From Adhaeribacter swui (lineage in GTDB: Bacteria; Bacteroidota; Bacteroidia; Cytophagales; Hymenobacteraceae): a stretch of 64,000 nucleotides of DNA. The notes beneath the pieces are model-generated. The model was not told where the DNA came from and searched no databases. It worked only from the letters and a program-made list of their open reading frames with translations. The DNA is taken from the NCBI RefSeq assembly GCF_014217805.1, contig NZ_CP055156.1, positions 2,362,585-2,426,584 of the forward strand, read 5' to 3'. A program made the position numbers and the translations under genes. Shown piece after piece: positions 1-64,000 of the stretch (position 1 is its first letter; each line of letters opens with the position of its first letter).

Positions 1-35
1 GGAGATATTAAATAATTTTAAATTTAGTTAATGAT

Positions 36-68
36 AAAGGCCCTACTGGTAACAGTAGGGCCTTTTTT
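36..68 (+). terminator. Intrinsic terminator
   Basis: A perfect stem (AAAGGCCCTACTG pairing with its complement, loop GTAA) is followed by a run of six T. It most likely ends transcription of a gene that lies left of the window. Confidence 0.8.
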
Positions 69-271
69 GTTTATCGTCTTTGGCTGTAATCTTATTGAAA
101 TTAAATAATTAGGGATATACGCATTATACCTTAATGCTCTAAATATAATTTTTAGAATTTACTTTATTATTATAAAGCCAGTATATAGTAATAAAGCAAT
201 AATTTAGGTTTGCAGGAAAAGTTTGGCAAGAGAGTTGCCTATAACAGATTACTGTTCCTACACACAATTTT

Positions 272-304
272 AAACGGCTGCTCCTTGAGCAGCCGTTTTT
301 TTTA
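272..304 (+). terminator. Intrinsic terminator
   Basis: A 12-bp perfect stem (AAACGGCTGCTC, loop CTT) is followed by a T-rich tract. The stretch from 69 to 271 between this and the previous hairpin has no ORF with coding character. It may belong to a short untranslated transcript, but nothing else supports that. Confidence 0.75.
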
Positions 305-406
305 TTTTTGTAAACCGATAGAGTTTTATGTAAGCTAATTTACTTTTAGATAATGCATACAGGCTTTTGAAATAGAAAGGTTGTTAGATGAGTATAGGCA
401 AAAATT

Positions 407-1075
407 TTAAAAATTTTTGCTTCCAGGTTGCCGGGTGGTAACTTTTTTATGGGTGTTAAACCAAATAAAAGATACTGCAATAACTGCTCCCAGAAAAGCC
501 AATGCCACATCTTTCTGTGCGTCCCAAATATCGCCCTGCATTCCCAAATATACCGAAGCTTTATCTTGCACAAACAAGGTCGAAAAAATCCATTCTATTA
601 ATTCAAACAGCACGCTCATGGATAGGGTAAGCTCCAGAGGAATAAGATAGGGTAACCAGCGGGCGTTTTTTAAATGGTACCGGCATATTTCGTACATGGG
701 CAAGGCCATTAACAAGCCAAAACTAAAATGTACTATCCGATCGTAGTGGTTACGCGATAAGTGAAAGACATCTTGCAGCCAATAACCCACCGGATTGTTC
801 TGGTACGTATACTGGCTACCGTATAAATGCAGTAACAAAAACAAGAATACAAAGACCACGCTTTTATGCGATAAAGAATAACGCACATAAAAAAAGCCAA
901 ATGCCATTAAGCCCGGCAAGGTAAGCAGATTTTCGAGTAGCCAGTTGAAAAAATTAGTGGTGGCAAAACCGCTGTATAACCAAAATAAGGTAAACACGAA
1001 AGTGCAGCCAGTTAATACCGGATTACGAAAAAGCAACCAAAATTTATTTGCGTCACGAACTTTTACAAACGACAT
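407..1075 (-). CDS. DUF2238 (YjdF-like) integral membrane protein
   Basis: A 222-residue protein with about six hydrophobic helices. The family signature is visible: NHYDRIVHF near residues 109-117, an acidic FELIEW segment near 157-162, and QGDIWDAQKD near 178-187. These match the YjdF/DUF2238 family of inner-membrane proteins, whose biochemical role is not known. The length is normal for the family and the gene looks complete. It stands alone and points left, with no partner gene in the window. The family assignment is from remembered motifs; the function is unassigned. Confidence 0.8.
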   Translation of the reverse strand: MSFVKVRDANKFWLLFRNPVLTGCTFVFTLFWLYSGFATTNFFNWLLENLLTLPGLMAFGFFYVRYSLSHKSVVFVFLFLLLHLYGSQYTYQNNPVGYWLQDVFHLSRNHYDRIVHFSFGLLMALPMYEICRYHLKNARWLPYLIPLELTLSMSVLFELIEWIFSTLFVQDKASVYLGMQGDIWDAQKDVALAFLGAVIAVSFIWFNTHKKVTTRQPGSKNF

Positions 1076-1424
1076 AAAACAGCAGATATTTTGTTTTTAA
1101 CTAGTAACCTTACCCGGATGTTTCATAATGCTTGTAATTAAGGTGGAGGCAGCGGTATTTAGGGAATTATGAGAAGTTGAGGAATCAAAAATTTTAAAAA
1201 TTTTTACTTAAACCAACGCTCAAACTGATGTAAGTTGCTTGAACGCCTAACTCAGCAATCCGGAAACTGTAGTGGGGCTTAAACTGTTATCGGAGGTAAT
1301 CTGTTATAAGCATACATCCTAATTTTCCTGATGGCTGTTTTGCGGCACAGGTAAAAACGAGTGGTTATTTTATGTGCCGCTAATTGCTTTATTTTGTAGT
1401 AATTTTTACCCTGAATCCGATTAC
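1076..1424. other. Intergenic region, no gene seen
   Basis: About 350 bases between the divergent DUF2238 and dsbD genes. It holds one AT palindrome of the A5-T4-A5-T5 type at about 1187-1205, a motif common in this window's gaps. No convincing ORF, RNA gene or promoter was identified. Confidence 0.5.
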
Positions 1425-3647
1425 ATGATACCCCTGAACCGCGCTATACTTTCTTTATTTTTCTTTTTATTCTTTCTCCAGAATACTTTTAGTCAGGTGT
1501 TAAAACCAGCCACCTGGGCTTATACCTGGTCTAAAAAAGAAGCAAAAACCGGCGACGAAATAGAAGTAGTTTTTAACGTAAAAATAGATCCGGATTGGTA
1601 TTTATATTCCAGCGACTTCGACCCAAACGTGGGCCCCACGGTAACCACTTTTACGTTTACGCCGCACCCTTCTTATCAGCTTCTAGGTAAAATTATTCCG
1701 GTAAATCCGAAGAAAAAGTTTGATAAGATATTTGAAGGCGATGTTACATACTTTACCAAAACCGCTCAGTTTCGGCAGCGCATTAAAGTTTTACAAAAAG
1801 ATATACGCCTGAGTGGCTCCGTAGAATACCAGGTTTGTACCGAAGTAGATGGCAAGTGTATTCCGTTCGAAGAATCGTTTACCCTGGAACCCATTGCTGT
1901 TACCGGCGAGCCAATTGTAATCAATAATAATCCGGCAACTACAGCAACGCCGCAGGCAAGCAATAATCCGGCACCTCTGGCAACAACAAAACCTGCTCTC
2001 CGTTCCGAAGAGCCTGAAACATTACTGGCCGATAATCCTGATTTTCAAAATGTAATCACCCGCGTGGACTCTGCTTTAGCCGATTCAGCTAGAAAGAAAG
2101 CGCAAGTGGCCGCAACTTCCAACACTCCAGATTCGACTACCGCCATTTCTGCCAACGTAGATATGGGAGGCGAACTCCAGACCGGCTCCAACCTGTGGAC
2201 GTTTTTTCTAGTGGCTTTTGGCTCGGGGTTGGTAGCCTTGCTTACGCCCTGCGTTTTTCCGATGGTGCCCATGACCGTAACTTTTTTTACCGGTAACAGC
2301 CGGGGGCGGGGCGAATCTTTCTTAAAAGCCTTGGCTTATGGATTATCCATTATTGTTATTTATTCTTTAATCGGAGTTGTTTTTTCAAAAATTGCCGGAC
2401 CAGATGCGGCTAATTTTATCAGTACCCATTGGTTGCCGAATGGGCTCTTTTTTTTAATATTTCTGCTTTTTGGCTTATCCTTTTTAGGTTTGTTCGAAAT
2501 TACCCTGCCCAGCAGCCTGGTAAATAAAGCCGATAGCCAAAGCGATAAAGGCGGCTGGTACGGCATCTTTTTTATGGCGTTTACTTTGGTGCTGGTGTCG
2601 TTTTCCTGCACTGGCCCTATTGTGGGCAGTATTTTGGTAGCATCGGCCGGGGGCGAAACGTTAAAGCCCATAACCGGTATGTTTGCGTATTCGCTGGCTT
2701 TTGCTTTGCCGTTTACTTTATTTGCAGCATTCCCGTCGTGGTTGCAGAATTTGCCGAAATCCGGTGGCTGGCTTAACTCTGTAAAAGTTTGTCTGGGTTT
2801 TATAGAACTGGCTTTAGCCCTGAAGTTTTTAAGTGTAGCCGACCAGGCCTACCATTGGGGAATACTGGACCGGGAAATTTACCTGGCTATTTGGATTGTG
2901 CTTTTTACCTTGCTAGGTTTTTATTTACTTGGTAAACTAAAGTTTGCCCACGACAGCGATTTACCTTACATCAGCGTGCCGCGTTTATCGTTGGCTATTA
3001 TTACATTTAGCTTTGTAGTGTATTTAATTCCGGGCTTACTTGGGGCACCGTTAAAAGCCTTAGCGGGCTATTTGCCGCCGCAAAGCACCCACGATTTTGA
3101 TTTATCCCGTTTATTTACTTCCGGAACTACCGGCAATAATAACCAGGCGGTTAGTACCTTGTGCGAAAAACCAAAATACGCCGATTTCTTACATTTGCCC
3201 CACGGCATCCAAGGTTACTTTGATCTGGACCAAGCCAAACGGTGTGCGCTGGAACAAAACAAGCCTATTTTTATTGATTTTACCGGCCATGGGTGCGTGA
3301 ACTGCCGCGAAATGGAAGCCAATGTATGGTCAGACCCGGAAGTACTGCGCCGGTTAAAAAATGATTTTGTGGTAGTGGCTTTGTATGTAGATGATAAAAC
3401 TACTTTACCCGAAAACGAGTGGTATACCTCTACTTACGATCAGAAGCAAAAAACTACCATTGGTAAAAAGTATGCGGATTTTCAGATTACGGCTTTCCAG
3501 AATAATGCGCAGCCGTTTTATGTATTAATGGGGCCCGATGGTAAGCCGTTGGTTAAGCCCATCGCCTACGATTTAGACGTCAGCAATTTTATAAAATTCC
3601 TGGATGCCGGGATTGCCGCATATCAAAAAACAGCTAAGGTAAACTAG
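1425..3647 (+). CDS. dsbD: Thiol:disulfide interchange protein, DsbD family
   Basis: About 740 residues. DsbD carries electrons from cytoplasmic thioredoxin across the inner membrane to reduce periplasmic disulfides. Three modules are visible. An N-terminal periplasmic domain follows a signal peptide (about residues 25-160). A multi-helix core (about 255-545) holds paired cysteines in LLTPCVFPMVPMT and SFSCTGP. A C-terminal thioredoxin fold has the active site CVNC near residue 623. The start at 1425 is preferred over 1374 because it opens directly into a signal peptide (MIPLNRAILSLFFFLFFLQ); the upstream extension is not hydrophobic. The linker between the first two modules is rich in Ala, Thr and Asn. 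The gene appears monocistronic and ends at a strong hairpin. Confidence 0.93.
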   Translation: MIPLNRAILSLFFFLFFLQNTFSQVLKPATWAYTWSKKEAKTGDEIEVVFNVKIDPDWYLYSSDFDPNVGPTVTTFTFTPHPSYQLLGKIIPVNPKKKFDKIFEGDVTYFTKTAQFRQRIKVLQKDIRLSGSVEYQVCTEVDGKCIPFEESFTLEPIAVTGEPIVINNNPATTATPQASNNPAPLATTKPALRSEEPETLLADNPDFQNVITRVDSALADSARKKAQVAATSNTPDSTTAISANVDMGGELQTGSNLWTFFLVAFGSGLVALLTPCVFPMVPMTVTFFTGNSRGRGESFLKALAYGLSIIVIYSLIGVVFSKIAGPDAANFISTHWLPNGLFFLIFLLFGLSFLGLFEITLPSSLVNKADSQSDKGGWYGIFFMAFTLVLVSFSCTGPIVGSILVASAGGETLKPITGMFAYSLAFALPFTLFAAFPSWLQNLPKSGGWLNSVKVCLGFIELALALKFLSVADQAYHWGILDREIYLAIWIVLFTLLGFYLLGKLKFAHDSDLPYISVPRLSLAIITFSFVVYLIPGLLGAPLKALAGYLPPQSTHDFDLSRLFTSGTTGNNNQAVSTLCEKPKYADFLHLPHGIQGYFDLDQAKRCALEQNKPIFIDFTGHGCVNCREMEANVWSDPEVLRRLKNDFVVVALYVDDKTTLPENEWYTSTYDQKQKTTIGKKYADFQITAFQNNAQPFYVLMGPDGKPLVKPIAYDLDVSNFIKFLDAGIAAYQKTAKVN

Positions 3648-3720
3648 CGCTACTGGCTGGTTATACGTAGTTGCCCTTACTTCTAGAGCCTCCCGACTCA
3701 CTGTTGGTTATAGGCAACGA

Positions 3721-3765
3721 ACTCAGAAAATAAATTTTTTAAAAATTTTATTTTCTGAGTTTTAT
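3721..3765. terminator. Bidirectional AT-rich hairpin terminator after dsbD
   Basis: Adjacent 20-base arms at 3721-3740 and 3741-3760 pair at 19 of 20 positions, beginning ACTCAGAAAATAAA, with T-rich sequence after the stem. It lies about 75 bases after the dsbD stop. Confidence 0.7.
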
Positions 3766-3949
3766 TCTAACCAGCTATTATCAATTTTTAGTTAGGTAAT
3801 TAGTAGCAATTTAGCTTTAATGTAAGGAGGACATTTGCATTCAAACATCATAAAATAGTTCAATTCTTAGAACTTTAAAATTGGCCTTTTCTTTGAGAAC
3901 ATAGTTGTTTAAAAAATTGTCTTAGGACTGTTTTTACTCTGGTTTCTCT

Positions 3950-5887
3950 ATGAAAAAAGTAAATTATCCGCTGCTACTTACCTGGTTGTTTATTATGGGC
4001 TGTTTTTCGGCAAACGCGCAAAACGGCATTGAAACCCGCCTGGGATATTCTTACACCGATAAATACGCGTTTACTGACGAGTGGCAGTATTTATCAACGG
4101 ATATTTACCTTTTTAACGGTAATAAATTTACCCGCGTTATTAACGAACTGCGCACCGGGGTGGGCAAAAACAAAAACAATTACAAGCAGGAACTGGAGTA
4201 CCTCCTGATTACGGCGCAACTTAAAAATTTAAAATTATTTGGGAACGAGAGCATAGTTTACCCGCTTTACAACTTTTACGTTAAAAACGACAATAAAGAG
4301 CTTACTGCCCAGGTAAGCGATAACATTGACGTAATCCGGATTATCGATAAAATGCCCCTATCTACTACCGGAAAAAGCATCGACGCCACTATTGAAGCCA
4401 AAGCCATTGCCGATAATGCCCGCGAGCAGGTTTTTAGTTTAGTAGCTTTGCAACTGCAGAATATCGCCAGCCTTACGGCTGCACCATCCGGCGCTTTAAT
4501 GTCTTTAGTAGGGGAGTTTGGTAAACTGCTGGGTACGAGTTCCCGCAAAACCGAGTATAAATTTAGTTCAACCATCCGGCTGTACGAAGGGCATAATTTT
4601 GATACGCGGCTGCACTCGGTGCGGGTATACGCCTTGGTGCCGCCCGATGTAAAAAATGTAGCCATTAAAGCTGCCAAAGCCAATGAGTTGTTAGCCAATA
4701 GCCCCAACGGTTTAGACCGGCGTAAGTTGGAAACTGTTTTTGATTACAAAGAATATCCTTACCTGGTAGTAGCCAATTATAAATCGTTGTACAAAACCGA
4801 TGTGCTCAGCGGCAACGAAATAAACACCGAAACCATTGAAAAACGCAAGCAAAAGATAAACAATGCCCACGAAGCCGGTTTAGTAAACGACGAAACTTTT
4901 AAGCAGGAAATGTATTTTATCGAATTTCTGCGCACCTTCGCCGATTTAAAGCAAAGCTTAAATGATTATAAGCTAAACTATAAAAACAATATTTCGGAGG
5001 TTAATTCCAAAAGTTTGTTTTCGGTTATTCAAAATTACCGGGCGTTAAAAACCTTACAACGAGTGCGCGAGCGGGAATTTACAAAGAATACAATCTACCA
5101 GAATATTTTCCGGCCGGAGTACGCCAGCATCGTAAATAACGCCGAATTGTATTTGGATGCGGATCATAACTTAAAAAATAGCAAAGAATTGGTATTAACC
5201 TTACTGGAGCTGGAAGACGAAGGCAGAAGCGTAACTAATGCCAGTAAACGCGAAGCCTACTTAACCAAACTGCACTCCGTAGACTTACCCGGTAAAGATT
5301 TTTTATCCACTACCATCGAGGGTGCCGCTATAACTCGTATTATTAATGAGCTGGAGAACCAACAATACCGTGAGGTGTTTGAAAAAGAAACCAATCGTTT
5401 AACAGAAGCAGATGCTTCGGAAGAAACGGTAAATCTGCGCACCAACCTAACCGAAAAAGCCAGCATTACCAAGTGTACTCTGTGCCGCGAAAAGGTAAAA
5501 ACCGCTGTAATTAACTATGATACCCGTTACGAAGCATATCGCATAAAGCAAGCTTTGGCGCAAAAAGAAACTCTACAAGCTACCGCCGATAAAAAAGCGT
5601 TGGAATTTTTAAAAAAGAAATACTGCATCGAGACTAGTATTAAAAGCAAGTATGCTTCCGAAGAAACCATTCCGCCGCATATTGTAAAGCTAGCCGAGCG
5701 TAATAACGAGCTCACCAAAAAAGTAGAACAACTGAATGAACTGATCAAGCAAAAGCCTGACGAAAAAAAGTTAGAAGCGGTGCAGGAGTATAACACCCAG
5801 CTTGCCCAATTTGTCAAAGATCTCGACGAAGGTTACACCACTATTTGTACTGCCGAAAAAACCTTATGCGCTTGCGAAGGTAGTTAG
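3950..5887 (+). CDS. Uncharacterised exported protein with C-terminal coiled coil
   Basis: A 645-residue protein with a clear signal peptide (MKKVNYPLLLTWLFIMGCFSANAQ). I do not recognise the family. The body is mainly charged and helical. A CTLC pair sits near residues 508-511 in a context reading ITKCTLCREK. A Glu/Lys/Leu-rich stretch at about 560-630 looks like a coiled coil, and the last residues contain two further cysteines (CTAEKTLCACEGS). The even cysteine number in an exported protein suggests disulfides or a metal site. It follows dsbD by 302 bases but is separated from it by a terminator, so it is probably its own transcript. Confidence 0.7.
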   Translation: MKKVNYPLLLTWLFIMGCFSANAQNGIETRLGYSYTDKYAFTDEWQYLSTDIYLFNGNKFTRVINELRTGVGKNKNNYKQELEYLLITAQLKNLKLFGNESIVYPLYNFYVKNDNKELTAQVSDNIDVIRIIDKMPLSTTGKSIDATIEAKAIADNAREQVFSLVALQLQNIASLTAAPSGALMSLVGEFGKLLGTSSRKTEYKFSSTIRLYEGHNFDTRLHSVRVYALVPPDVKNVAIKAAKANELLANSPNGLDRRKLETVFDYKEYPYLVVANYKSLYKTDVLSGNEINTETIEKRKQKINNAHEAGLVNDETFKQEMYFIEFLRTFADLKQSLNDYKLNYKNNISEVNSKSLFSVIQNYRALKTLQRVREREFTKNTIYQNIFRPEYASIVNNAELYLDADHNLKNSKELVLTLLELEDEGRSVTNASKREAYLTKLHSVDLPGKDFLSTTIEGAAITRIINELENQQYREVFEKETNRLTEADASEETVNLRTNLTEKASITKCTLCREKVKTAVINYDTRYEAYRIKQALAQKETLQATADKKALEFLKKKYCIETSIKSKYASEETIPPHIVKLAERNNELTKKVEQLNELIKQKPDEKKLEAVQEYNTQLAQFVKDLDEGYTTICTAEKTLCACEGS

Positions 5888-5976
5888 AGTTCCTTATTTG
5901 CAACTAGCAGCGTTCCTGAGCCCTGAATGATCTTGCTTAAACGTAGCAGAAATAGAAAATTTTAAAAATAATTATT

Positions 5977-6669
5977 TTACAAGATAAGCATGCCCAGTAC
6001 GGGAGTGTTATCGGGGGTGTTTTCCAGATTTAACCGTGGTACTTGCTTTTCGGGTAACTTACTTACATCCAGCATAAAGGTGAGCTTGGCATCGTCGGAT
6101 ACGGCTACAATCTCGGTTTCGCCGGCGCCTAAATAACTAAGCTTGTAATGTTTTTTTACCTCGCCTAAGGTAGCACCTATCCCTAATCCTTCTTTAGTTT
6201 TGTAAGCTGCACTTTGCACGTGTACCCGCCAAACCCGACAGGTTGGTTCGCAGGTTTCTTCTATGAGCAGGCCGGCAGGTTGCTCCGTAGCCGATTGCCG
6301 GATTTCGTACGCTTTTGTACCCCGACCTTCGCGCGTAATGGGTACTTCTTTTATCATTTCCGCCGGCACTGCTTTTCGGAGGGCATCTACATGCATCCCA
6401 ATGTGGATAGGTCCGATTTTATTTTTAGAAATTTGCCAGCTTGTTGTGCCTGAACCTCTTGAGGTAGCCGGTGCTGATGTAGCAGAAGCATCTCCCACAG
6501 AATCTAAACGGGTTACGGTTCCGTCGGGTGATATGGTTTCGGGGCGAACGGAATCTAAGGTGGTAGTTGAAGACGTAGACGCTGACTCCGTAGTATTTTC
6601 TGATTTTTTAGGTTGGCAACTTAATAGCGTTAGCTGCACAATCATCCAGAAGATATATTTTTTTAACAT
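5977..6669 (-). CDS. Uncharacterised lipoprotein
   Basis: 230 residues with a lipoprotein signal (MLKKYIFWMIVQLTLLSC, lipobox cysteine at 18). It is followed by a Ser/Thr-rich linker to about residue 75 and a compact C-terminal domain. That domain begins WQISKNKIGPIHIGMHVDAL and includes CEPTCRV, a close cysteine pair. The phrase IGPIHIGM resembles openings of small exported domains that bind or sense ligands in other Bacteroidota proteins, but I cannot name a family. It converges with the upstream gene and diverges from surE. Confidence 0.7.
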   Translation of the reverse strand: MLKKYIFWMIVQLTLLSCQPKKSENTTESASTSSTTTLDSVRPETISPDGTVTRLDSVGDASATSAPATSRGSGTTSWQISKNKIGPIHIGMHVDALRKAVPAEMIKEVPITREGRGTKAYEIRQSATEQPAGLLIEETCEPTCRVWRVHVQSAAYKTKEGLGIGATLGEVKKHYKLSYLGAGETEIVAVSDDAKLTFMLDVSKLPEKQVPRLNLENTPDNTPVLGMLIL

Positions 6670-6849
6670 AATGGCTGATAAAGAAGTAGTAAATGGGATT
6701 TTTTAAATTTTTGCTTTTGCCGTAGCTGCTAATTAAAAACTCGGTTTATTAACCCTAAGGGGATTTAACGAGTATGCTTAATTAAAGATTTATTCATGTA
6801 CAACCGCGGTATTTCTTTTACTTTTGCCGCATTAAATACTGCATTTCTT

Positions 6850-7677
6850 ATGGCTTCGAAAAAACCGTTAATACTAATTTCCAACGACGATGGCATTACT
6901 GCCCCTGGTATTCAAACTTTAGTGAAAGTAATGAAAAAAATAGGGGAAGTGGTAGTGGTAGCGCCCGATGGACCTCAATCAGGTATGGGGCACGCCATTA
7001 CTGTGGCTAATACCCTGCGTTTAGATAAATCCACCGCTTTTCCCGACGTGGAAGCCTACGAATGCTCCGGCACTCCCGCCGACTGCGTGAAACTGGCAAA
7101 ACACCACGTTTTAAAAAATCGCCAGCCCGATTTGGTGGTAAGTGGCATTAATCATGGTTCTAATTCCAGCATTAGTGTATTGTATTCCGGCACCATGTCG
7201 GCGGCTATTGAGGCAGCTATTGAAGGCTTGCCGGCGATTGGTTTTTCGTTGTGCGACTACGGCCACGAGGCTGATTTTTCGCACACCGAGCCTTTTGTAG
7301 AGCAAATCGTACGGCAGGCTTTAAAACACGGTATTCCGGTAAATACCGCTTTAAACGTAAATATTCCCAAGAATTCAGCTACCCCTATTGCGGGAATAAA
7401 AATTTGTCGGCAGGCGCACGCGCGTTGGCAGGAAGAATTTGATGAACGCCTGGACCCCAATAAACGCCGTTATTTCTGGATGACCGGCAGCTTCGTAAAT
7501 TCCGACAAAGGCGAAGATACCGACGAATGGGCTCTGGCTAATAACTACGTGTCGGTGGTACCTTGTCAGTTCGACTTAACGGCTTACCACGCTATCCCGC
7601 AATTAAATAATGAATGGGAGCTGGAAGAAAAGCCGGAAATGAAAGATAAAAAAATAACCGAAAAGGCTCCCAATTAA
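6850..7677 (+). CDS. surE: 5'/3'-nucleotidase SurE
   Basis: About 275 residues. SurE is a metal-dependent nucleotidase that dephosphorylates nucleoside 5'- and 3'-monophosphates, and in some species polyphosphate, in the cytoplasm. The N-terminal LISNDDG motif holds the two adjacent aspartates that bind the divalent metal. The conserved VSGINHGSN block and SGTMSAA block follow. The start at 6850 (MASKKPLILIS) is chosen because SurE proteins begin within a few residues of the first strand; an ATG at 6796 would add 18 unrelated residues. The last codons and the stop lie inside a terminator hairpin. Confidence 0.93.
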   Translation: MASKKPLILISNDDGITAPGIQTLVKVMKKIGEVVVVAPDGPQSGMGHAITVANTLRLDKSTAFPDVEAYECSGTPADCVKLAKHHVLKNRQPDLVVSGINHGSNSSISVLYSGTMSAAIEAAIEGLPAIGFSLCDYGHEADFSHTEPFVEQIVRQALKHGIPVNTALNVNIPKNSATPIAGIKICRQAHARWQEEFDERLDPNKRRYFWMTGSFVNSDKGEDTDEWALANNYVSVVPCQFDLTAYHAIPQLNNEWELEEKPEMKDKKITEKAPN

Positions 7678-7690
7678 GGAGCCTTTTCGG
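7658..7690. terminator. Terminator hairpin overlapping the surE stop codon
   Basis: A perfect 13-bp stem (CCGAAAAGGCTCC) at 7658-7670 pairs with 7678-7690 across a 7-base loop that contains the surE TAA. The final surE residues are encoded in the left arm. Confidence 0.7.
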
Positions 7691-7793
7691 TTGCAGCGTA
7701 TTAGTTTTCTGATTAAACTGTACTCTAAAATTTAAGATTATTGGTTACTACTTGTTTGTACCCGAATTTTTAAATTTTTTTAAGCTGGAGAGC

Positions 7794-9515
7794 TTAGCAG
7801 TTATTATGCAAGGACATTCTCCAATGAATTCGGCTATTATTCCAGAAAAAGCCTGTTTTTTGGGGTTGGGGCCCTTTTTTGAGTTCAGTGGCCCCTAAAG
7901 AGAAGCGTAGGGGTAAGGTATATTGTACATTTACCGGCTTTCCGTTTTGTTTGCCCGGTTGCCAGGTAGGCATGGATTTAACTACCCGCAAGGCCTCCGC
8001 GTTGGTCTCATCGGTTAACCCTTGTAAAATTTGCAAATCCTGAATAGCTCCTTGATCGGTTACTATAAATTGAACAATTACCATTCCTTCTACACTGGCC
8101 TTTTGAGCAGCCGTTGGATACTTTATGTTTTTACCTAAAAAAGTATACATTTTCTCCATCCCTCCCGGAAATTGCGGTAATTCCTCTACTTGGGTAAAAA
8201 TGGTTTTGTTTGTTTTGTCTTGGTACTGGATAAATCCTCTGGCTTTTTCAGAAGAAGCATCATCATCCAAAGCAAACTTAATGGGTAAGGTGTATTTCAC
8301 GTTTAAGGGCTTACTATCCTGCTTGCCGGGTTCCCAATCAGGCATTAGGGCAATCACCCGTTTGGCTTCGGCATCGGTTTCGGGGCTTAAACTTTTTACA
8401 ATTTTTAAGTCGGTAATCTTACCTTCTTTAGTTACTACAAATTCAGCAATTACATTGCCTTCTAGGTTGGCATCGATGGCGGCTTTCGGGTATTTAATGT
8501 TTTTACCTAAAAATTGAAACATCTTTTCTAAACCGCCGGGGAAAAGCGGATTTTGTTCTACGAAAGTAAATACCTCGTCATTATCAGCTTTTAAGGTACT
8601 GCTTTCACTGCTGGTTACGGGCGATTGGCTTATTGGGGTTTCTGGCTCGGCGCAAGCCAGCATAAATACCAGCACGCCAAACGTGGGCAGCGCCGCTAAC
8701 TGTTTTAATTTACTCGGACGACGATAATTTTGCTGTAGCATGTTCATTCGTTTTAAGGTGAGGGATTTATTAAAATAATTACCAAAAGAAAACTCCAGCC
8801 GGTGCAGCATTTGGCGGGCCAGTAGGCGGGCGTAGGTTTCGGGGGTAGTGGTGCGCAGCACGGCCGCATCAGCAATAAACTCGTGGGTATGGGTTAGGGC
8901 TTGTTGGTATAAGTAAAGCAGCGGGTTAAACCAGAAGATAATTTTTAAAAATTCCAGATATAAAATATCCAGACTGTGTTTTTGGCGCACATGTACGGCT
9001 TCGTGCAATAGTACCCGCTCCGTTTCAACTGCGCTTAATGTTTGGCTATTATCCAGGTAGATACAATTCCAGAACGAAAAGGTAGATTGCACTCCTTCGG
9101 TTTTATGAACCCGTATGTTTTGCCAATAGAACCGGCTGGTTAGTGTTTTTTGAGTAAACCGGTGCAGTTGGTAAAGTTGCCGTAAGAGCCGGAAAAGAAA
9201 AAAAGTAAGTCCAATACCGTATAAGAATAACAGGCCGGTATGCCAGGTAAGCCAGTAAGCGGCAGAAGCTCCCGCCCGCTGCACCGTAATAGTTACGGGG
9301 GCTAATTGTTCCGCCACAAAAATGGTTATAGGTTCGGGTTGTTGTAAAAAAGGCAGTTCTACCAAAGGAATACTCAACGACAGCAGCGGGGTGAGCAGCA
9401 AATAAAACCGGTTGTACTGAAAACAGTTTTCCCGTTTCAGGAGCAGGGTGTATAGTAGGTAAAAGACGAGCAAACAAGCGCTCGATTCCAGCAGGTAGAA
9501 GAGTACTTTATTCAT
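7794..9515 (-). CDS. BlaR1-like M56 family metallopeptidase with two TonB C-terminal domains
   Basis: 573 residues. The N-terminal half is a four-helix membrane part typical of BlaR1/MecR1 sensors, with the zinc site HEAVH at 171-175. Such proteins sense an external signal and cut or inactivate a partner BlaI-type repressor. Instead of a penicillin-binding domain, the extracytoplasmic half carries two tandem TonB C-terminal-like domains (about 322-412 and 450-540). Each starts FPGG.EKM..FLGKNIKYP. This M56-TonB arrangement is common in Bacteroidota, and its signal is generally unknown. The C-terminal 30 residues are unrelated to TonB. The gene overlaps the upstream blaI-type gene by 8 bases, so the two are surely co-translated. 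Confidence 0.88.
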   Translation of the reverse strand: MNKVLFYLLESSACLLVFYLLYTLLLKRENCFQYNRFYLLLTPLLSLSIPLVELPFLQQPEPITIFVAEQLAPVTITVQRAGASAAYWLTWHTGLLFLYGIGLTFFLFRLLRQLYQLHRFTQKTLTSRFYWQNIRVHKTEGVQSTFSFWNCIYLDNSQTLSAVETERVLLHEAVHVRQKHSLDILYLEFLKIIFWFNPLLYLYQQALTHTHEFIADAAVLRTTTPETYARLLARQMLHRLEFSFGNYFNKSLTLKRMNMLQQNYRRPSKLKQLAALPTFGVLVFMLACAEPETPISQSPVTSSESSTLKADNDEVFTFVEQNPLFPGGLEKMFQFLGKNIKYPKAAIDANLEGNVIAEFVVTKEGKITDLKIVKSLSPETDAEAKRVIALMPDWEPGKQDSKPLNVKYTLPIKFALDDDASSEKARGFIQYQDKTNKTIFTQVEELPQFPGGMEKMYTFLGKNIKYPTAAQKASVEGMVIVQFIVTDQGAIQDLQILQGLTDETNAEALRVVKSMPTWQPGKQNGKPVNVQYTLPLRFSLGATELKKGPQPQKTGFFWNNSRIHWRMSLHNNC

Positions 9516-9885
9516 CTTGTGGTTCGTTTAAATCCTGACGCACGTGTTTCAGCATTTCTTCCAGCTCCTGGATATCCATGTTTTTTTCTTTGGCAAAAAA
9601 CGAAACCAGTTTTTCGAAGGAGCCGCCAAAGTACCCGCTCACAAAATTTTTGAGGTAATAGCTGCTGTACTGCTGTTTCTGTATAATAGGATAGTATTCG
9701 TGGGTTTTTCCATAAGCCGTGTACCCCAAAAATCCTTTTTTCTCCAGAATCCGCACAATCGTAGACACCGTGTTATAGGCCGGTTTTGGCTCTGGTAACT
9801 TTTCAAGAAAGTCCTTTACGAACCCTTTTTTTAAATCCCAGATAATTTGCATTACCTGTTCTTCCGCTTTGGTTAATTCTTTCAT
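9508..9885 (-). CDS. BlaI/MecI/CopY family transcriptional repressor
   Basis: 125 residues, the usual length for the family. The sequence shows the BlaI winged-helix opening (LTKAEEQVMQIIWDL) and AYNTVSTIVRILEKKGFL, the recognition-helix region. These repressors bind as dimers to palindromic operators and are released when the M56 partner is activated. The gene is first in a two-gene operon with the M56-TonB sensor. A 24-bp perfect palindrome lies exactly between the predicted -33 and -7 boxes upstream, so autorepression is likely. Confidence 0.92.
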   Translation of the reverse strand: MKELTKAEEQVMQIIWDLKKGFVKDFLEKLPEPKPAYNTVSTIVRILEKKGFLGYTAYGKTHEYYPIIQKQQYSSYYLKNFVSGYFGGSFEKLVSFFAKEKNMDIQELEEMLKHVRQDLNEPQDE

Positions 9886-9940
9886 AAAGTAGTAGGGGAA
9901 TAAGTCAATGGCTGGGTGTAGTGTTTGATAATTAAGTGTA

Positions 9941-9971
9941 TAAACGTATAACTAAAATTTTAGTTATACAA
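9941..9971 (-). promoter_or_regulatory. Promoter of the BlaI/M56 operon
   Basis: Read on the minus strand: TTG (9971-9969), a 20-base spacer, then TACGTTTA (9948-9941), 7 of 8 to the Bacteroidota -7 consensus TAnnTTTG. The same TTG-N20 spacing is seen before both tRNA genes of this window. Confidence 0.6.
9946..9969. promoter_or_regulatory. Probable BlaI-type operator, 24-bp perfect palindrome
   Basis: The half-site is GTATAACTAAAA and the other half is its exact reverse complement. It fills the spacer of the promoter above, so a bound repressor dimer would block RNA polymerase. A weaker dyad (AACTA-N6-TAGTT) follows at 9970-9985. Confidence 0.65.
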
Positions 9972-10134
9972 CTAAATAAATAGTTTTATTTTTAAATTTT
10001 ATCTTTTTTATGATTTTAAAGAGGCCAGGCAGAACAGGAGTAAGGGTAAAATGAAATAATAATCTGACGGGAGAGTTTAAAAATTAAGTTAAATCTTGTT
10101 ATTTGAGTTCCAGAATAAAGAATTGCCTTGTTTT

Positions 10135-11529
10135 ATGATGTACCTCCGGTCTTTTTTGTTTTTAATTGCTTTTTTTATTTCAACTAACGCTTTTGCGCAA
10201 ACGGCTGCTGATTCGGTGTTTATCCGCAAGATCTTTGACGAAGCTTTAACTAACGGTCAGAGTTACAAGAATCTGGATTATTTAAGTAACAAAATTGGCG
10301 GCCGGTTAAGTGGCTCGCTCGAAGCCGAAAAAGCCGTGCAATGGTCCCGGCAATTAATGGAAAGCTACGGTTTTGATAAAGTGTACTTGCAGGAAGTAAT
10401 GGTGCCGCATTGGGTACGTGGCGCTAAAGAAAAAGCCAGCATCCAAACAGGTAAGACCAAAGTAGAAGTACCTATTTGTGCTTTGGGCGGCTCCGTAAGT
10501 ACCGGAAAAACTGCTTTAACCGCCAATATAATCGAAGTAAAAACTCTGGATGAGCTAAAAGCTTTAGGCCGCAGTAAAGTGCAGGGTAAGATTATTTTTT
10601 TCAACCGGCCCATGGATCCGCGGCATGTACAAACGTTTATCGCCTATGGTGAAGCTGGCGATCAACGACGTCAAGGGCCTTCCGAAGCGGCTAAGCTGGG
10701 CGCCGTTGGGGTGATAGTCCGGTCATTAAACTTATTTCAGGATGATTTTCCGCATACCGGCTCGTTGCGCTACGACGAATCGGTACCAAAAATACCCGCC
10801 GCCGCCATTAGCACGAACGGTGCCGATAAGCTCAGTCAGATGCTGAAAACCGACCAAAATTTAAAATTTTCTTTCGAAATGCATTGCCAAACGCTACCCG
10901 ATGTAAAATCTTACAACGTGATTGGGGAGTTACGCGGCAGCGAAAAACCCAATGAAATTATTGCGGTAGGTGGCCATTTAGATTCTTGGGATTTAGCCGA
11001 TGGCGCCCACGACGATGGTACCGGCTGCACACAATCCATTGAAGTGTTGCGCCTGTTTAAATCGATGAATTACCGGCCCAAACGGACCATTAGAGCCGTG
11101 ATGTTCATGAACGAAGAAAACGGTGTGCGGGGCGGTCGTAAATACGCCGAACTAGCGAAAACCAATAACGAAAGCCATGTGGCCGCCATAGAATCGGATG
11201 CCGGTGGGTTTACTCCTCGCGGTTTTGGCATTGAAGGCCAACCCGACAAAATAAAAGCCCTTCAAAATTGGAAGCCCTTGTTAGCGCCTTACGGCCTCCA
11301 CGATATTGGTCCGGGCCACGCCGGTACCGATATTGGCCCATTGGGTGAAGCTGACAAAAACGCGACCCTGATTGGCTTTTTACCGGACTCGCAACGCTAT
11401 TTTCAATACCACCACGCTTCCAACGATACCTTTGATAAAGTGAATAAGCGCGAACTGGAACTGGGCGGCGCTTCTATGGCCGCTCTGGTTTATTTATTGG
11501 ATAAATATGGCTTAGACGGAGGTAAATAG
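10135..11529 (+). CDS. M28 family zinc peptidase (carboxypeptidase Q-like)
   Basis: About 465 residues with a signal peptide ending in NAFAQ, so it is exported. The metal-ligand pattern of M28 aminopeptidases is complete: GGHLDSWD (His, Asp), HDDGTG (bridging Asp), NEENG (Glu pair), ESDAGGF (Asp) and a late YHHASND (His). A protease-associated-like insert lies between residues about 120 and 250. The closest remembered family is plasma glutamate carboxypeptidase/carboxypeptidase Q, which releases amino acids from small peptides. The start is ATG at 10135 or 10138, both just before the signal peptide; an in-frame ATG at 10096 adds a non-hydrophobic tail and is not preferred. Confidence 0.88.
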   Translation: MMYLRSFLFLIAFFISTNAFAQTAADSVFIRKIFDEALTNGQSYKNLDYLSNKIGGRLSGSLEAEKAVQWSRQLMESYGFDKVYLQEVMVPHWVRGAKEKASIQTGKTKVEVPICALGGSVSTGKTALTANIIEVKTLDELKALGRSKVQGKIIFFNRPMDPRHVQTFIAYGEAGDQRRQGPSEAAKLGAVGVIVRSLNLFQDDFPHTGSLRYDESVPKIPAAAISTNGADKLSQMLKTDQNLKFSFEMHCQTLPDVKSYNVIGELRGSEKPNEIIAVGGHLDSWDLADGAHDDGTGCTQSIEVLRLFKSMNYRPKRTIRAVMFMNEENGVRGGRKYAELAKTNNESHVAAIESDAGGFTPRGFGIEGQPDKIKALQNWKPLLAPYGLHDIGPGHAGTDIGPLGEADKNATLIGFLPDSQRYFQYHHASNDTFDKVNKRELELGGASMAALVYLLDKYGLDGGK

Positions 11530-11599
11530 TATTCTATCCAATGCTAATTTTTAAATTTTCTTGCGTGAAGTTAGAAAAGCCGTAGCAACTAACAACAGA

Positions 11600-11659
11600 C
11601 ACCAGTTTGGGTCTTGAGGGCCTTCTAAGGTTCTGGTTTTGCGCAGCAAAATTCCGACG
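11600..11659 (+). repeat. Dispersed repeat R4, copy A
   Basis: Contains CACCAGTTTGG (11600-11610) and, about 30 bases on, TGCGCAGC-NN-AATTC (11640-11653). Both blocks recur in the same order on the opposite strand at 32829-32898. The intervening sequence is diverged. Confidence 0.45.
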
Positions 11660-11850
11660 TAAGGAGGAAAGGAAGCTTAGACCAGCCCGAAAGAGCCAAA
11701 CGAGGCCCGCCAGCCACGAGGCAAACTCAGCCCGTTCAAATACGATGGAACCAGTAAATGGAGACGGGAGTCGGCTCCAAGTAAATACGGAAACATACTA
11801 AATTTTTAAAAATTTACTTTTTAGCAGCTTGTTAAAGCCGATGCAGGTTC

Positions 11851-11918
11851 CGGCTTTTAGCCGAAGTAAAGTCACAGACTTTACCCTATAGGTAGGTACA
11901 AGTTTAAAAACTTGCCCC
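11851..11918 (+). repeat. Dispersed hairpin repeat R1, copy A
   Basis: Three small stems in a row: CGGC/GCCG; the perfect stem GTAAAGTC-ACA-GACTTTAC; and CAAGTTT-AA-AAACTTG. The first 55 bases match the reverse strand of 34244-34298 at 48 positions, with the middle 19 bases identical. It is short and palindromic, like a REP-type element. Confidence 0.7.
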
Positions 11919-12050
11919 AGAGAATGGATAGACCCAGATTGGAAAACGTGCACTAGTAAATTAGAAGTAAGGGAATTAGACTATAGATGAACTAGAATAG
12001 AGGAAAACAAACCCGGTAGCACCTGCTCATCAAATTTTAAAAAACAGCTT

Positions 12051-12093
12051 AAAACAAAAACGGTCGCTTAGATAAAGCGACCGTTTTTGTTTT
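12051..12093 (-). terminator. Terminator of the phenylalanine/tyrosine operon
   Basis: A perfect 19-bp stem (AAAACAAAAACGGTCGCTT at 12051-12069 with 12075-12093) and a 5-base loop. It is flanked by A/T runs on both sides, so it can act in either direction. Confidence 0.85.
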
Positions 12094-12108
12094 AAAAAAA
12101 ATAATAGA

Positions 12109-13230
12109 TTAAGCCTTGGCAGCTTGCTCTTGTTTATTTAAAACTTCTGTTTGAATATTGATGGAATATTGGTGAATGCTTTGCAGAACAGATTTCATGA
12201 AAGTCTCATCCAAACCATTTTTACGAGCGTGCTCTAAGCGGTCAGCAATAATTTGGTCCCAACGTTTTACCTGGTAAACAGTCATGTTGTGCGCTTTTTT
12301 GTACTCGCCAATTTTGCGCGATAAGCGGGCGCGACGGGCAAATACTTCTACCATTTCGTCGTCCAGTTCATCAATTTGCTTCCGCATTTCGTCGAGTAAG
12401 TGGTGATCGTCTTCGGCTAATTCTTCGCCTTCGGGCTTCCGGAAACGGATGCTGGCTAACATTTTGCCTAAGTTTTCCGGGGTTACCTGCTGGGCCGCAT
12501 CGCTCAACGCTACCGATGGATCAATGTGGGTTTCGATCATTAAACCGTCCATAGCTAAGTCCATTGCTTTTTGCGCAACCGGCAATAATAACTCGCGGTT
12601 ACCGGCAATGTGGCTTGGGTCGCAGATTAACGGAATTTCGGGCAATAGGCGCTTGAACTCAATGGCGCTGTTCCATTTTGGTAAGTTGCGGTAAGGCGCA
12701 TTATCGAACGTAGAGAAACCACGGTGAATAGCACCAATCTGGCGCAAACCAGCCTGGTTTAAACGCTCAATCGCACCAATCCATAATTGTAAATCGGGGT
12801 TAACCGGGTTTTTAACCAATACCGGAATATCAGTGCCGCGTAAAGCATCGGCAATTTCCTGTACCGTGAAAGGGTTAACTGTAGTACGGGCACCAATCCA
12901 CATTACATCTATACCAGCTTTTAACGATTCGTACACGTGCATGGCATTAGCTACCTCGGTAGCTACCCGCAGACCAGTTTCAGCTTTTACTCTTTTTAAC
13001 CATTTTAAGCCGGGTACACCTACACCTTCAAATGAATTAGGCCGGGTACGGGGTTTCCAGATACCAGCCCGGTAAATATTTACGCCCGGAATTGCTTTAA
13101 TGCCGTGGGCAGTGGCCATTACTTGTTCCTCCGACTCGGCGCTGCAAGGGCCAGCAATAATAAGCGGAGATCCGTCTGCATTGATTAAAGCAGATTCGGT
13201 CAGGACATCGATTTGAGGTTTAGGGCTCAT
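12109..13230 (-). CDS. aroF: Bifunctional DAHP synthase / chorismate mutase (type II)
   Basis: 373 residues. The N-terminal part (about 1-265) is a DAHP synthase of the KDO8P-synthase-like class. It shows IIAGPCSAES, YRAGIWKPRT, NPVNPDLQLW and CDPSHIAGNR, and makes DAHP from phosphoenolpyruvate and erythrose 4-phosphate as the first shikimate step. The C-terminal part (about 275-355) is an AroQ-type chorismate mutase (DEMRKQIDELDDEMVEVFARRARLSRKIGEYK, shown in pieces), converting chorismate to prephenate. The start at 13230 gives an ATGA overlap with the stop of the upstream aminotransferase; the longer ORF to 13296 would overlap that gene deeply. It is the last gene of the operon before a strong terminator, and no prephenate dehydrogenase gene follows. 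Confidence 0.93.
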   Translation of the reverse strand: MSPKPQIDVLTESALINADGSPLIIAGPCSAESEEQVMATAHGIKAIPGVNIYRAGIWKPRTRPNSFEGVGVPGLKWLKRVKAETGLRVATEVANAMHVYESLKAGIDVMWIGARTTVNPFTVQEIADALRGTDIPVLVKNPVNPDLQLWIGAIERLNQAGLRQIGAIHRGFSTFDNAPYRNLPKWNSAIEFKRLLPEIPLICDPSHIAGNRELLLPVAQKAMDLAMDGLMIETHIDPSVALSDAAQQVTPENLGKMLASIRFRKPEGEELAEDDHHLLDEMRKQIDELDDEMVEVFARRARLSRKIGEYKKAHNMTVYQVKRWDQIIADRLEHARKNGLDETFMKSVLQSIHQYSINIQTEVLNKQEQAAKA

Positions 13231-14402
13231 TGTGTAACAGTTAAAAAGTGATGAATATTTTGAATTGCTTGATTTATGTTTTCTTCTGTAGCGCAAACCG
13301 ATACGCGCACGTACCGTTCGCCGTTTGATCCGAATATTTTGCCGGGTGTTAAAAACACGTGGGCTTCATAGAGTATGGTGTTTAAAAAAGCTTCTACATC
13401 CTTTATTTCGTCAGGCACCCGGGCCCAGACAAACATGCCCGTAGCTTCGGTAGTGTATTTACAACCTAGTAAATCCAGTAACCGGTAAATTAATTCCCGC
13501 CGGCGATGATAAACAGCATTTCGTTCGGCGTGCCAGCTTTCCGGATTTTGCAAGGCCTCAATGGCGGCTTGCTGCACCGGCAAAAACATACCCGAATCTA
13601 AATTACTCTTTATCGTAATAATCGCGTCTATATACTCTTTTTGCCCCAGTACCATACCTACCCGCCAACCGGCCATATTAAACGATTTGCTTAACGAGTT
13701 AAGTTCCAGGCAACAATCCATTGCTCCCGGTGCATGCAAAATACTTACCGGTGGTTTGGTGTTGAGTACCAGGCTATAAGGGTTGTCGTGTACAATTAAA
13801 ATGTTGTTAGTTTTGGCGAAATCGATAATTTTTAAAAAATCAGCTTCGCTGGCTAAAGCGCCCGTGGGCATATTCGGGTAGTTTAGCCACATAAGTTTTA
13901 CCCCACTTAAATCCTGCTGATTTAAAGCTGCTAAATCGGGTAGCCAGTTGTTTCCGGCGGTTAAATCAAAATAAACCGGTTCGGCACCAACTAACTTGGT
14001 AACGGCGGCATAGGCCGGATAACCCGGGTTCGGAATTAATACTTTATCGCCGGGGTTTAAAAAAGCCAGCGAAATATGAAATACGCCTTCTTTAGATCCC
14101 AGCAATGGCAATACTTCCGTTTCCGGATTCAGGGTAACATCATACGTTTGAGCATACCAATCGGCCATGGCAGTGCGCAGCGCTGGAATAGAGCGGTATG
14201 GCTGGTACCCGTGGCTGGTAGGCAATTCTGCCGAAGCAGTAAGGGCCTGCACGGTATTTTCGGAAGCCGGTAAGTCCGGATCGCCAATGCCCAGGTTTAT
14301 TATTTTTTTGCCTTGGGCCATTAAAGCGCGTACTTCGGCTAGTTTGCGGGCAAAGTAGTATTCTTGTACTTCGTTCAGCCGGTTTGCTTTGGCAATAATC
14401 AT
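13227..14402 (-). CDS. Class I/II PLP-dependent aminotransferase (aromatic/prephenate branch)
   Basis: 391 residues of fold-type I. The PLP lysine is K239 in NSLSKSFNMAGWRVG. Other family marks are NLGIGDPDLP near the N-terminus, NPGYPAY, WLNYPNMPTGA and the late RVSVC (arginine for the substrate carboxylate). It lies between prephenate dehydratase and DAHP synthase-chorismate mutase, with 1 base to the former and a 4-base overlap with the latter. The likely role is therefore transamination of phenylpyruvate or prephenate to form Phe/Tyr. Sequence alone does not separate this from an aspartate or LL-diaminopimelate type enzyme. Confidence 0.88.
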   Translation of the reverse strand: MIIAKANRLNEVQEYYFARKLAEVRALMAQGKKIINLGIGDPDLPASENTVQALTASAELPTSHGYQPYRSIPALRTAMADWYAQTYDVTLNPETEVLPLLGSKEGVFHISLAFLNPGDKVLIPNPGYPAYAAVTKLVGAEPVYFDLTAGNNWLPDLAALNQQDLSGVKLMWLNYPNMPTGALASEADFLKIIDFAKTNNILIVHDNPYSLVLNTKPPVSILHAPGAMDCCLELNSLSKSFNMAGWRVGMVLGQKEYIDAIITIKSNLDSGMFLPVQQAAIEALQNPESWHAERNAVYHRRRELIYRLLDLLGCKYTTEATGMFVWARVPDEIKDVEAFLNTILYEAHVFLTPGKIFGSNGERYVRVSVCATEENINQAIQNIHHFLTVTQ

Positions 14403-14403
14403 G

Positions 14404-15234
14404 TTACTTTTTGGCTCTTTTGTAAATACCCAAAATTTTCATTTCCACAATCAGCGGCGTAATTAAACCAATCGCTTCTTCAAAAGTGGTATAATCTTCC
14501 CATTCCAGATCCAGTAAAATGGCAAACTCGGTTGGCCGGCTCAAGATTGGAATAGACTGAATCAAAGATAAGTTGATGGATACATCCCGGAAAACATCTA
14601 AGATTTTAGCCAGTTCGCCGGCGCGGTGATGTAGCGTGAAAATAACGGAAGCCTTGTTTGCCTGGCTTTTATCGGCAAGCGGCTTCCGCGATATAATCAT
14701 GAAACGGGTATAATTTTCTTTATAATTTTCAACGCGTTCTTCTACAATCTCTAACTCGTAGCGCTGGGCGGCCATTTTACTGGCAATAGCGCCTACTCCC
14801 ACTAAGTTATTTTCCCGGATTTCGCGGGCACTTTCAGCCGTGTCCGCTGATTCTAAGGCCTGGATGTGCGGATTTTCTTCTAAAAAGTTGGTGCACTGTA
14901 ACAAAGCCATGGGGTGCGACCGCACTAATTTTATATCAGCCAAAGATTGACCCGGTAACGCCAATAAATTTTGTTCGATAGGTAAGTAAGCTTCCCCAAT
15001 AATAGATACCGGATAATCCTGCAACAGCGAATAATTTCCCAGAATGCTGCCGGCTAGGGCATTTTCAATAGCCATCACCCCGAAATCAACCTCGCGGTTT
15101 TTTACGGCGGCGCATACCCGCTGAAAAGTCATGCACGGAACAATCTCGATGGCTTGACCAGCAAAATACTGCTGCGCCACTACATCGTGGAAAGAAGCCG
15201 GGCCACCTTGAATCGCTATTTTTAAAGTACTCAT
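14404..15234 (-). CDS. pheA: Prephenate dehydratase with ACT domain
   Basis: 276 residues. It converts prephenate to phenylpyruvate. The periplasmic-binding-like catalytic domain (about 1-185) opens IAIQGGPASFHD and has the active-site block YTRFMIISRK near 176-185. A C-terminal ACT domain (about 195-275) contains GELAKILDVFRD and a LIQSIPILSRP stretch, the usual phenylalanine feedback site. It is the first gene of a three-gene operon. The start codon lies only a few bases after an intrinsic terminator in the leader, so expression should depend on read-through (see attenuator and leader peptide). Confidence 0.94.
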   Translation of the reverse strand: MSTLKIAIQGGPASFHDVVAQQYFAGQAIEIVPCMTFQRVCAAVKNREVDFGVMAIENALAGSILGNYSLLQDYPVSIIGEAYLPIEQNLLALPGQSLADIKLVRSHPMALLQCTNFLEENPHIQALESADTAESAREIRENNLVGVGAIASKMAAQRYELEIVEERVENYKENYTRFMIISRKPLADKSQANKASVIFTLHHRAGELAKILDVFRDVSINLSLIQSIPILSRPTEFAILLDLEWEDYTTFEEAIGLITPLIVEMKILGIYKRAKK

Positions 15235-15240
15235 AATTTT

Positions 15241-15270
15241 AAAAAAAAAGCCCCGAATTTTCGGGGCTTT
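15241..15270 (-). terminator. Attenuator terminator of the phe/tyr operon
   Basis: On the minus strand: AAAGCCCCGAA, a 2-base loop, TTCGGGGCTTT, then an unbroken U tract. It ends about 6 bases before the pheA ATG and after the leader peptide ORF. An intrinsic terminator between promoter and first gene is the hallmark of transcription attenuation. Confidence 0.88.
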
Positions 15271-15311
15271 GGAGTTTTATATTTTGTTAAGCTAAACGCA
15301 ATACTTTTCTC

Positions 15312-15383
15312 TTAAGACCCCTGCGAGGTGCTAAAAAAATAGTAGTAAAAGTAAAAAGCGTTTGTTACTTGTTTCATTCTCAT
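15312..15383 (-). CDS. Phe/Tyr leader peptide of the pheA operon
   Basis: A 23-residue ORF (ATG AGA ATG ... TCT TAA) whose centre reads FYFYYYFF: eight consecutive aromatic codons, four Phe and four Tyr. It lies between the predicted promoter and the attenuator of the operon that makes Phe and Tyr. A ribosome stalling here when charged tRNA-Phe or tRNA-Tyr is short would change the fold of the downstream RNA. The segment GGGGTCTT over the leader stop can pair with AAAGCCCC, the left arm of the terminator, with one mismatch. It is therefore a candidate antiterminator. A second in-frame ATG at 15377 is an alternative start. There is no good Shine-Dalgarno, which is normal in Bacteroidota. Confidence 0.85.
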   Translation of the reverse strand: MRMKQVTNAFYFYYYFFSTSQGS

Positions 15384-15396
15384 TTACTTGACGACC

Positions 15397-15427
15397 CAAT
15401 ATTAAAGAAGGATTTTTTAAGATGCAA
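15397..15427 (-). promoter_or_regulatory. Promoter of the phe/tyr leader
   Basis: Minus strand: TTG (15427-15425), 20-base spacer, TAATATTG (15404-15397), 7 of 8 to TAnnTTTG. Transcription would start only some ten bases before the leader peptide ATG. Confidence 0.55.
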
Positions 15428-15933
15428 AAATTTTGTTAAAAAATTCTTAATATTTTATTCCTCTAACCTGAATGGTAAGTTAATTACTAGCTGCACTCCT
15501 TAACGCCACTTAATTTTTACGGGATCTATTTCGGGGCTTAATTTTTTGCCTTAAGAAACTAAGGTTATTACTGTTGTTTAACCTGATTTTTAAAAATTTA
15601 AAAAAATAGATATTGGTGCTATTACTAGGTTTTAATTGGATTATACAAATATAGTGCTGCGAAAATTGATTAAGGTTGCTACGGGTAAAATTGTTATTTT
15701 GAAAAAGCTGAACCGCACTATATATTTGATTAATGGTTAATAAGGCTGGCTTTTACATGCGCTCTAGAGTGTTAAATAATATTTTGCAAGGTTATAAAGT
15801 GGTGGTTGCTGATAAAATAATTTGGTAAAATTTTAATATTTAAAAAATAACCAAGATGATAAGATATTTACGTTTTTTGCTGGTTCAACTTTCTTTTACC
15901 GCCACTTTTAATCGCTTGTTTTTATAAAATCGC
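15428..15933. other. Intergenic region, no gene seen
   Basis: About 500 AT-rich bases between the divergent phe/tyr leader and the following lipoprotein gene. No ORF with coding character, RNA gene or strong hairpin was found. Confidence 0.5.
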
Positions 15934-16566
15934 ATGAAAGTCTTACATAGGCTGTATCGAAAATACGTGGCTAAATCTTTTCTGGTAGTTTTGCTGCTTT
16001 TTACGTTTACGGGTTGTATGCGTACCCCAACCACCGGAAACAGTAGCTTGCGTACGGCTAACGAAGCTTTTTATCAGACATTAGAAAGCCTGCAAGGTAA
16101 AAAGCTGGCGGGGCAAACCATCTTTCCCGAAATGCCATCGGCGTTATTAGCTGGGCAACCCGTATCGATAGAAGTAGCCAGTTGCACCAAGAGCGAGATG
16201 CGTATTCCTATTTACGTAGGCGAAAAGGTATTTCGTACTTTAATTCTGGAACGTACGGCTACTGGTTTTTTTCTGAAACACGAGATTAAAAAAGAAAACG
16301 GCCAGACGCATGAAATTAACTTGTACGGCGGCCAAACAAAAGGAAACGGAACGGCCTTTATGCAGTTTTTTCCGGCTGATACCTATACTAAAAATTTATT
16401 AAGTTTATCTGCACCTAGTATCTGGACGCTGGCTTTCAGCAGCGATTATTCTACTTTTAGCTACTTGGTAGAAAAAGATGGAAAGCTGGAGATGCAGATA
16501 GATTTTAATGTAAATGATTATTTGGCTACCACTGCTAACAAAACCGAGCAGCGGAGCAAAAGATAA
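15934..16566 (+). CDS. Uncharacterised lipoprotein
   Basis: 210 residues. A membrane anchor (FLVVLLLFTFTGC) ends in a lipobox cysteine near residue 28, so the protein is likely a lipoprotein. The mature part has a mixed alpha/beta look with the phrases RTLILERTATGFFLKHEI and YGGQTKGNGTAFMQFFPADTYT. I do not recognise a family, though the pattern is reminiscent of small exported proteins that are common and unnamed in Cytophagales. It converges with queA, 18 bases away, and has no operon partner. Confidence 0.72.
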   Translation: MKVLHRLYRKYVAKSFLVVLLLFTFTGCMRTPTTGNSSLRTANEAFYQTLESLQGKKLAGQTIFPEMPSALLAGQPVSIEVASCTKSEMRIPIYVGEKVFRTLILERTATGFFLKHEIKKENGQTHEINLYGGQTKGNGTAFMQFFPADTYTKNLLSLSAPSIWTLAFSSDYSTFSYLVEKDGKLEMQIDFNVNDYLATTANKTEQRSKR

Positions 16567-16584
16567 TTTTTGGCTTAATTTAAC

Positions 16585-17796
16585 TTACGGTAATAACAAC
16601 GAGCTATCGCCGTAACTCAAAAAACGGTAGTTATTCTGGAGGGCATGCGCGTACACCCTGCGCCAATTATCTCCGATAAGCGCCGATACCAATAGTAAAA
16701 GAGTGCTTTCCGGTTGGTGAAAATTAGTAATTAAACCAGTACAAATCCGGAACTGATAACCCGGGGCAATTATAAGCTGGGTAGTAGCCCGCAGAAAATT
16801 TAAATTTTTAGCTTCTAAATAATCAATTAAAGTTTGCAAGGCGGCAAAAGTACTTGGCAAGGTATGGTCGGCTTCGTAAGCGAGCCATTGCGGTACGTGC
16901 AACAGATCTGTATTGGGGTTCTGTTTTATTAAAACTCCCAGCCAATATAAACTTTCGAGGGTGCGCAAAGAGGTTGTGCCTACCGGAATAACTGGCTTGG
17001 TTAATTGGTTTTGCAGGCGGCGAATGGTTGTAAGAGGTACATAAACTTCTTCTGCGTGCATGGGGTGATCTGCCATGGCCGCGGCTTTTACTGGTTTAAA
17101 CGTGCCGGCGCCTACGTGTAAAGTTACTTTTGTTTGTTGGATACCTCGTTGCGAAAGCTTATCAAGTACGTTTTCCGTGAAATGCAAGCCAGCGGTAGGT
17201 GCCGCCACAGCACCTGCGGTAGCAGCATAAATGGTTTGATAGCGATTTTTATCCGTGTCTTCGGCGTCGCGATTTAAGTACGGGGGTAAGGGTAATTTAC
17301 CAGCTATTTCCAGCACTTCGGCAAAAGTTAGAATGGCGGGTTGCCAACTAAATTTAATAATAAATCCATCGGCGGTGCGCTCTTGCAGTTCGGCTTGTAA
17401 AATGCCTTGCGGTAACGGCAATTCTAGTGTTCCGGATTTCCAGCGTTTTGCGTTTCCAACCAAGCACAACCAATGGCAAGACCCGGTTTGTTGCATGGCT
17501 TGCTGCATTTCGGTATGCGGAAAAACCGGTTCCAGGCAAAATATTTCGATGATACCGCCCGTGGGTTTGGTAAATAAAAGCCGGGCTTGTACTACTTTGG
17601 TATCGTTAAAAACTAATAAAGATTCAGACGGAAGCAAATCCGGTATTTCCCGGAATGTATGATCCGAAATATTCCCTCCGCGGTAAAAAAGTAACTTAGA
17701 CGCATCGCGGTTTGTTAGCGGGTATTGAGCAACTGCTGATTCAGGTAAGGTATACCGGAAATCCTGGATAGTTAAATTTTTTGGGTGTTCAGGCAT
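16585..17796 (-). CDS. queA: tRNA preQ1(34) S-adenosylmethionine ribosyltransferase-isomerase QueA
   Basis: 403 residues. QueA moves the ribosyl part of SAM onto 7-aminomethyl-7-deazaguanine at tRNA position 34, giving epoxyqueuosine in the queuosine pathway. Family marks are FRYTLPESAVAQYPL, the opening SLLVFNDTKVVQARL, TAGLHFTENVLDKL, VTLHVGAGTFKPV with the HPMHAEEVYVP block, and NFHQPESTLLLLVSALIG near the C-terminus. It is somewhat longer than many QueA proteins (about 350 residues) because of insertions in the middle, as is usual in Bacteroidota. It appears to be a single-gene unit. Confidence 0.93.
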   Translation of the reverse strand: MPEHPKNLTIQDFRYTLPESAVAQYPLTNRDASKLLFYRGGNISDHTFREIPDLLPSESLLVFNDTKVVQARLLFTKPTGGIIEIFCLEPVFPHTEMQQAMQQTGSCHWLCLVGNAKRWKSGTLELPLPQGILQAELQERTADGFIIKFSWQPAILTFAEVLEIAGKLPLPPYLNRDAEDTDKNRYQTIYAATAGAVAAPTAGLHFTENVLDKLSQRGIQQTKVTLHVGAGTFKPVKAAAMADHPMHAEEVYVPLTTIRRLQNQLTKPVIPVGTTSLRTLESLYWLGVLIKQNPNTDLLHVPQWLAYEADHTLPSTFAALQTLIDYLEAKNLNFLRATTQLIIAPGYQFRICTGLITNFHQPESTLLLLVSALIGDNWRRVYAHALQNNYRFLSYGDSSLLLP

Positions 17797-17904
17797 TAAA
17801 GAAAACGCAGCTTAAGTGCATAAATAGTACAGCGCAAAATTACACAAACCATAACAGGAATCTAAATCAATCTAAAAATAGCCTATTTGGTAAAGTGCTT
17901 CTTT

Positions 17905-19260
17905 TTAAACTGGTAAAAGCCAACCCAAGGTGCCATCGTTTGTTTTTACCAGCAAGTAATTGCTGTAATTGGCTAATACCGTTACTTTACTGCTTGCCTT
18001 TACCATGTTAATCGGGGTGCCATCGGGCATTGGTTCGGCTAAAATTTCGGTATTGGTGGTTATCTGCAAATTATTGAGTGGTTTTTCTAAAGATTCTATG
18101 TTAGAAGCTATAATATAGCCGCTTTGGCCGGTAGGTAATAAAACCCGGTACCAATTACCCGACCCACCTACAATTTGTACGGCGGTATTTTTGTTTAAAG
18201 TAGTTAAGAGCGAGCCGTTTTTATCCGGCGATAAGCGTACGTTTACTTCTTTTTTGCTAATACGGGCCCATTGCCCTAACGAAGTAGTATTTACCTGTAA
18301 AGGCAAAGGCTTTTGATTGGGGGTATACACAAAAGGATAAGGATCTACCGCTCCCCGGCCAGACCGGTAAATGCCAAAATGCAAATGGGGTACGGTGGTG
18401 CGGGCATTGCCCGTGTTACCTACTAAACCCAGTACCTGGCCCGGTATTACCTGCTGCCCGGGTTGTACTAGTTGGGTATCCAGGTGCGCGTAATACAAAT
18501 GCTGGTTGGCCATATCATCATTTAGCCAGACTACTTTGCCGCCAATGGGCGTTTCGTCTACCCGGGTAACAGTTCCTTTGGTGGCTGCCACAGCGGGAGT
18601 ACCACGAGGCGCAAAAATGTCGATTCCTTCGTGTCGGCGGGCACCGTTGTCGCGAACAGCGCCCCAAACGCTTTGGATGGCGCTATTGCCTTTGCCTTGC
18701 ACCGGAAAACCCAACGATGGCTGACTAACAATAGAAATAGTATAGCTGCCGCTGCGCAGCAGTTCGGGTTGCAGACGCACCAGGTACGTTAGATCTTCTT
18801 TTACCCGGTAATTTATTTGTAAGGCAATGGTATCCGCCGATTCCAGGTGTTTTACTTTGCGGGGGCGGCCATCTTCTACTTCAAACAAATCTAAAAATAA
18901 GGTAACTTGTTCGCGGGCTTTTGCCTGAGCCGCAATCCGGATAGATTCGCCCTCGCGGGCTTTAAAATTATAACCAAAAGCAACCGGTTTTTCGGCCCGG
19001 AAATAACCGGTTTCCTCAAAAGGAATGGGTAACAGCAGCGAATCTTGCAAAACTTTAGTGCCCGCCAACAACCAATCCTGGCCTAAACCCGACTGGTGCA
19101 ATTTAGCTAGGCGCAAGGATTGCACGTATTTTTCGTAAGGAGTTTGTTTGCCCAACAGGGCTTTTATAGTTGGTTTGCCGCTGCACGAAATAATAAAAAC
19201 TGCCAGTAGCGCATAGCCGAAAATAGTAAATATGCGCGCGTTCAGGATTAGCTTCTTCAT
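17905..19260 (-). CDS. M23 family metallopeptidase lipoprotein with SH3 domains
   Basis: 451 residues. The N-terminus is a lipoprotein signal (FIISCSGKP). The LytM/M23 zinc endopeptidase domain (about 195-305) has RRHEGIDIFAPRGTP (zinc His and Asp) and HLHFGIYR (catalytic and zinc His). It would cut peptidoglycan cross-bridges or stems at the cell surface. Two SH3-like domains follow (about 330-390, NVRLSPDKNGSLL; about 395-450), usually for wall binding. The region before the peptidase (about 35-190) is a beta-rich domain of unknown role. It lies alone, 64 bases from the next gene on the same strand. Confidence 0.87.
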   Translation of the reverse strand: MKKLILNARIFTIFGYALLAVFIISCSGKPTIKALLGKQTPYEKYVQSLRLAKLHQSGLGQDWLLAGTKVLQDSLLLPIPFEETGYFRAEKPVAFGYNFKAREGESIRIAAQAKAREQVTLFLDLFEVEDGRPRKVKHLESADTIALQINYRVKEDLTYLVRLQPELLRSGSYTISIVSQPSLGFPVQGKGNSAIQSVWGAVRDNGARRHEGIDIFAPRGTPAVAATKGTVTRVDETPIGGKVVWLNDDMANQHLYYAHLDTQLVQPGQQVIPGQVLGLVGNTGNARTTVPHLHFGIYRSGRGAVDPYPFVYTPNQKPLPLQVNTTSLGQWARISKKEVNVRLSPDKNGSLLTTLNKNTAVQIVGGSGNWYRVLLPTGQSGYIIASNIESLEKPLNNLQITTNTEILAEPMPDGTPINMVKASSKVTVLANYSNYLLVKTNDGTLGWLLPV

Positions 19261-19324
19261 TGTAACTTAGAAAATACTTTTCTAATAACGAGTAGGTTCG
19301 GGAAAAAGTGCGGCAAACAAAGGC

Positions 19325-20461
19325 TTACCAACTTGCTTCGAAACGGTAGTAAAACCGTTGCAGTAAACCAAAACTTAACAGGAGCAGAATGCCGGCCAGT
19401 AACCAAACAGGTACAGAAAATAAAATCAGGAACAATAAGCTAATAAATAGATAGAAAATCTGTTGATAATAATTTTGATGCGATTGGGAGCGGTATAACC
19501 AGGTATGCAGGAACAGTAAAAAGCCAAGGCCAAAGCCGTAAAAAAAGATGACCTGCCCAGTTGGGAATTGGAGTGGAATGTAGGATAACAAAAACAAGCC
19601 TTCGGGTAGCAGGGCAAAGCTATAAGCCACAAGCAAAAGCATAAATCGTTGCCGATTGGTAAAAGGTAACTGGCGCAAAACTAACAAGCGCGACTCTGCG
19701 AATAAGTGCATCCGGAACACCAGTAAACTATGACCCGCCAGGCCCATTAAAAACCCCACGGCGGCTAGCCGTACCCCGTAATCTGTGGATGGATAAAATT
19801 TTAAAAAAAACCAGGTTACCGTCAGGCAAAATAGCTTGGTAAGCAGAAACAGACCAGTAGCCTCCTGCCAGATGTATTTGCCCAGGATAAACCAAGGCGA
19901 GTTAAAAGTTGGTGCGAACCGCAAATACCCGCGGGATGTATACTGGATTTCGCTTTTTAAGCTGTGGTGCAGCCAAGTAAAATAACCGGTGAAGAAACCA
20001 GTGGCTACCAAGCCAAAACCTAGTAAACCACAACAGATAAATCCAGTTTGTAGCTTAATGGCGGAGTTTAGTAACAAACTTAAATAAAGCAAAGCCGGGG
20101 CGTATAGCCCTGCAAAAACCAACAGCCAGCTAAACCAAACTATCCGTACGGGCAGGAGTGAGGTTAAAAATAAAAATTCGTGCTCGGGTTGAGTTAATTT
20201 AGCTTTAACATAACGGTAGCATTTTAAAAAATACAGCAGAAGCACTCCCAATATAACCGATAAAACCACCGGCGTTTGAATAACCGAAGATAAAAAAGGC
20301 TCCGTAAACAAGCGATTACCGGGGTTTTGAAATACCACCAAAAGCATTATCCAGAAAAAGAAAAAGCCGGTGTTATCACGGTAGTAGGGGTAAACCAGTA
20401 TTTTCTGCCAAATAACTTGCAAGGGCTTCATAGGAAATAATAAGTTTAGCTCAAGGAACAA
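19325..20461 (-). CDS. Multi-pass membrane protein, probable ABC exporter permease
   Basis: 378 residues with about ten hydrophobic helices and short charged loops. No domain is certain from motifs. It overlaps the 3' end of the ABC ATPase reading frame by 11 bases on the same strand, which points to a two-gene ABC transporter. Its length and helix pattern fit permeases of Bacteroidota ABC-2-like exporters. The start may be MFLELNLLF at 20461 or MKPLQVIWQK at 20431. Its own reading frame is intact although the ATPase frame is split. Confidence 0.65.
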   Translation of the reverse strand: MFLELNLLFPMKPLQVIWQKILVYPYYRDNTGFFFFWIMLLVVFQNPGNRLFTEPFLSSVIQTPVVLSVILGVLLLYFLKCYRYVKAKLTQPEHEFLFLTSLLPVRIVWFSWLLVFAGLYAPALLYLSLLLNSAIKLQTGFICCGLLGFGLVATGFFTGYFTWLHHSLKSEIQYTSRGYLRFAPTFNSPWFILGKYIWQEATGLFLLTKLFCLTVTWFFLKFYPSTDYGVRLAAVGFLMGLAGHSLLVFRMHLFAESRLLVLRQLPFTNRQRFMLLLVAYSFALLPEGLFLLSYIPLQFPTGQVIFFYGFGLGFLLFLHTWLYRSQSHQNYYQQIFYLFISLLFLILFSVPVWLLAGILLLLSFGLLQRFYYRFEASW

Positions 20462-21085
20462 ACCTTAACGTATAATTCTCCAACAAAAGCGTGGCGGTAA
20501 TAGGTACGCCGTGAGTAATAAAATCCTGGTGCGACGAAAGCAGAAAGCTAACTTGCTGCGCCTGGTGATATTCCAGAATAAGCTGATTAACGGCGTCTAC
20601 AGCTAACGCATCCAGCGTAATTAAGGGTTCATCCAGAATAATCAAAGCGGGTTTGCCCAAAAAAGCGAACAAAAGCGATAACTTCTTCAACATTCCCGAA
20701 GAATACGAACCGATGGGCTTGGAGAGAAAAGGGCTGACCTGTAAACATTCAATTAATTGATTAAACTGCGCCGGGGTTGGTTTTTTAGCTGCCACTACCA
20801 GGTCTAATAACTCCTGGCCGGTTAAAAAAGCGGGATATAAAGGCTCGGCTTCGCTGTAATTTACCAATTGCCGGTGCCGGACAACTGCTTGCTTTAACTC
20901 GGTTTGGTCGTGTAGATAAATTTGCCCCTGGTAAGGCAGTAAACCCGCTAAAATTTTAAAAAAGTTGTTTTGCCCGCTCCATTGGCGCCTTTAATCCAGT
21001 AAATACCCGAATCTAGTTGCAAATCCGGAATATCCAGGATTACTGTATCGCCGTATTTTTTAAGCAGTTTACGGAGGAGCAGCAT
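20451..21085 (-). pseudogene. ABC transporter ATP-binding protein, reading frame split by a -1 frameshift
   Basis: The ATPase is spread over two frames. The first ORF (21085-20948, 45 residues) holds the Walker A motif GANGAGKTT and ends F-L-K-F-stop. The second frame starts at the same spot (ILAGLLPYQGQIYL). It carries the signature region SYSSGMLKKLSLLF, Walker B ALIILDEP with the D-loop, and the H-loop SSHQD, and ends at 20451. A single -1 step restores the expected KTTFLKILAGLL. The break coincides with T-TTA-AAA (20960-20954 on the minus strand), a classical slippery heptamer in the correct frame. So this may be a pseudogene, an assembly error in a T6/A4/T4 run, or a programmed frameshift. 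The complete protein would be about 210 residues. Confidence 0.8.
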
Positions 21086-21243
21086 GCGGTTGTGGCTATA
21101 GAATTGATTATAATGGTACTACTTCTAATTTAAAATGTGCCTGAACTAAAGTTATAGCGCAATAAGATCTGCCTGCTTTATTGTTTCTAACCTAAAGTCT
21201 AACCCATAATAGTTTTATACTTTTATCTTTTAAGTTATTTAAA

Positions 21244-21669
21244 TTAGCGGGCCGAATGAAAATTTTTTTGCTCTTCTTTGGCGTTTTCCAGGTCACTTAA
21301 TTCTAAGGTTAAGGCATTTACCGAAATTTGTATCTCACGAAAAGATAAAGCTAGCGAAGCCAGAAGTAGAAATAGACTAATCCCAAATAAATACTTGCCC
21401 GCCGTTTGGTTTTCGGCAAATAACACAAACATACACAACACGCACAAAAACATGCTGGCAATACCCAAAGCCTGCATGTTCCGGATTAAAAATAAACGCT
21501 CGCGCAAATTGCTTATCTGGCCCATCAATAAAATGTTCTGGGTGCGGGTATATTGTTCTTTTAAATTCCGGATAAGCGAGGCCAAGGCGATAAACCGGTT
21601 GGTGTAAGCTAACAGCAACATCGAGATAGCCGGAAACAGTAAGGCGGGTGTGGTTAGGGTAATTTCCAT
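21244..21669 (-). CDS. DUF2721 family membrane protein
   Basis: 141 residues with three hydrophobic helices. It opens TPALLFPAISMLLLAYTNRF and has the RLFLIRNMQALG and FREIQISVNAL segments that I associate with the DUF2721 family. Function is unknown. It lies between the ABC cassette and the giant repeat protein gene, on the minus strand, with no evident partner. Confidence 0.78.
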   Translation of the reverse strand: MEITLTTPALLFPAISMLLLAYTNRFIALASLIRNLKEQYTRTQNILLMGQISNLRERLFLIRNMQALGIASMFLCVLCMFVLFAENQTAGKYLFGISLFLLLASLALSFREIQISVNALTLELSDLENAKEEQKNFHSAR

Positions 21670-21997
21670 AAGGCAATAAATTAAAATTTAAAGGTAACAA
21701 AATCAACTGCTTTAGTATCTGATGTTACCGGCTATTATGGGTTTTTACTTTTACAAGCAGCTAGCAGCCACCTAATGCTATGCCAGAGTTAACCCCAAAG
21801 AGAGGGTGATTGAAGTAGTATTTATATTCAAGTTTATATTAATTTACTAAGTACTTAAGCTTTACTTTAATCGCTATATAGTTCGTATTGCGTTCTCGGT
21901 GCAGTAGTGCTTTAACCTTTTGGTTAAAAGACCTGCTTTTTCTCTTGCTTTTCTTCTTTCACATATCTCAATCAATCCTTTGTATTTAAAAAACACT

Positions 21998-24900
21998 ATG
22001 AAAACACGTAAACTCTTATTTTGTGCAACAAAAAATGCACTCCAGCCTGTTTTTAATTGGCGTTTAGTTTCTTTTTTCTTGCTGACAATCAGTGTTGTAA
22101 GCTCCTTTTGTGTTCAGGCGCAAACTAAAATCTGGGATAAAACTTACGGCGGCTCTGGCAGCGATGCTTTTGAATCAATAAAGCCAACCAATGATGGTGG
22201 GTTTATTTTAGCAGGAACTTCTTACTCGCCAGTTTCGGGAGATAAAACCGGAGTAGCCGGCGGTAGCGGCGATTACTGGGTAATAAAGTTAAACGCCGAC
22301 GGTAGTAAACAATGGGACAAGACTTTTGGTGGGGATAATTATGACGCGTTGCAGTCGGTACAGCAAACCCTGGATGGTGGCTATATTCTGGGTGGTTATT
22401 CTTTTTCGGGAGCATCAGGTAATAAAACCGAAGAAAATGAAGGCGGAATTGATTACTGGATTGTAAAATTAAAATCCGATGGCAGTAAACAATGGGATAA
22501 AACCTTTGGTGGAGATAATACCGATTGGTTAACTACAGTAGAACTAACTCCAGATGGCGGCTATATTTTAGGAGGCTATTCATCTTCAACAATAAGTGGC
22601 GATAAATCGGAAGCCAATAAAGGCGATCAAAATACTTATGATTATTGGGTTATAAAGCTAAATGCCAGCGGAAATAAAGTTTGGGATAAAACCTTGGGCG
22701 GTAACCATTCAGATTATTTAAACGCCCTGGTTGCTACTCCGGATGGAGGGTATTTACTAGGCGGTTCTACTTCTTCCGATAAAAGCGGCGATAAAAGCGA
22801 ACCCCGCAACAGCGATTGTACTTATGGCTTCGACGGTGATCCTTGCCCGGATTATTGGGTAGTCAAAATTTCGGCTCAGGGAGCAAAGCAGTGGGACAAA
22901 ACTTATGATGGGTATAAAAGCGATTTTCTTACGGCCTTAGCGGTTACTAAAGATGGGGGCTACTTGCTCGGTGGTACTTCCGAATCGGATGAAAGTATGG
23001 ATAAAAGCCAGCCCAGCCGCGATGCCACTGAAGACGAGGCCAAGGGGGATTACTGGGTAATTAAAATTAAGGCAAATGGAACCAAGGTATGGGACCGCAC
23101 CTTTGGCGGCAATAACAGAGATGGTCTTACTGCCCTATTAGCAACTCCGGACGGCGGTTTTTTGCTCGGGGGGTATTCTAACTCTAGTAAAAACCAGGAT
23201 ATGACCGAAGCCCGGCGTGAGGTGGAAAGCTATTGGGTAATAAAGTTAAATGCCCAGGGTAATAAAATCTGGGATAAAGCTTTAAGCAATGTTAATCGAT
23301 ATATAAATAGCCTTTCGCTGGGGCTAGCGCTTACCGAAGATGGTAACTGTTGGGTAGCCGGTACTTCTGCGGGGGGCAAAGGCTGGGAAAAAAGTCAGGA
23401 GCCTAAAGGCGCAGAAGATTTTTGGGTAGTAAAGCTCGATATCCCGAACAAAAAAGTGCAAACCATTACCTTTAATCCGGCAGATCAGGGTTTAAGCAGT
23501 ACGCCTTATACGCTATTGGCCAAGGCTAGTTCGGGCTTACCGGTTACCTTTAAATTGCTTTCGGGGCCAGCTACGCAATATGGCAATCAGTTAAAATTTA
23601 CCGGTTATGGCACCGTAGTAATTAAAGCTTTGCAGGCAGGTAATGCTACTTACAGCGCTGTAGAACATACTACCAGTTTCCGGGTGCAACGGTTTACCAA
23701 ACTACCCGATAAAACCATCGGCGGCGATAACATAGATCTGCTAGCCGATATGGTAGCCACTCCCGATGGCGGGTATTTACTGGCTGGTACGTCACAATCG
23801 GGCAAAGCGGGCGATAAAGGCAGCGCCAGCAAGGGGGCTTCGGATTACTGGCTCGTGAAAATAGATAAAAATTTAAAAAAAGTTTGGGATAAATCTTTCG
23901 GGGGCGAAGGCACAGAAACCCTTTCTATTATTTTGGCTACTCCCGATGGGGGCTACCTGCTGGGCGGTTCTTCCGACTCAGACCAAACGGGTGATAAAAG
24001 TGAGCCAAGCCGGGGTGCAAAAGACTACTGGCTCGTAAAAACCGATGCCGATGGTAATAAGCAATGGGATAAAACCTTGGGCGGAAACCGGGATGATAAC
24101 CTTACCACTATTGTGGTATCGCCGGATGGGGGATATTTGTTGGGTGGTTCTTCTGCTTCGGACCAAGGCAATGATAAAAGTGAAGGTAACAAAGGAACAA
24201 CCAATGGTAACGGCGATTATACCACCGATTACTGGGTAATTAAAGTAGATAGCGAGGGTAATAAAATCTGGGATAAAACACTGGGGAATGCTTATGATGA
24301 TAATTTATCCGCTATGTTGGTTTTGCCTAACGGTAACTATGTGTTAGGTGGGTACACCGATACCGATATAAATGAATTTACCGATTTTGAATTAGTTTAT
24401 TTAAATTCCCAAGGCGACCTGCTCTGGAGTAAAACCTACGACCGGGATTGGGTAGATAATTTAGCCGCTATAGCTCCTACGCCCGATGGCGGGTTTCTGT
24501 TAACAGGAATGTCTGGTTTTGAAACGTACTATTATTGGATTTTAAAGGTAAACGCCAAAGGAGAACAAGTTTGGGAGAGAACTTATGGCGGCGGCGATAT
24601 TTTTAATTGTGAGTCGTGCGTAACAAATCGGTCTACACCAACAGATATAGTGGTTTTACCTACCGGAAATTATTTAATAGCAGGTTATACTCATTCCAAC
24701 ATAGGTAGCAGCCGGAGCGAAGAAAACCGGGGACGGGACGATTACTGGCTCCTGGAAATAGACGAAAACGGACAAAAAATTGCCGATAAATCTTTCGGTA
24801 GTCAAGGTATTGATCGGTTGGTATCGATTATAGCTTCTCCCGATGGTAGTTATTTATTAGGCGGTTCTTCTACTTCCAATATAGGTTACGAAAAAAGCGA

Positions 24901-26557
24901 AAACAGCAAAGGTAATTATGATTTTTGGTTGGTTCGCACCGAAACGCATGCTTTTCCGCCGGCTACCCTGGAGGCCTGGAACTTCCGCTTTGGCGGCAGT
25001 AGCCACGATTATCTAACTACCATGCTGCCCACCGCCGACGGCGGGTATTTGCTCGGAGGCTATTCTTACTCCAACCAATCGGGCGATAAAACCCAGGGCA
25101 GCCGGGGCAAAAGCGATTATTGGGTAGTAAAAACCGACCCCGCCGGCAAAAAACTATGGGATAAACGCTACGGCGGCTCCGGCGAAGACTATCTCAAAAG
25201 TGTAGTATCTACCCAGGATGGAGGCTATTTACTGGGTGGTAGTTCCGAATCGGGGTTAGGCGGCGACAAAACCCAGGCCAGTAATGGCAGTCGGGATTAT
25301 TGGATAATAAAAATAAACAGCAGCGGCCAAAAAGAATGGGACCAAAGCTATGGCGGCCAGGGCGTAGAAGATTTTAAAAAAATTATTTCTCTGGGAAATG
25401 ATAATACTTACCTGTTAGCGGGTTACAGCGAATCGGCGGTGAGCGGCGACAAAACCCAGGGAACCCGGGGCGGAAAAGATTATTGGATAATTAAAATCCA
25501 GGGTATAAACGGCGCCAAATACTGGGATAAACGTTTTGGGGGATCTGGCGATGATTACCTGGAGGATGTGCTGGTACTTGGAAACCGGGATTTGCTTTTG
25601 GGGGGTACTTCGTTCTCCGCAGCCGGCGGCGATAAAAGCCAGGGCAGCCGGGGTAACTCGGACTATTGGGTAGTGCGTACCAACAGCGAAGGTCAGAAAC
25701 TCTGGGATAAACGCTATGGTGGTAGTGGCCAGGATCAACTGTATGCCTTATCAACTACTGCTACTAATGCCATCCTGCTGGCCGGGCAAAGTGCTTCGGG
25801 TAAAGGCGGCGAAAAAAGCCAGAATAGTCAGGGCGGTAAAGATTTCTGGATATTGCAGGTAGATGGTCAGGGCAAAAAACAATGGGATAAAACCTACGGC
25901 GGCGCTGGGGAAGAAAGCCTGCGTTCTCTCATCCTGGATAAAACCGGCGGCTATGTTTTAGGCGGAACTTCATCTTCGGGTAAGAGCGGTGATAAGACCC
26001 AAGGCAGCCGGGGCAGCAGCGATTACTGGTTGGTTAAGATTAACGCTAGCGGTGCTAAGCAATGGGATAAACGGTTCGGGGGCAATAACGAAGAAGAGCT
26101 CCGCAGCGTATGGCAAACCAACGATGGCGGGTATTTGCTCGGCGGCCGTTCTGGCTCCGGGGTAAGTGGCGACCGTACCCAGGCAAGCCAGGGTGGTAAC
26201 GATTACTGGCTGGTGAAAGTAGCGCCTCAAGCGAACAGTCCAGTAATAGCTGCCCGGCAAAATTTACCAGCAGCTATAAGCGAAAATCTAGCTAATCTCA
26301 ACGCATTGGTTGCTTTCCCCAATCCGTTTGCTGGGCAGTTAAACGTGAGCTTTACCTTACCGCAAACCCAGGTAGTAAGTTTAAAAGTCTACAGCAACAC
26401 CGGGCAGGAAGTGGCAACTTTGTTTCAAGGCGAGGCTGAAGCAACTAAAACGTATACCTATCAATGGCAAGCAAGTAAATCAACGAGTGGTATGTATATA
26501 ATCCGGTTACAAACCAGTCAGCAGGTAAGTCACCAGAAAGTACTTCTGGCCCGCTAG
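21998..26557 (+). CDS. Giant repeat protein with T9SS type A sorting domain
   Basis: About 1519 residues, secreted. After an N-terminal segment and signal peptide ending VCSSFCVQAQ-like (around residue 42), I count 21 units of roughly 65-70 residues. Each follows the pattern WDKxFGGxxxDxL, DGGYLLGGxSxS, GDKSxxxxGxxDYWVxK. Units 1-7 are followed by one Ig-like domain (about 487-565, QTITFNPADQGLSSTPYTL), then units 8-21. Units 15-21 are the most alike, suggesting recent duplication. The last 80 residues form a type A sorting domain (FPNPFAGQLNVSF, SGMYIIRLQT) that directs export and surface attachment by the type IX system. The repeats probably form beta-propeller-like blades. The start at 21998 (MKTRKLLF) is preferred; 21920 adds 26 residues before the signal. 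Confidence 0.87.
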   Translation: MKTRKLLFCATKNALQPVFNWRLVSFFLLTISVVSSFCVQAQTKIWDKTYGGSGSDAFESIKPTNDGGFILAGTSYSPVSGDKTGVAGGSGDYWVIKLNADGSKQWDKTFGGDNYDALQSVQQTLDGGYILGGYSFSGASGNKTEENEGGIDYWIVKLKSDGSKQWDKTFGGDNTDWLTTVELTPDGGYILGGYSSSTISGDKSEANKGDQNTYDYWVIKLNASGNKVWDKTLGGNHSDYLNALVATPDGGYLLGGSTSSDKSGDKSEPRNSDCTYGFDGDPCPDYWVVKISAQGAKQWDKTYDGYKSDFLTALAVTKDGGYLLGGTSESDESMDKSQPSRDATEDEAKGDYWVIKIKANGTKVWDRTFGGNNRDGLTALLATPDGGFLLGGYSNSSKNQDMTEARREVESYWVIKLNAQGNKIWDKALSNVNRYINSLSLGLALTEDGNCWVAGTSAGGKGWEKSQEPKGAEDFWVVKLDIPNKKVQTITFNPADQGLSSTPYTLLAKASSGLPVTFKLLSGPATQYGNQLKFTGYGTVVIKALQAGNATYSAVEHTTSFRVQRFTKLPDKTIGGDNIDLLADMVATPDGGYLLAGTSQSGKAGDKGSASKGASDYWLVKIDKNLKKVWDKSFGGEGTETLSIILATPDGGYLLGGSSDSDQTGDKSEPSRGAKDYWLVKTDADGNKQWDKTLGGNRDDNLTTIVVSPDGGYLLGGSSASDQGNDKSEGNKGTTNGNGDYTTDYWVIKVDSEGNKIWDKTLGNAYDDNLSAMLVLPNGNYVLGGYTDTDINEFTDFELVYLNSQGDLLWSKTYDRDWVDNLAAIAPTPDGGFLLTGMSGFETYYYWILKVNAKGEQVWERTYGGGDIFNCESCVTNRSTPTDIVVLPTGNYLIAGYTHSNIGSSRSEENRGRDDYWLLEIDENGQKIADKSFGSQGIDRLVSIIASPDGSYLLGGSSTSNIGYEKSENSKGNYDFWLVRTETHAFPPATLEAWNFRFGGSSHDYLTTMLPTADGGYLLGGYSYSNQSGDKTQGSRGKSDYWVVKTDPAGKKLWDKRYGGSGEDYLKSVVSTQDGGYLLGGSSESGLGGDKTQASNGSRDYWIIKINSSGQKEWDQSYGGQGVEDFKKIISLGNDNTYLLAGYSESAVSGDKTQGTRGGKDYWIIKIQGINGAKYWDKRFGGSGDDYLEDVLVLGNRDLLLGGTSFSAAGGDKSQGSRGNSDYWVVRTNSEGQKLWDKRYGGSGQDQLYALSTTATNAILLAGQSASGKGGEKSQNSQGGKDFWILQVDGQGKKQWDKTYGGAGEESLRSLILDKTGGYVLGGTSSSGKSGDKTQGSRGSSDYWLVKINASGAKQWDKRFGGNNEEELRSVWQTNDGGYLLGGRSGSGVSGDRTQASQGGNDYWLVKVAPQANSPVIAARQNLPAAISENLANLNALVAFPNPFAGQLNVSFTLPQTQVVSLKVYSNTGQEVATLFQGEAEATKTYTYQWQASKSTSGMYIIRLQTSQQVSHQKVLLAR

Positions 26558-26581
26558 AATTTTAAATTTTTAAAAAACAGG

Positions 26582-26632
26582 CTAAAAGCCAAGGTAGTTC
26601 CGCCGCAATCAGGCTACTGCCTTGGCTTTTAA
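26582..26632. terminator. Hairpin terminator between convergent genes
   Basis: TAAAAGCCAAGGTAGT pairs with ACTGCCTTGGCTTTTA with one mismatch, flanked by T- and A-rich sequence, between the convergent repeat-protein and carbonic-anhydrase-like genes. Confidence 0.7.
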
Positions 26633-26641
26633 TTCTTTTAA

Positions 26642-27163
26642 CTAGCTTGGCTTTGGTTGAAACCAGCCGGCGTACATTACATAGTTATTGGCGGTGCGGG
26701 CCATCCCGGCAATTTGTTCTTCGCTTACCGGTTTTACTTTACGGGCCGGAATGCCCGCGTAGATGTGGCCGGCTTCGCAAATTGTGTTTTCCAGTACAAT
26801 GGCCCCGGCCGCAACAATGCAGTTTTCCTGCACCACGGCATTATCCATTACAATAGCGCCCATGCCCACCAGTACGTTATCCCGGATGGTGCACCCGTGC
26901 ACAATGGCGTTGTGCCCCACCGATACGTTGTTGCCAATAACGGTAGCGGCTCGCTGGTAGGTACAATGAATAACGGCACCATCCTGAATGTTGGTTTTAT
27001 CGCCAATCCGGATGCTGTTCACGTCGCCCCGGATAACAGCGTTAAACCACACGGTACACTCGTTTCCCAGTACTACATCGCCCACCACGGTGGCATTTTC
27101 AGCGATATAACAGTTTTCACCAAATGCAGGAAATTTATCTTCAACGGGTAACAGCAGCGGCAC
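26642..27163 (-). CDS. Gamma-carbonic anhydrase family hexapeptide protein
   Basis: 173 residues made of left-handed beta-helix hexapeptide repeats (NATVVGDVVLGNECTVWFNAVIRGD and later units, quoted in part). The zinc-type histidines of the family are visible in DGAVIHCTYQ and SVGHNAIVHGC. This is the PaaY/YrdA/CaiE-like branch. These proteins have carbonic anhydrase or CoA-thioester-related activity in some members, and the substrate here cannot be told. The length is typical and the gene is monocistronic. Confidence 0.88.
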   Translation of the reverse strand: MPLLLPVEDKFPAFGENCYIAENATVVGDVVLGNECTVWFNAVIRGDVNSIRIGDKTNIQDGAVIHCTYQRAATVIGNNVSVGHNAIVHGCTIRDNVLVGMGAIVMDNAVVQENCIVAAGAIVLENTICEAGHIYAGIPARKVKPVSEEQIAGMARTANNYVMYAGWFQPKPS

Positions 27164-27450
27164 GGTTTATTTCTTTAGATTAAACAATAGGTAAATACCC
27201 CGGCAATATAAATAAGTTAGCGCTGGCTTGCCCGTATTTCTTGATTTGGAGTTGCTGCAACTTTGGATATTCCTATTATTAACGGTCTGTTTTATCAGTC
27301 CTGCGCATTCTTTTCTGGCAGCTATCATCTTAAAAACAGTAAAAGAGTCATTAAAGAACAACTTTTTTAAAAAAACGGTTTAGCTACTGTAAAAAATGTA
27401 ATAAATCCGGGTAAAAACATGAAAATTACTATTTGTTTAATTTTAAGCAC
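27164..27450. other. Intergenic region, no gene seen
   Basis: AT-rich gap between divergent genes. A 64-codon minus-strand ORF at 27167-27361 has no coding character. The right part leads into the susC promoter candidate. Confidence 0.5.
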
Positions 27451-27483
27451 TTGATAGCCAACAAGTAATTAAAATTATCTTAG
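27451..27483 (+). promoter_or_regulatory. Possible promoter of the SusC/SusD operon
   Basis: TTG (27451-27453), 22-base spacer, TATCTTAG (27476-27483), 7 of 8 to TAnnTTTG, about 35 bases before the ATG. The spacer is 2 bases longer than in the tRNA promoters, so this is weaker. Confidence 0.35.
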
Positions 27484-27517
27484 CTTTAGAATACCTTTCT
27501 AAACCTTAATCATCCAT

Positions 27518-30500
27518 ATGAAAACAGCTTTTACCCCCGATTGGCAACGACGGATTTGCGGTTTAATCCTGGTCGGTGCCCTTATGGGAAGTAGCAACAA
27601 CCCGGCTGGGGCTACTTCTTGTAATAATTACAAAATTAATTTTACGATTAATAAGGCTTTTACCACGCCTAAATGGGTTACCTGGTCTATTACGGGCCGG
27701 GTTTCTTCGGCCGCTGGAGAGCCTTTGCCCGGTGTTACAGTACTATTAAAAGGAACTACTACCGGGGCGACAACTGACCCTAATGGTAATTACTCCTTAT
27801 CTGTGCCCGAAGCACCGGGTACTTTGGTGTTTTCGTTTATTGGTTTTGCTACCCAGGAAAAATCCTTCTCCGGGCCGGGAGCTATTAACGTTACCCTGGC
27901 CGACGATACCAAGGCTTTACAGGAAGTAGTAGTTACGGGCTACACCGCCCAATCCAAAAAAGACATTACCGGTGCGGTAGCCACCATCGATGCCAAACAA
28001 TTATTAGCTACTCCCTCTACCAATTTAGGCCAGGCCATGCAAGGCAAAGTGGCCGGCGTAACGGTGGGTAACGAAAACAGCCCCGGTGGCGGTGTAATGG
28101 TGCGTATCCGGGGTTTTGGTACCATCAACGATAACTCGCCACTTTATGTAATTGATGGTGTACCTACCAAGGGTAACTTAAATACCCTGAATTTGAACGA
28201 CATTGAATCGATGCAGATTTTAAAAGATGCCTCAGCGGCGTCCATCTATGGTTCGCGGGCCGGTAACGGGGTGGTTATTGTAACTACCAAAAAAGGCAAG
28301 GCGGGTAAACCCGTGTTTACTTACGATACCTACGTGGGTACCCAACGCCCCGGTAAATTTTTAGATTTACTTAATACCCAGGAATACGCGCAATTAATCT
28401 GGGAATCGCGGCGCAATGCCGGCGCGGTGGGCGCTAACGGCAACCCGGTGCACGCGCAGTTTGGCAACGGGGCCAATCCGGTAATTCCGGATTATATCTT
28501 TCCGGCGGGTGCCATGGAAGGCGACCCACGGGTAGCCCAGGATGCCAGCGGCAAATACGTAAACTACAGCAACAACATCGACGATCCTAATTTTAACAAA
28601 ACCAAATGGCTGATTACCAAAGCCAATAAAACCGGTACCAACTGGATGGACGAAATTTTTGATCCGGCGCCCATCCAAAACCACCAGTTAGGTGTGTCGG
28701 GGGGTAACGAGAGTGGCCGCTATGCTATGTCGGTGAATTATTTTAACCAGGAAGGAATTATGATCCACACGGGCTTTAAACGTTATTCCTTGCGGGCCAA
28801 TACCGAGTTTAACGTAAACAAACGCATCCGGGTAGGCGAAAACTTCCAGGTAGCCGTGGGCGACCGCGTGGTGCAACCCGGCTCTAACGGCTTCGAGAAC
28901 AACCCGACTTCTTTTGCTTACCGCATCCAGCCGCTTATCCCGGTATACGACGTAGCCGGTAATTTTGCCGGTACGCGGGGCACCGACCTGGATAACTCCA
29001 ATAACCCGGTAAGTATGTTGTTCCGCAACAAAGACAATCACCAAAAAGAAATTCGTTTGTTCGGGAATGCATACGCCGAAATAGATATTTTAAAAAATTT
29101 AACGGCCAAGACCAGCTTCGGGGTAGATTACAACCTGTATAACTACCGCAACTATACTTTCCGGGATTACGAATCGGCCGAAGCCCGTGGTTCTAACAGT
29201 TTGCAAACCACCAACAACTACGAATGGACCTGGACCTGGTTTAACACCTTGGCTTATAATGCTACTCTGGGCGAAAACCACCGCTTAAACTTTTTAATTG
29301 GTACCGAAGCCATTAAAGATTATTACGAATTTTTTGATGCCTCGCGCACCAACTTTGCCTCCGATGACCTGGATAACCGTTATTTAAGCGGAGGTACCGG
29401 GGTGCAAACCAACAACGGCGGCGGTTATAACTGGGCTTTAGCTTCGGAGTTTGCCAAAGCCAATTATGCTTTCGCCGATAAGTATTTGCTCGAAGGTACT
29501 ATTCGCCGCGACCGCTCCTCGCGTTTCGCGCCTAATTTCCGGACGGCTTATTTCCCGGCGGCCAGTGCTGGTTGGGTATTTTCGGAAGAAAACTTTGCCG
29601 AAAGCTGGGGGGCCTGGTTAAGCCGCGCCAAACTGCGGGTAGGTTGGGGTCAAACCGGTAACCAGGAAATTGGTAATTACAATTCCATCACGCAGTATTC
29701 TACTAATCCCATTACGTCTTTCTATGATTTAAACGGCTCCCGTACGTCGGCCATTCCGGGTTATGAGTTAACGCAGTTTGGGAATGCCAACGCTAAATGG
29801 GAAACCACCACGGCTACCAACGTGGGTATTGATTTAACTTTATTAAACGATAAAATTGATGCGTCTTTTGATTGGTATACCCGCTTGACTTCCGATATGC
29901 TGTTTCCGGTGCAGGCGCCGCTTACATCGGGCGTAGCAGTGACGCCTTTCCAGAACATTGGCTCTATGCGTAACCGCGGGGTAGATGCCGCTATAACCTA
30001 TAACGGGCAAGTTGCCGACGGCAAACTAACTTATAGCATTGGGGGTAACTTAAGCACCTACCGCAACGAAGTAATTAAAACTACCGGCGACCCCAATACC
30101 CAGTACTTTGGCCTAAACGACGAACGCATCCAGAACTTTGTGGTAACGCAGCAAGGCCATCCTATTTCTTCATTCTTTGGTTATACCATCGACGGTATTT
30201 TCCAGAGCGACGACGAAGCTTTAGCGGCTCCTAAAAATAACCTGGGCGTAAATCAAAACCGGGCGGGCCGGTTCCATTACCGCGATGTAAACGGCGATGG
30301 CGTAATCGACTCAAAAGATTTATCCATAATTGGCAGTCCGCACCCCGATTTTACCTACGGCATTAACCTGAACGTGAATTATAAAAACTTTGGCTTAAGC
30401 ATTTTTGGCCAGGGCGTGCAAGGCAACCAAATCTTTAACATGGTGAAATACTTTACCGACTTTCCTACTTTTGGCGGCAACCGCAGCAAACGCATGCTTT

Positions 30501-30853
30501 ACGATTCGTGGCGGCCCGGCAAAACCGATGCGGTTCTGCCCCAGTTAACTTCCAGTGACCAGGTAAGTATTTTGCCTTCTACTTATTACCTCGAAGACGG
30601 CTCTTACTTCCGGATGAAAAACATTCAGCTTACTTATAATTTACCCGCGCCGCTGGTTTCTAAAATTGGTTTAGGCTCGGTGCGCGTGTACGTGCAAGGG
30701 CAAAACGTGTTTACGTTCACCAAATACTCCGGCATGGACCCCGAAGTAAACTTGCGGAATTATTCTTCTGGCAACGACCGGCAAATTGGCGTGGACGGCG
30801 GCAATTACCCCATCGCCAAGCAGTACCTGGTAGGTTTAAATGTGAGTTTCTAG
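27518..30853 (+). CDS. SusC/RagA family TonB-linked outer membrane transporter
   Basis: 1111 residues. This is the outer-membrane barrel of a SusCD glycan or peptide importer, driven by TonB. The N-terminus has a carboxypeptidase-regulatory-like domain (about 55-125, ITGRVSSAAGEPLPGVTV). Next come the TonB-box-like EVVVTGY near 140, the plug (about 150-270, VRIRGFGTINDNSPLYVIDG in part, and DASAASIYGSRAGNGV), and then the beta barrel with an EF-hand-like DVNGDGVIDSKD near 927. It ends YLVGLNVSF, with the terminal Phe typical of outer membrane barrels. The SusD gene follows by 43 bases. No sigma/anti-sigma pair, hybrid two-component regulator or glycoside hydrolase lies next to it, so the substrate is open. 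Confidence 0.94.
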   Translation: MKTAFTPDWQRRICGLILVGALMGSSNNPAGATSCNNYKINFTINKAFTTPKWVTWSITGRVSSAAGEPLPGVTVLLKGTTTGATTDPNGNYSLSVPEAPGTLVFSFIGFATQEKSFSGPGAINVTLADDTKALQEVVVTGYTAQSKKDITGAVATIDAKQLLATPSTNLGQAMQGKVAGVTVGNENSPGGGVMVRIRGFGTINDNSPLYVIDGVPTKGNLNTLNLNDIESMQILKDASAASIYGSRAGNGVVIVTTKKGKAGKPVFTYDTYVGTQRPGKFLDLLNTQEYAQLIWESRRNAGAVGANGNPVHAQFGNGANPVIPDYIFPAGAMEGDPRVAQDASGKYVNYSNNIDDPNFNKTKWLITKANKTGTNWMDEIFDPAPIQNHQLGVSGGNESGRYAMSVNYFNQEGIMIHTGFKRYSLRANTEFNVNKRIRVGENFQVAVGDRVVQPGSNGFENNPTSFAYRIQPLIPVYDVAGNFAGTRGTDLDNSNNPVSMLFRNKDNHQKEIRLFGNAYAEIDILKNLTAKTSFGVDYNLYNYRNYTFRDYESAEARGSNSLQTTNNYEWTWTWFNTLAYNATLGENHRLNFLIGTEAIKDYYEFFDASRTNFASDDLDNRYLSGGTGVQTNNGGGYNWALASEFAKANYAFADKYLLEGTIRRDRSSRFAPNFRTAYFPAASAGWVFSEENFAESWGAWLSRAKLRVGWGQTGNQEIGNYNSITQYSTNPITSFYDLNGSRTSAIPGYELTQFGNANAKWETTTATNVGIDLTLLNDKIDASFDWYTRLTSDMLFPVQAPLTSGVAVTPFQNIGSMRNRGVDAAITYNGQVADGKLTYSIGGNLSTYRNEVIKTTGDPNTQYFGLNDERIQNFVVTQQGHPISSFFGYTIDGIFQSDDEALAAPKNNLGVNQNRAGRFHYRDVNGDGVIDSKDLSIIGSPHPDFTYGINLNVNYKNFGLSIFGQGVQGNQIFNMVKYFTDFPTFGGNRSKRMLYDSWRPGKTDAVLPQLTSSDQVSILPSTYYLEDGSYFRMKNIQLTYNLPAPLVSKIGLGSVRVYVQGQNVFTFTKYSGMDPEVNLRNYSSGNDRQIGVDGGNYPIAKQYLVGLNVSF

Positions 30854-30896
30854 TAGCCGCTAGATTTTAAATTTTTAAAAATTTCAATTATAGACC

Positions 30897-32624
30897 ATGA
30901 AAAAAAGTATCATTATATGCAGCGGAGTTTTACTCAGTATTTTAAGCTCCTGCTCCGATTCTTTCCTGGACGTAAAACCAAAAGCCGCGCTAACCTTAGA
31001 TGCGCTGCAAACCAATAAAGGCGTTAATTCCTTGCTGGTGGGCGCGTATTCTTTGCTGGATGGCTGGGCCACTCCCGAAGGGGCTTACCGTTCTTACCAG
31101 GTAGGGGCCGATAACTGGGTATATGGCAGTGTAGCCTCCGATGATGCTTACAAAGGCACCATAGCCGGTGACCAGCCGCCTATTTCCTTAATTGAGCAAG
31201 GCAATATTTCTTCGGATAATATTTATTTTCGGGGCAAGTGGCGGGGCATGTACGATGGCATTGCCCGCACTAACGATGTGTTGCAAACCTTAGCCAAAGT
31301 TACCGATATAACCGATGCCGAACGCACACAAATTACTGCTGAGGCTCGGTTCTTACGCGGCCACTACCATTTTGAGCTGAAGAAGATGTTTAATATGGTA
31401 CCTTACATCGACGAAACCATTTATGACCCCAACAACCTGGAAAGTACCAAAAAGCCTAACACCGAGGATATCTGGCCCAAAATTATGGCCGATTTAACTT
31501 TTGCTTACGAGAATTTGCCGGTGAAGCAAACGCAACCCGGCCGGGCCAGTAAATGGGCCGCTGGCGCTACCATGGCCAAAGCGTATTTGTTTCAGAAAAA
31601 GTTTGCCGAAGCTAAGCCTTTGCTCGAAGCCATTGTGGCCAGCAACCAGTTCCGGTTAGTAGACCGCTACCACGATAATTTTAGGGCGGTAACCAACAAC
31701 AACGCCGAATCTATTTTTGAAGTGCAATACTCCGTAAACGATGGCGCCTCCGGCGGCGAAAACGGCAATATTGGCTCTACCTTAAACTATCCGTACGGCG
31801 GGGGCGGGGTTACTACCTGCTGCGGTTTCTTTCAGCCGTCGCAAAACTTAGTCAACGCTTTTAAAACCGGCGCCGATGGCTTACCGCTCCTGGACACTTT
31901 TAACGCCGAAGATGTAACCAACGACCAGGGCATTGAAGCTACCCAGCCTTTTACGCCTTACACCGGCACCGTAGATCCGCGCCTCGACTGGACCGTGGGG
32001 CGCCGGGGCATTCCGTTCCTGGACTGGGGCGTGCATCCTGGTAAAACCTACGTGCGCGACCAGGCTTATGGTGGTCCGTATTCGCCGAAAAAACACGTAA
32101 TGTACCGGTCCGACGTGGGAACCAATACATTTGCTGGTAACCCCCGCTTAAATGCCAATAATTACCGCCTCATCCGGTATTCACATGTTTTGTTGTGGCT
32201 GGCCGAAGTAGAAACCGAATTAAATAACCTGGAAGCGGCTCGTGGTTACGTAAACCAAATCCGCCGCCGTGCCGCTAACCCCGATGGGTTTGTAAAAACC
32301 ACCGCAGGTACTCCGGCTGCCAATTACGTGATCAGTGAATACACCACTCCCTGGACGGATCAGGCGCTGGCCCGCAAAGCCGTACAGTTTGAAGAACGTT
32401 TGGAGTTCGGCATGGAAGGCCACCGCCGGTTTGATTTAGTGCGCTGGGGAATTGCCGCCGAAACCCTGAACAACTATTACGCCACCGAATCAAAGAAGCG
32501 GTCTTACCTGGCGGGCGTACAGTTTATTCCGGGCAAACACGAGTACTTCCCGATTCCGTTGCAGGAAATATTTAACAGCAAGGTAAACGGCCAGAATACT
32601 TTAACGCAAAATCCAGGTTATTAA
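30897..32624 (+). CDS. SusD/RagB family nutrient-binding lipoprotein
   Basis: 575 residues. The lipobox is in ILSSCSDSFLDVKP, cysteine near residue 19. The SusD signature parts are present: an N-terminal helical TPR-like fold (AEARFLRGHYHFELKKMF), the middle substrate-binding region, and the C-terminal ERLEFGMEGHRRFDLVRWG with EYFPIPLQEI. The protein caps the SusC barrel on the cell surface and captures the substrate. It is the second gene of a two-gene operon that ends at a hairpin 19 bases later. Confidence 0.94.
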   Translation: MKKSIIICSGVLLSILSSCSDSFLDVKPKAALTLDALQTNKGVNSLLVGAYSLLDGWATPEGAYRSYQVGADNWVYGSVASDDAYKGTIAGDQPPISLIEQGNISSDNIYFRGKWRGMYDGIARTNDVLQTLAKVTDITDAERTQITAEARFLRGHYHFELKKMFNMVPYIDETIYDPNNLESTKKPNTEDIWPKIMADLTFAYENLPVKQTQPGRASKWAAGATMAKAYLFQKKFAEAKPLLEAIVASNQFRLVDRYHDNFRAVTNNNAESIFEVQYSVNDGASGGENGNIGSTLNYPYGGGGVTTCCGFFQPSQNLVNAFKTGADGLPLLDTFNAEDVTNDQGIEATQPFTPYTGTVDPRLDWTVGRRGIPFLDWGVHPGKTYVRDQAYGGPYSPKKHVMYRSDVGTNTFAGNPRLNANNYRLIRYSHVLLWLAEVETELNNLEAARGYVNQIRRRAANPDGFVKTTAGTPAANYVISEYTTPWTDQALARKAVQFEERLEFGMEGHRRFDLVRWGIAAETLNNYYATESKKRSYLAGVQFIPGKHEYFPIPLQEIFNSKVNGQNTLTQNPGY

Positions 32625-32642
32625 TAGCTAATATTGATGGCT

Positions 32643-32674
32643 AAAAGGCTCGTTCTTAGAACGGGCCTTTTTTA
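32643..32674 (+). terminator. Terminator of the SusC/SusD operon
   Basis: AAAAGGCTCGTTC pairs with GAACGGGCCTTTT (one G-T pair), loop TTA, followed by T-rich sequence. Confidence 0.85.
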
Positions 32675-32763
32675 TTTCGGGGATAAGTGAATTTTTAAAA
32701 ATTTAATTATTTGAAATTTATTTAAGTGGTTGAGTATTAAGATTGACCCCTCCGCCTGCGGCA

Positions 32764-32785
32764 CCTCCCCTAAGAACAGGGGAGG
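32764..32785. repeat. R3-type hairpin
   Basis: Stem CCTCCCCT / AGGGGAGG with loop AAGAAC. It is the same style as the CCTCC-rich palindromes at 34080-34116, 34429-34465 and 48071-48088. Confidence 0.5.
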
Positions 32786-32828
32786 AGATGAAGCTATTCT
32801 GCGTTTCCTTCTTTTCTAGCTCAACTGC

Positions 32829-32898
32829 GAATTCCGCTGCGCAGAGTCGGAACCAAAGATTTGCAGAATTCGGAAAGCTCTATTGAGCCAAACTGGTG
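32829..32898 (-). repeat. Dispersed repeat R4, copy B
   Basis: On the minus strand it reads CACCAGTTTGG ... TGCGCAGC-NN-AATTC, the same two blocks in the same order as 11600-11659, with a longer diverged centre. Confidence 0.45.
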
Positions 32899-32962
32899 CC
32901 TGTTTTTATAGATTAAGTTAAATTAAATAACAAAGCCGGTTAAGTGAGTGATGCTGGCTTAC

Positions 32963-33020
32963 GCTGGCGCGAGCGTCTACGCTCGTGTCTAAAATGTGGG
33001 AGGCCTCCGGCCGGGCGAAC
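32963..33020 (+). repeat. Two-hairpin repeat R2, copy 1
   Basis: Two tight stems: CGAGCGT-CT-ACGCTCG (allowing a 2-base loop) and GGCC-TCC-GGCC, separated by about 17 bases. Near-identical in plan to copies at 34494-34541 and 34581-34639. Confidence 0.7.
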
Positions 33021-33067
33021 AGATAAACTTAAATCAAGAGCGTGCCGTGCTGGCAATCACAATATGG

Positions 33068-33532
33068 TTAAAATGCTCTGAAATAAGGGCGGTGTACCAG
33101 GGGCGAAAATGCCCAAGGGATGGACGAGAGAATAAGCACTAAGCCAATCGTAAACCAAATGGCCATGGTTTTAAATTTTGCCTTATCGTTGGTTAAGCGT
33201 TTTACTTTGCCGGAACCAATGGTAATTAAAACTAAGGAAATAAACATGACGGAGCTGTGCTCCATGCCGAAAAAACGGATTTCGCGCTGGTGCACCGCAT
33301 CTTTAAAGTAATGCAAAAAGTAAGTAGTAATGGGACTAACGTAATACAAAATAAGCCCGATGGTTATTTGAATATGCGCAAAACTGGTGGCAATGTTCCG
33401 GATGGTATTGTCGGTGCGGGTAAAGGGTTTGTTTTGGAGCCAACCCCGGTACGCGTAAATAATAGCTAGCAGCAAACTAGCTAAAACCAGCCACCGCACC
33501 AGCGAATGCAAAGCTAATAACGTGGAATACAT
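33068..33532 (-). CDS. Small four-helix membrane protein, cytochrome b561-like pattern
   Basis: 154 residues with four hydrophobic helices. Histidines sit at helix ends (LLALHSLVRWLV, SFAHIQITIGLILYY, FGMEHSSVMFISLV). This resembles the spacing of small haem-binding membrane proteins, but I cannot confirm haem ligation. The family is common in Cytophagales and mostly unnamed. It is flanked on both sides by repeat-rich DNA and has no operon partner. Confidence 0.7.
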   Translation of the reverse strand: MYSTLLALHSLVRWLVLASLLLAIIYAYRGWLQNKPFTRTDNTIRNIATSFAHIQITIGLILYYVSPITTYFLHYFKDAVHQREIRFFGMEHSSVMFISLVLITIGSGKVKRLTNDKAKFKTMAIWFTIGLVLILSSIPWAFSPLVHRPYFRAF

Positions 33533-33666
33533 ACCGGATTATTTACAGTTTATCGGGCGCTACGTTTTAAATAAGAGTTAATATTATAGAGGCAAATACC
33601 GCATGCGATAGATACAAAGCTAAAATAAAGATATTTTAAAAAAGCATTAGATAAAAGGTAAATAAC

Positions 33667-34008
33667 ATGACGGTAAAAAAGCTTAAACTAAATGATTCTA
33701 ATTTAGATCAGTTGGTAGATTATTTAATCCGGGCAGGAAAATTTGATTACGAAAAGCACGGGGCCGATATGACCATTCTGGTTCAGGATAATTTGCTCTT
33801 AACCGACATGACCGCTCACCTGAACATTCTTATCCTGAAAAACGAAGCCGGTTTTATTCTGGCGGATGTTATCAGCGGGGGCGGGGAAGATGGTTTACTG
33901 GATTTTAGCGGCTTGGTGGATAAAGATTATGCCGGTATAACTGCCCGGTTATTATATGATTACGCCCAATTATATGAGTTGGTGATTGAGCCGGTAAAAG
34001 CTGAGTAA
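33667..34008 (+). CDS. Uncharacterised small soluble protein
   Basis: 113 residues with no signal peptide and no membrane segment. It opens MTVKKLKLNDSNLDQLVDYLIRAG-like and continues as an acidic alpha/beta protein (TDMTAHLNILILKNEAG, DYAGITARLLYDYAQ). I do not recognise it. Base use matches the neighbouring genes and the frame is well kept, so I accept it as a real gene. It sits in the repeat-rich 32.6-34.7 kb stretch. Confidence 0.6.
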   Translation: MTVKKLKLNDSNLDQLVDYLIRAGKFDYEKHGADMTILVQDNLLLTDMTAHLNILILKNEAGFILADVISGGGEDGLLDFSGLVDKDYAGITARLLYDYAQLYELVIEPVKAE

Positions 34009-34079
34009 AGAGCAATAACATAATCCTGAGGATTAGTACAGAGCGCTTGCCATCGGTAATGCAACTGGCCGGAGTAGCC

Positions 34080-34116
34080 AACCACCCCCACCCCTCCTTA
34101 GCCAAGGAGGGGAGCT
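34080..34116 (+). repeat. R3 repeat, left copy of an inverted pair
   Basis: 37 bases with the internal stem CCCCTCCTT / AAGGAGGGG. The reverse strand of 34429-34465 matches it at 34 of 37 positions. Confidence 0.75.
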
Positions 34117-34230
34117 GGCCTGTATTAGATTAATTACCCCATAGCAGCTGAATTGCATTTTAGTTACCAATTTAAAATTTGTAGTGGCGCAGGCTTTTTG
34201 TTTTCTGGTACAAACTTCTTATCCCCTTCT

Positions 34231-34298
34231 GGCTCAAGTATCCAAACTTGGGCCTACCTATAATGTAAAGTCTGTGACTTTACTCCAGCCAAAAGCCG
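34231..34298 (-). repeat. Dispersed hairpin repeat R1, copy B
   Basis: Reverse-strand match to 11851-11918. The central GTAAAGTC-ACA-GACTTTAC is identical, and the flanking CGGC...G and CAAGT...ACTTG stems are kept although their loops differ. Confidence 0.7.
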
Positions 34299-34428
34299 AA
34301 AAAACCAGTTGCTCAGGCAAAACATGTTCTTACATAAAGATACCTTCGAAAATGTAACAGCTTTGTTCTTTGAGAAAGTAAAGCAATGATTCCGGCAGAA
34401 TCTATTTAATATTTGGTAAGAACAAAAA

Positions 34429-34465
34429 AGCTCCCCGCCTTGGCTAAGGAGGAGTTGGGGTGGTT
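34429..34465 (-). repeat. R3 repeat, right copy of an inverted pair
   Basis: Inverted copy of 34080-34116 (34 of 37). The two enclose about 310 bases that include R1 copy B. Confidence 0.75.
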
Positions 34466-34493
34466 GATTTTTAATTTTTATAATTTCTATATC

Positions 34494-34541
34494 GCGAGCG
34501 TCCACGCTCGTGATGCTGATCGTCCGGCCTCTGGCCGGTAG
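34494..34541 (+). repeat. Two-hairpin repeat R2, copy 2
   Basis: Stems CGAGCGT-CC-ACGCTCG and CCGGCC-TCT-GGCCGG. Faces copy 3 at 34581-34639. Confidence 0.75.
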
Positions 34542-34580
34542 AAACTTGCCGGCTGTTTACTTCTAAGAAAAATGTGTCTC

Positions 34581-34639
34581 CGTTTGCCCGGCCAGAGGCC
34601 TACCAGATAGTAGACACGAGCATGGACGCTCGCGCCAGT
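34581..34639 (-). repeat. Two-hairpin repeat R2, copy 3
   Basis: Inverted relative to copies 1 and 2. Carries GGCC-TCT-GGCC and the GAGCGTCCATGCTC stem. Together with copy 2 it makes a long imperfect inverted repeat of about 145 bases. Confidence 0.75.
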
Positions 34640-34704
34640 TGTGATGTTTTTAATTTTTAAGTTTTTTAAATTTCCCGGAAATTGTACAGGGCGATAAAAC
34701 TAGC

Positions 34705-35697
34705 TTAAGCCACTGCCTGCTTCAATAAGCGCTTCCAGGTGCCTTTTTGCCAGTTGTACTTAAGTGTGCTGGGTAAGGCTTTCCAGAAGTACGAGTTTAA
34801 TTCTACGGCGAAGCTAGGTTGCATGTAGCAGTTAATGGTGCAGCCTTCGCAAGCCGGTAGGCGGCCTTCCAGCGCTACCAACCGTTGCACTTCTGTGGAT
34901 TGGTACAGATTTTTTAAATTTTCTTCTATCCGAAACTTCTTCTCGCCTAAATGGTAGCACGGCAATACCAACTCGTTTTCCGGCGAAATAACCAAAGTAG
35001 TGCTGGCGGCTTTGCAAACCGGGGCGGCGGTGTGGTTACCGCCATCGCGCCGTAATTTTAAAAAACCTTCGTTCAAATACACGTTGCGGCGCTTGCCGAA
35101 AGCCGAGAGGTAATCCAGTTCCGGTAAAGTTAAAGGTTGGCCGGTTTCTACGGCGTTGTAGGTAAAAGCCGGATTAAGCAGCAGCATTAAGTTGTTGGGC
35201 AGTGCAATGTCGTGGTACACGGGTTCTACCTGGTCCAGGTTTTCGCTGAAAACGGTAAACAAAATATCGGGCCGCTCGCCTAAATCTTTCGCTAGCTTAA
35301 TGGATTCCAGCACAAAATCGTAGCAAGCCACGCCGCGGCCCTGGTCATGGCGTACTTTTACGGCGGCATCCAGCGAAAAATGCAGCATGTCTACTTTACC
35401 GCGCAGGCGCTCGGCCCATTTAGGGTACAGCAAACAGTTGGTGGTAAGGGTAGTTATAAAACCCAGGTTGTGGGCCAAACTTAAAAACTGATCTATTTGC
35501 TGGTGCAGCAAGGGTTCGCCGCCGGTAAAATCAATAACCTGCACGCCCAGTTCCCGCAAATCGCGCAAGTTCTTTTCTACGTCGCGGAGGTTGATGTACG
35601 GCGACGGCTTTTCCCAGATATCACAGAACGAACACCGGGCATTGCAGCGGTACGTAACATAATAATTACACAAAACCGGGTGACGAACAAGGCGCAT
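34705..35697 (-). CDS. Radical SAM protein with SPASM-like C-terminus
   Basis: 330 residues. The 4Fe-4S/SAM motif is YRCNARCSFCDIW near residues 12-25, followed by FTGGEPLLH (SAM binding). The C-terminal part has clustered cysteines (PVCKAAS, VLPCYH, ACEGCTINCY), as in SPASM/twitch domains that bind extra clusters. Such proteins modify peptides or small molecules, or act in cofactor maturation. No peptide precursor or transporter gene is adjacent, so the substrate is unknown. The opening MRLVRHPVLCNYYVTYRCN is typical of short radical SAM proteins. Confidence 0.85.
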   Translation of the reverse strand: MRLVRHPVLCNYYVTYRCNARCSFCDIWEKPSPYINLRDVEKNLRDLRELGVQVIDFTGGEPLLHQQIDQFLSLAHNLGFITTLTTNCLLYPKWAERLRGKVDMLHFSLDAAVKVRHDQGRGVACYDFVLESIKLAKDLGERPDILFTVFSENLDQVEPVYHDIALPNNLMLLLNPAFTYNAVETGQPLTLPELDYLSAFGKRRNVYLNEGFLKLRRDGGNHTAAPVCKAASTTLVISPENELVLPCYHLGEKKFRIEENLKNLYQSTEVQRLVALEGRLPACEGCTINCYMQPSFAVELNSYFWKALPSTLKYNWQKGTWKRLLKQAVA

Positions 35698-35700
35698 GCT

Positions 35701-35780
35701 GTTGGTTGTGGGTTACAGGTTGCAAGTTACAGGTTAAATTGAGTTGAAAGGTTGGAAAGTTAAAAAGTTGGAAGGTTGGC
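35701..35780. repeat. Low-complexity GTT/AGG tract
   Basis: Degenerate repeats of GTTACAGGTTGCAAG and AAGGTTGGAAAGTTAAAAAG type just upstream of the radical SAM gene. Similar tracts are common between Bacteroidota genes. Confidence 0.55.
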
Positions 35781-35863
35781 CGCGCGTTAGGTTATTCGCA
35801 CCGAACTGGCTTAAGCAAGAAAGCCCGGGAACGATAAAAAATATTTTTTTAAAAAAATAGCTA

Positions 35864-35894
35864 TTGCGTATTCCCGAAAGATTATCTAAGTTTG
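35864..35894 (+). promoter_or_regulatory. Promoter of tRNA-Leu
   Basis: TTG (35864-35866), 20-base spacer, TAAGTTTG (35887-35894), a full match to TAnnTTTG, about 55 bases before the tRNA 5' end. Confidence 0.7.
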
Positions 35895-35948
35895 CAACCC
35901 TATCGTAAAACAACGCTCCGGCGTTTTAGCGAAAGGAAGCTACCAAAT

Positions 35949-36032
35949 GCCCAGATGGCGGAATCGGTAGACGCGTTGGTCTCAAACACCAATATCTTCA
36001 CGGATGTGCCGGTTCGACCCCGGCTCTGGGTA
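35949..36032 (+). tRNA. tRNA-Leu (anticodon CAA)
   Basis: 84 bases. The acceptor arms GCCCAGA and TCTGGGT pair (first pair G-U) with discriminator A. The anticodon loop CTCAAAC gives CAA. A long variable arm is present as expected for Leu. The T arm is GCCGG-TTCGACC-CCGGC. CCA is not encoded. Confidence 0.95.
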
Positions 36033-36034
36033 CA

Positions 36035-36074
36035 AAAAAAGCCTCGTAGATCTTAGATTTACGAGGCTTTTTTG
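36035..36074 (+). terminator. Terminator of tRNA-Leu
   Basis: AAAAAAGCCTCGTA at 36035-36048 pairs with TACGAGGCTTTTTT at 36060-36073, loop 11 bases. Confidence 0.85.
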
Positions 36075-36277
36075 TTGTAGTAATATTTTGGAAACTAGTA
36101 TTAGATTATTTTAAAATGGAATCTAGTTTATTAGTTCTATTAAACACTACAAAGTAAAGTGGTGACAAACAAATATAATATACAAAACGAATACTCTGTT
36201 TCTATGTTTAAATACAGATTTAACTCGATTATTTATCTAAGTATTTAGCTTATTCGAAGAAAAGCTTATATTAGTCT

Positions 36278-38236
36278 ATGCCTATAACTCTTAATTGTAT
36301 CAAAGTATTTATTGCTTCTCCTAATGGACTCAACAAAGAACGAAAAAGCTTTAAATTGACTATCGAGGATTATAATCATACTGAGGCTATACATAGAAAA
36401 ATAGTATTTCAAGCAGTCGGTTGGGAAGATACTCTTGGTAGTATGGGTAGACCACAAAGTATAATTAATAAAGATTTAAAACAATGTGACTATTTAATAG
36501 TGGTACTACATGACCGCTGGGGTTCAAGCCCAGGTGAAAACGAGTATAATGCGACATCGGGCACAGAAGAAGAATATGAAGTAGCCAAGGAATGCTTAAA
36601 AAATGAAGCTTATCCAATGAAGGACATAGCTGTTTTATTTAAGGCAGTTCCTTCAAATCAATTAATAGATCCTGGTCCGGAATTAAAAAAAGTACTAAAG
36701 TTTAGAAAACAATTAGAAGCAGAAAAACCCTTGCTTTATACTTCTTTTAATACTCTTACTGAATTTAATAAATTAATTCGCAAATATTTGGCTAGATGGC
36801 TTAGAGATTTGGAGGGATTTACAAAAAGTTCAGAAGTGGATCCAAATGTCCCATCAATTAAGGATCCTAAAACTGGTTATGATACCATTTATTCAAAAGA
36901 GTTATCCTCTAAAGAGCTTATTGAAGTAACTTCTGAAGTTAAAGAAAAAATAGATTATGCTTGGCGATTGGCTAATGAAGGGCACATTGTTCAAGCTGAA
37001 GTTGAGTTTTCTAAAGCTACAGTTAATCAACCAGGAGTATTTCAATTACTTAATTATTCTGATTTTCTAAATAGAATTGGCCGTTTAGAACAGGCTATGT
37101 CTATGGTAGAAAAAGCAGTTGAGATTTCTCTTGAACTCAATAGCCCTCTTAATCAAGCCTTGACGTTAATAAAATTAGGTCATCTGTTTCAAGATCAAGG
37201 TGAAATAGATAAGGCCGAAGAAGTCTATGTTAAAAGTCTAAAAATATATGAACAACTTGAAAATCTTTATGGTTTGTCAATAGTTTATAATAGCCTTGGT
37301 ATTATTTTACAAATCAGAGGGCAAATAGATGAAGCTGAGAAATTGTATTATAAAAGCCTAAAACTGGACACAACCATTCAAAATATCAATGGTATGGCAT
37401 CAAGTTATGGTCATTTGGGAAACATTCAGTTAATCAGAGGTGACTTGCAAAAAGCTGAAGAAATGTTTAATAAAAGCTTAGAACTTGAAATAAAAGATGA
37501 TCATCTCATTGGTATGGCTTCTTGTTACGGCAGTCTAGGAAATGTTTATGCAATTAGGGGTAAGTGGACTAAAGCTGAGGAGATGTTTAATAAAGCGCTT
37601 GATCTTGATCTAAAACTAGGAAATAATGATGGAATAGCATCTAGCTACGGCAGTCTAGGAAATGTTGCATTAAGTAGAGGTAATTTGCCTAAAGCTGAAG
37701 CAATGTTTATTAGGAGTTTGGAAATCAATCAACTACTTAGCAACATTGAAGACATGGCTACTGACTATTTCAACTTAGCAAAGGTTAACATTGAAAATAA
37801 TGATTTATCTAAAGCGGAGGAGTTGCTTAATTATGCTCTAAATTACAATAAGCAACTAGGTAAGCTTGAGGGATTAGCACAAGTATACGGGACTTTGGGG
37901 ATGGTTCTTTACAAAAAACGAGATATAAAGGCAGCGGAAGAGATGTACAAAAAAAGTTTATCGCTTGAAGAACAATTAGGGCATAAAGAAGGAATGGCAG
38001 CTGATTACGGAAATTTGGGTAACTTATATTTGGATCAAGATGAATTTCCTAAAGCCCAAGAAATGTTTACTAATGCTATCGAAATTAACCTAAATATAGG
38101 AAATTATAAAAGTCTATATTCTAACTATAGAGGTTTAAGTCACGCTCTTTACAAGCAAAATAAAGTAGAGGAAGCAGATGAAATTTATAAAAAGTCCCAA
38201 GAGGTTTATAAAAGCTTTGATAATAGTGGATTGTAA
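36278..38236 (+). CDS. DUF4062 domain protein with C-terminal tetratricopeptide repeats
   Basis: 652 residues. The N-terminal 180 residues match the DUF4062 pattern: KVFIASPNGLNKERKSF, QAVGWEDTLG, GRPQSIINKDLKQCDYLIVVLHDRWGS (quoted in parts), GTEEEYEVA. Such domains often sit at the front of NLR/STAND-like proteins. From about residue 225 to the end there are about ten kinesin-light-chain-type TPRs of 40 residues (AEEMFNKSLELE, GMASSYGSLGNV). No Walker A/B NTPase lies between. The gene is visibly richer in A/T than its neighbours and uses AAA, GAA, TTA and AAT codons heavily. It lies just downstream of tRNA-Leu, a common integration site. Foreign origin is likely; a defence or stress-sensing role is a guess. 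Confidence 0.85.
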   Translation: MPITLNCIKVFIASPNGLNKERKSFKLTIEDYNHTEAIHRKIVFQAVGWEDTLGSMGRPQSIINKDLKQCDYLIVVLHDRWGSSPGENEYNATSGTEEEYEVAKECLKNEAYPMKDIAVLFKAVPSNQLIDPGPELKKVLKFRKQLEAEKPLLYTSFNTLTEFNKLIRKYLARWLRDLEGFTKSSEVDPNVPSIKDPKTGYDTIYSKELSSKELIEVTSEVKEKIDYAWRLANEGHIVQAEVEFSKATVNQPGVFQLLNYSDFLNRIGRLEQAMSMVEKAVEISLELNSPLNQALTLIKLGHLFQDQGEIDKAEEVYVKSLKIYEQLENLYGLSIVYNSLGIILQIRGQIDEAEKLYYKSLKLDTTIQNINGMASSYGHLGNIQLIRGDLQKAEEMFNKSLELEIKDDHLIGMASCYGSLGNVYAIRGKWTKAEEMFNKALDLDLKLGNNDGIASSYGSLGNVALSRGNLPKAEAMFIRSLEINQLLSNIEDMATDYFNLAKVNIENNDLSKAEELLNYALNYNKQLGKLEGLAQVYGTLGMVLYKKRDIKAAEEMYKKSLSLEEQLGHKEGMAADYGNLGNLYLDQDEFPKAQEMFTNAIEINLNIGNYKSLYSNYRGLSHALYKQNKVEEADEIYKKSQEVYKSFDNSGL

Positions 38237-38471
38237 AAAAAATAATATTTATTATATTCCAAATATTAGAAGGTTTTATAGCCATGCTCGTGGTCTCAGA
38301 GGAGGAAGCGTCTGAAAGAAGATATAGTGAATTTCCACCAATCAACTCGGCAACTTTGTTTAAGTATTTTAATTTGTATCTTCTTAAGCCTTCTCAACTC
38401 TTTCAAAAACTCATATCCAGTATAAAAATCGGTATGTAGAGCAGAGATGTTCCTCAAGTAGCTCTATAAAA

Positions 38472-38504
38472 AAACGAGCCTACTCTCCGGAGTAGGCTCG
38501 TTTC
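38472..38504. terminator. Bidirectional terminator between convergent genes
   Basis: A perfect 14-bp stem AAACGAGCCTACTC with loop TCCG, between the DUF4062-TPR gene and the phosphodiesterase gene. Confidence 0.8.
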
Positions 38505-38525
38505 AATAAAATTTTTAAAAAATGC

Positions 38526-39866
38526 TTACTTCACGGCTGCTTCTAAGGCACCGGATTTAGAAGGATTGCTGGTGGGCGAGGGAACTCCGAGGAGGCGGGA
38601 AACCAACGGGGCAATATCTTCCAGCCCCATTAAAGGAACGGTGTTTTTTTGCGTAAAGCCGGCACCGTAACCCACAAAGCCGGTTTGTATTTCTTTAAAA
38701 TCCGGAAAAAAGCCGTGCGTGCCGCCTTTGGCCGCTTTGAGTATTTCGCCTTCGGTAGTAGCGCTCAGGGTAATGCTGGGCACGGGCGCTAAAGCCAGGA
38801 CGGCATTCGGGTCGGCGCCAATTTTATCCAGCTCGGCCCGCTCTACTACCCGGAACAGCTTTTTCTGGTCTTCGGGTAAGGCGGCCAACAGTTTTTTTAC
38901 CTGGGCTATGGTTTGCTTATCATTAGGCTTTTTCAGGTGTAAAAACGCCGAGGCGCCCGAGGTATGAAATTTAGCTTTCCAGTCGCCTTTTTCTTTGCCG
39001 ATTAATCCGTTTTTAGCGAGCAGCACGTTGGGCGCAAAGCTTTGCTTAATATCCACAAAACCGTGGTCGCCGGTAACAATTACCGCAGTACTTTCTTTAA
39101 TGCCTGCTTTTTCAATCGCTTCCAGAATATTGCCCACGGCCCGGTCGGCGGTGGCTACCGCTTTGCGCACGTGCTCGCCGTCGCGGCCTTCGCTGTGCGC
39201 GGCGTGGTCTACGGTAAACACATGGAAGGTAAGTAAATTAGGTTGGTAGGTTTCTATCAGGTAAGCGGCCATGCGGCTGCCGTTCTCGTCGGCAATTAGG
39301 TAATCGCTGTTTAAATCTCTTACCTCTAGTTTACCGGTGGCGTTTTGTTCTATTTCTTCGAACAAACCTTTCGGGAAGGCCCCTTGCCGGACGGGTGTTA
39401 CGCGATCCATGTTTTTATCCAGTGACCAGACTTCCGGAATGTTATAATCGATGGGTGCACCCGCCGATACGGGCCAGAAAACCGAAGCCGTTTTTAAACC
39501 GGCTTTGCGCGCGGCATCCCATAACGTTTCGGTTTTAATTAAATTTTCTTCCCAGTACCAGCGGCCGGTAGCGCCGTCGGGCTCAAAAGGCGAATTGTAG
39601 TAAATACCGTGTTGCAGCGGCATAACGCCGGTAATAATGGTGGTATGCGAAGGGTAAGTAACACTCGGGAAAACCCCGCGTACGCCGTTGGCCTGCACTC
39701 CATTGGCCGCCATTAGTTGCAGGTTAGGCGCCGCCCAGGATTTATCCTGGTAAAACTCCGGCCGGAACCCATCAATGCTGATAATAACTACGTGTTTAGC
39801 CGCCTGGCCCAGCGTTTGATAAAAAACGAAAAAATTTAAAAATAAAACAGAGAATAGGTATTTCAT
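38526..39866 (-). CDS. Alkaline-phosphatase-superfamily nucleotide pyrophosphatase/phosphodiesterase
   Basis: 446 residues with a signal peptide ending TLGQ. The NPP-type fold is shown by VVIISIDGFRPEF (metal Asp), PSVTYPSHTTIITG (nucleophile Thr and flanking residues), MPLQHGIYYN, FTVDHAAHSEG (metal Asp and His pair) and VIVTGDHGFVDI. It would hydrolyse phosphodiester or pyrophosphate bonds of nucleotides or lipids in the periplasm. It looks complete and stands alone. Confidence 0.9.
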   Translation of the reverse strand: MKYLFSVLFLNFFVFYQTLGQAAKHVVIISIDGFRPEFYQDKSWAAPNLQLMAANGVQANGVRGVFPSVTYPSHTTIITGVMPLQHGIYYNSPFEPDGATGRWYWEENLIKTETLWDAARKAGLKTASVFWPVSAGAPIDYNIPEVWSLDKNMDRVTPVRQGAFPKGLFEEIEQNATGKLEVRDLNSDYLIADENGSRMAAYLIETYQPNLLTFHVFTVDHAAHSEGRDGEHVRKAVATADRAVGNILEAIEKAGIKESTAVIVTGDHGFVDIKQSFAPNVLLAKNGLIGKEKGDWKAKFHTSGASAFLHLKKPNDKQTIAQVKKLLAALPEDQKKLFRVVERAELDKIGADPNAVLALAPVPSITLSATTEGEILKAAKGGTHGFFPDFKEIQTGFVGYGAGFTQKNTVPLMGLEDIAPLVSRLLGVPSPTSNPSKSGALEAAVK

Positions 39867-40100
39867 GCGGATTAGTTTTGGCGCAAAACTAGAATTGCCA
39901 TGTTAAGGCATTATTATGCCCGCATAAAGGAAAGATTAACAAACTACCGAAATTTTAAAATTTTCTTTTTCAAGTAATTTTCAAATGGTTCTTCGGGTTT
40001 AGGATATGGCGTTTTTATATAGCAAAGAAGAGGCAATTTGAGAAGACATCTCTGTTGGTTTAATAAGTTTATAGGGGGTAGCTGCTGCGGTTATTTCAAC
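39867..40100. other. Intergenic region, no gene seen
   Basis: Part of a 310-base gap between two minus-strand genes. A 64-codon plus-strand ORF (40038-40232) overlaps a hairpin and has no coding character. Confidence 0.5.
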
Positions 40101-40139
40101 AAAAAAGCCATGTGCATTTTAAAGTCACACGGCTTTTTT
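40101..40139. terminator. Imperfect hairpin terminator
   Basis: AAAAAAGCCATGTG pairs with CACACGGCTTTTTT with one mismatch. On the minus strand it follows the small lipoprotein gene. Confidence 0.65.
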
Positions 40140-40172
40140 GCCGGAAGAAAATACATTATTAAAGCAATTTAT

Positions 40173-40580
40173 TTACTTTACTCTCCGGTAATAGACGGCG
40201 CCACCATCCTGATAGCAACAAGACGTACTTAATTTAAGCTTTTCATTTTCCAGCTCGATGTAATTATAAGACCCGGAGGCGCTTTCGGATGTGGAGAAGG
40301 TGAGGGTATTCTTTCTTTCGCAGCAATCTTTTTTAACCTTTAAAGTGTAAGTTCCTTTATAATCCAGGGTGTCGTGGCGTTTTCTCTCGTAGCTGCCATC
40401 GGCCGCTATAATTATTATTTGGCCATTACCCGGAAGCAGGGTTTGGTCAAAATTATAACTATAAGATCTTTCTTGTTCCCAGGTTCCTACCAGTTGGGAT
40501 TTAGTCGGATTTAGATCTGCGTCTTTTTTGCAAGCAAAAATAAGGAAGGGCGTAAATAGCAGGAGTAGGGTTTTCTTCAT
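40173..40580 (-). CDS. Small lipocalin-like lipoprotein
   Basis: About 135 residues, starting at MKKTLLLLFTPFLIFAC with the lipobox cysteine near 17. The mature part opens SQLVGTWEQER, the usual first strand of lipocalin-like domains in Bacteroidota. It continues as beta strands, with a CC pair in VKKDCCERK and another near the end (STSCCYQDG). The two CC pairs probably form disulfides. The ligand is unknown. The upstream ATG at 40586 only adds two residues. Confidence 0.75.
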   Translation of the reverse strand: MKKTLLLLFTPFLIFACKKDADLNPTKSQLVGTWEQERSYSYNFDQTLLPGNGQIIIIAADGSYERKRHDTLDYKGTYTLKVKKDCCERKNTLTFSTSESASGSYNYIELENEKLKLSTSCCYQDGGAVYYRRVK

Positions 40581-40823
40581 AAACAAAAAATAAGTAGTAA
40601 CGCTTTGCCAGGCTATTTAAAGCAATAACTATTATTCAGTTTATGAAACAGAAGAGCTAAGAAGTATGGCTCAAAAACTTAATTACTGTAACAGAAACTG
40701 ATAGGTTGCTATAGCCTGGTTTTGAAATAAAGAGCCTGTTTTTTGGTATTTGGTTGCATTGGTGTTTTAATTCTTAACCCGGGTTTATTGGTGCTTTGGC
40801 CGGGCCAATGCGGGTAACCCGAG

Positions 40824-41465
40824 CTAAATATGATCGTCGGCTTTGTCTACAATGGTGCGCACCTGCTGGTCGAGTTCGGTGGCGCTTTCCTGCAGCATGG
40901 CTACAATCTGATTTATTTCGTTGTTGGTAGCGGGTATTTGTTGCAATAACTTAAGTAAGCCCATAATATTGGCCAAAGGCGCCCGGATTAGGTGCGCCTG
41001 GTTAAACGATAACTCTTGTAAAGCCTGCGATTTTTGCTGTTTTTCTTCTTCGGCACGGGTTCTTTGTAACAGCAACTCATTTTCGTATTTTTTGCGGTCT
41101 TCTACTTTAAAAATAATGGCGTTGATTATTTCTTTGCCTTCGGCGGTTTTAGTTACGGCTTTGCCGTTAAACAAGCACGAGAAAGTGCCTGTAGCGGTTT
41201 TAATGTTTAAGTTAATTTCTTTGGCTTCCTGATGCATTTTCAGGATGGGCTGCACAAATAGCTCGAAGTACATTACTCCCGCTTTATCCAGCAAGTCTTT
41301 AAATTTTTTTTGCGTGATATCCTGCTCGGTTATTTCCAGCCAGTTTAATAATGTTTGGTTGGCGTAGAGAATAGGGCCATTTACTTCAAAAGTGAGCAAG
41401 CCGCAGGGCGCGGTGTGGTACAAAAACTTAAAATCTAAAGCGTTGTTCTGAGTTTCGTTTGGCAT
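40824..41465 (-). CDS. PAS domain protein with HisKA-like dimerisation helix, no ATPase domain
   Basis: 213 residues. A PAS fold occupies about 10-130 (APCGLLTFEVNGPILYANQTLLNWL quoted in part, and KVEDRKKYENELLLQR at the exit). A coiled linker leads to LSFNQAHLIRAPLANIMGLL, which looks like a HisKA phospho-acceptor helix with His near residue 158. The protein ends before any HATPase domain, with a normal stop. It lies 10 bases after an RsbQ-like hydrolase gene on the same strand. In Bacillus the hydrolase RsbQ supports the PAS domain of RsbP, so this is probably the sensory partner. How it signals without its own kinase or phosphatase domain is open. Confidence 0.78.
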   Translation of the reverse strand: MPNETQNNALDFKFLYHTAPCGLLTFEVNGPILYANQTLLNWLEITEQDITQKKFKDLLDKAGVMYFELFVQPILKMHQEAKEINLNIKTATGTFSCLFNGKAVTKTAEGKEIINAIIFKVEDRKKYENELLLQRTRAEEEKQQKSQALQELSFNQAHLIRAPLANIMGLLKLLQQIPATNNEINQIVAMLQESATELDQQVRTIVDKADDHI

Positions 41466-41475
41466 GGCCTTTCTG

Positions 41476-42276
41476 TTAATGGAGGTGCAGGTAAGCGTTA
41501 ATGGCCGCTATGGTTTCTTCGGGGGCGCTCAAATGGGGACAATGCCCGGTAGCCTGTAAAATTTTTAACGTATTGTGCGAGGCTTTTTCCTGGATGTAAT
41601 ATCCCACTTCTAAAGGTGCCAGTATGTCGTCGGAACATTGCAGGGTAAGGCTCTCGGTTTGCAGTTTCTCCAGGTCGGCGCGGTTATCCGACAGAAAGGT
41701 TACGCGGGCAAATTCTTTGGCTATGTCCGGGTCAGTGGCGCAAAAGTTAGCGGTTAATTCTTCGCCCAGCTCGGGCCGGTCGGAATTGCCCATTACCTGC
41801 GGCCCTAAAAAGCTCGACCAGCCCAGGTAATTGCTATCCATTAAGGTAAGCAGGTTTATTAAATCTTCTTTGTCCATACCGCCGACGTAATCGTCTTCGT
41901 TGATGTAGTACGGCGATGGCGCCACAAAAATTAATTTACTAAAATAAGCAGGTTGCATAATAGCGGCTTTTACCCCAACCATGCTGCCCACGGAGTGCCC
42001 GATAAATATTACGTTGCTCAGGTTTAAGGCCGTTATAATATCCAATACATCCTGAGCGTAACCACTTATAGTACTATATCTCTTAGAGTCATAAGCACTT
42101 AAGTCAGACTGGCCGGCACCCACAAAATCAAAAAGAATTAACTTAAACTTGGTTTGGTAAGCGGCTACAAAATGCCGCCACACGTTCTGGCTGCAGCCAA
42201 AACCATGGGCCAAGAGCATAGCCTGTTCGCCAGTGCCTACCACGCGCACATTATTCCGTTTAATAACGTCTATCAT
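41476..42276 (-). CDS. RsbQ/KAI2-like alpha/beta hydrolase
   Basis: 266 residues. This is the RsbQ type, the bacterial relatives of plant D14/KAI2 receptors. It shows LAHGFGCSQNVWRHF, LILFDFVGAGQSDLSAYD, nucleophile elbow IGHSVGSMVG (Ser near 97), catalytic Asp region LQCSDDILAPLEVG, and GHCPHLSAPEET (His). These proteins hydrolyse or bind an unknown small molecule and regulate a PAS-domain partner. The PAS protein follows by 10 bases and a 136-residue unknown protein precedes it by 27 bases, which suggests a three-gene operon. Confidence 0.88.
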   Translation of the reverse strand: MIDVIKRNNVRVVGTGEQAMLLAHGFGCSQNVWRHFVAAYQTKFKLILFDFVGAGQSDLSAYDSKRYSTISGYAQDVLDIITALNLSNVIFIGHSVGSMVGVKAAIMQPAYFSKLIFVAPSPYYINEDDYVGGMDKEDLINLLTLMDSNYLGWSSFLGPQVMGNSDRPELGEELTANFCATDPDIAKEFARVTFLSDNRADLEKLQTESLTLQCSDDILAPLEVGYYIQEKASHNTLKILQATGHCPHLSAPEETIAAINAYLHLH

Positions 42277-42303
42277 TCGTGAAATTTAAAAAATACAATA
42301 CGG

Positions 42304-42714
42304 TTAGAATAAGGACAACAGCCATTCGCGGGCGGTAGGTTCATCGTCGAACATTTTAATTTCCCAGGTATTGCTGATGCGCTGGTGCAACTGGTGAAAC
42401 GACATTTGCCCGTAAACGCCCGGCGCCAGCACTTGCGCCATGTAGCGTAAACCTAAGGCTTGTACCCGCGGCGTCCAGGTTTGCACAATCCAATCGTTAG
42501 CCACATCCCAGGGGCCAATCAGTTCGGCGTGGCTGTTTAGGAGCTTGGCGCAAGGTTGTTTTTGCAGCATGTCGATGTAATAATTACCGCCTTGCATCAC
42601 AGTACTTAAGCTTTGAATACCGATCCACTGGGCTAATACATAGGCATTATCGGGCATGCGTTCGGCAATCAAAAAAGTATCGCCATTCAATTTTTTTAGT
42701 TCAACCCGCTCCAA
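42304..42714 (-). CDS. Uncharacterised small protein, SpoIIAA-like pattern at the C-terminus
   Basis: 136 residues, soluble. It contains YVLAQWIGIQSLSTVMQGG, LLNSHAELIGPWDVANDW and a final block TWEIKMFDDEPTAREWLLSLF. That block resembles the last strand and helix of SpoIIAA/STAS-like proteins of Bacteroidota. It is the first gene of the likely operon with the RsbQ-like hydrolase and PAS protein, so a role in the same signalling unit is plausible but inferred from position. Confidence 0.65.
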   Translation of the reverse strand: MERVELKKLNGDTFLIAERMPDNAYVLAQWIGIQSLSTVMQGGNYYIDMLQKQPCAKLLNSHAELIGPWDVANDWIVQTWTPRVQALGLRYMAQVLAPGVYGQMSFHQLHQRISNTWEIKMFDDEPTAREWLLSLF

Positions 42715-43082
42715 AACTCCGGTAAATTGTAGATTTTTAAAAATTTAAAAATAGGTGCTGATAAGGTGCCGCGCATATCAAAAGGGTTTACTTCCAATCC
42801 AAAACAATGTTGCCCCAAATTGCCGCAACCTGACCCCAACAGAATAAACTAGACGACTACTGCGGCAAAATCATCGCGAAGCTGCTGGTAGCATTTCTGC
42901 TGGTTAATTTCATATCTAACAAATATAGATTTGCCTTGTTCCAATAGAGCTACCCGAGTGAATTTTTGAATTTTTTGTAATTCCAGAAAAAGAATAGCCA
43001 GCCATACAGCAAGTACTACTGCTGGAATGGGTTTAATAGGGAATTAACAAACCGGTATTTTATTGTTATTTCAGAGGGAAGA
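42715..43082. other. Intergenic region, no gene seen
   Basis: About 370 bases upstream of the three-gene signalling operon. It contains one AT palindrome near 42734-42750 and no credible ORF. Confidence 0.5.
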
Positions 43083-43949
43083 TTATTTCTGCCGCTTGAA
43101 AAATTGGCCGGCTTCGATAAAACCATCCACGTCTTTCGGGAAAGCGTGTTCGCCGCCGGTAACTTTTAAGAGCGTTACTTCGGGTTTGTTTTTTTGCTTA
43201 TAGGTGTAGCGGGTAATGGTTTGCTGGTTGTTTTTGTCGGGGTCTGGGATAGCGGCTTCGGTGGGCTTGCCGGTGTAGCCCGCCAGTTTGGCCCAATACT
43301 CAAAAGAGCCATCCGTAGAATGTACCGTACCAAACGAGTTGCCATTTACCTGCATTTCGCCGCCGTTGTACGGGTTTATGGCATCGTTGGTGCCGTTTAT
43401 TATCATGACGGCTACGGGCACTTTAGCTTCCACGCAATCTAAGTTAGGTTGGTCGGGTAAATTAGCGACTACGGCGCAAATTGCTTTGCATTGCTGGGGC
43501 ATGGTTAAGGCCAGTTTGTAGGCCATGTGCCCGCCACCCGATAAACCAATCGCGAAAAAGTACTTTTTATTTACCTGGTATTTCTGTTGGAAGTACTGGT
43601 GCATGGCTTTAAAAAAAGCTTGCTCGTTAATGTCTTCCTGGTTGGCGGCGCTGGTGGCTTTTTTCCGGCACTCGTTCCAGTAGCGTTTATAGCCGTCGGG
43701 GTAAACCGGTAAGAAATGTTCCTGATTCGCGTTTTTCTGCAAGGCCGCGGCCGGTTGCATCATACCTTTACCATCGCCGCCCGAGCCGTGTAATACAAAA
43801 ACCAAATCAAAGTTTTGAGTGGCCTGGGTAGGTTTGTTAAAGTGAAAAACGCGGTAATGGTTCTCTACTTGTACGGAGTCGGTAATTATCTGGCTTTTTA
43901 CTTCCAGAATACTGGCGCAAAATAAAACGAGGCATAGTGCAATTTTCAT
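43083..43949 (-). CDS. Exported PHB-depolymerase/feruloyl-esterase-like alpha/beta hydrolase
   Basis: About 288 residues with a signal peptide (MKIALCLVLFCASILEVKSQ). The fold is that of the LpqC/poly(3-hydroxybutyrate) depolymerase family: DLVFVLHGSGGDGKGMM (oxyanion), nucleophile elbow IGLSGGGHMAYKLA, PVAVMIINGTNDAINPYNGG (Asp) and GGEHAFPKD (His). In this family the substrate ranges from polyesters to feruloyl or acetyl esters of plant polysaccharides. The start at 43949 is chosen for the signal peptide; an ORF extension to 44084 is not supported. The first of several ester hydrolases. Confidence 0.86.
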   Translation of the reverse strand: MKIALCLVLFCASILEVKSQIITDSVQVENHYRVFHFNKPTQATQNFDLVFVLHGSGGDGKGMMQPAAALQKNANQEHFLPVYPDGYKRYWNECRKKATSAANQEDINEQAFFKAMHQYFQQKYQVNKKYFFAIGLSGGGHMAYKLALTMPQQCKAICAVVANLPDQPNLDCVEAKVPVAVMIINGTNDAINPYNGGEMQVNGNSFGTVHSTDGSFEYWAKLAGYTGKPTEAAIPDPDKNNQQTITRYTYKQKNKPEVTLLKVTGGEHAFPKDVDGFIEAGQFFKRQK

Positions 43950-43978
43950 GAGCCGGAATGCTGATTTTTTGGTTAAAG

Positions 43979-44186
43979 TAACGTGAGTTCGAATTAAGTA
44001 CTTATCTACACAATAAATAAATGAAAGCACTAGCAAGGAAGATAAAATTCTATTTTCAAGTTTTTTCCTGTCTATTTTAGTCATCCTGAAAGGATCTAAC
44101 CAGTAGGTAACCGATTAGATCCTTTCAGGATGACTTACTTAAAGTTGAATAACGTTGTATTCTTTGCTTATCTCGAACTCACGTTA
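43979..44186. repeat. Nested inverted-repeat element
   Basis: The outer arms TAACGTGAGTTCGA (43979-43992) and its exact complement (44173-44186) enclose a second perfect inverted pair of 21 bases (44079-44099 with 44115-44135, core CATCCTGAAAGGATCTAA). About 208 bases in all with no ORF. It resembles a non-autonomous mobile element or a decayed terminus pair. Confidence 0.65.
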
Positions 44187-44386
44187 AAGTAGCAATAATT
44201 ATACGAACTGGCACGCCAATATTTAAAAAACCATTTCCGCGGCGGCGAAAATGGCTTAGGTTGGGTTTATCAGTAGGGTTTAAAATTTTATAAAATGCTT
44301 TAATACGAGCTGCAAGCCCGCACCAACTCAAAAATTTTACGCTAGGGTAGGAGCAACCGAAATAGCTTCCCGCTTTACCGACTGGT

Positions 44387-45265
44387 TTACATAACCGCAG
44401 TACCGTTGGCTTTTAAAATTTTACTGAAAAACAAGATGTGGTAGGGCAAGGAGTTTTCCCAGTAATCCCAGGTGTGGCCGCCAGGGTGCTCGGTGTAGTC
44501 GTGTGGTGTTTTATTGTACACCAAACGCCGGTGCAACTCGCGGTTGGGTTCAATTAAAAAATCATCGACGCCGCAGTCAAATATAAGTTTCACGTCGTTG
44601 GTCTTCATCTTATCAGCGTAAGTTACCACCGAGTTAGCCGCGTATAAATCGGGTGTAGCGCCTATTGGTCCTAAAATGCGGGCAAACCGGGGCGTTATCT
44701 GCTGCTGAAACTCGGGCGTAATTTTCCAGTTGGCAAAATTTAAATCCAGCGCCCCGCTCATGCTACCGGCGGCGCAGTACAAGTCGGGGTGGCGGGTAGC
44801 CAGGTAAAAGGCCCCGTGGCCGCCCATGCTCAATCCGGTTATTACGCGGCCCTTGCGGTCGCGGATGGTGCGGTAGGTATTATCTATTTTGCTGAGTACT
44901 TCCTGGGTAATGTAGGTTTCAAACTTGTTATCGGCTTGCACCGGACTATCCAGGTAACCGCCCAGGTTTTCGCCTTCGGGGGTTACAATGATTAAATTAT
45001 ATTGGTCGGCGAGCTTGTGCAGCAATTGCTTGTCGGGCGTTAACCGCAGCCAGTCGCTGAAATGGCCACCGCCGCCGTGCAGCAGATACAGCACCGGGTA
45101 AGCAGCTTTACTTTTGGCGTAAGTTTTAGGCAGCACCACCGCAGCTTTGTAGGTTTTGTTCATGGCGGCACTCGGAATCTCCAGCGAGTCTACTTTAGCC
45201 GCCTGGGTTTCGGTAGCGGAAAACCAAACTAAAGTAAATAACAGAAAAGAAAGTATTAATCTCAT
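44387..45265 (-). CDS. Exported S-formylglutathione-hydrolase-like esterase (FrmB/esterase D family)
   Basis: 292 residues with a signal peptide ending TQAAK. The esterase D fold is shown by VLYLLHGGGGHFSDW, LIIVTPEGENLGGYLDS, nucleophile elbow ITGLSMGGHGAFYLA, FDCGVDDFLIEPNRELH (Asp) and HPGGHTWDYW (His). Exported members of this family often deacetylate or deferuloylate plant polysaccharides. It lies between the PHB-depolymerase-like gene and a type B carboxylesterase gene, all on the minus strand but with gaps of over 100 bases. Confidence 0.87.
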   Translation of the reverse strand: MRLILSFLLFTLVWFSATETQAAKVDSLEIPSAAMNKTYKAAVVLPKTYAKSKAAYPVLYLLHGGGGHFSDWLRLTPDKQLLHKLADQYNLIIVTPEGENLGGYLDSPVQADNKFETYITQEVLSKIDNTYRTIRDRKGRVITGLSMGGHGAFYLATRHPDLYCAAGSMSGALDLNFANWKITPEFQQQITPRFARILGPIGATPDLYAANSVVTYADKMKTNDVKLIFDCGVDDFLIEPNRELHRRLVYNKTPHDYTEHPGGHTWDYWENSLPYHILFFSKILKANGTAVM

Positions 45266-45413
45266 AGAATCGGCAAAATTTAAAAATGACAGGGAGAAAG
45301 TAAAACCGGCAAACAGGATTGGTTTGCCGGCTAAAAGTTTAGTAGAGCACTGAAAAGGATGTACCGGAAAAATTTAAAAATTTAAAAAATTAAAATTTAA
45401 CTTCTGGTGCAGC

Positions 45414-47057
45414 CTATTTTTTAGTTTGTAACTGATCCAAGGTTTCGTAGCGCGCTTCGTGTTGGGCAGGTTTAGCGCCGGTAGTAACATCCAGGTGCAT
45501 GACTTGTGCCGGACCCGTTTTGCTGTTAGCGGGCCAGTTAGGTAAGCTGGTGCCGTTGGGGTTGCCGGTTTTTATAAAGTTAGCGAAGTAGCGCTGCATG
45601 GTTTCCGAAACTTTGTAATCATCCGGTGTCCAGGCGTACACTTTGTTATAAGGTAAGTTGCCCATGGCGTATTCAATTTCAGCGGCGTGCACCGCGCCGC
45701 GGGCTTGCGGCATTTTAACGGCATTCGGGTCACTTTCTTTTACTACTCCGCCGGCTAAACCCGCAGTAGCATTACCCATGGCGGCTACCATCGGGGGCCG
45801 GGGTCGCGAAAACAAATACCGGTACACTGGCTGGCCGCTGGTTTGGCGGTGAAGGTCCATCCATTTCCAGGTGCTGTAGGCAATAAAGCGGTCGCCGGCT
45901 AAATCGGTGGCTACGGGCACTACTTCTTCGTCGGAGGTGGGTTTATACACCTGCAGAATAGCATTGGCCTGGTCACCGAACGTTTTTTGCACGGCTTTGG
46001 TGTAATTATCTATGGTAGGTTGTTCTTTACCCAGCAAAAACAAATACGTCATTTCTTCGGAGTTCCAGCCCGCCAGTAACGGTACTTTGGCTTGTTCGCC
46101 GGCAGCAAAAATAGCGGCTGGTGATTTCGGGAAGAAATAATTATCCAGGGTAGCCGGAAAGCCCGGAATGCCTTTTTTACCCGCTGCATCCAGTAATTTT
46201 TGGGCAGGCATTTGCCGTAAATCAGCTAAAGATTGAGCACCCATTTCGGTGGCGAATTTTACGCCTATTTGTTCGGCTTCTGATAGCGGCACCGGATCTA
46301 AGCCCGAATTTACTAAAGCGCCGCTTTCGCCAATGGCTTGGGCAAATAAGTTTTTCGAAACCGGCGAAGCCATTTGGGCGCTCACCGAAATAGAACCCGC
46401 TGATTCGCCGGCAATAGTAACTTTATTGGGGTCGCCGCCAAAAGCTGCAATGTTTTGTTTTACCCAACGCAAAGCGGCGGCCTGGTCTTGGTAACCATAA
46501 TTGCCCGAGGCTTTGTGCGGCGATTCTTTGGTGAGCTCCGGATGCGCCATAAACCCAAACACGCCCAAGCGGTAATTAACCGAAAGGGCCACGATACCCA
46601 TTTTGGCCATGCTTTCGCCATCGTAGCGGGCTTCGGAGCCATCGCCGGCCACAAAGCCGCCGCCGTAAAAGTAAACCAGTACCGGTAACTTTTCTTTATT
46701 GCTCTTGGCTGGCGTCCAAACGTTTAAATACAAGCAATCTTCGTTCATGCCATCCGAGCGGAAACCCATATCGCCGAATACGGGCAACTGCATGGCCCGG
46801 GGGCCAAACTGTTTCGCGGCCCGTACCCCCGACCAGTTTTTTACCGGTTGCGGTTCGCGCCAGCGCAAGTTCCCCACGGGCGGGGCGGCAAAAGGTACTC
46901 CTTTAAAAGACCGGATGCCGGATTTTTCGGTTACGCCTTCCAGCTTGCCGTTGGCCGTGCTCACCTGGTTGTTGCCCGCTGTAGCTTTCGTGGTTTGGGC
47001 CTGCACCGTGGGCAGTACCAGCAGGGCTAGTAGTAAAAAGGTAAAAACTGTTTTCAT
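45414..47057 (-). CDS. Exported type B carboxylesterase
   Basis: About 547 residues with a signal peptide (MKTVFTFLLLALLVLPTVQAQ). Type B carboxylesterase marks: FKGVPFAAPPVGNLRW, EDCLYLNVW, YFYGGGFVAGDGSE (oxyanion), nucleophile elbow IAGESAGSISVSAQ, and late AVHAAEIEYAMGN (His). It hydrolyses esters of unknown type in the periplasm or at the surface. A paralogue with the same order of motifs lies at 48319-49869 on the other side of the Nudix-family regulator. The start at 47057 is chosen for the signal peptide; the ORF extends to 47150. Confidence 0.9.
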   Translation of the reverse strand: MKTVFTFLLLALLVLPTVQAQTTKATAGNNQVSTANGKLEGVTEKSGIRSFKGVPFAAPPVGNLRWREPQPVKNWSGVRAAKQFGPRAMQLPVFGDMGFRSDGMNEDCLYLNVWTPAKSNKEKLPVLVYFYGGGFVAGDGSEARYDGESMAKMGIVALSVNYRLGVFGFMAHPELTKESPHKASGNYGYQDQAAALRWVKQNIAAFGGDPNKVTIAGESAGSISVSAQMASPVSKNLFAQAIGESGALVNSGLDPVPLSEAEQIGVKFATEMGAQSLADLRQMPAQKLLDAAGKKGIPGFPATLDNYFFPKSPAAIFAAGEQAKVPLLAGWNSEEMTYLFLLGKEQPTIDNYTKAVQKTFGDQANAILQVYKPTSDEEVVPVATDLAGDRFIAYSTWKWMDLHRQTSGQPVYRYLFSRPRPPMVAAMGNATAGLAGGVVKESDPNAVKMPQARGAVHAAEIEYAMGNLPYNKVYAWTPDDYKVSETMQRYFANFIKTGNPNGTSLPNWPANSKTGPAQVMHLDVTTGAKPAQHEARYETLDQLQTKK

Positions 47058-47119
47058 ATCAAGTATAAAATAAAGATTAGGGATAAGCTGGTTTTGCCTA
47101 TTGCTGATAAAGCTGATAG

Positions 47120-47162
47120 TAATTTTTATTATTGTTGCAACAGAAAACAATAATAAAAATTA
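47120..47162. promoter_or_regulatory. Perfect 17-bp inverted repeat upstream of the carboxylesterase
   Basis: The arms 47120-47136 and 47146-47162 (TAATTTTTATTATTGTT and complement) are separated by 9 bases. It also contains GTTGCAAC. It sits in the divergent promoter region between the esterase gene and the Nudix-family regulator, so it is a likely operator. Confidence 0.5.
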
Positions 47163-47186
47163 GTTTTGATAAAGTCAAGATAAATA

Positions 47187-47217
47187 TTGTTGCGCTACGC
47201 AACATTGTTTACTTTAG
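47187..47217 (+). promoter_or_regulatory. Promoter and operator of the Nudix-family regulator
   Basis: TTG (47187-47189), 20-base spacer, TACTTTAG (47210-47217; 7 of 8 to TAnnTTTG). The spacer contains the dyad GTTGC-GCTAC-GCAAC (47189-47203), placed where a repressor would block the polymerase. Confidence 0.5.
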
Positions 47218-47259
47218 GGCTTTCATGGGTTTGTACTGATTAGATAAACTTTACCTTGC

Positions 47260-47985
47260 ATGAGTAAGAAAACCATCGAGCACCAAATGGATGGGGCCAG
47301 ATACCTGCCTAATCTGGCAATTGATATGGTCATATTTGGCTTTCATGATAATCAATTAAAAATATTGCTGCTGGAGTACGAAAACACCAACTTGTTTGCT
47401 TTACCCGCCGGCTTTATTAAAAAAGAAGAAGATGTAAACAAGGCGGCCCGGCGTTCTTTAGAACAAAGAACCGGGTTAAAAAATATTTACCTGGAGCAGT
47501 TTTACGTTTTCGGCGATTACCAGCGGTATAATCCCGCCCCGTTAAAGGCTATTTTGAAAGGCCGCAATTTAAAATTTAAAAAAGATCACTGGCTTCTGGA
47601 CCGCTTTGTTTCTATTGGGTATTATGCTTTGGTGGATTTTACCCAAGCCGTACCCAAACCCGATCCTTTGTCGGACCGCTGCGACTGGTATGATTTAAAT
47701 AATCTGCCCCCGCTTATGCTGGACCACCAGGAAATGGTACAAAAAGCTTTGGAAACGCTCCAACTAAACCTGGACCGGAAACTAATCGGCTTTAATCTCT
47801 TGCCCGAAACATTCACCATCGGAGATCTGCAAATACTCTACGAAACCATTCTGGGTGAAAGGCAAAACCGGTCCAGCTTTCAGCGCCGGATTTTAGGCCT
47901 GGATATTCTGGAACGCATCGAAAAGAAATACACCGGCGGCGCCCACAAAGCACCGTACCTCTACCGGTTTAAACAGAATCAATAA
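47260..47985 (+). CDS. Nudix-domain transcriptional regulator (NrtR/AraR-like)
   Basis: 241 residues. The N-terminal half is a Nudix fold (about 20-150) whose Nudix box is degenerate: GFIKKEEDVNKAARRSLEQRTGL lacks the catalytic REUxEE order, ending LEQRT. The C-terminal 75 residues form a winged helix (FTIGDLQILYETILG, NRSSFQRRILGLDIL, APYLYRFKQ) typical of NrtR-type regulators. In Bacteroidota such regulators often control sugar catabolism and bind a sugar or nucleotide-sugar rather than hydrolysing it. It is divergent from one carboxylesterase gene and upstream of another, and dyads lie in the shared promoter region. Confidence 0.87.
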   Translation: MSKKTIEHQMDGARYLPNLAIDMVIFGFHDNQLKILLLEYENTNLFALPAGFIKKEEDVNKAARRSLEQRTGLKNIYLEQFYVFGDYQRYNPAPLKAILKGRNLKFKKDHWLLDRFVSIGYYALVDFTQAVPKPDPLSDRCDWYDLNNLPPLMLDHQEMVQKALETLQLNLDRKLIGFNLLPETFTIGDLQILYETILGERQNRSSFQRRILGLDILERIEKKYTGGAHKAPYLYRFKQNQ

Positions 47986-48318
47986 TTAGGCTAGTCAAGC
48001 TTTGCCTATGCCAACTAAATAGATAAGCGGTTCAAAGGTTACTGGTTAAGTTAAGCTAGAGGAAAGTTCCCCTCCTAAGTTTAGGAGGAGCAGGGGGGCT
48101 TTCTGCGGAAATAGTGAACAGAAATGTAGAATCTTAGAGCTTTTGCATCAGCCTGAAAATTTTAAAATTTTAAAATTTTTTAAATCTGGATGGCCGTAAT
48201 TAGTAGCTGTTTTTAAAGCAGATAAGCGGTGCCAATCAATAACAAATAAAGTGTTCTTTGCTTAGCAAATTTTGTTGTACTAACCGCATTTTTTGCGGGC
48301 AATTTTTTATATTCCAGC
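47986..48318. other. Intergenic region with an R3-type hairpin
   Basis: Apart from the hairpin at 48071-48088 and a run of AT palindromes at 48157-48183, nothing recognisable is seen in these 330 bases. Confidence 0.5.
48071..48088. repeat. R3-type hairpin
   Basis: CCTCCTAA-GT-TTAGGAGG, next to AGGAGCAGGGGGGC. Same family style as the R3 elements near 34 kb. Confidence 0.55.
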
Positions 48319-49869
48319 ATGATAAAAGCTGCAAAAGTATCTGTACTATTTATTCTGCTGTTAGCGGGGGTGTTTGCTTTTTACCCGGTGCCCGCCAGTT
48401 TAGATATTATTAAAATTCAGTCGGGTCAGATTTCCGGTGCTAAAAGTAAAGATGGCCAGATTGCCATTTATAAAGGTATTCCGTTTGCGGCTCCGCCCGT
48501 GGGCGATTTACGCTGGCGGGCGCCCCAGCCGGTAAAATCGTGGTCGGGCGTGCGGGCGTGTACGCAATTTGGGCCAAGCCCCATGCAAGCCGAGCCGAAG
48601 CCTTTTAGCATGTGGAGCGCCGAGTTTTTAATTCCCAAAGAACCCATCAGCGAAGATTGCTTGTACCTGAACGTGTGGACAGGCGCTAAAACCGCTACCG
48701 AAAGAAGACCGGTACTGGTTTGGATTTACGGCGGCGGTTTTAACAGCGGCGGCGCCGGCGTACCCATTTACGACGGCGAAGCCATGGCACACCAAGGCCT
48801 GGTGTTTGTTAGCATGAACTACCGGGTAGGGCCGTTTGGCTTTTTCGCACATCCGGAGCTAAGCAAAGAATCCGGTACAAATGCTTCCGGTAATTATGGG
48901 TTACTAGATCAAATTGCGGCTTTGCGCTGGGTAAAACAAAACATTGCGACATTTGGCGGCGATCCTAACAACGTAACAATTGCGGGACAATCGGCGGGTT
49001 CCATGAGCGTAAATTACCTGGTAGCCTCGCCATTGGCGAAAAACTTATTCAAAAGGGCCATTGCCCAAAGTGGTGCTAATTTTACGCGCGGTAGTATTAC
49101 GCTGCCGCAAGCGGAGGAAGAAGGCGTTAAAATAGCGCAAACGTTAAACGCTACCTCCCTGGCCGATTTAAGAAAACTACCCGCTGCCACCGTGCACGAA
49201 AAAATAAAAGGCACGCGCCCCATTGTAGATGGGTACGTAGTGCCCGAAACCGTTGCCCAAATTTTTGCGGCGGGCAAAGCTAACCCCGTGGATTTACTTA
49301 CCGGCTGGAACGAAGAAGAAGGTCTGACCATGGGGCCGCTGAAGAATGCCACAGAATTTCAAAAATTAGGGGAACAACAATACGGCGCCAATGCCGCCGA
49401 TTTTTTAAAATTTTACCCCGCCAGCACCGATGCCGAAGCCGAAAAGTCGCAGTTAAGGCTCTCGCGCGATTTGATTTTTGGTGTTCAGAATTATGCCTGG
49501 GCCAACGTGCAAAATCAGCAGTATAAACAAAAGGTATACGTGTACCGGTTTACGCGCAAAGTGCCGGCCACCGGCGAGTATAAAAAGTACGGTGCTTTCC
49601 ATACCGGCGAAGTGCCCTACGCTTACAATAATTTAAAATTTGTAGACCGGCCCTGGGAACCTGCCGATCACGAACTGGCCAGAATCATGTCGGGGTATTG
49701 GGCTAATTTTGCGCGTACGGGTAACCCCAACGGGGCAAAGCTTCCGGTATGGCCTGTCTACCAGCCTACTGATAAAAAAATCATGATTTTAGACCTGCAG
49801 CCGACGGCCAAAGCCATGTCCGATGCGGCCGCCCTCGACTTTTTATACCAACAAACCGCAAGCAAGTAG
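48319..49869 (+). CDS. Exported type B carboxylesterase, paralogue
   Basis: 516 residues with an N-terminal hydrophobic signal segment. Motifs in order: YKGIPFAAPPVGDLRW, EDCLYLNVWTG, WIYGGGFNSGG, nucleophile elbow IAGQSAGSMSVNYL, and FHTGEVPYAYNN (His). The elbow is GQSAG instead of the more common GESAG. It is closely related to the gene at 45414-47057. The serine hydrolase gene follows by about 25 bases, so the two probably form one operon. Confidence 0.9.
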   Translation: MIKAAKVSVLFILLLAGVFAFYPVPASLDIIKIQSGQISGAKSKDGQIAIYKGIPFAAPPVGDLRWRAPQPVKSWSGVRACTQFGPSPMQAEPKPFSMWSAEFLIPKEPISEDCLYLNVWTGAKTATERRPVLVWIYGGGFNSGGAGVPIYDGEAMAHQGLVFVSMNYRVGPFGFFAHPELSKESGTNASGNYGLLDQIAALRWVKQNIATFGGDPNNVTIAGQSAGSMSVNYLVASPLAKNLFKRAIAQSGANFTRGSITLPQAEEEGVKIAQTLNATSLADLRKLPAATVHEKIKGTRPIVDGYVVPETVAQIFAAGKANPVDLLTGWNEEEGLTMGPLKNATEFQKLGEQQYGANAADFLKFYPASTDAEAEKSQLRLSRDLIFGVQNYAWANVQNQQYKQKVYVYRFTRKVPATGEYKKYGAFHTGEVPYAYNNLKFVDRPWEPADHELARIMSGYWANFARTGNPNGAKLPVWPVYQPTDKKIMILDLQPTAKAMSDAAALDFLYQQTASK

Positions 49870-49894
49870 TCAATCTTAAAATCTATTGATAGTA

Positions 49895-51484
49895 ATGACC
49901 CTGAACCGCCGAAATTTTTTAAAATCCACGGGTGCTGGCTTGGCTGGCATCGGCCTTTTTTCTTTTTTACCCGAGCCGCTTTGGGCCGCCGTGTCCGAAA
50001 ATAGTAGTTTGCCCCGTAGCACGCCGGAACTGCAAGGCATTGCTTCGCCAAACTTGTTGGCTTTTATCGAAGCCGTAGAAAAAGAAAAACTTGGCCTTCA
50101 TAGTTTAATGGTAGTACGGCATGGCAAAGTAGCCGCCGAAGGCTGGTGGGCGCCCTACGCACCTGATTTAAAACATACGCTTTTTTCGCTGAGTAAAAGT
50201 TTTACTTCCACGGGCATTGGCCTAGCCGTAACCGAAGGTAAATTAAAAGTAACCGACAAAGTAGTGTCGTTTTTCCCGAACGATTTACCCGCTACCGTAA
50301 GCCCGAACCTGGCGGCCATGCGCATTAAAGATTTGCTCACCATGACTACCGGTCACGATAAAGATACCATTGGGCCATTAGTGCAGGATAAATCGGGGAG
50401 TTGGGCGCGTACTTTTCTGGCTCTGCCCGTAGAGCACGAACCTGGTACGCACTTTTTGTATAACACCGGCGCTACCTATATGCTCTCGGCTATTATCCAG
50501 AAAGTAACCAATCAAAATTTGCTGGATTACCTCACGCCGCGCTTGTTGCAACCTTTAGGTATTGTGGGTGCTGACTGGGAAACGGATCCGCAAGGCATTG
50601 CCACGGGTGGCTTTGGTTTACGGATTAAAACCGAAGATATTGCCAAATTCGGGCAGTTGTATTTACAAAAAGGCGTGTACAATGGGCAACAAATTTTACC
50701 GGCCGCCTGGGTAGAAGAAGCTACCGCTTACCAGGTGCCGAACGCCGCCTCTACTACGCCGGCCCACGAGTGGAACCAGGGCTACGGTTACCAGTTCTGG
50801 CGCAGCCGCCATAATTCGTACCGCGGCGATGGCGCCATGGGCCAGTACTGCCTGGTATTGCCGGAGCAAGATGCCGTTATTGCCATTACCAGCGAAACCA
50901 GCAATATGCAGGCCATTCTCAACCAGGTTTGGGACCACATCTTACCGGGCATGAAACCAGCAGCTTTGCCCGCGAATGCGGCTGCCCAAAAGGCTTTAAA
51001 GCAAAAGCTATCCTCGCTTACTTTACTGCCCGCGAAAATAAACAGCAATTCGCCTGTGGTTAAAAGTATTTCGGGTAAAACCTTTCGGCTAGTCGATAAT
51101 CACTTAAAAGCTCAAAGTATTTCTTTCGCGTTTACGCCTACTACCTGCATTTTTAAATTACAAGACAACCAGGAAACGCACCAGATTACCTGTGGCCTAA
51201 ACAATTGGGCCATGGGCGAATCCCGGATGCCCGGCGAGCCGCCCAGCTTTGTGCAAATGGAACCGAAGGAGCCCAAACCCAAAGAAAAAGTGGCCGCCTT
51301 TGGTACCTGGCAAGACCCGAATACGTTCGTAATGACCTGGGTTTTTAACCAAACGCCCCATTCCGAAACTGTTACTTGTCACTTTGAGAAAGATACCGTC
51401 CGGCTGGAATTTAACGACAGCGTTGCCGCCAAAGCCCCCGAACGCCCCAAACCCCGGCCTACTCTGGAGGGCCGCTTAGCTTGA
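49895..51484 (+). CDS. Tat-exported class C beta-lactamase-like serine hydrolase
   Basis: About 529 residues. The N-terminus LNRRNFLKSTGAGLAG is a twin-arginine signal. The beta-lactamase/esterase fold (about 55-350) has S98-L-S-K101 as the nucleophile motif, YNTGATY, and the GYGYQFWR and GAMGQYCLVLP blocks. Proteins of this fold in such clusters act as esterases or D-aminopeptidases more often than beta-lactamases. A C-terminal beta domain (about 375-510) follows, and the tail is rich in Pro, Lys and Glu. The TTG at 49886 is an alternative start three codons earlier. Confidence 0.85.
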   Translation: MTLNRRNFLKSTGAGLAGIGLFSFLPEPLWAAVSENSSLPRSTPELQGIASPNLLAFIEAVEKEKLGLHSLMVVRHGKVAAEGWWAPYAPDLKHTLFSLSKSFTSTGIGLAVTEGKLKVTDKVVSFFPNDLPATVSPNLAAMRIKDLLTMTTGHDKDTIGPLVQDKSGSWARTFLALPVEHEPGTHFLYNTGATYMLSAIIQKVTNQNLLDYLTPRLLQPLGIVGADWETDPQGIATGGFGLRIKTEDIAKFGQLYLQKGVYNGQQILPAAWVEEATAYQVPNAASTTPAHEWNQGYGYQFWRSRHNSYRGDGAMGQYCLVLPEQDAVIAITSETSNMQAILNQVWDHILPGMKPAALPANAAAQKALKQKLSSLTLLPAKINSNSPVVKSISGKTFRLVDNHLKAQSISFAFTPTTCIFKLQDNQETHQITCGLNNWAMGESRMPGEPPSFVQMEPKEPKPKEKVAAFGTWQDPNTFVMTWVFNQTPHSETVTCHFEKDTVRLEFNDSVAAKAPERPKPRPTLEGRLA

Positions 51485-51518
51485 TAAATTCGTCCGGTAT
51501 ATTCATTTGATAAATACA

Positions 51519-51548
51519 AAAAACCAGCGGTACTCCCGCTGGTTTTTT
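51519..51548 (+). terminator. Terminator of the esterase/serine hydrolase operon
   Basis: AAAAACCAGCGG pairs with CCGCTGGTTTTT (loop TACTC-like), followed by T. Confidence 0.85.
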
Positions 51549-52243
51549 GTTTACTAAGCAGCTATTGTCAAAATTTTAAATTTTTCCTTTTTCTACCATT
51601 CCGTAATTGGTTGCTGGTGGTAGTTGCCTGCTCTTTACCCTTCCTCTTAATCCCATTAGAGTACAAAATCACTAAGTAGTTACAGTACTAAATAGGCGAG
51701 TGAGTATTATATAACTATGCAATTAAAGTTGTTGCTTTAATATATAAAAAATGATATTATAACTATTTAAATTTTACTATAGAATTATAGGAATAAATTG
51801 TGATAGGGATTGAAATGAGCCCTTATGCCGATGATTTAAGCCTGAATTATAGTAATAAATTTACGCACTAACCCGATAAAGTAAATCTTAGAGAAATATG
51901 AAGTAGGATAAAAACAATAAACCGCTTTTAAGTTGCTTATAGCAGTTTTAATGAAAATAGAAATTTAGTACATCATTGATTTTACTACTCTTTATGCGAA
52001 TAGATTTCAGATGGGCTTTGTAATTTCTATTTATTGGGTGAATTGCGCTTTTATTGTGTCATCTCTTAAAGATGTTGCATGGCCTCTAAAAGATGATTCA
52101 AGAATGCTCTGCCGGATTAAATATAAAGTATAGTCAGGTTACGAATTTAACTACACATCTATTGATCAAAACAGAATTAATTATCATAAAAATTTAAGTG
52201 CTTTTATAAATATTAAAATAATATCTAATTCACAATTTACACC
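51549..52243. other. Long AT-rich intergenic region, no gene seen
   Basis: Almost 700 bases upstream of the giant T9SS gene. It is strongly AT-rich, with no coding ORF, no RNA gene and no clear repeat. It probably holds the promoter of the following gene, which I could not place with confidence. Confidence 0.5.
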
Positions 52244-55200
52244 ATGAAAAAAAGGTTACTTTTTATTGTTTTCTGCTTTTTGTTTGCTCATTGGCAAGAA
52301 GGGTGGGCACAAAGCCTGCTTTATCTAACCAATAATGTAAGCAGCCCAATGGCTTTAGATTATAAGTCCTATTTAACAGCATCTGGTTATAATGTTAATA
52401 TTTTAAATATCAATAATTTAACTGCTGATAACCTCACAAATGTTGATGCAGTAATAATTGGACAAGAAAGTGGTTCAGCTATACAAACCAAAGCCCAGAC
52501 AATTAAAAATGCTAATAAGCCGGTGATCGGCATTGCTTATGGAGCTCAGCATTACGCGGCTGGTGTAGGTGGCTATTATACCAAAGTAGGCGGAAGTGCG
52601 GGAGGAGATTTAATTAGTGCCAATAAAGTAAAAACAAGTGAAATATTTAATTCGCCCAATCAAATAAGCGGTACTTCTATTCAAATATTAAACAGTACTG
52701 CTTATAGTGATATTTACTATATGGGATATATGACTGATAATCAAAGAGCAAATATTGTTAGTTGGTTGAGTGTGTCTGGAGCGTATAGTGCCTTATACCG
52801 GGAAGGAAAAGAACTTTATTACTGGGCTTATGCGCAATCGCCTAATGTATGGACCGAAACAGGCAGAAAGCTTTTTGTTAATGTAATTGAATATGCTAAA
52901 GCAAATAATAAAGATGACCATGTAATAACTTTCAACGCTTTGCCTGAAAAACAGATGGGCAATGCGCCTTTTGATCTTACCGCAACCGTAGAAAGTAAAG
53001 TTGCTTTAACTTATTCCAGTTCAGATCCAGCAGTTGCCAGTGTTTCTGGCAAAACAGTTACTATTAAAGCGGTAGGAACCACTAATATTACAGCCCGCGC
53101 AGAAGCTACCGAGGTTTATAAAGTAACTACTGCAACCAGAGAGTTGATTGTGGTAAAAGGCAAACCGGCTGCTCCCGGCAACTTAACTGCCACCGCTGGC
53201 AACGCAAAAGCAGATTTAAGCTGGACTGCGAATAATGCGGCAGATAATGTAACAGGTTATAACGTTTACCGCGGCACGGCTGCCAATGCCGTAAATACCA
53301 AACTAAATACTTCTTTAGTAACCAGCACCACTTTTACCGATGAAACTGTAGTAAATAACACTACTTACTACTATGCCGTTACCGCTGTAAACGCTGATGG
53401 AGAAAGTACTAAATCTACAACCGTGAGCGCCACTCCAACAGCGCCGCCGGTGCCACAGTTTACCTCTACTCCGGTAACAGAAGCTATAGAAAATGTACCG
53501 TATAGTTATAGTTTATCGGCGGCTGACGGAACAAACACTCAGTTAACTTTTTCTACACCAACTTTACCAAGTTGGCTTAGCTTAACTCAAGGGCAAAATA
53601 CGGCTACCCAGTTTGGTGGGACAGTAGAACAGCCCGGGGGAGTGGCTGGCGATGCAAATGGTAATATCTATGTTACTCAAAATGAAGGCACTCAAATATA
53701 TAAAATTCAATCAGATGGTACCACTACTAAATGGTTCAATCGAGGTGCTGGAGAGGTATATGCCATGCAGATTTATCAAGACTATTTATACATATCATAT
53801 TATAACTATTCTACTGGTAAAATTACAAAAGTAAATCTGAATGATCCTGCCGCTGGAGAGACAGTTGTGTTGCCTAATGTGGCGGGGCCACTCTCTATTG
53901 CTATTAAAGACAACTATTTATACGCTGCTTTGTTTAATGGTGGGAAAATTATTAAGATCAATCCAAAAACAAATACCTTTACCGATTACCTAACAATTGA
54001 TAATCCTTTCGGGATAGGTTTTGATAACAATGGCATCCTCTACATTGCTGCCTATGGTTCTGGAAAAGTTTTTAAGTATAATGGTACAAACTTAACTGAA
54101 GTATTGAACGGATTAACTTATCCGAGCGATATAAAAATAGATAAGAACGATAATTTATACGTTAGTTCTTATGGAGGAGGCGTCCGCAAATATAAACCGG
54201 ATTTATCTTCATTTGTTCAGGTAAGCACTAATACTCAGGTATGGGGAATGTCGTTAACTCCATCAGGCAGCCTTGTTTTTGGTGATTATTCTGGCAATAA
54301 AATATTAAAACTTGAAACTGGAGCCGTATTAAGCGGCACACCAAAGCACTCCGATGTGGGTACCCACCAGGTAAGTTTGCGGGTGTCGAATGGAACAGAA
54401 ACCGCTGATCAAAACTTTACCATTACTGTAAAAGACATTACCGCTCCTACTGTAACCATTTCCTCCAGTCAAACCGATATAGTTAAAGAAGCTTTTGATG
54501 TTACGTTTACTTTTAGCGAAGAAGTAAAAGACTTTGCTCTGGAAGATATTACTGCTACTAATGCTACGGTTTCTAATCTGCAAACACAGGATAATACCAC
54601 GTTTACAGCTACGGTTACTCCTACAGCTGATGGTGAAGTAAGTTTGCAGGTAAAAGCAAGCACCTTAACCGATGTAAATGACAATGCGAATACAGCCTCT
54701 AATGAGTTTAAATTGCTTTATGATGCTACGGCGCCAACTGTTGTAATCAGTAGCGATGTCCCTGCAGTTGTAAACGAAGCATTTACTGCAACCTTTACTT
54801 TTTCGGAAGATGTGGTTGGTTTTGCTGCAGAAGATGTAACCTTAACAAATGCTACGATTAGTGCCTTTACTAAGGTTAATAACAAGACGTACACTGCTAT
54901 TATTACACCCACTAACAACGGAGCTGTATCGGTAGTACTACCGGCGGCCAAAGTACAGGATAATGTTGGCAACGATAATATAGCTTCAGAAGAATTTACG
55001 CGCCAGTACGATGCTACCCGTCCGCAAGTAACGGTAGCAACTACGGCTCCTAACCCCAGCAATGCGGCTTTTTCGGTAACGTTCACCTTTAGCGAACCCG
55101 TGAGTGGCTTTAGCATCGCCGATATTAACCTGGTACATGCTACTGCTTCCGACTTAGCCTCAGTAAGTGCTACGGAATACACGGCGCTAATTACGCCAAC

Positions 55201-56440
55201 GGCACAAGGTGAAGTAAGGGTATCCGTACCGGAAAATAAGGCAGAAGACGTAGCTACCAACGGCAACGAAGCCAGCAACGAATTAAAGTTAATTTTCGAC
55301 AGCATTGCGCCTACAGGCTATGCGGTATCTTTTAACCAAGATAAGATTGACTTTGATAATCAAACCAAGATTTCGGTGAAGGTAACGGGCGCGGAAGCAG
55401 GTACCGATTATTTTTATGAAATCTCCAGCAGCGGCGGTGGTACTTCAGTAACCGGAACGGCTTCGGCAACTACCAGTAATTTTGAAATTTCAGACTTAGA
55501 TGTAACTATTCTGAAAGATGGCCAGATAACTTTCGCTTTCTACCAGCAAGATGCTGCCGGTAACAAAGGTGCGGTAGTAACGGACCAGGTAACAAAACTT
55601 ACCCGCAATATTGTTTCGGTAGCACAACCAGCTACTGTGCAGGTGCCTATTCGCACTACGTTCCTGCAAGTTACTTTGCCTACTACCGTAGAGGTAACCT
55701 ATACCGATAATACCAAACAGCAGATTGCCGTAACCTGGCAGCCGGGTAATTACAACGCTTACATTGCGGGGCAATACGAGATTACAGGTGCTCTTACTTT
55801 AGCACCGGGTACGAGCAACCAAAACAATCTGCAAGCCCGGATTATAATAGAAGTACAACCGAACAAAGTACCTACGGCCTTAGCTTTAAGCGCGACCACG
55901 TTTAACCCCAATATTACCGCTAACGAAGCTATTGGTAATTTCTCTACCGTAGATCCAGATGACCAGGAGTTTACTTATGCTTTGGTGAGTGGTGCCGGCG
56001 ATACCAATAATAACTTATTTGAAATCCGCCAGAACCAGTTGTATTTAAAATCAAACCAAGGCTTATCGGGGCAAACGCAGTTTACCATTCGGGTAAGAAC
56101 CACTGATACCTACAACAATTCTTTCGAGCAAAACTTTACTTTAACTAAAGCTGCTTATGCCAAAGCAGTGGATCAGCTTAAAATTGTAAATGCTTTCACG
56201 CCGAACGGCGACGGAGTAAACGATGAATGGACTGTGCCCGAACTGAAGTTTTACAACAAAGTGAACATTGAAGTATTCGACCGCTCCGGGGTAAGATTAT
56301 TTCAAACCACCAATCCCGAAAAAGGCTGGAATGGTCAAAACCTGAACGGCAAGGTGCTGCCGGGAGCTTACATGTACATCATTCAGGTGGAAGATATTAA
56401 GCTGACCAAGAAAGGCGTGATTACGGTTTTAAAGAAATAA
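52244..56440 (+). CDS. Giant multidomain surface protein with gliding-type (T9SS type B) C-terminal domain
   Basis: 1398 residues with a signal peptide ending EGWAQ. In order: a flavodoxin/glutamine-amidotransferase-like N-terminal domain (about 24-215, VDAVIIGQESGS, PVIGIAYGAQHYAAG); an Ig-like domain (about 225-305); a fibronectin type III domain (about 306-398); a putative-Ig domain that begins PSWLSL near 445 and resumes VLSGTPKHSDVGTHQ near 695. Inserted in it is a beta-propeller of NHL/SMP type (about 455-685, GVAGDANGNIYVT, IGFDNNGILYIA). Then come three Ig-like repeats (about 731-1022, FTFSEEVKDF type), further beta domains, a cadherin-like domain, and the gliding-motility-associated C-terminus (about 1306-1398, FTPNGDGVNDEW). 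It is secreted and anchored by the type IX system. PorP/SprF follows 28 bases later. Confidence 0.88.
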   Translation: MKKRLLFIVFCFLFAHWQEGWAQSLLYLTNNVSSPMALDYKSYLTASGYNVNILNINNLTADNLTNVDAVIIGQESGSAIQTKAQTIKNANKPVIGIAYGAQHYAAGVGGYYTKVGGSAGGDLISANKVKTSEIFNSPNQISGTSIQILNSTAYSDIYYMGYMTDNQRANIVSWLSVSGAYSALYREGKELYYWAYAQSPNVWTETGRKLFVNVIEYAKANNKDDHVITFNALPEKQMGNAPFDLTATVESKVALTYSSSDPAVASVSGKTVTIKAVGTTNITARAEATEVYKVTTATRELIVVKGKPAAPGNLTATAGNAKADLSWTANNAADNVTGYNVYRGTAANAVNTKLNTSLVTSTTFTDETVVNNTTYYYAVTAVNADGESTKSTTVSATPTAPPVPQFTSTPVTEAIENVPYSYSLSAADGTNTQLTFSTPTLPSWLSLTQGQNTATQFGGTVEQPGGVAGDANGNIYVTQNEGTQIYKIQSDGTTTKWFNRGAGEVYAMQIYQDYLYISYYNYSTGKITKVNLNDPAAGETVVLPNVAGPLSIAIKDNYLYAALFNGGKIIKINPKTNTFTDYLTIDNPFGIGFDNNGILYIAAYGSGKVFKYNGTNLTEVLNGLTYPSDIKIDKNDNLYVSSYGGGVRKYKPDLSSFVQVSTNTQVWGMSLTPSGSLVFGDYSGNKILKLETGAVLSGTPKHSDVGTHQVSLRVSNGTETADQNFTITVKDITAPTVTISSSQTDIVKEAFDVTFTFSEEVKDFALEDITATNATVSNLQTQDNTTFTATVTPTADGEVSLQVKASTLTDVNDNANTASNEFKLLYDATAPTVVISSDVPAVVNEAFTATFTFSEDVVGFAAEDVTLTNATISAFTKVNNKTYTAIITPTNNGAVSVVLPAAKVQDNVGNDNIASEEFTRQYDATRPQVTVATTAPNPSNAAFSVTFTFSEPVSGFSIADINLVHATASDLASVSATEYTALITPTAQGEVRVSVPENKAEDVATNGNEASNELKLIFDSIAPTGYAVSFNQDKIDFDNQTKISVKVTGAEAGTDYFYEISSSGGGTSVTGTASATTSNFEISDLDVTILKDGQITFAFYQQDAAGNKGAVVTDQVTKLTRNIVSVAQPATVQVPIRTTFLQVTLPTTVEVTYTDNTKQQIAVTWQPGNYNAYIAGQYEITGALTLAPGTSNQNNLQARIIIEVQPNKVPTALALSATTFNPNITANEAIGNFSTVDPDDQEFTYALVSGAGDTNNNLFEIRQNQLYLKSNQGLSGQTQFTIRVRTTDTYNNSFEQNFTLTKAAYAKAVDQLKIVNAFTPNGDGVNDEWTVPELKFYNKVNIEVFDRSGVRLFQTTNPEKGWNGQNLNGKVLPGAYMYIIQVEDIKLTKKGVITVLKK

Positions 56441-56468
56441 GTAAGGAACTTAGTAAGAATTTTAAAAA

Positions 56469-57443
56469 ATGAAAAAGTTTATTCTATTATCTATATTGGT
56501 GGTATCGGTTTGGAGCGTAAAAGCACAAAGCCGCAAGCACATGGCCAGCTTTTCTCAGTTTGGACAGTACTTTAACCCCTCTATGACCGGCATGGAAGGT
56601 TCGCAATTAAAAGCATTATACCGTGACCAGTGGACTGGCTTTCAGGATGCCCCCCGAACCTTATTTATCTCCGGCGAGTTTGATTTAGCCAACATAAAGC
56701 AAACCGGTACGCAGGCCAGTGAGGCATCGGTTTTAGGTGCCAAAAATGCATTTGGTTTATCTTTACTGCACGATACGTTTGGCCCTTATCGCGAAAATCA
56801 GTTGTTTTTAAGTTACAGTTCGCAGGTGCGTTTGTCTGAGAAGTTAAGCCTGCGGGCTGGCGCGGCGGTAACTTACAATAACATTTACCTGGATTACATG
56901 GACCTGACTATGGATCAATCGAATGATCCGGAGTTCCAGGATTTATTGAGCAGCGATAATAACAAAATCAATAAGGTAGATGTAAACGTGGGGGTAACCT
57001 TAACCGCCGAAAATTACTATGTGGGCTATGCTTTGCAGGATGCCGCCGAAGGAAAACTAACCGCTAAAGGCGATTACCTGAACCGGGCATTTCCGCGGCA
57101 ACACGTAATACAAGCGGGCTACCGCAAAGCCTTATCGGAGCAATTTGGCGTGGTTGTAAATGGCTTGTACCGTTACGATACGAAGTTAAAAGAAACTTTA
57201 GAAGGCCAGGTAAAAGGCGTATTTAATAATACATTTTGGGCTGGCGCTGGCTATCGTAAAGATTTAGCTTATACCTTAACTGCTGGGGTGCGTTTAAACC
57301 AGGTGAAGTTAGGCTATAATTACGAATCGGTAACCGGTGATGCGCGCCAGATGCGTAATGGCAGCAGCAACGAATTAGTACTCACCTATCAGTTTAATGC
57401 CGGTTCGGCCAAAGACCTCGGTAAAAAACTAGTGATCTGGTAA
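56469..57443 (+). CDS. PorP/SprF family T9SS outer-membrane protein
   Basis: 324 residues with a signal peptide ending VKAQ. The family opening is clear: SFSQFGQYFNPSMTGMEG, KALYRDQWTGFQDAPRT. It is a 12- to 14-strand outer-membrane barrel. SprF-type proteins pair with neighbouring type B cargo (SprB-like) and are needed for its surface attachment. The gene starts 28 bases after a type B giant protein, the expected order. Confidence 0.93.
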   Translation: MKKFILLSILVVSVWSVKAQSRKHMASFSQFGQYFNPSMTGMEGSQLKALYRDQWTGFQDAPRTLFISGEFDLANIKQTGTQASEASVLGAKNAFGLSLLHDTFGPYRENQLFLSYSSQVRLSEKLSLRAGAAVTYNNIYLDYMDLTMDQSNDPEFQDLLSSDNNKINKVDVNVGVTLTAENYYVGYALQDAAEGKLTAKGDYLNRAFPRQHVIQAGYRKALSEQFGVVVNGLYRYDTKLKETLEGQVKGVFNNTFWAGAGYRKDLAYTLTAGVRLNQVKLGYNYESVTGDARQMRNGSSNELVLTYQFNAGSAKDLGKKLVIW

Positions 57444-57466
57444 GTATTTGTTTATTTATCTCCTTT

Positions 57467-57497
57467 AAAGGGCTTGCAAGTAATTGTAAGCCCTTTT
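57467..57497 (+). terminator. Terminator of the T9SS cargo/PorP operon
   Basis: AAAGGGCTTGCA pairs with TGTAAGCCCTTT, followed by T6. Confidence 0.8.
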
Positions 57498-57895
57498 TTA
57501 ATTATTTTGCTGTGGTAAATACTTCGGTTAGGATTATTAAATTTAAACGAATAGCTGGTTACGAGAATATGGGTGAAGTTGATTTAACTACAAACTACAA
57601 AAATTAAAATTTTTAAAAATTAAGCTTGCCTCATCAACTTGCGTGCTATTTAAATTTAAAAATATCTTTTACGATTACTTTAGTCTGTATTAGCCTGACT
57701 ATAAAATTAATTGGGTAACCGGTCGGTCTTAGAAGCAGATGTAATAATTAAGTAACCGGCCGGAATTAATTTTATATACTTAGAGCCTGTATTGCAGTAA
57801 TAAATGCGTTATTGTTAATGTATTACAATTATAAAAGTCTAGCATCTAATATCTTGATACTTGTGTCTCTTTACTTATAATAAAAGTTTACTTAC
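57498..57895. other. Intergenic region, no gene seen
   Basis: About 400 AT-rich bases. A 12-base direct repeat GTAACCGG(T/C)CGG appears at about 57715 and 57758, with no further pattern. Confidence 0.45.
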
Positions 57896-58579
57896 TTGGA
57901 ACACCTACTCGATAATCCCATTTGGAGTGCCTTGCAAACCGGCAATAAAGCCATTGCTTACGGTAATAACGAGGTGAAATGGATTGATAGAACTATTGGG
58001 TTCTTTGCGGGAATGGAAGCGTATTCCGAGGCCAACTTTCACTACCTAAACCAGCAAAGCATAGCCCAAGACGCTTATATTTTATTTACTCCCCAGCCCA
58101 TTACCATACCAGCCGGTTGGCAAACGCTACAAGCAAGAGAACTGCTGCAAATGGTTTATGCCGGGGAAGTACCTGCTAGAGAGCCCGAAAACAGGTTAGT
58201 AGCGTTAGCGGAGCAGCACGTGCCCGCCATGCTCGATTTAACCAAAAGAACCAATCCCGGCCCTTTTCTGGCGCGCACCATTACACTGGGCAATTACATG
58301 GGCGTATTTGATGGAAATCGCTTAATCGCTATGGCGGGGCAGCGCCTGAAGCCAGGCAATTATACCGAAATAAGTGCGGTTTGCACCGATCCGGCATATA
58401 CCGGAAAAGGCTGGGCCAAAAAGCTGGTTTTAAACCAGGTACAACACATTTTAGCCGAAGCACGCCTACCCATGTTGCACTTAATGCGCGAAAATACCAC
58501 TGCTTATAAAGTGTACGAAAAACTAGGATTTATAACCCGACGTGAGATGATGGTATATTTTATTAAAAGCAGTAAGTAA
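57896..58579 (+). CDS. GNAT family N-acetyltransferase, FR47-like
   Basis: About 227 residues. The C-terminal part is a GNAT fold: GVFDGNRLIAMAGQRL, YTEISAVCTDPAYTGKGWAKKLV (acetyl-CoA loop GKGWA, quoted in two parts) and LHLMRENTTAYKVYEKLGF. This matches the FR47-like subgroup. The substrate is unknown. The apparent start is TTG at 57896; the next in-frame ATG would cut into the domain, so TTG is likely used. It appears to be monocistronic. Confidence 0.85.
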   Translation: MEHLLDNPIWSALQTGNKAIAYGNNEVKWIDRTIGFFAGMEAYSEANFHYLNQQSIAQDAYILFTPQPITIPAGWQTLQARELLQMVYAGEVPAREPENRLVALAEQHVPAMLDLTKRTNPGPFLARTITLGNYMGVFDGNRLIAMAGQRLKPGNYTEISAVCTDPAYTGKGWAKKLVLNQVQHILAEARLPMLHLMRENTTAYKVYEKLGFITRREMMVYFIKSSK

Positions 58580-58719
58580 GTTAAAATAAAAGCGGCGGTG
58601 CCAAATTGTATTTTGTAAAGTGACTTTTTAAAATTTAAAAAACAAGCAGAGAATAACTGGCTTTCTTTTTGCTGTTAGCTAAATTGTATTTTTAAAATAG
58701 TTATTACCAGTACACCTTC

Positions 58720-58824
58720 ATGAATCCTTTAGTTATATTAGCTTATTCAACCGCGGGTTTAGTTGTTTCTTTAACCTGGTTAGTAATCGTGTTAAGAAAA
58801 AAATCCTGGTCTGATAAGAATTAG
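58720..58824 (+). CDS. 34-residue single-pass membrane microprotein
   Basis: ATG to TAG, 34 residues: MNPLVILAYSTAGLVVSLTW opens a single hydrophobic helix, then VLRKKSWSDKN as a basic cytoplasmic tail. The positive-inside pattern is good. An AT palindrome precedes it. It has no recognised family, and evidence is limited to its composition. Confidence 0.45.
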   Translation: MNPLVILAYSTAGLVVSLTWLVIVLRKKSWSDKN

Positions 58825-59094
58825 AAAATAATAAGCGAGAGCGCAAGCCCAGCTAATTTTTTAAATTTCTACATTTTGGAGGAATCAGAAGTTTTTTTCT
58901 AAAACCAGCGGTTAATTTTATTATTCTCAATCTTTATAATTCTTTAAATTTTTTAAAAATTATCCTCGATTTTTCACTTTAACAAGATTGCCACTAGCTT
59001 TATCCGGAACTAGCCGTAGTTTCTTCTGAAAGACGATAAACCTTGAACAAATTGTATGATTCTAGTTGTAGTAAGAATATAAATTTAAAAAACT

Positions 59095-59271
59095 ATGGAG
59101 CTAGAAATTTACACCGTTACGAAAGAAGAAGAATATGATGCAATGGCCGAAAGGCTGAATCTGTTAGCCGAAGCCTTGGCCAATGTACATCCCGGTCAGA
59201 GTTTGCCGAAGTCCAGAGAGCGGAACCGGGCTGCCCGCGAACTGATTCAATTTTTTAGACGAATGCTATAA
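59095..59271 (+). CDS. 58-residue uncharacterised protein, paralogue 1
   Basis: 58 residues, acidic N-terminal half (MELEIYTVTKEEEYDAMAER) and a basic C-terminal half ending ELIQFFRRML. It is too short for most gene callers. It aligns over its full length with the next gene (MELxxY, EE.., L...L, EL/AL.FFR..L), which argues that both are real. No function is recognised; the size and composition fit an antitoxin-like or regulatory small protein, but nothing proves it. Confidence 0.6.
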   Translation: MELEIYTVTKEEEYDAMAERLNLLAEALANVHPGQSLPKSRERNRAARELIQFFRRML

Positions 59272-59293
59272 GCAAACCAGATAATTTTGTTTT

Positions 59294-59338
59294 AACCAGA
59301 CAAGCATAGGATTAAGCCAATGCTTGTCTGGTTTTTTA
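59294..59338 (+). terminator. Terminator between the two 58-residue paralogues
   Basis: AACCAGACAAGCAT at 59294-59307 pairs with ATGCTTGTCTGGTT at 59320-59333, followed by T. The two small genes are therefore separate transcripts or partly coupled. Confidence 0.8.
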
Positions 59339-59408
59339 TTTAATTGCATGCCGTTTTTGAACGAATAGCCCGATTTTGGTTTTAAAGGTTCTGTATAAAA
59401 AGAAAAAT

Positions 59409-59585
59409 ATGGAACTAAACCTTTACTCTATTGCTAACAAAGAAGAACGGGAACTTGTAGACCAATGGTTTGATATTTTAACAAATGAGTTGTCAAGCCT
59501 TCCGCCAAAAGAAAACGCCGAAGAGTCGGAAGATGTAAATAAATTGAACTGGGAAGCCTTGTTATTTTTCAGACATTTATTATAA
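59409..59585 (+). CDS. 58-residue uncharacterised protein, paralogue 2
   Basis: 58 residues: MELNLYSIANKEERELVDQW at the front and WEALLFFRHLL at the end. It is the same length as the gene at 59095 and shares its pattern. Start at 59409, as the in-frame extension to 59376 (VLKVLYKKKN) is outside the shared region. Function unknown. Confidence 0.6.
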   Translation: MELNLYSIANKEERELVDQWFDILTNELSSLPPKENAEESEDVNKLNWEALLFFRHLL

Positions 59586-59831
59586 AGAAGCACTTTCCCG
59601 GGGGATATTTTTTAAATCTAAAATTTAGCACCGGTATTTTTTTTAAAAAATTATACTGGCCAAGGTTCTTTAGTTCATACCTGGTCCGTGAGTTGGAGCA
59701 GTTTTTTGTATTATAGTAGAAATCAAAATTTTTAAAATTTTGCTGGCTTTCCTGTTTACTGCCAAACCTGGCAGTAAACAACTGGATAGTATTTGCTTAT
59801 TTAAAACCAATTAGGTAAGCAGATATTAAAC

Positions 59832-60413
59832 TTACTGCACGGATTTATAGATGTAGCAGCCAATTTTTGAGGGATGATCCTGCACCAGGTGATGGAAAGG
59901 CTCTTTTCTTAAAAGGCTAACTATCAAAAAATCGCCGCCCGCTGCCAAAGTAAAAAATAAACCAAAGAGCAAAAGGCCCAAATTCCCTGTAATTAAAGCC
60001 AGCACAGAAGGTAGAATGCCTAATAAAATAGCGGGCATTAAGGCGCCAATAATGTAATGTTTAACCCGTAAGGGCTCTTTGCAGTGGCAGTAAGGAGTAA
60101 ACGACTTCCAAAGTACCCCGTAGCGCATAGACTTATAACCCTGCTTGGCAAAACTAGCCCAGGTTAAACCATGAATAAGTTCGTGCACCAGAATGCCTAT
60201 AAAGATGATTCCGATTAAAAAGGCAAAACCCACCAAACCAGTACCCGGAATTACATTTTTATAATTTTCTTTGGTTAGTTGCGAGCCCCAAAGCAAATAA
60301 TAAGGCAACCCAAACAAGGCTATAAAAGGAATAAAATACAAAACAGCTTGAAGTTGGGCTTTGCCCGCATTTACGGTTAGTTCTTGTTGCTGATACGCTT
60401 GGGTGTTGGTCAT
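59832..60413 (-). CDS. DUF3267 membrane protein with HEXXH motif
   Basis: About 193 residues with four or five hydrophobic helices. A zincin-type HELIHG motif sits inside a helix near residue 75 and a matching late helix holds ISL-type residues. The family DUF3267 is considered a putative membrane zinc peptidase. The start is MTNTQAYQQQ at 60413; the ORF reaches an ATG at 60434. No partner gene is evident. Confidence 0.8.
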   Translation of the reverse strand: MTNTQAYQQQELTVNAGKAQLQAVLYFIPFIALFGLPYYLLWGSQLTKENYKNVIPGTGLVGFAFLIGIIFIGILVHELIHGLTWASFAKQGYKSMRYGVLWKSFTPYCHCKEPLRVKHYIIGALMPAILLGILPSVLALITGNLGLLLFGLFFTLAAGGDFLIVSLLRKEPFHHLVQDHPSKIGCYIYKSVQ

Positions 60414-60750
60414 AGAAGAAGCTGGTTGGTACAAGGGCTTTTGTTCTTAAAGCCAATATAACAAAGACTTACCAAGTAAGGTAATTCCCTAAATAAATTT
60501 TCTCAACACCTCTGTAATCTCTCTTTCTTTCTTAGATATGCCGCAGTAGTTAATTTAAAATGAGTGTTATCAGGAATTATTAATTTAGCAAAAGATTTAA
60601 CTTCTTTGCCCCGGTTCATACTTTAACTTAACCCCAGCATAAAATGGCTAAGCCGCGTTGGTGATTTTTGCAATAAGCGGTTCTTTTTTAACAAATGTAA
60701 AAAAATAAAAAATAGACTGCTGATCTTTGCGCCACACAAACCGCCCATGA

Positions 60751-61011
60751 GGCGCTTGCCAAGCTATGGAAGATGCCGTTATTCTGGGTTTGGAACTAAG
60801 CCGCACCACCCACATCGAAAAAGCGTTTCGGGTCTTTGAAGATCGCCGGTTAAAGCGTACCCAAGCCATTATCCAAAAATCCAGAAATATCGGGCGGGTA
60901 GCGCAAATCAGTAATCCCATTCTGGCCGGCATCCGAAACAGCTTATTGCGCCTGGCCCCAGCAAGAGCCCAAAAAAAGCAATTTGCTATGCTTTATGACG
61001 TAGATTTTTAA
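60751..61011 (+). pseudogene. C-terminal remnant of an FAD-dependent monooxygenase
   Basis: The frame from 60751 reads GACQAMEDAVILGLELSR. This is the flavin-binding GQGACQAMEDA block of phenol-hydroxylase-type FAD monooxygenases, followed by their usual tail (YE/FEDRRLKRTQAI, RVAQISNP, LRLAPARAQ). A stop (TGA, 60748-60750) directly precedes it. Traces of the expected GDAAH-type segment appear in another frame just upstream (APHKPPM). No N-terminal FAD domain is present in the remaining gap. The gene is therefore a decayed 3' end, perhaps left after deletion. Confidence 0.75.
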
Positions 61012-61039
61012 AAATGAGCAACATAAAAGGGGCTATTAG

Positions 61040-61111
61040 TGGTCCCAGCGGGAATCGAACCCACATCAAAAGTTTAGGAAACTTCTATTCTATCCGTTGA
61101 ACTATGAGACC
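61040..61111 (-). tRNA. tRNA-Arg (anticodon CCT)
   Basis: 72 bases. Minus strand: acceptor GGTCTCA with TGGGACC (one G-T pair), discriminator A, anticodon loop TTCCTAA giving CCT, T arm GTGGG-TTCGATT-CCCGC. Confidence 0.93.
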
Positions 61112-61128
61112 AAATAAGGCTGGCGTCA

Positions 61129-61159
61129 CAAATTTAGCGTAAATCTACCTTTATACCAA
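61129..61159 (-). promoter_or_regulatory. Promoter of tRNA-Arg
   Basis: Minus strand: TTG (61159-61157), 20-base spacer, TAAATTTG (61136-61129), a full match to TAnnTTTG, about 18 bases before the tRNA. Confidence 0.7.
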
Positions 61160-61375
61160 CTGTAAATAAACCCATAAAGTAGCGCTCTAAAGAAACCCTT
61201 ACTACCCTGCCTCCGTGTAATAGACGAAAGTAACAAGAAAGCAGACGCAATTAAAAAAGGAGGCCATTCTGGCTTTTAATAATAAAATGCTTTTCTTTAA
61301 CTTACTTGCCTGCCTGCTTACGGCAAATCCGGCAATTAAATCAAGTTATACGAAGCTGATAGAATACGATACGAA

Positions 61376-62533
61376 ATGGGGTTGTTAGATAGAAGAAGCA
61401 CTACCGCACCTGTGCCGGAGGCTTATACGGACGATGACACCCAGCCGGCTTTAATCTTTATTCCGGATATTAGCGGCTTTACCAAGTTTGTGAACGAAAC
61501 GGGTATTCAGCAGAGCCGCACCTTAATTGCCGATTTACTAGAAATAATTATCGAGGCCAACATCCTGGACATGCAGCTCAGCGAAATTCAGGGCGATGCC
61601 GTTTTGTTTTACCGCCTGGGTCCGCCGCCCAGCATGCCGGAAGTAATTAACCAGTGCAAACAAATATTTCTGGATTTTCAAAATTACTTGCACATTGTAG
61701 AGCGCGACCGGGGTTCTACCTTGGGGGCATCGTTATCGAGCAGTAATCTTACTTTAAAAGTAGTGGTGCATTACGGGCAGCTCAGCGTTACCTTAATCCG
61801 CGACCACGTAAAATTGATGGGGAAAGACGTGATTATTGCGCACCGCTTATTAAAAAATAATATTCTGAGCGACGAATACGTACTGCTTTCCGAAGGTTTT
61901 TTAAAAACGCAAACCGAAGAAGCTATCCGGCAAAGTTTTAGTAGCTGGACCCAATTACGCAGCGGATCCACGATGTACGAACATCTCGGCGAAATCCGGT
62001 ATCAATACGCGTTTCTTACACCTTTGCGCTTACTGGTTACCAACCACCGCAGCCTGAACGACCGCAAAAAATACCCCAATATCTATTCGTATGGAGTTAC
62101 CATAAAAGCATCAGCCCGCTTTGTAGTTCGCATTATCAGTAATTTCCGGTTAAAGCCCAACTGGGTAGAAGGCATGACTAGCGTACAATACGATACCACT
62201 AAGGCCAACCGCATGGCCATGGCTTATAAATGCAATTTAAACCGCGGACAGATTGATATTCAAACGGTGCAGACTTTTATTGGCGAAGAACATATTGAGT
62301 ACGTCGAAAAGATTTACAATTTCCGGGTGTTTCCGAATGCGCTTTTGTTTTATTACTTAACGGTAGTAGATGCGCAGCATACCTATCTTTCAATCAAATT
62401 CCATTACAGCCGGGTGCTGAAAAAACGCTTTTTTTATTTTTACATGCGCCGCCGCATGAAGCTCTTCCTGGGCAAATCGCTTCTGAACCTCAAAAGCCTC
62501 TGCGAAAAAATGTACGAAGAAAACCCGCATTAA
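61376..62533 (+). CDS. DUF2652 protein: class III cyclase-like domain plus SRPBCC-like domain
   Basis: 385 residues. The N-terminal part (about 25-200) follows the fold of class III nucleotidyl cyclases: ALIFIPDISGFTKFV (first metal Asp) and LSEIQGDAVLFYRLG (second metal Asp). Other catalytic residues are not obvious, so activity is uncertain. The C-terminal part (about 240-340, NFRLKPNWVEGMTSV, IEYVEKIYNFRVFP) is consistent with an SRPBCC ligand-binding fold. This is the DUF2652 family of Bacteroidota. It is monocistronic with a weak AT palindrome downstream. Confidence 0.82.
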   Translation: MGLLDRRSTTAPVPEAYTDDDTQPALIFIPDISGFTKFVNETGIQQSRTLIADLLEIIIEANILDMQLSEIQGDAVLFYRLGPPPSMPEVINQCKQIFLDFQNYLHIVERDRGSTLGASLSSSNLTLKVVVHYGQLSVTLIRDHVKLMGKDVIIAHRLLKNNILSDEYVLLSEGFLKTQTEEAIRQSFSSWTQLRSGSTMYEHLGEIRYQYAFLTPLRLLVTNHRSLNDRKKYPNIYSYGVTIKASARFVVRIISNFRLKPNWVEGMTSVQYDTTKANRMAMAYKCNLNRGQIDIQTVQTFIGEEHIEYVEKIYNFRVFPNALLFYYLTVVDAQHTYLSIKFHYSRVLKKRFFYFYMRRRMKLFLGKSLLNLKSLCEKMYEENPH

Positions 62534-62710
62534 CCGATTATAGCCAATCACCGGAAGCAGCAATTTTTAAAAATTTTCATTTCTGTCGTATCTGAACTAC
62601 CTTTTTTATTTCCTTAAAATATCTTCTTTTAACAAAGATCGGTACCTAGCTTTTTTTAATTTTAATAATCCCGTTAACTTCCGGTTATAATTTAAAAGCA
62701 GCATACGGGC

Positions 62711-64000
62711 ATGAAATTACTATTGGCCTTGGTAAGTGTGGGCTTAAGCCTGGTACTAATTATTGCTTTAAACACCTCGTTTGGCATCGCGCCCCCAGTA
62801 GGTAAATTCCTGAGTCCGTTTGTGGGATTCTGGCAAAATGCCGAAACCCGGGAGGCATCGTTAGTAGCGGAAATCCCGGTTTCGGGGGTACAAGCCGAGG
62901 TGAAAGTTTTATACGATGAAAACCGGGTGCCGCATATTTTCGCTCAAAATAACCACGACGTATATTTTGCCCAAGGTTTTGTAACCGCCCAGGACCGGCT
63001 GTGGCAAATGGAATTCCAAACGCATGCGGCGGCCGGACGAGTTTCGGAGATTATTGGCACCAGCACCTTAGAGAGGGACCGTTTTCAAAGACGCATGGGC
63101 ATGGTGTACGGTGCCCAGCAATCGTTAAAAGCCATGCTCGCCGATCCGCGTTCCCGCGAAATGTTAGAAGCTTTTACTGCGGGCATTAATGCCTACATCG
63201 GACAGTTAAAACCAAAAGATTATCCTCTGGAATATAAATTACTGAACTACGCGCCCGAACCCTGGACACCTTTAAAATGCGCCTTACTCCTAAAACAAAT
63301 GGCCTACGATTTGGCTGGTCGCAGCGACGATTTACGGATGACCAACATTTTGTGGAAGTATGGACCCAGCGTTACCAAAAATTTATTTCCGGATTACCCT
63401 TTCCTGGAAGACCCCATTGTACCCTCGGGCACGCCGCTGGATTTTAAACCTTTGCCCATTCCGCCGGAACCCGCTTCTTTTATTGCCAGCCAAACTGATA
63501 AAAAAATAGAGAACGAACCTGATCCGGAACTGGGTAGTAACAACTGGGCCGTATCGGGCGCTAAATCGGCTACGGGTTACCCGCTCTTAGCCAACGACCC
63601 GCACCTGGAATTAAACTTACCTTCTATCTGGTACCAGATTCAATTAGTAACCCCCGACATGAACGTATACGGCGTTTCGTTACCGGGCGCACCTAACGTT
63701 ATTATTGGTTTTAACGAACGCGTGAGCTGGGGCGTAACCAACGTGGATGCCGATGTAATGGACTGGTACGAGCTAAAATTTAAAAATTCGGCGCAGCAAG
63801 AATACTGGCACGCCAACCAATGGAAACCCATCCGGAAAGTTACTGAAGAAATAAAAATCAAAGGCGCTCCTTCGGTTTTTGACACGGTTTCTTATACGCA
63901 CCACGGGCCCATCGTGTACGACCAAGCCGGGCAAATTTATAACAAACAATCGCCGGTAAAACATGCTATGCGCTGGATAGCGCACGAGCAATCGAACGAA
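62711..64000 (+). CDS. Penicillin acylase family protein (partial, cut by the window end)
   Basis: At least 430 residues; the frame is open at the window edge. An N-terminal membrane anchor/signal (LLLALVSVGLSLVLIIAL) is followed by the alpha-chain opening VLYDENRVPHIFAQNNHDVYFAQGF-like. The autocatalytic processing site lies before LGSNNWAVSG, with the Ser nucleophile near residue 276. GYPLLANDPHLELNLPSIW follows. This Ntn-hydrolase cleaves amide bonds, such as those in acyl-homoserine lactones or beta-lactam side chains in known members. The substrate here is unknown. Confidence 0.9.
   Translation, partial: MKLLLALVSVGLSLVLIIALNTSFGIAPPVGKFLSPFVGFWQNAETREASLVAEIPVSGVQAEVKVLYDENRVPHIFAQNNHDVYFAQGFVTAQDRLWQMEFQTHAAAGRVSEIIGTSTLERDRFQRRMGMVYGAQQSLKAMLADPRSREMLEAFTAGINAYIGQLKPKDYPLEYKLLNYAPEPWTPLKCALLLKQMAYDLAGRSDDLRMTNILWKYGPSVTKNLFPDYPFLEDPIVPSGTPLDFKPLPIPPEPASFIASQTDKKIENEPDPELGSNNWAVSGAKSATGYPLLANDPHLELNLPSIWYQIQLVTPDMNVYGVSLPGAPNVIIGFNERVSWGVTNVDADVMDWYELKFKNSAQQEYWHANQWKPIRKVTEEIKIKGAPSVFDTVSYTHHGPIVYDQAGQIYNKQSPVKHAMRWIAHEQSNE

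Follow-up and report, generated by a model that had tools for sequence, protein, structure and literature searches.

A putative attenuator with a phenylalanine- and tyrosine-rich leader stands before aromatic amino acid genes in most Bacteroidia examined

What decides whether RNA polymerase enters the aromatic amino acid operon of Adhaeribacter swui? To our knowledge, amino acid control in Bacteroidota has been little studied. Leader-peptide attenuation is a classical principle, and in the window (the whole stretch of 64,000 nucleotides that was analysed) the minus strand ahead of pheA carries a promoter-like site, a short ORF with a run of Phe and Tyr codons and a terminator, in that order. 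We conclude, with a probability of roughly 93%, that this arrangement is a ribosome-mediated (leader-peptide) transcription attenuator of the operon. Its parts are the following.

15425-15427, minus strand: TTG, a -33-like element, 20 nt ahead of the -7-like box
15397-15404, minus strand: TAATATTG, a -7-like box of the TAnnTTTG type with one mismatch
15312-15383, minus strand: leader ORF, ATG...TAA, 23 codons, MRMKQVTNAFYFYYYFFSTSQGS
15358-15363, minus strand: AAACGC, part of segment 1, with GCGTTT as partner in the predicted fold
15333-15356, minus strand: FYFYYYFF, eight Phe/Tyr codons, the proposed control codons
15314-15321, minus strand: GGGGTCTT, segment 2, the proposed 5' arm of the antiterminator, overlapping the stop TAA (15314-15312)
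15294-15299, minus strand: GCGTTT, the partner of segment 1 (predicted fold)
15247-15270, minus strand: intrinsic terminator hairpin, AAAGCCCCGA/TCGGGGCTTT, -16.4 kcal/mol
15241-15246, minus strand: T tract running on from the terminator stem

The sequence-only reading from which we started had described a promoter-like TTG-N20-TAATATTG, a 23-codon ORF with the run FYFYYYFF and an intrinsic terminator whose T tract ends just before the pheA ATG, and all three were borne out: the promoter-like pair lies on the minus strand at 15427-15397, the terminator stem has 10 pairs, 6 of them G-C (left arm 15270-15261, right arm 15256-15247), and 6 nt separate the end of the T tract (15241) from the ATG (15234). 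The leader start was refined. Since in L005-L008, loci of the same genus, the only start codon lies at the position of the second ATG, 15377 (a GTG in L005), this start, giving 21 codons (MKQVTNAFYFYYYFFSTSQGS), appears likelier than 15383. The leader region folds more stably than its dinucleotide shuffles (z -2.49; 3 of 200 shuffles do as well), and GCGT is kept in 16 of 17 family sequences (alignment A2).

Behind the terminator stand three genes and a second hairpin.

14404-15234, minus strand: pheA, prephenate dehydratase (NCBIfam NF008865, 189.5 bits, cut-off 219)
13227-14402, minus strand: aminotransferase, LL-diaminopimelate aminotransferase-like (NF006756, 421.4 bits, cut-off 507)
12109-13296, minus strand: bifunctional DAHP synthase/chorismate mutase (NF009239, 198.2 bits, cut-off 279)
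12049-12095, minus strand: terminator-like hairpin of 20 pairs with a T-rich tail, after the DAHP synthase gene

The three gene names stand for strong matches below the curated cut-offs and are used here as probable assignments. The listed TTG start of the DAHP synthase/chorismate mutase gene at 13296 overlaps the aminotransferase gene, and an internal ATG near 13230 is likelier; the hairpin at 12095-12049 is probably the end of the operon. The genome has one PheA copy. Its tyrA lies far from the aromatic operon (L185:1453-2349), and an aromatic leader was looked for at this tyrA and not found.

The proposal that transcription starts next to the leader, giving an almost leaderless message, calls for a milder wording. 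A promoter-like pair was scored where a box matched TAnnTTTG at 5 or 6 of 6 positions and TTG stood 17-27 nt ahead of it, the box consensus being that given in the available sections of PMC9723704. Such a pair recurs upstream of the leader at 70 of 96 loci, compared with 13% of composition shuffles, and in 58 of the 70 it ends 15-24 nt ahead of the start taken for the leader. Taken by itself the -7-like box says little, since 58% of shuffles contain it as well as 87 of the 96 loci. In the window the box lies 13 nt from the first ATG and 19 nt from the second, so that 'almost leaderless' was an overstatement and 'short 5' UTR' is the better description. The same sections of PMC9723704 report for Flavobacterium psychrophilum a median 5' UTR of 24 nt with leaderless mRNAs at 5.5%, and describe the phylum as lacking Shine-Dalgarno sequences; against that median the 5' UTR predicted for the window is short but not exceptional.

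The first reading had staked itself on finding the aromatic run and the terminator again in close relatives. They are there: the leader occurs in 8 of 8 members of the genus and in all 26 family members with a PheA match, while in 11 further family genomes a PheA match was not found. Altogether 41 of 59 genomes, the window's own included, have a PheA match; the leader is present at 27 of the 30 best matches (12 weaker ones were left out), and L011, L017 and L028, from other families, are the three of these 30 without it. We also examined 80 named loci, chosen by similarity as the best 80 matches of a species-genome scan, which we take to span Bacteroidales, Flavobacteriales, Sphingobacteriales, Chitinophagales and Cytophagales, plus a KSB1 MAG. 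Leader and terminator precede pheA in 73 of these best 80 loci, and a leader with a terminator occurs at 6 other places across their 820 kb (both strands). One of the 6 also heads an aromatic operon: in L032, a Caldithrix MAG, a Phe/Tyr leader (MKSLKNTFYYYGYYYYFGGWCSDSQ) at L032:330-407 with its terminator, 4.6 kb further upstream, heads a DAHP synthase-aroA-aroC-tyrA-pheA cluster whose first three genes score above curated cut-offs and whose tyrA scores below. L077 and L084 show, before pheA, weaker aromatic ORFs accompanied by a terminator. No aromatic leader ORF was found before pheA in L036, L039, L046 and L090, though L039 and L090 have a terminator-like hairpin there. Three MAGs labelled Legionellaceae (L043), Sericytochromatia (L084) and Bdellovibrio (L090) have Bacteroidota-like pheA regions, through mis-binning or transfer.

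These positions bear on the idea that an independent small RNA or small protein gene, with no part in pheA control, ends in this hairpin as its ordinary terminator. What is directly visible, a short unit flanked by a promoter-like site and a terminator of its own, would suit such a gene, but its place at the head of pheA in most of the best named loci, its recurrence in L032 before a differently ordered aromatic operon and the partner-specific antiterminator described below make this extremely improbable.

Because the 80 named loci had been chosen by similarity, a phylum sample was added, in which 128 of 148 genomes have PheA. All 33 PheA loci of the window's class were examined and 29 carry leader and terminator; the four with no leader within 1,000 nt (L143, L146, L149 and L150, in genomes G132, G167, G070 and G151) fall in two genera. 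From the other classes 37 of 95 PheA loci were examined, mostly one per genus and with nearly all very long fused frames omitted, and three have the leader (L121, L127 and L139, in G123, G072 and G189), a count to be read with the fact that for part of the 37 loci the true gene start may lie well upstream, where a leader more than 1,000 nt away would escape, and that L183 offers 309 nt of upstream sequence only. A further match at -710 in L174, which has no terminator, was left out of this count. The PheA scores of G123, G072 and G189 are high and Bacteroidia-like, which suggests transfer of the leader together with the operon, operon and attenuator perhaps moving as one. The Phe/Tyr leader device thus stands before aromatic genes in most Bacteroidia examined.

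Such a run is rare within the genome. Its 6.2 Mb hold eight Phe/Tyr codons in a row, (TWY)8, at 3 places (4 overlapping matches): the Phe/Tyr leader, a pyrimidine tract and a Leu-rich, signal-peptide-like run. The second (TWY)8 site was considered as another leader and rejected, as it is out of frame in the Leu-rich run. A class-wide (TWY)8 search was discarded as evidence: among the matches listed many were simple repeats, and control counts were similar. We also scanned both strands of the 64 kb window for ORFs that hold 6 or more aromatics within 9 codons and have, no more than 150 nt further on, a hairpin with a T-rich tail and an energy of -9 kcal/mol or better. Ten aromatic-rich ORFs were found, and only the Phe/Tyr leader has a qualifying hairpin; the runner-up, 43012-42950 on the minus strand, has one of -8.6 kcal/mol.

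Which amino acid would such a leader sense? Across the relatives 109 distinct runs were compared, and both Phe and Tyr codons are present in 109 of 109, together 455 Phe, 398 Tyr and 22 Trp codons, with at least 2 Phe and at least 1 Tyr per run and a median Tyr share of 44% of Phe plus Tyr. Trp sensing was considered and rejected: a Trp codon is found in 22 of the 109 runs but makes up 22 of 875 aromatic codons, and this share falls below the expectation from general proteome composition. The run sequences are diverse (FYFYYYFF, YYFGYFYYF, FYFSFYFF, FGYFYGFYFFWY), and the order and number of Phe and Tyr codons vary between lineages. Runs that differ so much and yet all hold Phe and Tyr fit sensing of codon supply better than a peptide motif. 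This also bears on the alternative that the leader is a nascent-chain arrest peptide, of which TnaC is an example, sensing free aromatic amino acids rather than a shortage of charged tRNA. The nascent chain is indeed aromatic-rich, and some short stretches are kept within groups. However, Phe and Tyr interchange even inside one genus (FYFYYYFF, FFFYYYFF, YFFYYYFF, FYYYFFF), unlike an arrest motif, the remainder of the peptide differs between orders, and a biosynthetic operon would be expected to open on shortage and not on excess. We regard an arrest peptide as highly unlikely.

Sensing of Phe by the leader is likely, and the role of Tyr has to be judged with the genes that follow. Operon content was assigned by blastp in a downstream stretch of up to 5 kb (some shorter) for the best 80 named loci. 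Among these, 28 read pheA-aminotransferase-tyrA-DAHPS/CM, 37 have pheA-DAHPS/CM without aminotransferase and tyrA, 5 share the window's order, pheA-aminotransferase-DAHPS/CM, and 10 are other or incomplete. TyrA was found downstream in 33 of the 80 and exceeds the curated cut-off in L037, L048, L052 and L057, the four scanned; in L058 (Pedobacter) AroA and AroC, both above curated cut-offs, follow DAHPS/CM. The enzyme common to nearly all leader-headed operons is DAHP synthase, which feeds Phe and Tyr alike, and for this reason we infer that one leader may sense both amino acids.

It is also possible, though we think it unlikely, that the attenuator answers to phenylalanine alone, the Tyr codons being tolerated or kept for RNA pairing. 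In its favor, pheA is the first gene and tyrA lies outside the operon in the window's genome, TyrA was not found within the downstream stretch of up to 5 kb in 47 of the best 80 named loci, and Tyr codons sit in the predicted 1:2 helix, so that some of them, as the modelled fold has it, may be structural. There is a precedent too: the aroR leader of Corynebacterium glutamicum, upstream of aroF, reportedly responds to Phe limitation and not to Tyr, according to the portions of PMC11802643 available to us. Against Phe alone stand the presence of Tyr in every one of the runs, at a median of close to half of their Phe and Tyr codons, the 28 loci whose operon includes tyrA, and the TyrA scores above the cut-off in the four scanned loci.

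The sequence-only reading had further claimed that a segment over the leader stop can pair with the left arm of the terminator. In the window GGGGTCTT and AAGCCCC form seven pairs with one bulged U, GGGG and CTT pairing with CCCC and AAG around it; at -10.3 this is weaker than most. In the family alignment A2 the terminator core is nearly invariant and hence uninformative on the antiterminator. The pairing was tested in an alignment-free manner, by pairing the segment after each aromatic run (the search starting at the end of the run) with its own terminator left arm and with the arms of other species. The test used 109 rows, 6 of 115 having been dropped beforehand: one ORF with no hairpin better than -3.3 kcal/mol, a second reading frame that overlaps the first in L034, the row of L031 (its genome is that of L007) and three rows that duplicated others within the segments compared. 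Segment 2 binds its own arm with a mean of -14.56 kcal/mol, compared with -10.48 (sd 0.26) for permuted arms (0 of 5,000 permutations), and segment 1 with the middle segment gives -19.89 for own and -14.62 for permuted partners (0 of 5,000). In the median row 9 of 108 foreign arms bind segment 2 better than its own arm does, as is expected because relatives share a terminator arm. When each of the 37 terminator-arm cores was represented by a single row (2,000 permutations for each of 20 random picks), the result was 0 of 40,000, at a z of about -10.6; permutations treat the sequences as exchangeable, and core clustering lessens relatedness without removing it. Starting the search 24 nt before the leader stop (106 rows), which misses leaders passing segment 2, also gave 0 of 5,000. 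Examples of matched arms are the following.

AAGCCCCG paired with GGGGCTC
AAGTCCCGG paired with CCGGGACT
AAGGTCTCGA paired with ACGAGACTT
AGGCCTCCC paired with GGGAGGTC
AGGGCCCCGC paired with AGCGGGGCCC
TCCCGCTC paired with AGAGCGGG

The claimed pairing is thus partner-specific across species, and these comparisons of sequences support an alternative, putative antiterminator that draws on sequence close to the leader stop. In 92 of the 109 rows no more than about 12 nt separate segment 2 from the stop, and the median distance of segment 2 from the first aromatic codon is 37 nt (109 rows), a spacing that fits a stalled ribosome.

We propose that transcription would begin a short way ahead of the leader ORF. 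As long as charged tRNA-Phe, and probably also charged tRNA-Tyr, is plentiful, the ribosome would reach the leader stop and cover GGGGTCTT, leaving the terminator left arm free for the right arm, and transcription would stop before pheA. If charged tRNA were short, the ribosome would stall within FYFYYYFF and disrupt the pairing of segment 1, while segment 2, 35 nt past the first aromatic codon, would stay free and could capture the left arm of the terminator while the right arm has yet to be transcribed. Polymerase would then enter pheA, the aminotransferase gene and the DAHP synthase/chorismate mutase gene. Folding predictions place a constraint on this scheme. In the transcript that ends at the terminator loop, the antiterminator forms when an assumed ribosome footprint is placed on aromatic codon one, four or seven; placing the footprint over the stop codon removes it, a result built in by the masking of the bases concerned. 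When no ribosome is present, the minimum-energy form of the same transcript is again the antiterminator, so a protecting 1:2 helix, in which the Tyr codons are predicted to participate, would have to form ahead of it. The full RNA favors the terminator for all ribosome positions tried, and the choice would therefore have to be kinetic.

How does this element compare with known systems? Rfam RF01859, Phe_leader, is the enterobacterial pheA attenuator. Over its whole length (1-125) the model fits the window at 40.6 bits, below the threshold of 55, with an E-value of 1.2e-05 that holds for 281 bases only. The two are alike in having a leader and then a terminator before pheA, whereas the window's element differs in its mixed Phe and Tyr codons, its Bacteroidetes-type promoter-like site and its multi-gene operon. 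At the gathering threshold the Rfam scan of the window returned only two tRNA genes, with no leader family, T-box or riboswitch, and ten related loci showed no Rfam family. The Bacteroid-trp motif is a trp leader attenuator. This motif (RF01692), tabulated in the pages of PMC2864571 available to us as a likely cis-regulatory RNA of Bacteroidetes, has no match in the window, nor, at the gathering threshold, in the ten related loci.

The nearest functional precedent is C. glutamicum aroR, which according to the portions of PMC11802643 already cited has a Phe-Tyr-Phe leader that acts on a DAHP synthase operon by ribosome stalling; aroR differs in its short run and belongs to another phylum. The same portions state that Escherichia coli pheA responds to Phe-charged tRNA. 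Closer to the window, the available sections of PMC9723704 report strong clues for leader peptide attenuation ahead of amino acid operons in F. psychrophilum and name no operon or residue; these candidates may include a relative of the Phe/Tyr leader element. Leader-like sORFs of Bacteroides thetaiotaomicron are mentioned in the accessible text of PMC7366714, and neither 'Bacteroid' nor 'pheA' occurs in that of PMC2965389. The sequence-only reading was thus right in kind, and the element is a well-supported attenuator whose principle is known. A search of the open literature, outside which most subscription papers lie, yielded no description of its Phe/Tyr form, spread through the class, or of its tandem form. 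Some Bacteroidetes attenuators may have been predicted in a 2004 survey by Vitreschak and colleagues. What the present element adds is a compact Bacteroidia device with a testable logic, in which one leader may read two amino acids and some lineages may place gates in series, as well as a set of natural variants for the timing of the race between ribosome and polymerase where the ribosome starts on a very short 5' UTR.

The tandem form was found at 13 of the 96 loci, where two leader-terminator units stand in series before pheA. Six belong to the window's family (L014, L016, L018, L019, L022 and L030) and are presumably Hymenobacter-like. Tandem units are present in all five Chitinophaga among the best 80 named loci (L052, L054, L083, L086 and L103), in the Saprospiraceae MAG L082 and, more weakly, in the Bacteroides-labelled MAG L035. 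The stop of leader 1 and the start of leader 2 are separated by 82-107 nt. Segment 2 prefers its own terminator over that of the neighboring unit in 21 of 26 comparisons, the five exceptions being the first leaders of L014, L016, L018 and L030 and the second leader of L082. We see even odds that an ancestral two-amino-acid switch of Bacteroidia was doubled in several lineages into serial, separately antiterminated gates. If so, stalling at Phe or at Tyr codons would alike open the common aromatic pathway, and in the doubled lineages (Chitinophaga, the Hymenobacter-like group and the Saprospiraceae MAG) polymerase would have to pass two starvation checks.

Two leader ORFs with terminators are likewise present in L145 (genome G095).
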